21,486 bases of DNA from a virus, in IMG/VR virus record IMGVR_UViG_3300008117_007513, positions 1 to 21,486 of that record; one strand, 5' to 3'. Below are positions 1-21,486 of the stretch, piece by piece. Position 1 is the first letter of the stretch; each line of letters begins with the position of its first letter. The notes beneath the pieces are model-generated. The model saw only the letters and a program-made list of their open reading frames with translations. It ran no database searches and was not told the DNA's origin. The position numbers and the translations under genes are program-made.

Positions 1-3000
1 AACCAGAAGTACCGATTGTACCTGAAGTTGCAGACGAACCTGAAGATGCTGCTGAACCTGATGACCCACTTTCACCACTTGAACCATTAGAACCTGATGT
101 TCCTGAAGAACCAGCTGTTCCTGAAGAGGCTGAGTCGCCAGAACTTCCTGATGTTCCAGTAGAGCCTGAAGCACCACTTGAACCAGATGTTCCAGTAGAA
201 CCGTTATCACCAGAAGAACCGTTTGTTCCTGAAGAACCAGAAGCGCCTGATTCACCATTTAAACCATTTATACCTGAAGAACCTGAAGATCCAGTTGACC
301 CTGAAGACCCACTTTCACCACTTTCACCTGAAGTACCAAAACTACCACCATCACCAGATGTACCATCGCTACCTGTAGAACCAGATTCACCCGATTGACC
401 AGATGTCCCAAATGAGCCATCATTACCCGAAGATCCATCGCTACCTGTAGAACCAGATTCACCACTTATTCCTGAAGTTCCTGAAGAACCGTTATCACCG
501 CTTGTACCATCCGATCCTGTACTACCACTTTCACCGCTTATTCCTGATGTACCGTTAGAACCTTCGTTTCCTGATGTACCATCTGATCCAGTTGAACCTG
601 ATTCACCACTTATTCCTGAAGTTCCTGAAGAACCGTTATCACCGCTTGTACCATTTGAACCAGTTGACCCAGAGTCGCCACTTACACCCGATGTACCATT
701 AGAACCATCATTACCTGATGTACCATCTGAACCAGTTGAACCGCTTTCACCTGATAAACCACTTGTACCGTTAGATCCGTTATTACCTGATGTGCCATCA
801 CTACCCGTGCTACCACTTTCACCTGATACACCAGAAGTTCCACTTGAACCATTATCACCAGAAGAACCATCTGAACCAGTTGATCCCGATTCTCCACTTA
901 TACCAGAGGTTCCGTTGGAGCCATCATCACCTGAAGAACCGTTAGTTCCTGAAGAACCTGAAGCTCCGCTTTCACCATTTAAACCATTTATACCTGAAGA
1001 ACCTGAAGATCCAGTTGATCCCGAAGACCCACTTTCGCCAGATTGGCCAGATGTTCCAAATGAACCATCATTACCTGAAGAACCATCTGATCCAGAGGAT
1101 CCAGACTCACCTGATATACCAGATGTTCCAAATGAACCATCATTACCTGAAGATCCATCGCTACCTGTGGAACCAGATTCACCCGATTGACCAGATGTAC
1201 CGTAAGACCCATCAGCCCCACTTGATCCATCTGACCCAGTTGATCCAGACTCACCACTTATTCCTGAAGTCCCATTAGATCCGTCATTACCTGAAGATCC
1301 GTCTGAACCAGTTGAACCACTTTCACCTGATTGACCTGAAGTTCCGTTGGAACCATCGTTACCTGAAGACCCATCTGAACCAGTAGACCCAGATTCACCA
1401 CTTATACCAGAGGTTCCAAAACTACCGTTAGCTCCTGAAGAACCGTCTGAACCAGTTGAACCTGATTCACCACTTATACCAGAGGTTCCGTTAGAACCGT
1501 TATCACCAGAAGAACCGTTAGTTCCTGAAGAACCTGAAGCTCCGCTTTCACCATTTAAACCATTTATACCTGAAGAACCTGAAGATCCAGTTGATCCTGA
1601 GGATCCCGATTCACCACTTTCACCTGAAGTACCAAAACTACCGTCAGCTCCTGAAGAACCATCACTACCCGTGCTACCACTTTCACCTGATTGACCAGAT
1701 GTTCCTGAAGAACCGTCATTACCTGAAGATCCGTCTGAACCTGTGCTACCACTTTCACCGCTTATCCCTGATGTTCCAAATGAACCATCCGCTCCTGAAG
1801 AACCATCTGACCCAGTTGATCCAGACTCACCACTTATTCCTGAAGTACCATTAGATCCGTCATTACCAGATGTACCATCTGATCCAGTAGACCCAGATTC
1901 ACCTGATTGGCCAGAGGTTCCAAATGAACCGTCAGCCCCACTTGATCCATCGGATCCTGAAGACCCAGATTCACCTGATTGGCCAGAGGTTCCAAATGAA
2001 CCGTCAGCCCCACTTGATCCATCGGATCCTGTAGAACCAGATTCACCTGATTGGCCAGAAGTACCAAAAGATCCATCATTACCTGAAGAACCTGAAGATC
2101 CAGTTGATCCCGATTCTCCACTTATTCCTGAAGTTCCATTAGATCCGTCATTACCTGAAGATCCGTCTGAACCTGTGCTACCACTTTCACCACTTATTCC
2201 TGAAGTCCCATTTGAGCCATTATCGCCTGATGTACCATCTGAACCAGTTGATCCTGACTCGCCAGATTGGCCAGAAGTACCAAAAGATCCATCATTACCT
2301 GAAGACCCATCTGATCCAGTAGACCCAGATTCACCCGATTGACCAGAGGTTCCAAATGAACCATCATTACCTGAAGACCCATCTGAACCTGTGCTACCGC
2401 TTTCACCCGATTGACCAGAAGTACCATTTGATCCGTCATTACCTGAAGAACCATTGGATCCGTTTGATCCCGATTCACCACTTATTCCTGAAGTTCCATC
2501 AACACCATCAACACCATCAACACCATTTGTACCAGAAGTACCACTTTCACCTGATGTACCAGATTCACCCGATGAACCACTTTCACCAGATTGGCCAGAT
2601 GTACCGTTAGAACCATCCGCTCCTGAAGAACCATCTGAACCAGTAGACCCAGATTCACCACTTATACCAGAGGTTCCTGAAGAACCGTCATTACCACTAC
2701 TACCATCACTACCAGTTGAACCAGATTCCCCTGAAGTCCCGTTAACGCCTGTTGTACCAGAATCACCGTCCGAACCGTTAGTTCCTGAAGAACCTGAAGC
2801 TCCGCTTTCACCATTTAAACCATTTATACCTGAAGAACCTGAAGACCCAGTTGATCCTGAAGACCCACTTTCGCCAGATTCACCTGAAGTTCCATTTGAA
2901 CCATTATCACCACTACTACCATCACTACCTGTACTACCACTTTCTCCACTTACCCCTGAAGTTCCTGAAGAACCATCATTACCTGATGATCCATCTGATC

Positions 3001-4462
3001 CTGTACTACCGCTTTCACCACTTATACCTGAAGTTCCGTTGGAACCATCGTTACCGCTTTCACCTGATGTACCATTACTGCCTGATTCACCAGAAATACC
3101 TGAAGTACCAAAACTACCATCATTACCACTTGACCCATCTGATCCTGTTGATCCCGATTCACCACTTATACCAGAGGTTCCGTTAGAACCACTTTCTCCA
3201 CTTATTCCTGAAGTTCCTGAAGAACCATCATTACCACTAGATCCGTCAGACCCTGTTGAACCTGATTCACCAGAAATACCTGAAGTACCAAAACTACCGT
3301 CAGCTCCTGAAGAACCATCTGATCCTGTTGACCCAGATTCACCAGAAATACCAGAAGTTCCATTGGAACCATCGGCACCACTTTCACCTGAAGTACCAGT
3401 TGACCCTGATTCACCTGAAACACCTGAAGTACCATTAGAACCATCGTTACCGCTTATCCCACTTGTGCCATCAACACCATCAACACCATCAATACCATTT
3501 GTACCAGAAGTACCAGATTGACCACTCGTACCATCATTTCCTGTGCTACCAGATTCACCTGATATACCTGATGTTCCATTTGAACCATCCGCTCCTGAAG
3601 AACCATCTGAACCAGTACTACCAGATTCACCACTTACTCCTGAAGTCCCTGAAGATCCGTCATTACCTGATGTGCCATCACTACCAGTTGAACCTGATTC
3701 ACCACTTATACCAGAGGTTCCGTTGGAACCATCTGCTCCTGAAGAACCGTCAGAGCCAGTTGAACCACTTTCTCCACTTATTCCTGAAGTTCCTGAAGAA
3801 CCATCATTACCACTTTCACCTGATGTGCCATTACTACCACTTTCTCCACTTAAACCTGAGGTTCCGTTACTACCATCATTACCCGATGTACCATCTGATC
3901 CTGTTGACCCAGATTCGCCAGACATCCCCGAAGTTCCGTTGGAGCCATCGGCACCGCTTTCACCTGAAGTACCAGTGCTACCTGATTCACCACTTATCCC
4001 TGAAGTTCCTGAAGAACCATCATTACCACTACTACCATCACTACCATTACTACCTGATTCTCCAGAAACACCAGATGTACCATCAGAACCACTCAAACCC
4101 GAATAACCTGAAGTACCAGCTGTACCAGAAGTACCTGTTAATAAAGGTGAATATGAATATTCACCAGTAGCTGCATTAAACGACACAAAATAGTTCGGTG
4201 AACTATTTTCGGTCATTCCTGTAACAAATAACTCATTTAAAATATAAACACCCTTAAGATCTTGGGTGTTTTCCCACTGTCCAGTGGTATCGTTCCAAAC
4301 TAAAATGTCCCCTTCATTGGGGCCACTAATTACAACGTCAGATAGATCATCTATTCCAAGATTTTCTATAACGTCTTTTATATTTTGGAAGTTAGCATCT
4401 AATTCCGCATAGGATAGTGCCCTTCCTAGATCGTCTCTAAGATAAATTGTTACTGTTGCCAT
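1..4462 (-). CDS. Collagen-like (Gly-X-Y) phage tail fibre protein, 3' end outside window
   Basis: About 1,487 codons are visible from the ATG at 4462-4460, and the frame stays open to the left edge, so the C-terminus is missing. The first ~110 residues are not collagenous: they begin MATVTIYLRDDLGRALSYAE and contain LSYAELDANF and a segment reading SGPNEGDILVWNDTTGQW, both of a kind common at the N-terminus of phage fibre and appendage proteins. From about 4133 down to 1 almost every third residue is Gly. X and Y are mostly Ser, Thr, Asp, Glu, Asn and Ile, and I see no proline. This should form an extended trimeric fibre or a polyglycine-type rod; host-adhesion role is inferred. Near the visible end three Gly positions are replaced by Ala (codons at 29, 47 and 128). 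A late-type promoter and an inverted repeat lie at its start. Function as a fibre is an inference; the collagen-like repeat is directly visible. Confidence 0.85.
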   Translation of the reverse strand, partial: MATVTIYLRDDLGRALSYAELDANFQNIKDVIENLGIDDLSDVVISGPNEGDILVWNDTTGQWENTQDLKGVYILNELFVTGMTENSSPNYFVSFNAATGEYSYSPLLTGTSGTAGTSGYSGLSGSDGTSGVSGESGSNGSDGSSGNDGSSGTSGISGESGSTGTSGESGADGSNGTSGMSGESGSTGSDGTSGNDGSNGTSGLSGESGSNGTSGESGNDGSSGTSGISGESGSTGSDGSSGADGSNGTSGISGESGSTGSDGTSGNDGSSGTSGVSGESGSTGSDGSSGADGSNGTSGISGESGSTGNDGTSGQSGTSGTNGIDGVDGVDGTSGISGNDGSNGTSGVSGESGSTGTSGESGADGSNGTSGISGESGSTGSDGSSGADGSFGTSGISGESGSTGSDGSSGNDGSSGTSGISGESGSNGTSGISGESGSTGSDGSSGNDGSFGTSGISGESGSNGTSGESGNDGSNGTSGISGESGSTGSDGSSGNDGSSGTSGVSGESGSTGSDGSSGDNGSNGTSGESGESGSSGSTGSSGSSGINGLNGESGASGSSGTNGSDGDSGTTGVNGTSGESGSTGSDGSSGNDGSSGTSGISGESGSTGSDGSSGADGSNGTSGQSGESGSSGESGTSGESGTSGTNGVDGVDGVDGTSGISGESGSNGSNGSSGNDGSNGTSGQSGESGSTGSDGSSGNDGSFGTSGQSGESGSTGSDGSSGNDGSFGTSGQSGESGSTGSDGTSGDNGSNGTSGISGESGSTGSDGSSGNDGSNGTSGISGESGSTGSSGSSGNDGSFGTSGQSGESGSTGSDGSSGADGSFGTSGQSGESGSSGSDGSSGADGSFGTSGQSGESGSTGSDGTSGNDGSNGTSGISGESGSTGSDGSSGADGSFGTSGISGESGSTGSDGSSGNDGSSGTSGQSGESGSTGSDGSSGADGSFGTSGESGESGSSGSTGSSGSSGINGLNGESGASGSSGTNGSSGDNGSNGTSGISGESGSTGSDGSSGANGSFGTSGISGESGSTGSDGSSGNDGSNGTSGQSGESGSTGSDGSSGNDGSNGTSGISGESGSTGSDGSSGADGSYGTSGQSGESGSTGSDGSSGNDGSFGTSGISGESGSSGSDGSSGNDGSFGTSGQSGESGSSGSTGSSGSSGINGLNGESGASGSSGTNGSSGDDGSNGTSGISGESGSTGSDGSSGDNGSSGTSGVSGESGSTGSDGTSGNNGSNGTSGLSGESGSTGSDGTSGNDGSNGTSGVSGDSGSTGSNGTSGDNGSSGTSGISGESGSTGSDGTSGNEGSNGTSGISGESGSTGSDGTSGDNGSSGTSGISGESGSTGSDGSSGNDGSFGTSGQSGESGSTGSDGTSGDGGSFGTSGESGESGSSGSTGSSGSSGINGLNGESGASGSSGTNGSSGDNGSTGTSGSSGASGSTGTSGSSGDSASSGTAGSSGTSGSNGSSGESGSSGSAASSGSSATSGTIGTSG
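2..4133 (-). repeat. Gly-X-Y coding repeat with 72-nt higher-order period
   Basis: The 9-nt Gly-X-Y unit is organised in blocks of eight triplets (72 nt, 24 residues). A typical block begins GISGESGSTGSDGSS and continues with (N/A)D, S(N/F) and TS triplets. The DNA word cttatt falls at 465, 537 and 609, exactly 72 nt apart, and two almost identical 72-nt units lie back to back at about 1905-2050. Rarer modules sit in the same register: a GINGLNGESGASGSSGTNG module anchored at 255, 975, 1551 and 2811 (spacings 720, 576 and 1260, all multiples of 36), and a GVDGVDGVDG module at about 2496 and 3468 (972 apart, also a multiple of 36). This suggests growth by unequal exchange in 36/72-nt steps. 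Confidence 0.85.
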
Positions 4463-4529
4463 TTATATATGTTAGTTTAAACTACTAACATATAAATAGT
4501 ATCAAATACTAATAAGGCAACAGTAACAA
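4447..4529 (-). promoter_or_regulatory. Inverted repeat that could mask the start of the fibre gene in readthrough mRNA
   Basis: The 14-nt arms at 4447-4460 and 4516-4529 are perfect inverted copies separated by 55 nt. In the fibre mRNA the downstream arm is the G of the AUG plus codons 2-5 and part of codon 6; the upstream arm is its exact complement. The late-type element at 4491-4498 lies in the loop, so a transcript starting there would lack the upstream arm. T4 genes such as e and the td-intron gene I-TevI are controlled by hairpins of this design. The arms and positions are seen; the regulatory role is inferred. Confidence 0.55.
4491..4498 (-). promoter_or_regulatory. Late-type promoter element TATTTATA of the fibre gene
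   Basis: On the minus strand TATTTATA ends 28 nt before the fibre ATG. The same octamer, or a one-base variant of its last position, is found upstream of several other genes in this window, mostly structural-type ones. A T4-like late promoter with a single -10-type box is the closest known model, though T4 uses TATAAATA. Inferred from recurrence only. Confidence 0.45.
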
Positions 4530-4549
4530 CGTTTTTTTTTACTATTTTT

Positions 4550-6943
4550 TTATTCTGTGATGTTAACGTTTATTTTTTCACTCTTAATATTATAAGTTAA
4601 ACTTATTTTACCAGATTTAGGCATTTGTTTACGTAACATTTCGTCTGAAATCGGGTCCTCTACATATTTCTGTATGGTTCTTTGGATTTCCCTAGCCCCG
4701 TATAGTTTATTAAAACCTTTTTCCAAAATAAATTCTTTAGATTTTTTATCAATTTTAAATGTAAACCCAACATTTTTTAAGTGATTTTCAAAATCCTTTA
4801 ATTGTAAATCAATAATTTTAACAACATCATCTTGTGTTAGATAATTAAAATAAACAATTTCATCCAAACGATTAATAAATTCTGGTTTAAAAGTTTTCTT
4901 AAGGTTTTTTTCAATAATACTTTTTGAGTTTACAATCGCATCCGCTTCAGAATCATTAAAACCGATTTTAGTACCAAAATCTTGAACCTCTTTCAAACCG
5001 ATATTTGATGTCATGATGATAATGGTATTTTTGAAATTAATTTTTCTACCGTTAGCATCGGTTAAATAACCCTCATCAAGTAATTGAAGCATAACATTGA
5101 AAATATCTGGGTGAGCCTTTTCAATCTCATCAAATAAAACCAAAGAATATGGTTTATTTTTAACTTTCTCCGTTAATTGACCACCTTCGTTATACCCAAC
5201 ATAACCTGGGGGTGCCCCAATTAACTTACTAATATTAAATTTTTCGGAGTATTCGGACATATCGACACGGATAATAGCATCTTGAGAACCAAAAACTTTT
5301 TCAGCTAAACATTTTGCTAATTCTGTTTTACCAACACCAGTTGGTCCAATAAATAAGAATGAACCGATTGGTTTAGATTGTTTTCTAATACCAGTTCTAT
5401 TTCTTTTGATTGATGAAACAACTTTATCGATTGCATCTGATTGACCAATAACACAATTAGCCAATTCACCATCCATTGATAATAATCTTGTTACCTCATT
5501 CTCAGAGACTTTACTAACAGGTATACCCGTCATCATTGATACTACTTCGGAGATCATATCATCCGTCACAATATTTCTTTTATCATTAATCGATAACTTC
5601 CACATTGAATTTTCTTTATCTAACTCGGTAAGAATTTTTTTCTCTTGATCACGAAGCTGCGCTGCCTGCTCAAAATTTTGGGTTTTAACAACTTGTTGTT
5701 TTTGATCCTTAATCTCTTTTAACTTAAGTTCAAGATCCTTTATTTTTTGTGGTGCCTTAACCGAACGATCAGCCAATGCGATAATTTCATCAATAGCCTC
5801 TTCAGTGTATGTTACTTTATGGAAATCTTCGTATTTCTCTTTAATATTCATAAGGATTTCTTTAGTCTCACTTAAGATTGGTGGGTTAACCATAACTTTT
5901 TGGAATCTTCTATCTAAAGCACCATCCTTTTCAATATGCTCACGATATTCATCAAGAGTTGTTGCACCAATACATTGGAGTTCTCCACGGGCTAATGCGG
6001 GTTTAAATACGTTTGCAGCGTCTAACGAACCCGATGAATTACCAGCACCAACAATTGTATGTAATTCATCAATGAAAAGAATCACATTTGGGTTATCTTT
6101 AGCCTCATCAACAATAGCTTTAATTCTCTCCTCAAACTGACCACGATATTTTGTACCAGCAACCAACGATGTCATATCTAATGTTACAACACGTTTGTTC
6201 ATTAGAGGCCTTGGGCAATCACCGTTCGCAATTTTAATTGCTAAACTTTCAGCGATAGCTGTCTTACCAACACCTGGATCACCAATAAGAATCGGGTTAT
6301 TTTTCTTTCTTCTTGTTAAAATTTGACAAACCCTCTCAACCTCAGATGCACGACCTATTACAGGATCTAATTTACCTTCTTGTGCTAAAACAGTTAAATC
6401 ACGACCAAAATTATCTAATGTCGGTGTTTTTGATTTAATATTTTTATTTGCCTCGTTTAATGGTTTCCTATCTCTAGGTAACTCATCATCATTAGAGAAT
6501 ACGCTGGCTTGTGGTGTTGATAATTGTTTAATTTTCTTAGCGATAAAAGTTTTTGTTAAACCATATTCCTTAAAAAGTTTAACAATCGCATTATCTTTTT
6601 CCATTGAGATTAGAAAGAAAAGCTCAACAGTGATGTAGTCGGTTGGCTTTTTCCTTACGATACACTCTTTAATTATTTCTTGAAGATCTGACTCAAAAGG
6701 TAAGATACCATCTTGTTTACCATTAGATGAATCGGAAAGCCTCTTATTAATGTCATTTAAGTCATTAACCATCACATCAAAATCCAATACTTTGTTTTTG
6801 ACAACCTCATAAATCATATTCTCAGTAGTAAGGATACCGAATATAACATGTTGTAACCTAAGCATCGAGTCATCATACTTAATTGCCACGGATTGCCCCC
6901 TAGTAAAGGCGCTTCTTAACTCATTTGTCATTCTTTCTTTCAT
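4550..6943 (-). CDS. ClpC-type AAA+ protein unfoldase with shortened D1 small domain
   Basis: Protein of 797 residues. A Clp N-terminal domain (about 1-140) is followed by AAA+ module D1 with Walker A GDPGVGKT at 221-228 and Walker B VILFIDE at 287-293, and an arginine-finger region DRRF near 344. A ClpC-like middle coiled coil (about 400-445) contains the UVR-type stretch [12 protein letters not shown]. Module D2 has Walker A GPTGVGKT at 533-540, Walker B LVLFDE at 601-606, sensor 1 MTSN at 645-648 and the C-terminal domain with [14 protein letters not shown] at 660-662 sits where ClpC/ClpA carry the loop that docks on ClpP, so pairing with host ClpP is plausible; no ClpP gene is in the window. 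The usual LPDKAIDxxDEA segment between D1 and the middle domain is absent. Start at MKERM follows a Bacteroidota-type promoter with a 20-nt leader. Role in degrading or remodelling host or virion proteins is inferred. Confidence 0.93.
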
Positions 6944-6963
6944 GTGCGAATATATATTTTATG

Positions 6964-6994
6964 CAAAGATAGTAATAATCTTGACATAACCAAA
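6964..6994 (-). promoter_or_regulatory. Bacteroidota-type promoter of the clpC-like gene
   Basis: On the minus strand TTTG (6994-6991), a 19-nt spacer and TATCTTTG (6971-6964) match the Bacteroidota vegetative consensus TTTG-N19-21-TAnnTTTG. The box ends 20 nt before the ATG at 6943. It overlaps the opposing promoter at 6980-7011. Confidence 0.7.
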
Positions 6995-7011
6995 CTTTTT
7001 TCCTACTTTTG
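6980..7011 (+). promoter_or_regulatory. Bacteroidota-type promoter of the 7027-8637 operon
   Basis: CTTG (6980-6983), a 20-nt spacer and TACTTTTG (7004-7011) match the host consensus; the gap to the ATG at 7027 is 15 nt. It lies back to back with, and partly on top of, the clpC promoter, so the two may compete or be co-regulated. Confidence 0.7.
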
Positions 7012-7026
7012 TTAAAAATAAATATT

Positions 7027-7278
7027 ATGGGGAAAACAACAATCTATTTTAAGGACGGTAATTTTATCGAATACTCCGATCAGGATGTAAACAATGTTGT
7101 ATCTATGATAAGTGGTAACCATTTAATTGTAACAACAAAGTCAACAGAAGAAACTGATAATGGGCCAGTTATCATTAATAATACAATTGTATATGAGTTG
7201 GATAAGATAAAAAACTTTGTAAAAATAACACCAACAATAAAATTTAACATCGAAGAAGATCATGTCAGTAACAAGTAA
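7027..7278 (+). CDS. Hypothetical protein, 83 aa, first gene of a compact operon
   Basis: Starts MGKTTIYFKDGNFIEYSDQD. I do not recognise the family. The chain alternates short beta-strand-like stretches with polar turns and has no signal peptide or membrane segment, so a small cytoplasmic beta-rich protein is likely. A TTG at 7009 would extend it, but that codon lies in the promoter -7 box, so the ATG at 7027 was chosen. The 3' end overlaps the next gene by 17 nt, pointing to translational coupling. The N-terminal beta strands and the neighbouring KTSC gene may hint at a related role, but nothing in the sequence proves this. Confidence 0.7.
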   Translation: MGKTTIYFKDGNFIEYSDQDVNNVVSMISGNHLIVTTKSTEETDNGPVIINNTIVYELDKIKNFVKITPTIKFNIEEDHVSNK

Positions 7279-7504
7279 ACAGTATTTGGGTGAAAACGTA
7301 GTAGTTTCGTATGAAAGCTCAAATATCAAAGAAGGTAAGTACAATACAAACACTAAAAAACTACAAGTAACATTTAATAATGGCGCAATTTATGAGTATG
7401 ATGATGTGCCCCATGAAACATTTGCCGCAATGAATTTAGCTGAAAGTCAGGGTAAATATTTTAACGCTAATATAGCAAAAGCATACACCTATAGAAAAAT
7501 TTAA
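7262..7504 (+). CDS. KTSC domain protein
   Basis: Protein of 80 residues that is a complete KTSC domain. The hallmarks are SSNIKEGKYNTNTKKLQVTF near the N-terminus, then NGAIYEYDDVP, a short helix and AESQGKYFNANI near the C-terminus. KTSC domains (named for the fused lysyl-tRNA synthetase C-terminus) are small nucleic-acid or ligand-binding modules found often alone in phages; their function there is not established. It starts inside the preceding gene and is followed after 3 nt by the next gene, so it belongs to the operon driven by the promoter at 6980-7011. Confidence 0.85.
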   Translation: MSVTSKQYLGENVVVSYESSNIKEGKYNTNTKKLQVTFNNGAIYEYDDVPHETFAAMNLAESQGKYFNANIAKAYTYRKI

Positions 7505-7507
7505 CCT

Positions 7508-7972
7508 ATGTACGTTGATATAAGATATGAGTCAAGAGCCAACATAACCTTTCATAACATGGCTAAGGTTTCCATACGTGGTAACCAAAATTACCTTGTT
7601 AAATGGTATTATAATGATGAGTTTTTTGGTGAAATGTTTTTAAACGGTGGAACCTGGGGAGCCTATCCGATGAATGAAATAGGGCATTGGAAAATTGAAT
7701 TTTGGCAAGAGGGTAGATTAGTCTACACTTACACCAACATGCTAGAAAAAAACAATATCTTAATATTGTTTGAAAATGACGGTAACGATTTTGGCGAATT
7801 TGCTAAAAAAGTTAAAGAATATTCAGATGACCTATCCGATAGATACGGTTGTAATACGTTTGTTTTTTTTAAAAATTCAGAATTATGTGATTTTAGTGAG
7901 CATAAAGGTATTCCATTAAGATTAAACGATGATATTAACAGTTTTAAAATTATTTATAACAAAAAATTATGA
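7508..7972 (+). CDS. Hypothetical protein, 154 aa
   Basis: Starts MYVDIRYESRANITFHNMAK. The first ~90 residues are rich in aromatic residues and look beta-stranded (WYYNDEFFGEMFLNGGTWG, WKIEFWQEGRLVYTYTN). The last ~60 residues look alpha/beta with KKVKEYSDDLSDRYGCNTF. No signal peptide or membrane segment and no motif I recognise. It lies 3 nt after the KTSC gene and its stop overlaps the next start as ATGA (7969-7972), so it is most likely translated together with the 2OG-Fe(II) oxygenase. A partner or substrate role for that enzyme is possible but only suggested by the overlap. Confidence 0.7.
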   Translation: MYVDIRYESRANITFHNMAKVSIRGNQNYLVKWYYNDEFFGEMFLNGGTWGAYPMNEIGHWKIEFWQEGRLVYTYTNMLEKNNILILFENDGNDFGEFAKKVKEYSDDLSDRYGCNTFVFFKNSELCDFSEHKGIPLRLNDDINSFKIIYNKKL

Positions 7973-8637
7973 CGGATAATTTAATTAAAATATACGAAAA
8001 AGCCATCCCAAAAGAAGTTTGTGAGTTTATAATAAATGAGTTTGAAACTTCTAAAAATCAAATGGAAGGTATTAGTGGGGCTGGTGTAAATAAGTTGGTA
8101 AAATCCTCAACAGATTTGATGATCCATTTAAATTTAGACAACCCAAATTGGTTATACATTTATGATTACTTGAGAGAAAATTTATTAGGTAATTTGGTTG
8201 ATTACATTGAATGTAACAGTTTCATGACAATGACAGGTGGTTTTGCCACTAAAGCTTCTGCCGTTAGGACGGCCCAATCTTGTTACATGGCTGGTAGTAA
8301 CGGCCAACCCCACATGCAAATGCAGAGGTACATTGACGACCAAGGTTATTACGCTTGGCACCACGAAAATGAGGGTGGAACAACATCAAAAAGGGAGTTG
8401 TTTTTTATCTACTATTTAAATGATGTTGATAGTGGTGGTGAGACCGAATTCAAGTTCAACCCACTTAAAGTCAACCCAGAAGTTGGTAAATTAGTTATAG
8501 CACCAGCTTTATGGACACATAAACATCGTGGTAACCCACCGCAAAATGGTCAGTATAAATATATCATCACTGGTTGGATTGAAAAAAAGGATGAACACTA
8601 TATTTCTGAAGAATTTGAGGAAGATTACCTAATTTAA
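7969..8637 (+). CDS. Phage 2OG-Fe(II) oxygenase, prolyl-hydroxylase-like
   Basis: Protein of 222 residues with a double-stranded beta-helix dioxygenase core. The metal site reads YYAWHHENEGG with His131 and Glu133 as the probable HxE pair, and the distal His is His186 in WTHKHRGNPP. The usual surrounding pattern is present: FFIYYLNDVDSGGETEF, then a strand KLVIAPALW, and YIITGWI at the end, where a basic residue usually binds 2-oxoglutarate. Related enzymes are common in T4-like and marine phages. HxE instead of HxD is seen in some of these phage forms. Substrate is unknown; hydroxylation of a protein or nucleic-acid side chain is the family expectation. The fibre protein in this window shows no prolines or lysines in its repeat, so it is not an obvious substrate. 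Confidence 0.85.
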   Translation: MTDNLIKIYEKAIPKEVCEFIINEFETSKNQMEGISGAGVNKLVKSSTDLMIHLNLDNPNWLYIYDYLRENLLGNLVDYIECNSFMTMTGGFATKASAVRTAQSCYMAGSNGQPHMQMQRYIDDQGYYAWHHENEGGTTSKRELFFIYYLNDVDSGGETEFKFNPLKVNPEVGKLVIAPALWTHKHRGNPPQNGQYKYIITGWIEKKDEHYISEEFEEDYLI

Positions 8638-8650
8638 CCGAAAATACAGA

Positions 8651-8658
8651 TATTTATC
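8651..8658 (+). promoter_or_regulatory. Possible late-type element TATTTATC before the nucleotidyltransferase gene
   Basis: TATTTATC ends only 4 nt before the ATG at 8663. If it is a -10-type box the mRNA would be leaderless; it may also be chance in this AT-rich gap, as the gene could be read through from the operon upstream. Confidence 0.25.
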
Positions 8659-8662
8659 TGAT

Positions 8663-9406
8663 ATGGACAATATTTTAAAAAGTTTTACTGTTCGACCTAG
8701 CTTATATTCAGATATTTGGGAAAACCCGTCATCTGATAATTTTAAGGAAATAAAACTTAAAAAAGAGATTAGAGAACGTTTAATTGCGATAGCAAAAGAT
8801 TTTATTGAAAGTTTTGGTATTGATAGTTTTGCTATTGAAGATATTTTGTTTGTTGGTAGTTTAGCTAATTACAATTGGTCAGAGTATTCTGATATTGATT
8901 TACACATTGTTGTAGATAAAAAAGCTGTTAATGATGATAATATTTTAGTTGATGAATTTTTTACGGCTAAAAAAGAGTTATATAACCTAAAACATGATAT
9001 AAAAATCAAGGGGTTTGATGTTGAGTTATATGTCCAGGATGTTGAAGAGGTTTTGGATGCAGCCGATGGTATATATAGCATACTTTATAGTAAATGGAGA
9101 AAAGAACCCAGTAAACAAAAACCAGAGATAAATAAAAAAGATATTGTTAAAAAGGTAAAAGAATTTGATAAAAAATTAAACGACATCGCCAATGAAAAAG
9201 ATGCGGATGCTAAGATTTTAAAATTAAAAAAATTAAAAGAAAAGATTAGAGCATATAGAAAAAGCGGTTTAAACTCAACGGGTGAGTTCAGTACTGAGAA
9301 TTTGGTTTTTAAATATTTAAGAAGATCTGGGTATATGGATAAATTAGCTGATATGGGTATTGATGTCAAAGATGAATTTTTATCCCTAGAAAATCTGGAA
9401 TATTGA
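8663..9406 (+). CDS. Nucleotidyltransferase-fold protein
   Basis: Protein of 247 residues. The polymerase-beta-type nucleotidyltransferase signature is clear: FVGSLANYNWSEYSDIDLHI with Gly65-Ser66, then Asp77 and Asp79 as metal ligands, and a third carboxylate in GFDVELYV near 119. A charged helical linker (about 145-195, rich in Lys and Asp) leads to a C-terminal part with STGEFSTENLVFKYLRRSGY. This full architecture recurs in large environmental phages, where the substrate is unknown. It follows the oxygenase after 25 nt. Transfer of a nucleotide to protein or RNA is the family expectation. It has no toxin-antitoxin partner next to it, so a MNT-type antitoxin role is unlikely. Confidence 0.83.
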   Translation: MDNILKSFTVRPSLYSDIWENPSSDNFKEIKLKKEIRERLIAIAKDFIESFGIDSFAIEDILFVGSLANYNWSEYSDIDLHIVVDKKAVNDDNILVDEFFTAKKELYNLKHDIKIKGFDVELYVQDVEEVLDAADGIYSILYSKWRKEPSKQKPEINKKDIVKKVKEFDKKLNDIANEKDADAKILKLKKLKEKIRAYRKSGLNSTGEFSTENLVFKYLRRSGYMDKLADMGIDVKDEFLSLENLEY

Positions 9407-9426
9407 TATTTTCCTCTTTTTGCTTA

Positions 9427-9434
9427 TATTTATA
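9427..9434 (+). promoter_or_regulatory. Late-type promoter element TATTTATA before the acidic split gene
   Basis: TATTTATA ends 30 nt before the ATG at 9465 in a 58-nt non-coding gap. Same octamer as before the fibre and 12616 genes. Confidence 0.4.
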
Positions 9435-9464
9435 AGAAGAATAATTATTTTAAATAACTAAGAT

Positions 9465-9836
9465 ATGAAACCAATAGGTTCTGAAAAAATAGAAAACGTA
9501 GACGATAAATTAGCTAGGATCTTAGAGATTGCTGGTATTAAAAAAGAATTGGTTACTGAAAGTGCGCCAGTTCTTGGTCATTTGTCTAATGTATTACACG
9601 AAGCCGTAGCGGCTAACGGTACCGAATATGGTATTGTACAAGAAGAAAAACACGTTTACATTAAAACTAAAAATGAAAACGGTGAATATGATTATTTAAC
9701 AGGTGTTCAAAACATTCATGAGCATTCTTACAAATCATACGCTGATGCTTTAAAACACTTAAATATGATGTTTAGAGAAATTAACGAATCTGTTGATTTT
9801 AAAGAAAACATCGATGTTTTAAAAAAAAAAGTATAA
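9465..9836 (+). CDS. N-terminal part of an acidic phage protein interrupted by a -1 frame change
   Basis: Reads 123 residues from MKPIGSEKIENVDDKLARIL to ...LKKKV and a stop at 9834-9836. The stop comes just after a run of ten A (9821-9830). Shifting -1 in that run continues into a 194-codon open frame (see 9827-10411) as KKKSITERYILKLKN, giving one protein of about 315 residues. The N-terminal part is mostly helical with a small beta patch (TEYGIVQEEKHVYIKTKNEN). I do not recognise a named family; a helical N-terminus plus acidic linker plus helical C-terminus would suit a scaffold or head-assembly protein, which is an inference. It has its own late-type element and ends at a terminator. Confidence 0.7.
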   Translation: MKPIGSEKIENVDDKLARILEIAGIKKELVTESAPVLGHLSNVLHEAVAANGTEYGIVQEEKHVYIKTKNENGEYDYLTGVQNIHEHSYKSYADALKHLNMMFREINESVDFKENIDVLKKKV

Positions 9837-9848
9837 CTGAGCGTTATA
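9821..9848 (+). other. Possible -1 frameshift site: A10 run followed by a small hairpin
   Basis: In the zero frame the bases read A-AAA-AAA (9821-9827), a classic slippery heptamer form. A 6-bp hairpin follows: TATAAC (9832-9837), loop TGAGC, GTTATA (9843-9848), 4 nt after the heptamer. The stem is AU-rich and weak. Transcriptional slippage or a homopolymer miscount in the assembly would explain the frame change equally well. Confidence 0.45.
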
Positions 9849-10411
9849 TCCTAAAACTTAAGAATACTGGTACCGCACCAGCAACCGATACAACGGTTGA
9901 TTCGGGCATTGATACCACAGCTGCACCATCGGAAGAACCTGCGGATTTAGCCACAGATTTCTCAACTGAAACACCAGCTGATACAGCTGTCGATACAACT
10001 ACAGACCCAGCATTAGATCCAGCCGCTGCAACCGCAGAAGAACCAGCTCAAGAAACTGGGGCTGAAAACACTGGTGAACCAATTTTAAAAACGGTTCAAA
10101 AACTCACTGGTAAATTAACCCAAAAAATGAGAGATGGTTCTCAGGAATTAGAATCAAAAGATTATAAATACGTTGTTAATTCAATCTTATCTGCAATCGA
10201 TATGACAAAGATAACAGAAGAAGATATGAATGATATGTTAAATAAACTTCAAAATAAAGATTCTGAAGATACAACAGAAGCCGAACCAACAGCTGAACCA
10301 GGTGCTGAAGAAATGGCACCAGAACAACCAGTTCAAGAACAACCAAAAGATTATTTAAGAAGAATACATAAATCAGTTGTGGACGAATTTCTAAATGAAA
10401 TAAATAAATAA
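9827..10411 (+). CDS. C-terminal part of the same acidic protein (no start codon of its own needed)
   Basis: The open frame reads SITERYILKLKN directly after the A run. A long low-complexity stretch rich in Thr, Ala, Pro, Glu and Asp follows (about 9880-10080), then a helical region LTGKLTQKMRDGSQELESKD, a second acidic Pro/Glu linker (about 10262-10350) and a helical end with RRIHKSVVDEFLNEI. The first in-frame ATG is at 10127, deep inside, and has no promoter or leader, so a separate gene starting there would leave 290 nt of clean open frame unexplained. The protein is strongly acidic in its linkers, as scaffold and portal-associated phage proteins often are. A rho-independent terminator begins 3 nt after the stop. 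Confidence 0.7.
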   Translation, partial: KSITERYILKLKNTGTAPATDTTVDSGIDTTAAPSEEPADLATDFSTETPADTAVDTTTDPALDPAAATAEEPAQETGAENTGEPILKTVQKLTGKLTQKMRDGSQELESKDYKYVVNSILSAIDMTKITEEDMNDMLNKLQNKDSEDTTEAEPTAEPGAEEMAPEQPVQEQPKDYLRRIHKSVVDEFLNEINK

Positions 10412-10413
10412 TA

Positions 10414-10441
10414 AAATCCCCGAAAGGGGATTTGTTTTTTT
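10414..10441 (+). terminator. Rho-independent terminator after the acidic protein gene
   Basis: AAATCCCC (10414-10421), GAAA tetraloop and GGGGATTT (10426-10433), followed by a T-rich tail to 10441. The -33 box of the next promoter is formed by the descending arm and tail. Confidence 0.85.
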
Positions 10442-10462
10442 AAAACGTTTTTACTATTATTG
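10431..10462 (+). promoter_or_regulatory. Bacteroidota-type promoter of the dNMP kinase gene
   Basis: TTTG (10431-10434), 20-nt spacer, TATTATTG (10455-10462), one mismatch to TAnnTTTG. The ATG at 10478 follows after 15 nt. The word TATTATTGTAC is repeated at the promoter at 16542-16572. Confidence 0.6.
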
Positions 10463-10477
10463 TACAAATAAGTTAAT

Positions 10478-11047
10478 ATGATAATAGGTGTTTTAGGAAA
10501 AAAACGTTCAGGTAAAGATACAACAGGTGATTACCTAGTCGCAAGTAAAAATTTTGTAAAATATAGTTTTGCTAACCCGATCAAACGTGGGGCTATGGAA
10601 TTGTTTGGTTTTACGGAAGATCAGGTTTTTGGTGATGCTAAAGATGAGATTGACCCAACCTGGGGGATAACCCCAAGATTAGTGCTACAGATAATGGGTA
10701 CTGAGGTTTTTCAATACGACATGCCAAAATATATACCAGAATTACAAGTATTTGGTAGAAGTTTCTGGGTTAAGCGTTTTGAACAATGGTATAACCAAAA
10801 TAAAGATCTAGATGTTGTTATTTGCGATGTTAGATTTCAACACGAAGTTGATGCAATATTAAAGATGGGTGGTACGATATTGTCAGTGCAAAGACCAAAC
10901 CTAAGTACTGGTGATGAGCATGCATCTGAAAAAGAAATGGACTCTATTGTTGGTATTACAACCGAAATAATAAATGATCGTACTTTACATGATTTGTACG
11001 ATAAGATAGATAATTTGGTAAATGATTTACGAAAACCCCTTAGCTGA
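10478..11047 (+). CDS. Deoxynucleoside monophosphate kinase, T4 gp1-like
   Basis: Protein of 189 residues with a P-loop at the start: MIIGVLGKKRSGKDTTGDYL, where Ser11-Gly12-Lys13-Asp14 form the phosphate-binding turn. The next parts also fit the phage dNMP kinase family: KYSFANPIKRGAMELFGFTE, a TPRLVLQIMGTEVF helix (a lid/substrate region) and VVICDVRFQHEVDAI with the typical DVRF acidic motif. The enzyme would phosphorylate dNMPs to dNDPs for phage DNA synthesis in the cytoplasm. It is the usual size for the family. Its own host-type promoter suggests early expression, and the 3' end overlaps the next start by 26 nt. The family call is firm; substrate range cannot be read from the sequence. 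Confidence 0.88.
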   Translation: MIIGVLGKKRSGKDTTGDYLVASKNFVKYSFANPIKRGAMELFGFTEDQVFGDAKDEIDPTWGITPRLVLQIMGTEVFQYDMPKYIPELQVFGRSFWVKRFEQWYNQNKDLDVVICDVRFQHEVDAILKMGGTILSVQRPNLSTGDEHASEKEMDSIVGITTEIINDRTLHDLYDKIDNLVNDLRKPLS

Positions 11048-11402
11048 AATATTATCAGTACATAAATTTAAAGTTGATACAGCTACAGCTGAAATGTTAT
11101 GCTACACCTTTAACAGGGAAATAAAGTGTGATAGAAAGATTAACATCGAGTTGTTTAGAAGATTTGCCAAATACAATCCTTTATACATTTTTAGTTGGGG
11201 TGGTATCATAAATTATGGGGTAAAAGATCAACCCGTACAATTAAATGGTGTTGAAATCGTTATCCAACCTGGAAAAGAGGAAGAGTTTATGGATGAAAAT
11301 TCTAATTTTATATTCTATGGTGGGGCAAATTCAGGTCTTCAGTGGTTAGATCAAGAAGATGGTTATGAGGGTGTTTACGGAACTTGTAGAATTAACTTTT
11401 AG
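11022..11402 (+). CDS. Hypothetical protein, 126 aa, coupled to the dNMP kinase
   Basis: Starts MIYENPLAEILSVHKFKVDT and overlaps the kinase 3' end by 26 nt in another frame. A helical first third (residues ~1-50) is followed by a beta-rich part with aromatic patches (NPLYIFSWGGIINYG, FIFYGGANSGLQW). No signal peptide, membrane segment or motif I recognise. Cotranscription with the kinase suggests a role early in infection, but function is unknown. Its end overlaps the convergent gene at 11392 by 11 nt. Confidence 0.65.
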   Translation: MIYENPLAEILSVHKFKVDTATAEMLCYTFNREIKCDRKINIELFRRFAKYNPLYIFSWGGIINYGVKDQPVQLNGVEIVIQPGKEEEFMDENSNFIFYGGANSGLQWLDQEDGYEGVYGTCRINF

Positions 11403-11670
11403 TTATTTTTAACCTAAGATTACCAGTACCCTTTATAACTCTATGCCAGTCATGTCTTGCTATTTTTAGTGAGACATTTTCTTTTAATGGAATGGGTAAT
11501 TGATTATCATATTGAAATTTCCAGTCAGTTGTGTTTAACACCTCAATAACACGATCTTCATTATCTCTATGCCACATAAGTTCAATGGGATCAATCTTTT
11601 CGTCAAATTCTCTTATGACATAATTGTCACCAACCTCAATGTCTTTGTATGGTTTACCAGTATCCACCAA
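11392..11670 (-). CDS. Small cupin-like phage protein
   Basis: Protein of 92 residues, mostly short beta strands: VGDNYVIREFD, then ELMWHRDNEDRVIEVLN, WKFQYDNQLPIPL, and HDWHRVIKGTGNLRLKI. The order of His-containing strands (WHRD, then HDWHRVIKG) fits a minimal cupin-type barrel seen in small phage proteins, but metal binding cannot be confirmed. It overlaps the upstream gene (11654-12616) by 17 nt and so is probably translated with it. The family assignment is from pattern memory only. Confidence 0.6.
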   Translation of the reverse strand: MVDTGKPYKDIEVGDNYVIREFDEKIDPIELMWHRDNEDRVIEVLNTTDWKFQYDNQLPIPLKENVSLKIARHDWHRVIKGTGNLRLKITKS

Positions 11671-12616
11671 ATTTAGATTTTAAACCGAGTAAACTAGCAT
11701 ATCTAGGTAATCTACATGACCAGTAGGATGCTTTAGTCCTATCTTTTTTATTCGCACAATCATGTCTAGAAGCAAACGCTTTACGTGCCGCTGGGTTATT
11801 TAATTTAACAGATAAACCAGTTGTATCACCAAAAGAAACTTTCTTAATACCACCACCTGGTTTTCTAACATAAACATAAAACTTTTTAGAACCACCTCTT
11901 TTAGGTTTACCAAGCTCAACTTCCTTACCCTGATACTTTGCTTCAGCTATAAGTTCGTCTTCTGGCATATCTTCAGTAAATGGTAAATCCAATGGAACCA
12001 TCTGACCCTCAAATAAATCAAATCTACCTAAATCTGTGTTTTCAAATAACTTTGTGTCTAAAGCGGATAACCTAATTACCTTCTTTTCCCAAAGCTCCCT
12101 AGCTTCTTTAATTAGGAAAGCGTGTTTTTCACTACCAGGTCTATATTCATTTTCTAATAAAGGTATGCTATTACTCAAATGGTATTTTACGTCTTCAGAA
12201 ACCAGATCTTTTAATATCCAAGAGTCAAAATTTTCCATTAATTTTTTTTCAATGGATAACTCAAAACACTCCTCACAAATAACCTCTGATTCAGAAATTA
12301 ACGGTTCAAACTCTTTGTTTTCATACATATCATTAATAACTTCAAAAACAAAAGAAAGATCCTTATACTCTGGGTTAACAACAACATGATAACAATCATC
12401 AGATTTTTCCATCATGGGTTTACCAAAATTATCTTTATTTTTTGAGATGTAAAACGCTGGGTTTTCAGCTTCCTCATGAATTGAGAACAATTCCGAAATC
12501 ACATCAAGACTCAAACCCTCATCTTTGGGGGATGATAAAGTGTTATTTTTTGAACCTCTTTCACTCAAAATTTTAGCCATTTGGCTTTCGGTCATTTTGT
12601 ATATTTTTTTACCCAT
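11654..12616 (-). CDS. Phage structural-type protein with conserved basic C-terminal domain
   Basis: Protein of 320 residues. It starts MGKKIYKMTESQMAKILSE, a short helix with a TES motif often found at the N-terminus of phage virion-associated proteins. Residues ~30-200 are acidic and mostly helical (EEAENPAF, SEVICEECFELSIEKKL). The last ~85 residues form a basic module: KKFYVYVRKPGGGIKKVSFG, then KAFASRHDC, KASYWSCRLPRYASLLGL. The sequence of VYV, GD, RK.F..RH.C and YW.CR resembles a module found in head- and neck-associated proteins of T4-like marine phages. The paired Cys and His residues (HDC...WSC) could bind a metal. A late-type element 17 nt upstream of the start supports virion expression. 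Exact virion role is unknown. Confidence 0.72.
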   Translation of the reverse strand: MGKKIYKMTESQMAKILSERGSKNNTLSSPKDEGLSLDVISELFSIHEEAENPAFYISKNKDNFGKPMMEKSDDCYHVVVNPEYKDLSFVFEVINDMYENKEFEPLISESEVICEECFELSIEKKLMENFDSWILKDLVSEDVKYHLSNSIPLLENEYRPGSEKHAFLIKEARELWEKKVIRLSALDTKLFENTDLGRFDLFEGQMVPLDLPFTEDMPEDELIAEAKYQGKEVELGKPKRGGSKKFYVYVRKPGGGIKKVSFGDTTGLSVKLNNPAARKAFASRHDCANKKDRTKASYWSCRLPRYASLLGLKSKFGGYW

Positions 12617-12633
12617 TACTAATGATATTATAA

Positions 12634-12641
12634 TATAAATA
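12634..12641 (-). promoter_or_regulatory. Late-type promoter element TATTTATA of the structural-type gene
   Basis: On the minus strand TATTTATA ends 17 nt before the ATG at 12616, in the 30-nt gap after the 12647 gene. Same octamer as before the fibre gene. Confidence 0.45.
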
Positions 12642-12646
12642 TCTCT

Positions 12647-13201
12647 TTAAATGAATAAATTCTTAAAATCATATACATTATTTGGTATTGGGCTTAAACG
12701 ATCAAAACCGTAAAAAGCACTCATATTTGATTGTTCTCTTATTGTTTGATTATTAACTAACATCTTAGAGTGAAAACTATCAATTAATCTTGGTGTTGCG
12801 TAACCACACACAATAAACTCAGTATCACTAACTTTGCAAACAAAAATAGCTTTTTTATACATTGGCCTGTAAAAAATCGGAAACTCATTGTAATTAAACA
12901 TAATAACATCAACCCACTTTTCAAATGAGTTTCTTAATTGCTGTAAGGGTTCAACATTAACATTGTTGTAATCCATAATCGGATGTTTTATACGTTTTGA
13001 AATCGCTGTTATTGCGCATGTTAACGTGAACATATCTTTGTATTTCTCATTATTTTTATTTAGTTTTGTTGTGTTGTGTTTGTGTTTAACAACAGCCCTA
13101 ATGTATGAAACGCAATTATGGATGTCCCTTTCATCCAACTTAATTCTGCTGAATTTTTTTATGTGCGTATCGAACGCACCTTTAAATGTTATAATGCTCA
13201 T
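12647..13201 (-). CDS. Hypothetical protein, 184 aa, divergent from the helicase
   Basis: The start MSIITFKGAFDTHIKKFSRI was chosen because the host-type -7 box ends just 4 nt before this ATG; an upstream in-frame ATG (13282) lies inside the helicase gene on the other side of the promoter. The protein is basic in the first half (KHKHNTTKLNKNNEKYKD) and ends in a more beta-like part with KKAIFVCKVSDTEFIVCGYA. I see no known motif. Divergent promoters overlapping the helicase promoter suggest joint control in early infection. Leaderless translation is likely (see findings). Function unknown. Confidence 0.65.
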   Translation of the reverse strand: MSIITFKGAFDTHIKKFSRIKLDERDIHNCVSYIRAVVKHKHNTTKLNKNNEKYKDMFTLTCAITAISKRIKHPIMDYNNVNVEPLQQLRNSFEKWVDVIMFNYNEFPIFYRPMYKKAIFVCKVSDTEFIVCGYATPRLIDSFHSKMLVNNQTIREQSNMSAFYGFDRLSPIPNNVYDFKNLFI

Positions 13202-13205
13202 GACA

Positions 13206-13237
13206 CAAAAGTAAAAAAAAATTTGTTTATAACCAAA
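13206..13237 (-). promoter_or_regulatory. Bacteroidota-type promoter of the 12647 gene
   Basis: On the minus strand TTTG (13237-13234), 20-nt spacer, TACTTTTG (13213-13206), a full match. The ATG follows after 4 nt, so the transcript start would fall at or next to the start codon. Confidence 0.7.
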
Positions 13238-13253
13238 TAAATTCCTAATTTTG
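13222..13253 (+). promoter_or_regulatory. Bacteroidota-type promoter of the helicase gene
   Basis: TTTG (13222-13225), 20-nt spacer, TAATTTTG (13246-13253), a full match to the consensus. The helicase ATG at 13259 follows after 5 nt. It overlaps the opposing promoter at 13206-13237 by 16 nt. Confidence 0.7.
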
Positions 13254-13258
13254 TAAAC

Positions 13259-14656
13259 ATGAAAGGATATACTAAAGAACAACTTGAGTTTATTGAGTTT
13301 AGCGGACCAGAATCCGTAATATTGTCAGCAACAGCTGGTAGTGGTAAAACCCATTCCACGGTGGGTAGGTTAAATCACCTATTGGATAACGGGGTTGACC
13401 CAAACAGAATAATCTTTTTCTCATTTACTAATGATGCTGTAAATGAATTAAGACACCGTATTAACAGTGATGTTAAGATTACAACCATACATAGTTTTAC
13501 CAGTGGTACGTTGGCAAAACTAGGTAAGTTTAAACCCATTGTCACATTTTACGATTTTATAAATTGGTACCGTGATAAAAAGAAGCCGTCTTTTAAAGAC
13601 CCAAGAAAAATAAGAGAGGAATATTACGCTACTATTGAAAGGTTTTATGAAGAGGGTGCCAGTATATCATCATCTTTTTCGGCATATAAACTACAATTTT
13701 ACGATGGTGTTAAATCACCAAAACCAAATTTTTATGACCACTACATTGCCTTTTTAAAGGAGACTAATAGCCGTGATTTCTCTGACATGTTAATTGACAC
13801 AGAAAAATTAACAAGAGACCCTAAACATAAAGAATTTTTTGACGGTATGTATGATTATATCTTTATTGATGAGTATCAAGATACATCGACACTCCAAATG
13901 AAAATCTTATCCGCAATTAACGCAAAACAATATTACCTTATTGGTGACAAGAACCAATCAATCTATGGTTTTTCTGGAGCTAATTGCGAAAAAATTGAAT
14001 CGTTGTTAAAACAAAAGAAAACTGTTGTTGAGTTAACCTTAACAAAAAACTTTAGGTCTCATAAAAAAATTGTTGAGAACGCAAACAAATTTAGCTCGTT
14101 AATGGCTATACCTGAATCGGAACATGAGGGTTTTGTTGATGAAAAATTCATAACAAAAAAGAGATTATTTGAGATGATGTTAGACGGTAAACCCTTAACC
14201 GTTCTTGTTAGAACAAACAATATTATCAAAGAGATTGAAAAGCAAGCTCTTAAGAAAAAAGTCCCAATGCGTTATTTTAACTACATAACAAAAACGGATC
14301 TTGATAACATTAAAAAATCAAACATAACAGATAGTCTTAAAAAGAAATTAAATGATGTATTACCCTACTTCTTAAATAACCAAGACTTCATAGATTTTAT
14401 TGAATCTAATATCGACTCCGATGTATTTGTAACATCAATACATAAAAGTAAAGGTAGGGAATTCCCAAGATGTGTTGTTATTAATTCAGCCGATCCAGAT
14501 ATGTTAATAAAACATGGTAGTTTAACACATAGTTTGGCAGAATATTCATTTATAACAGACGATGGTGATATTGATGAAGAAGGTAGAAACATACATTATG
14601 TTGCGGTTACCAGACCAAAAGAAGAATTATACTTCATGATTTACGATGATTTGTAA
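13259..14656 (+). CDS. UvrD/Rep-like superfamily 1A DNA helicase
   Basis: Protein of 465 residues with the SF1A motifs in order: Q-motif region YTKEQLEFIE (4-13), motif I ATAGSGKT (24-31), Ia FFSFTNDAVNELRHR (53-67), motif II IDEYQDTS (203-210), motif III YLIGDKNQSIYGFSG (226-240), motif IV NFRSH (264-268), motif V VTSIHKSKGREFP (about 390-402), and motif VI YVAVTRPKEEL near the end. It should unwind DNA 3'-5' in ATP-dependent fashion in replication, recombination or repair. It is much shorter than cellular UvrD (about 720 aa), with small 1B/2B insertions, as is usual in phages. It has its own host-type promoter and is followed 6 nt later by a terminator. It is not T4 Dda-like in detail; UvrD/Rep is the better fit. 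Confidence 0.9.
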   Translation: MKGYTKEQLEFIEFSGPESVILSATAGSGKTHSTVGRLNHLLDNGVDPNRIIFFSFTNDAVNELRHRINSDVKITTIHSFTSGTLAKLGKFKPIVTFYDFINWYRDKKKPSFKDPRKIREEYYATIERFYEEGASISSSFSAYKLQFYDGVKSPKPNFYDHYIAFLKETNSRDFSDMLIDTEKLTRDPKHKEFFDGMYDYIFIDEYQDTSTLQMKILSAINAKQYYLIGDKNQSIYGFSGANCEKIESLLKQKKTVVELTLTKNFRSHKKIVENANKFSSLMAIPESEHEGFVDEKFITKKRLFEMMLDGKPLTVLVRTNNIIKEIEKQALKKKVPMRYFNYITKTDLDNIKKSNITDSLKKKLNDVLPYFLNNQDFIDFIESNIDSDVFVTSIHKSKGREFPRCVVINSADPDMLIKHGSLTHSLAEYSFITDDGDIDEEGRNIHYVAVTRPKEELYFMIYDDL

Positions 14657-14661
14657 AATAT

Positions 14662-14689
14662 AAAAAGCCACCTATTACGGTGGCTTTTT
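14662..14689. terminator. Rho-independent terminator after the helicase gene, possibly bidirectional
   Basis: AAAAAGCCACC (14662-14672), loop TATTAC, GGTGGCTTTTT (14679-14689) with one more T. The A run on the other side makes it usable from both strands, which suits the minus-strand gene ending at 14801. Confidence 0.85.
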
Positions 14690-14800
14690 TATAGAGGTTG
14701 TTTAAATTTTTGACTTTACGTTACCATAAGTATTGGTTCAAGGGTAATCATAATTAACTCATAATTAACCCTTTACCTGAATTTGATTTTTTTTCTAAAG

Positions 14801-14962
14801 TTATCTTCTACCCTGTCCTCTATATGGTTTCTTGTAGTTTTTACTCTGTTTACCCTTACTTGTTTTATTCTTAGAATGGATACCCTTTCTATTCTTTTTG
14901 ATTTTACGTCTAAACTCCTTAATACCTGATGAGGAAGTTTTCTTTTTACCTGGTGCTGCCAT
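14801..14962 (-). CDS. Very basic 53-aa protein
   Basis: Translation from the ATG at 14962-14960 gives 53 residues: it begins MAAPGKKKTSSSGIKEFRRK and ends SKNYKKPYRGQGRR. About 40 percent of residues are Lys or Arg, with a GIHSKNKTSKGKQSKN core. The small size, charge and late-type element 34 nt upstream fit a DNA- or RNA-binding protein, perhaps packaged with the genome. The chain resembles small basic proteins encoded by some large phages, but I cannot name a family. The stop is 111 nt from the helicase terminator; no other feature was seen in 14690-14800. Confidence 0.65.
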   Translation of the reverse strand: MAAPGKKKTSSSGIKEFRRKIKKNRKGIHSKNKTSKGKQSKNYKKPYRGQGRR

Positions 14963-14996
14963 AGTTAGTTTGTTTTAGTAGTTGTTTAGTTTTTTC

Positions 14997-15004
14997 AATA
15001 AATA
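14997..15004 (-). promoter_or_regulatory. Late-type element TATTTATT before the basic protein gene
   Basis: On the minus strand TATTTATT ends 34 nt before the ATG at 14962. Last base differs from the fibre element. Confidence 0.35.
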
Positions 15005-15040
15005 TATTGATAAAAATGAAAATTATCCTATAATCTTAAA

Positions 15041-15048
15041 TATTTATT
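15041..15048 (+). promoter_or_regulatory. Late-type element TATTTATT before the 52-aa gene
   Basis: TATTTATT ends 12 nt before the ATG at 15061 and could drive the 15061-16517 group (small protein, lysin, collar). It lies 36 nt from the opposing element, so the two form a divergent late pair. Confidence 0.35.
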
Positions 15049-15060
15049 AAAAACAAACAT

Positions 15061-15219
15061 ATGATTATTTTTTACAATAGATTCGACAAAACAAAAGAGC
15101 CAATCGGCAGAACTAACAAACACGCTTCAAGGTTAGAGGCCGCAAAATTTTTTGCTGAAATTAAAAAAATGAGTCTTAAGGATTTTTTGAAAGTATTTAC
15201 TGTTAGTATAATAAAATAA
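15061..15219 (+). CDS. Small hypothetical protein, 52 aa
   Basis: Complete frame from the ATG at 15061 to TAA at 15217-15219. The protein starts MIIFYNRFDKTKEPIGRTNK and continues RLEAAKFFAEIKKMSLKDFL. A short hydrophobic strand is followed by one or two amphipathic helices; net charge is positive. No motif or membrane segment is clear. It has a late-type element and stands 18 nt before the lysin gene, so it is probably part of the same late unit. A role in lysis control is only a guess from position. Confidence 0.6.
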   Translation: MIIFYNRFDKTKEPIGRTNKHASRLEAAKFFAEIKKMSLKDFLKVFTVSIIK

Positions 15220-15237
15220 AAAATCAAAAAAAGAATT

Positions 15238-15459
15238 ATGTTATTAAAAGTAGGTTCAAAAGGAGATGATGTAAAAAAACTCCAAGCGAAACTGGGTACG
15301 ACAGCTGATGGCGCTTTCGGTCCAGGTACAGAAAAATTAGTTAAAGAATGGCAAGCTGCCAATGGTTTAACAGCTGATGGTATTGTTGGTGATGCGACTT
15401 GGGCAAAAATGGGTAGATCCCTGACACAGCAGCTAAATTCAACATTACAAACGTATTAA
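15238..15459 (+). CDS. Lysin N-terminal part: peptidoglycan-binding domain (split gene)
   Basis: Reads 73 residues. MLLKVGSKGDDVKKLQAKLG, then TTADGAFGPGTEKLVKEWQA and NGLTADGIVGDATWAKMG make a complete PG_binding_1 repeat (residues 1-60), the three-helix domain that binds cell-wall peptidoglycan. After MGRS the frame drifts to LTQQLNSTLQTY and stops at 15457-15459. The -1 frame continues instead as PDTAAKFNITNVLRLAHFLA, the natural lead-in of a GH19 domain, so this and the next entry should be one lysin of about 241 residues. Binding plus GH19 is a common phage endolysin design. The A-rich leader has no Shine-Dalgarno. Confidence 0.85.
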   Translation: MLLKVGSKGDDVKKLQAKLGTTADGAFGPGTEKLVKEWQAANGLTADGIVGDATWAKMGRSLTQQLNSTLQTY

Positions 15460-15962
15460 GATTAGCACATTTCTTGGCACAGTGTGGTCATGAATCTGGT
15501 GGTTTTAAAGCTGTTAGCGAAAACTTAAATTACAGCGCTGATGGTCTTAAAAAAATATTCCCTAAATATTTTCCTGGTAATTTAAATGAGTCTTATTCTC
15601 GTCAGCCAGAAAAAATTGCTAACCGTGTATATTCATCTCGTATGGGTAATGGTGATGAAGCTTCTGGTGAAGGTTTTAAATTCAGAGGCCGTGGATACAT
15701 TCAATTAACTGGTAAATCAAACTACACAGCGTTTGACAAAATGGTTGAGGAGAATATAATTGAAACGCCAGATCTTGTTGCAACAAAATATCCTTTAATG
15801 TCAGCGGCATTTTTCTTTGATTCAAATAAACTTTGGTCTATATGTGACAAGGGTGCTGATGATGCAACGGTAACAGCTGTTACAAAAAGAGTTAATGGTG
15901 GTACAATCGGTTTAGCTGATAGAATCAAACATTTTAAAGAATATTACAATTTACTAAAATAA
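15420..15962 (+). CDS. Lysin C-terminal part: GH19 muramidase/chitinase-type catalytic domain (split gene)
   Basis: The frame opens after a stop at 15414-15416 and reads about 180 residues. The family hallmarks are LRLAHFLAQCGHESGGF with the first catalytic Glu in HESGG, SENLNYSADGLKKIFPKYF, then GEGFKFRGRGYIQLTGKSNY with the second acidic residue, and a C-terminal KRVNGGTIGLADRIKHFKEY. Phage enzymes of this group cut peptidoglycan at the end of infection. A TTG at 15474 could start a shorter product, but that would remove LRLAHF, part of the first active-site helix, so the upstream frame is preferred. No signal peptide is seen; a holin was not recognised nearby. Confidence 0.88.
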   Translation, partial: PDTAAKFNITNVLRLAHFLAQCGHESGGFKAVSENLNYSADGLKKIFPKYFPGNLNESYSRQPEKIANRVYSSRMGNGDEASGEGFKFRGRGYIQLTGKSNYTAFDKMVEENIIETPDLVATKYPLMSAAFFFDSNKLWSICDKGADDATVTAVTKRVNGGTIGLADRIKHFKEYYNLLK

Positions 15963-15985
15963 ATAAAAAACTAATAAAAAAAATT

Positions 15986-16225
15986 ATGGACGAAATTATG
16001 GGAATGGTAAAACTATTTGCTGGTACTTACGAAGTTAACGGCTTTATGTTTTGCGATGGTAGAAAATTACCAATTAATGGTAACGAGGCGCTTTTTAGTA
16101 TAATCGGTACTATATACGGTGGTGATGGTATCACAACATTTGAGATACCAGATTTAAAAGATAAAGCACCTGAGGGTATGCATTATATGATTTGCGTGCA
16201 AGGTATTTATCCACCAAGATATTAA
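15986..16225 (+). CDS. Stand-alone phage tail collar domain protein
   Basis: Protein of 79 residues that is almost exactly one Phage Tail Collar domain (MdpB/microcystin-dependent protein group). The sequence shows GMVKLFAGTYEVNGFMFCDG, then RKLPINGNEALFSIIGTIYG and GDGITTFEIPDLKD, the family's typical order, and ends YMICVQGIYPPRY. In longer proteins this domain caps tail fibre or collar assemblies; a protein with the domain alone may be a tail tip or fibre attachment subunit. It starts 24 nt after the lysin stop with an A-rich leader. Virion location is a family-based inference. Confidence 0.88.
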   Translation: MDEIMGMVKLFAGTYEVNGFMFCDGRKLPINGNEALFSIIGTIYGGDGITTFEIPDLKDKAPEGMHYMICVQGIYPPRY

Positions 16226-16262
16226 TATAATAAAATAAACATAAAACTAAAAAACAATTAAA

Positions 16263-16517
16263 ATGGCATTTGTAAAAAATTTAAATGGAAAGGCTGTAGA
16301 ATGTGAGTACGAAGATGGTGCTTTATTGGTACCCGCATCTGGTTATGTAGCTGCTATTGTACAATCCAACGAAATTCATTTCTTTGGTGCTGCTGATGAT
16401 GAAGGTGTTATCGCCATCGGTTCAACAGCTAATGGAAGTTCAGTTGAAACATTAACTGAAGCTAAAGCGGCTATTGCTACTTTAGGTACTTTATTCTTAG
16501 ATGGTGTTGCTGTCTAA
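16263..16517 (+). CDS. Hypothetical small protein, 84 aa, probable late/virion gene
   Basis: Starts MAFVKNLNGKAVECEYEDGA. It is rich in Ala, Gly and Val with small beta strands (LLVPASGYVAAIVQSNEIHF) and a helix (TLTEAKAAIATLGTLF). No signal peptide. I do not recognise it. It lies 37 nt after the collar gene with the same kind of A-rich leader and is followed by a terminator, so it ends the late unit. A TATTTATC element lies at 16204-16211 inside the collar gene. Confidence 0.65.
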   Translation: MAFVKNLNGKAVECEYEDGALLVPASGYVAAIVQSNEIHFFGAADDEGVIAIGSTANGSSVETLTEAKAAIATLGTLFLDGVAV

Positions 16518-16536
16518 TTAAAATTAAACAAAAAAT

Positions 16537-16565
16537 AAAGGCTTGGTTTTTACCAGGCCTTTTTT
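16537..16565 (+). terminator. Rho-independent terminator of the lysin/collar unit
   Basis: AAAGGCTTGGT (16537-16547), TTTT loop, ACCAGGCCTTT (16552-16562), 11 bp with one G-T pair, then T to 16565. Confidence 0.85.
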
Positions 16566-16572
16566 ATTATTG
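16542..16572 (+). promoter_or_regulatory. Bacteroidota-type promoter of the 16577 gene, nested in a terminator
   Basis: CTTG (16542-16545), 19-nt spacer, TATTATTG (16565-16572), one mismatch to TAnnTTTG. The ATG follows after 4 nt. The -33 box lies in the terminator stem. Confidence 0.5.
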
Positions 16573-16576
16573 TACT

Positions 16577-16777
16577 ATGAGTTTTAACAAAAGATATGTT
16601 GACAGTCGTAAAATTTTAATATATAAAGATAGGTTAGAAGACCTCTTTACTAATAAAATTGACGCATTTATATTTAATGATAATTTCTCAAAAGAGATAT
16701 TTGATTTATATGAGGAAAAAAAATTTGATTTAATTAGGGATCGAATACTTGAATATGAGACTAAATCGCTGATCTAA
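16577..16777 (+). CDS. Hypothetical small protein, 66 aa, leaderless
   Basis: Starts MSFNKRYVDSRKILIYKDRL and is mostly helical and charged (FNDNFSKEIFDLYEEKKFDL). No motif, signal peptide or membrane segment. Its own host-type promoter ends 4 nt before the ATG, so translation from a leaderless mRNA is likely. The last 48 nt overlap the 3' end of the convergent gene at 16730. A small early phage protein that acts on a host target is possible but not supported by any motif. Confidence 0.6.
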   Translation: MSFNKRYVDSRKILIYKDRLEDLFTNKIDAFIFNDNFSKEIFDLYEEKKFDLIRDRILEYETKSLI

Positions 16778-17467
16778 CGGCTTTACATTTTTATTTAATT
16801 CTGAACTAATTGTCGATAAATAACCCTCATAAACAAAACCAATAGACGTTGTTTTTTTAATCGCCTTTGTTATCGATAGATTGTAATTACCGACAGTGTT
16901 TCTTACCCATATTAAATCATTAGTCGATACAACAGCTGGTTGTAATAATAAATTATGCTCAACGGTGTAATCAATCACTTTATATTTAAACGTATGTCTA
17001 TAAGAAACTCTTTTACTACCAAACCAGAGTTTTGATATTTCTGATCTGTCATACACATATGCAAGTGAAACACTGCCACCTAATTTATTAGTCTTAAAAG
17101 ATTTTTTAAGACCCATACCACCAGAAACACTTAAATCTAAATTTTTAACTAAAGAATGCTCAACAGTTGAAAATAGTATCACACTGTAATTGTTTTTAAC
17201 TTCTTTCCAGGAAAATATATTTAACCTAGCATCCTCAGACTGTTTAATAAATTCGTTATTCTTTTGCCCATAAAATAAAAAATAATATGGGTTTAAACTA
17301 ACCCCAATGTCCTTTTTTTTATTATTAAGTTCATAACTCATTTTAGACGTTATCTGAACATTTTTATTGTTTCCAGTAAGTAACACCCCACCTAGGTCGA
17401 AACTCTTTATTTGGGCCTCTAAATGACCAAAAAAACATACTAATAATACTGTTATAAAATACTTCAT
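16730..17467 (-). CDS. Exported outer-membrane beta-barrel-like protein
   Basis: About 245 residues from MKYFITVLLVCFFGHLEAQ, a signal peptide typical of Bacteroidota (hydrophobic core, cut after EAQ). An upstream ATG (17491) would add eight residues before the signal and was rejected. The rest is a series of alternating strands (VQITSKMSYELNN, KDIGVSLNPYYFLFYG, YSVILFSTVEHSL, LDLSVSGGMG, TTSIGFVYEGYLS), ending RFSLIFKYSIPN. This pattern fits a small outer-membrane barrel such as the DUF481 group. The stop of the upstream gene is 1 nt before this ATG. A role in the host envelope during infection is inferred. Beta-barrel topology should be checked. Confidence 0.7.
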   Translation of the reverse strand: MKYFITVLLVCFFGHLEAQIKSFDLGGVLLTGNNKNVQITSKMSYELNNKKKDIGVSLNPYYFLFYGQKNNEFIKQSEDARLNIFSWKEVKNNYSVILFSTVEHSLVKNLDLSVSGGMGLKKSFKTNKLGGSVSLAYVYDRSEISKLWFGSKRVSYRHTFKYKVIDYTVEHNLLLQPAVVSTNDLIWVRNTVGNYNLSITKAIKKTTSIGFVYEGYLSTISSELNKNVKPLDQRFSLIFKYSIPN

Positions 17468-17468
17468 A

Positions 17469-17927
17469 TTATAGTTTACTAACTGCATCAATTATACCTT
17501 TTTTCATAGCAATACCTATTGATGATTTGCTAAATGGCACTTTACCTTCTTTTAGTTCAATAAAAGCGTAGCTAGCTGTTGTAGCTGACTCGCCAATACC
17601 ATCAACAACCGTTTCACCAAAATGAAGTTTCAATAATATTTGAGTTGTTTCTGTAGCGGCACCAACACCAGCGATTCTGAAAGTTGTTGACGGTGTACCA
17701 ACTCTAGTAATCTCAACCATAACTGGTATAGCGTTTTGTTCACATAATGAATACTTTTCGGATAACACCTCTTCGGTTATTTGTTTAACCCCGAATAAGA
17801 TATTCCTATCTTTAAACTCTTTTATTTTCATTGTGCTGTAAACTGAATCTACCTTAACACAAGTTTGAGAAAAAGCTGATACTGGTACTATTAGTACAAA
17901 TATGAGCGCTAAAATAAACTGTTTCAT
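17469..17927 (-). CDS. Exported hypothetical protein, 152 aa
   Basis: Starts MKQFILALIFVLIVPVSAFS and has a probable signal peptide cut near AFSQ. The mature part (about 130 aa) has alternating strands and helices: ILFGVKQITEEVLSEKYSLC, IPVMVEITRVGTPSTTFRIA and GAATETTQILLKLHFG. Two cysteines (near 23 and 58) might form a disulphide in the periplasm. It vaguely recalls periplasmic DUF4410/LpoB-type folds, but I would not assign it. It is in the middle of the four-gene exported operon with gaps of 4 nt and 1 nt to its neighbours, so the products probably work together. Confidence 0.65.
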   Translation of the reverse strand: MKQFILALIFVLIVPVSAFSQTCVKVDSVYSTMKIKEFKDRNILFGVKQITEEVLSEKYSLCEQNAIPVMVEITRVGTPSTTFRIAGVGAATETTQILLKLHFGETVVDGIGESATTASYAFIELKEGKVPFSKSSIGIAMKKGIIDAVSKL

Positions 17928-17931
17928 AATT

Positions 17932-20073
17932 TTATTGTTTATAACCTGTTTTTATTATATAAAAATTTGAAGTCCCGTTATGGGTTAAATTATCAACCAT
18001 AAGTGACTGAGCCCCAGTATAGGTTGTTTTTAAATTATTATTAGATCCGTTAATCACTGACCACTGTGCTGATGTAAATAACCTATAATTAGGGGTTAAA
18101 TTTAACCAGCTTGGTAATATATTATTATTTCTTTGAAACACCAGAACAACATCTGTTATTGTTAACATATCGTTTCCATTTACATCCATTCTGTAATAAT
18201 CTCTCGCATTAAAAGATTGGGTTAATAACTTTTGGTTAAAAAACTGAGCATCAGTAATACTGGGTAGTAAAACGGTGATACTCTCACCAGCAATCAACCT
18301 AAAATCATTTAAATTAACGCTTTCATTTGTTGTTATTGTGTATTTTCCATTAGCATCTGTTGTATACGTCCCATATAATGTGTAGTTTGTTTGAGTTTTA
18401 ATCTTATAGTATAGTTTTACAGATATACCAGATACCCCAATATTTTCAGTGTTATATACATATCCCGAATAAGCAAATGGGTTTACGATTATAATACCAT
18501 TGTTTGAGTATGTATAACCACAAGTCCCACTTTGTAACTGGGCCCTGAATAAAGTTGCGTCAGTCTGATTACTGTATGTATAGGTTGCCGCAGTATTTGC
18601 AATATCCGTCCATGTAACTCCGTTATTAACCGATCTTTGCCATTTTACTATTGTACCAGTATAGCCACTTAAAGTTAGTGTACCAGAATTAGTTGTGCTG
18701 GTATGTACGGCTGATGATACGGAACCGCCTGTTGGTGGGGTACCTGTTATAACACTGATGGTTTTACTAGTTGAATAAACCGCACTACCACAATTAGGTG
18801 TCTGAACCTCTACTCTGTAGTAATATGTTCCAGCGGATGATATTGTTTCCGTTAAAGCTGTAGTTGTATTGGTTATGTTAGTCCAATTAATATTATCCGT
18901 AGATTTTTGCCATTTATTAATGTTACCCTGTTGACCAGATAGCGTTAACTCAACAACACCACCAGCGCATATGGTATTGTTTGCAGCGAATACGGTACCA
19001 GAATTAGTTGGTTTTACCGATAAAAACACACTAGAAGAGGATAGCGATGAACAAGTAACTGGGCTACTTGAATTAACGATTGCCCTGTAATAAGTTGTCT
19101 TTGTTATATTTGATATTGTTATACTGGTTGATGTGCTGGATATAGTTGTACCAGCGGTAAAGAAGTTATCAAAGGATGATTCCCACCTAACAACACTACC
19201 AGTCATACCACTCAAAGTTAACACCGTACTATTTGAACCAGAACAAACGTTTATATCTCCGCCACTAATAGTACCAGTGGAACCGTTGCCCACATTTATT
19301 TGTCTTGTGAATATTGTTACACTTGATGTTAGATCACCAGGCATATCACCATATTCACAGTTAGAAAATTGCGTTCCCTTCTCGGGGCCAGTAACCCAGT
19401 GCCATTTTTGTTCCACTGCTGCTTGTGATGCAAAAGCTGTTGTACCTTTTGCCGCATTTACCTGACCAACCTCATCTGAACCGCCAAACCAACCATCTGA
19501 AGACATTAATTTCCAGATAAAATTATTCTCAGCTTCAGATAGCATTGTGGCTAGATAACCAACCCTACCAAAATAAGAGCGATTTTCAGCTGAACTTTTA
19601 GCACTTGTCCAAGATCCAGATGACGCTACATATTCATAAAAATGTTCTGTTAACGGGTTGTAAAAAACCGTACCAGCGACAAATGTTATTCTTCTTAGGT
19701 TTGCGTAACAAGTTGTTGTTGTTGATTTAAACGTCACAGTTCTTAAAAGAGTTTGCCAGTTAGCGGCTGTTGTCGTACCGTTAAAACTTAATATACCTGT
19801 CGTTGAGTTCCAACTTGCTGTTACACCAGTCGGTAAAGTACCTGTGTAAGTTAATACATCCCCAGATGTATATGTTTGCGATATTTGTACCCTGAAACCA
19901 GTTATGTTCCCATTAGCGGTTATTGTTAAATTAGCGTCAACCACAGTGGCTGTGTTATATGAAACGGATAGGCTCGAAGCGGTACCGCCAACAGTTATGC
20001 TAGTTGCTTGAGCGTTAACAATGCTCGTACAACAAATAAACATAACCAAGAATAAAAAAAACCTTTTCATCAT
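17932..20073 (-). CDS. Secreted adhesin-like protein with incomplete C-type lectin domain, Ig-like repeats and dockerin-like motif
   Basis: Protein of 713 residues starting MMKRFFLFLVMFICCTSIVN with signal cleavage near NAQ. After a beta-rich domain (23-135) comes a C-type lectin-like region (about 138-240): EHFYEYVASSGSWTSAKSSA, ATMLSEAENNFIWKLMSSDG, GWFGGSDEVG, KWHWVTGPEKG, then directly CEYG, so the usual central ligand-loop part appears to be missing. Three Ig-like repeats follow (266-355, 356-445, 446-530), each with a G-V/N-V-RW or K-W-x-x-S core. A carboxypeptidase-regulatory-like domain (about 535-620, GVSGISVKLYYK) and DVNGNDMLTITD, a dockerin/EF-hand-like calcium loop, come near the end. 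No T9SS sorting domain was recognised at the C-terminus. The 5' end overlaps the upstream gene by ATGA. Host-surface or carbohydrate binding is inferred. Confidence 0.75.
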   Translation of the reverse strand: MMKRFFLFLVMFICCTSIVNAQATSITVGGTASSLSVSYNTATVVDANLTITANGNITGFRVQISQTYTSGDVLTYTGTLPTGVTASWNSTTGILSFNGTTTAANWQTLLRTVTFKSTTTTCYANLRRITFVAGTVFYNPLTEHFYEYVASSGSWTSAKSSAENRSYFGRVGYLATMLSEAENNFIWKLMSSDGWFGGSDEVGQVNAAKGTTAFASQAAVEQKWHWVTGPEKGTQFSNCEYGDMPGDLTSSVTIFTRQINVGNGSTGTISGGDINVCSGSNSTVLTLSGMTGSVVRWESSFDNFFTAGTTISSTSTSITISNITKTTYYRAIVNSSSPVTCSSLSSSSVFLSVKPTNSGTVFAANNTICAGGVVELTLSGQQGNINKWQKSTDNINWTNITNTTTALTETISSAGTYYYRVEVQTPNCGSAVYSTSKTISVITGTPPTGGSVSSAVHTSTTNSGTLTLSGYTGTIVKWQRSVNNGVTWTDIANTAATYTYSNQTDATLFRAQLQSGTCGYTYSNNGIIIVNPFAYSGYVYNTENIGVSGISVKLYYKIKTQTNYTLYGTYTTDANGKYTITTNESVNLNDFRLIAGESITVLLPSITDAQFFNQKLLTQSFNARDYYRMDVNGNDMLTITDVVLVFQRNNNILPSWLNLTPNYRLFTSAQWSVINGSNNNLKTTYTGAQSLMVDNLTHNGTSNFYIIKTGYKQ

Positions 20074-21486
20074 AACGCTAATCTTGTACCCATCATTACT
20101 GTATAATTTAATACGTTATCCCCGAGAGAATAAGCACCACCAAAATTAAAATTTAATTTAAATGTTTTTGTCACACCTAAGTTCATACCAACAATCGGTA
20201 AAACAACAAATGGTGATTTTAAAACAGCATCATCGTAATATCTAACAAATGGTGCGTAAACAAATAGAGCCATTGTTTTAATATCAAGGCGCTTTCCTAC
20301 TTTAAAATCCCTATTACCACCAACAATTGCAGCCGAACCATAATAAGGTTCTTTATAAATTTGGCCACCCGAAGCTGTAACCATGTAAACAGCTTTAAAC
20401 TTTTTAATACTCCTCATCTGGCCAAAAGCGATGGTGTTATACATAGACCCACTACCAGCAAAACCAATTGTAATTGTATTAGAAAGTAATGTAATGGCTT
20501 TACGATTTATCCAGGCGTAATAACCAGTGATGTTACCGCCTTGTATTGAAGATGTATAATCGAGCATAATACCGTGTGATCTTAGACCATCATATCTTAC
20601 AGATGAATAACCAGCATTGACCCTTGAACCTTTACTAACCTCACCCTCATTAAATTGAAAACCTACTAAGTCACTACTCATAAGTATTGATGGTCTACCA
20701 CCGTTTTTACTTGTGGCTGACCCCTTACCGTTACCGCTACTACTACCACTTTTTACAGCGTTTGTTGTACCACCTACAGCATCTGATTTTTTTTCTTCGG
20801 TGGTTTGTGTTTGATTGCCTGTTGAACCATTACCACCAGATCCACCAGACCCTGTAGAGCTTGTGGTGGTACCACCTGAACCACCAGTAGAACCACCACC
20901 AGTGTTGGTGTTACCCGTTCCACCTGTTTCACCAGACCCTGTAGTGTTTCCACCACTTGTGCTTGTACCTGTGGTAGTTTCAGAACTACCACCACCATTA
21001 TTATTTCCAGTAGTAGTACCAGATGAACTAGATCCACTTGAATTATTTCCATTAGATTGTGTTTGTCCTTGTGACCCCCCACCAGATTGGTTTCCCCCAC
21101 TAGAAGAGTTTTTATTATCCTTATTATCTTTACCACCATCACCGTTTCCACCAACACTAGTAACCGATCCAGCTGCTGCCATTATGTTACCCGTACCACT
21201 AGATGCCATATCACTAATAGCCGATAAAGCACCAAATATACTAACCACATTTAAAGCTGTGCTCTGGGTTTGCGATACAGTAACAGCGGTACCTATACTC
21301 CCGCATGGTGAAGCGTTTTGGAATTGATTGAAAACACCAGCCGCCCAGTTGTCAAAGACACCGTTATTAAAATCATTAGCTGTAAAGGTACCCACTTGAC
21401 CGTAGTACGTTACAGCTATTTGATTTTGCCCGTAAGGAATTGATATATTATATACCTTGCCATTGCAAGGGTCGGTGTAAGAATAA
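20070..21486 (-). CDS. Outer-membrane/surface protein with long Gly/Ser/Thr linker, 5' end outside window
   Basis: The frame is open from the right edge, so the N-terminus is missing; a GTG at 21395 is not the start because the frame is open upstream with a good protein sequence (SYTDPCNGKVYNISIPYGQN). At least 471 residues are visible. They hold a compact N-terminal part with Cys and aromatic residues (NGVFDNWAAGVFNQF), a hydrophobic helix (LNVVSIFGALSAISDMAS), a ~150-aa linker of Gly, Ser, Asn and Thr, and a C-terminal part of alternating strands (SILMSSDLVGFQFN, GIMLDYTSS, ITIGFAGSGSM, ALFVYAPFVRYY, LNFNFGGAYSLG) ending in VMMGTRLAL, consistent with a small outer-membrane barrel. It is the first visible gene of the exported operon. 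Function unknown. Confidence 0.72.
   Translation of the reverse strand, partial: YSYTDPCNGKVYNISIPYGQNQIAVTYYGQVGTFTANDFNNGVFDNWAAGVFNQFQNASPCGSIGTAVTVSQTQSTALNVVSIFGALSAISDMASSGTGNIMAAAGSVTSVGGNGDGGKDNKDNKNSSSGGNQSGGGSQGQTQSNGNNSSGSSSSGTTTGNNNGGGSSETTTGTSTSGGNTTGSGETGGTGNTNTGGGSTGGSGGTTTSSTGSGGSGGNGSTGNQTQTTEEKKSDAVGGTTNAVKSGSSSGNGKGSATSKNGGRPSILMSSDLVGFQFNEGEVSKGSRVNAGYSSVRYDGLRSHGIMLDYTSSIQGGNITGYYAWINRKAITLLSNTITIGFAGSGSMYNTIAFGQMRSIKKFKAVYMVTASGGQIYKEPYYGSAAIVGGNRDFKVGKRLDIKTMALFVYAPFVRYYDDAVLKSPFVVLPIVGMNLGVTKTFKLNFNFGGAYSLGDNVLNYTVMMGTRLAL
20700..21160 (-). repeat. Low-complexity Gly/Ser/Thr/Asn coding linker
   Basis: Codes the ~150-residue linker of the surface protein. The DNA is dominated by imperfect ggt/agt/act/aat codons, which also creates long open shadow frames on the plus strand. 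Such tracts expand and contract easily. Confidence 0.7.

Follow-up and report, generated by a model that had tools for sequence, protein, structure and literature searches.

What might be achieved by two perfect inverted arms around the start of a phage tail-fibre gene, one of them formed by the first codons of the gene itself and the pair enclosing a promoter-like motif? This question is raised by IMG/VR record IMGVR_UViG_3300008117_007513, of which positions 1 to 21,486, the whole stretch analysed, are called the window here; all features of the window described below lie on its minus strand. A collagen-like tail-fibre gene occupies positions 2-4462 (1487 aa within the window, open at the window end), with its ATG at 4460-4462 (read 4462-4460). 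Immediately upstream on the same strand lies a gene for a clpC/clpB-like AAA+ protease or chaperone (4550-6943), with 87 bases between its stop and the fibre ATG. The clpC-like gene is itself preceded by a Bacteroidota-type promoter at 6964-6994, consisting of TTTG (6994-6991), 19 nt and TATCTTTG (6971-6964), which was assigned by the Bacteroidota -33/-7 consensus. Across the window and ten related contigs, exact TATCTTTG stands ahead of clpC in six of the 11 sequences and a TAnnTTTG variant in three, the remaining two (G007 and G012) having been left unjudged because their clpC start is mis-called. Between clpC and the fibre gene no terminator was called on the minus strand by a scan whose loops are confined to 3-8 nt, and Rfam at gathering score gave no matches within the window. 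Annotated phage records matching the window query numbered 109, none covering over 80% of it; the match was confined to the clpC part in the best 20 of the 109, and that route thus led to no annotated phage related in its fibre leader.

Inverted arms and a predicted fold at the fibre start

The left (5') outer arm, TTGTTACTGTTGCC, is noncoding and lies at 4516-4529, 20 nt past the clpC stop, while the right (3') outer arm, GGCAACAGTAACAA, lies at 4447-4460, where its first base is the G of the ATG and the rest spans codons 2-5 and reaches one base into codon 6. The arms are 55 nt apart and, as the original prediction had described them, 14 nt long and 100% complementary, and its claim that one arm is built from the G of the start codon and the codons that follow also holds. 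In the 21,486 bases they are the sole perfect inverted repeat whose arms reach 12 nt and whose gap is at most 100 nt, against a chance expectation per window copy of 0.44 at 12 nt and 0.027 at 14 nt (means of 300 first-order Markov copies).

When folded as minus-strand RNA, positions 4447-4529 reach -32.7 kcal/mol (z -7.6), and none of 200 shuffles did as well. The observation, made from the sequence, of a hairpin around the start is confirmed, although the predicted shape is a three-way junction with two inner hairpins, of 11 and 6 bp, that the proposal had omitted. The larger one (4466-4494) has 11-bp arms at 4484-4494 and 4466-4476 and a 7-nt loop, and its left arm begins within the late-type promoter motif TATTTATA, which sits at 4491-4498 (read 4498-4491) within the outer loop, 28 nt ahead of the ATG. 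The smaller one (4497-4511, 6 bp, loop TTG) varies among armed relatives, folding differently in L010, L014, L021 and L022, and since it is not constant it is excluded from our claim. A G-U wobble pair in sense RNA would be A-C on the opposite strand, and sense RNA was more stable than antisense in nine of ten leaders folded both ways (the exception is L226); this uncontrolled comparison, in which several differences are small, speaks for an element that acts as sense RNA.

To describe how closed the start region is, we computed the free energy needed to keep positions -15 to +15 around the ATG unpaired (the opening cost) for different RNA 5' ends. For the window fibre, the cost is 21-28 kcal/mol with both outer arms in the RNA, about 10-11 kcal/mol with the inner hairpin alone, 8.6 kcal/mol when the RNA begins at -30 and 2.5 kcal/mol when it begins at -25, just beyond TATTTATA, or further downstream. 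This predicted drop from about 28 to 2.5 kcal/mol supports the proposal that the start codon would be hidden in read-through RNA and freed in late RNA. The background, 929 script-called open reading frames (ORFs) in the 11 sequences, has a median of 6.0 and a 99th percentile of 17.2; part of these calls are surely wrong, some, for example, overlapping tRNA-like sequence. The greedy ORF script missed the fibre ORFs of the window, which has an open end, and of G002, G005, G007 and G009, probably through long antisense ORFs in repeats, and the leaders of missed fibre ORFs were folded separately (window, L014, L016 and L020, with G002 having the window's leader).

The same calculation applied to T4 gene e as a control gave 16.1 kcal/mol, falling to 4.9 at -20. 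Among 26 T4 leaders computed, regB (19.3) exceeds gene e, and a high opening cost alone is therefore no proof of a lock. When the 90 upstream bases were dinucleotide-shuffled, none of 150 shuffles reached the observed cost in each of the seven armed leaders tested, and the same was found for L222, L224, L225, L227 and a second fibre gene of contig G014. As in a lock of the gene e type, a helix is thus predicted to pair the start region in upstream-initiated RNA. ORFs with a late-type motif are in general no more structured than the background (108 ORFs, median 5.9), and the notion that locks are common to late genes behind early genes is unsupported, with 21 ORFs behind early-motif ORFs (four of them fibres) having a median of 7.2 versus 7.6 for 29 ORFs with an opposite-strand neighbour. 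As neither group is structured, the lock would be a feature of fibre genes here.

Two upstream motifs and the probable host

The original prediction placed a late promoter in the loop and compared the design with that of T4. The T4 late consensus TATAAATA is found here on the opposite strand, so the resemblance proves nothing, and the genomes were examined instead. A script called ORFs in the window and in ten related contigs of 20-299 kb from IMG/VR, and upstream motifs were counted in 908 upstream regions from ten of these 11 sequences. At 10-19 nt ahead of the ATG, TATTTATA has 58 matches in coding orientation versus three for its complement, while in the last 10 nt before the ATG the two are about equal (12 for TATTTATA and 13 for TATAAATA). 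Across all 11 sequences, 105 of 225 copies of TATTTATA lie within 50 nt of an ORF start in coding orientation versus 20 in reverse, counts that are not independent because related contigs share orthologues that are counted repeatedly; in G002 alone the numbers are nine of 16 copies versus none, and in the small G010 four versus three. The motif recurs in coding orientation 10-50 nt ahead of ORFs that include virion and lysis genes. By comparison, TATCTTTG, which fits the Bacteroidota-type -7 element TAnnTTTG, peaks at 20-29 nt ahead of the ATG (53 matches, with none for its complement in that bin).

The proteins behind the two motifs also differ. In G014, the 20 proteins with TATTTATA matched 21 PHROGs families, including endolysin, head maturation protease, tail tube, head-tail adaptor, tail fibre, chitinase, a thioredoxin domain and unnamed ones, whereas the 41 proteins with TATCTTTG or TTTG-TAnnTTTG matched, among 25 of their 44 PHROGs families, DNA polymerase, primase, helicase, DNA-binding protein, nucleotide metabolism and many unnamed families. 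TATTTATA and TATCTTTG thus look like marks of gene classes resembling late and early ones, as judged by gene content and position rather than timing. Because of its distribution and of a gene content that differs from that of the TATCTTTG class, the best reading of TATTTATA is as the late promoter in these phages, on the same grounds of position and content and not of timing. The label "late promoter" therefore survives, with TATTTATA as a motif of the group and not through identity to T4, and by these grounds a late promoter motif lies between the arms in coding orientation, as in a gene e-type lock.

The promoter class, together with a sigma-70 protein encoded by G014, indicates that the host is likely a member of the Bacteroidota. 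The best 80 matches of this sigma-70 in genomes show 41-47% identity, and about 62 of the 80 are Bacteroidota by title, the rest being mostly Neomarinimicrobiota and KSB1. A Bacteroidota-like sigma-70 was sought in four other contigs, all fragments, and none was found. We also considered a shared T4-like late sigma factor and rejected it, as the one candidate, L270 of G014, is a weak region-2 match that lacks a PHROGs match, and 12 other contigs contained no relative. Among five contigs, G014 was again the one in which a T4-type Gp23 capsid protein was found. In Flavobacterium johnsoniae, initiation proceeds without a Shine-Dalgarno site, and the structure surrounding the start codon tunes it (PMC6847099), which makes a lock on the start codon plausible in that host.

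The element in relatives and at other fibre leaders

A search with the fibre N-terminus gave 36 loci, of which 31 (L003-L033) span the start region and five (L034-L038) were dropped as weak or inner matches. The left arm is kept in 21 of the 31, down to 60% protein identity, with differing flanks. These relatives are not independent, many being near-identical and eight carrying the window's own leader, and the set used for covariation comprised 11 distinct armed rows including the window. In L021 and L022, a C-to-T change in the left arm is matched by G-to-A in the right, converting a C-G pair into U-A and keeping the pairing; the right-arm change is V4I in the protein as well. L020 retains 12 outer pairs, and the letters of the inner hairpin differ in L016-L018. 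Covarying arms had been named as a check on the prediction, and this one compensated outer pair is the covariation found, with a score reached by seven of 500 shuffles.

Codon use at the start points in the same direction in part. Among eight armed sequences the synonymous difference is 0 in codons 2-9 versus 0.40 per comparable pair in codons 10-35, and among three unarmed ones it is 0.27 (codons 2-6), 0 (codons 7-9) and 0.39 (codons 10-35); L014, L017, L022, L033 and near-duplicates were omitted. Codons 7-9 lie outside the arm yet are frozen in both groups, so other constraints act and the arm explains part of the pattern.

The remaining ten of the 31 relatives (L023-L032, three distinct leaders) lack the left outer arm while keeping TATTTATA and the start. 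Their leaders form an imperfect hairpin of the promoter sequence itself with the start region (9.8-12.7 kcal/mol), which is near chance, with seven, two and nine of 150 shuffles reaching the cost in the three leaders. In L042, whose clpC is 91% identical to the window's, the fibre has another start (MADITIYSR); its left arm is three bases off the window's and unpaired, and its leader is not structured beyond chance, 45 of 150 shuffles reaching its cost. L042 may be a lineage caught after a fibre swap. The ten armless relatives, of a kind that the original prediction itself had named as refuting it, and the lost pairing of L042 count in part against that prediction, as the 21 that keep the arm count for it. 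The element is real and conserved.

A leader unrelated to the window's stands behind clpC in G014 (299 kb; L054, L222) and at the related fibre leaders L221-L228, of which L227 and L228 are opposite ends of one contig. The hairpin of L222 has 19 pairs, three of them G-U, and the others have some mismatches, with 89% of cells paired. ACTATTTAT lies in the left arm and loop, and the right arm ends two bases ahead of the ATG. The opening cost in the five distinct leaders is 11-19 kcal/mol, L226 being marginal (five of 150 shuffles), and the covariation score for this hairpin type was reached by 222 of 500 shuffles. G014 also carries a second fibre-like gene (292598-293992), whose leader contains perfect arms of 17 nt, of which the right one extends through the ATG, around a 42-nt loop with TATTTATG/ACTATTTATG, a near-match to TATTTATA; one ORF separates this fibre from an ORF with an early-type motif. 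A search for relatives of this gene found only itself, and the hairpin is known from G014 alone.

In all 39 related contigs read, ACTATTTAT occurs upstream of the fibre ATG in one orientation throughout, at 22-31 nt ahead of it in the representatives measured. This count excludes L261-L264, four more distant N-terminal matches in a different context, with neither the motif nor such a fold. A fibre profile run without a positive control against 20 large clpC-bearing contigs matched none.

A candidate lock on fibre translation

The arrangement recalls leaders known from T4. The long early RNA of T4 gene e (lysozyme) folds over its start region; the initiation site of I-TevI is sequestered in upstream-initiated RNA and freed by a late promoter immediately upstream; I-TevII, I-TevIII, segB and Aeh1 mobE have arrangements similar to that of I-TevI; and the initiation sites of T4 soc and 49 are sequestered (PMC3014915, PMC2988022). 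The window shares with gene e a predicted fold over the start in long RNA and a computed opening cost that falls, and with the other genes a start predicted to be sequestered in upstream-initiated RNA. Unlike gene e, it has no Shine-Dalgarno site that we could see, the AUG and first codons forming the paired part instead; its fold is a three-way junction and costlier to open; the gene is that of a giant fibre; and the motif is TATTTATA in place of TATAAATA. The I-TevI group belongs to T4-type phages, comprises homing endonucleases and other genes that have Shine-Dalgarno sites, and includes neither fibres nor Bacteroidota phages. The window element would thus work like the T4 leaders, a likeness of function for which we claim no homology.

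We propose that the element is a translational lock with a late promoter inside, which would hide the fibre start in read-through RNA, and give this reading a probability of roughly three in four. As the motifs suggest, the clpC-like gene would be transcribed early or in the middle of infection from its host-type promoter, and RNA polymerase would continue through the fibre gene, the scan of 3-8 nt loops having called no terminator between the two. In the read-through RNA, folding predicts that the G of the AUG and the codons after it are paired to the left arm and that the inner hairpin closes the leader; 30S subunits would be blocked at the closed start, since Bacteroidota need an open start region in place of Shine-Dalgarno pairing. 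Late in infection, transcription would start just downstream of TATTTATA, giving an RNA that begins past the left outer arm and past most of the left inner one; the AUG would therefore be free, and the very long fibre would be made alongside other virion parts. The proposed lock is supported by comparative and energetic evidence. The motif classes, the clpC promoter, the folding and the recurrence of unrelated stems together favour the view, already put forward from the sequence, of a T4-like design that would delay the fibre behind the clpC-like gene.

Other readings account for parts of the same evidence. The structure might bind a regulatory protein, or serve RNA stability or processing, with the hiding of the start codon a by-product. 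A core of the form ACTATTTATA-N(2-6)-TAGTTTAAA does recur despite differing stems (window, L016, L042, L054 and L224), it is conserved more than a pure lock requires, and codons 7-9 are frozen outside the arm; the unrelated stems, however, differ in sequence and share mainly a promoter-like core and a position over the start, and we regard this explanation as unlikely. That the left arm is a functionless inverted copy of the gene start, produced by chance or mutation, would agree with the ten of 31 relatives and L042 that do without it, but the arm persists in relatives with as little as 60% protein identity, one change in it being compensated, no shuffle in 150 matched the observed cost and the design recurs with unrelated stems, all of which leaves a chance copy with very little probability.

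The two remaining alternatives concern transcription. A terminator or attenuator ending the clpC unit would fit a strong stem after clpC and UUUAUCUU after the right arm in the window; a branched 55-nt loop and a weak U-run are atypical of terminators, though, and other fibre hairpins have no U-run past the stem. Intrinsic terminators have a compact stem, a loop of 3-8 nt and a U-run, unlike an outer hairpin with a 55-nt loop, which the terminator scan, limited to 3-8 nt loops, could not have called, and we hold termination to be highly improbable. In Bacteroidota, invertible promoters have a promoter motif flanked by short inverted repeats close to a gene for a surface structure, and the window resembles them in having its motif between inverted repeats that adjoin a fibre gene and in the 70% match of the 83 bases of the element to their own reverse complement. 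Were the arms recombination sites, the 55-nt loop would flip to switch the fibre. Yet a single orientation was found in the 39 related contigs, no recombinase appeared among the subset of window ORFs scanned, the arms differ in other lineages, and flipping would destroy the fibre ATG because the loop includes its A and T; a promoter switch of this kind seems to us scarcely credible.

Returning to the lock, a broader reading, which we hold tentatively and at somewhat less than even odds, is that a start-codon lock independent of a Shine-Dalgarno site and tied to giant fibres was rebuilt at least three times in T4-related large phages of Bacteroidota, with new arms around a fixed late-promoter core; the forms meant are the three-way junction, the hairpin of up to 19 bp and the 17-nt arms on the second fibre gene. 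As part of this same tentative reading, new unrelated arms would arise as fibre genes swap or diverge, and the lock would be selected because early making of a fibre of about 1,100-5,300 residues is costly or harmful.

A search by title and abstract, mainly outside the subscription literature, found no description of such a fibre lock or of a TATTTATA promoter. Compared with the T4 lock, what would be new here is the fibre gene and the phages of probable Bacteroidota hosts, the type of mechanism being already known. If TATTTATA is a late promoter, it lets the late genes of an uncultured phage group be read from sequence. If the lock is real, delayed translation from a promoter in the loop would not be a peculiarity of T4 and would work with ribosomes that ignore Shine-Dalgarno sites, and these leaders would offer a clean test of how far structure at the start codon by itself controls translation in Bacteroidota.

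A T-rich region upstream of the late-type motif

The motif TATTTATA is present 5' of start codons both in the window (ORFs 7969, 9465 and 11654) and in the related IMG/VR contigs G002-G014, and it appears to be these phages' late promoter, "late" being read from its position and from the content of the genes that it marks. Across 169 regions, T reaches 64-76% at the positions 16-18 nt upstream of TATTTATA, which are perhaps a second element.

Fibre leaders and inverted repeats at start codons

The fibre leaders of the window and of relatives (loci L016, L042, L054 and L224) contain ACTATTTATA and, 2-6 nt further on, TAGTTTAAA; this core is common to leaders whose stems otherwise differ, and by eye it was not found at the remaining late-motif genes in the upstream-region listing. 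In six contigs, the fibre ORFs called 3' of clpC are between 496 and 5,317 codons long, the longest (stop included) lying immediately 3' of clpC in the 299-kb contig G014 (139607-155557, L207-L208).

In contig G010, a long inverted repeat, ggggacaaaatta, is common to two divergent ORFs (L220:17358-19371), and its arms reach both start codons. Keeping -15 to +15 around these ATGs unpaired is predicted to cost 28.7 kcal/mol, the maximum among 929 script-called ORFs, and 23.9 kcal/mol.

A sigma-70 and a possible sigma-like protein of G014

G014 encodes a sigma-70 resembling Bacteroidota RpoD (L269:1063-1860; phrog_351, E 2.2e-56), a candidate for the putative switch of promoter class. A 237-aa protein (L270:1357-2070), with no match in PHROGs and a weak, below-cut-off match to sigma region 2 (E 3.5e-4), is possibly a distant late sigma.
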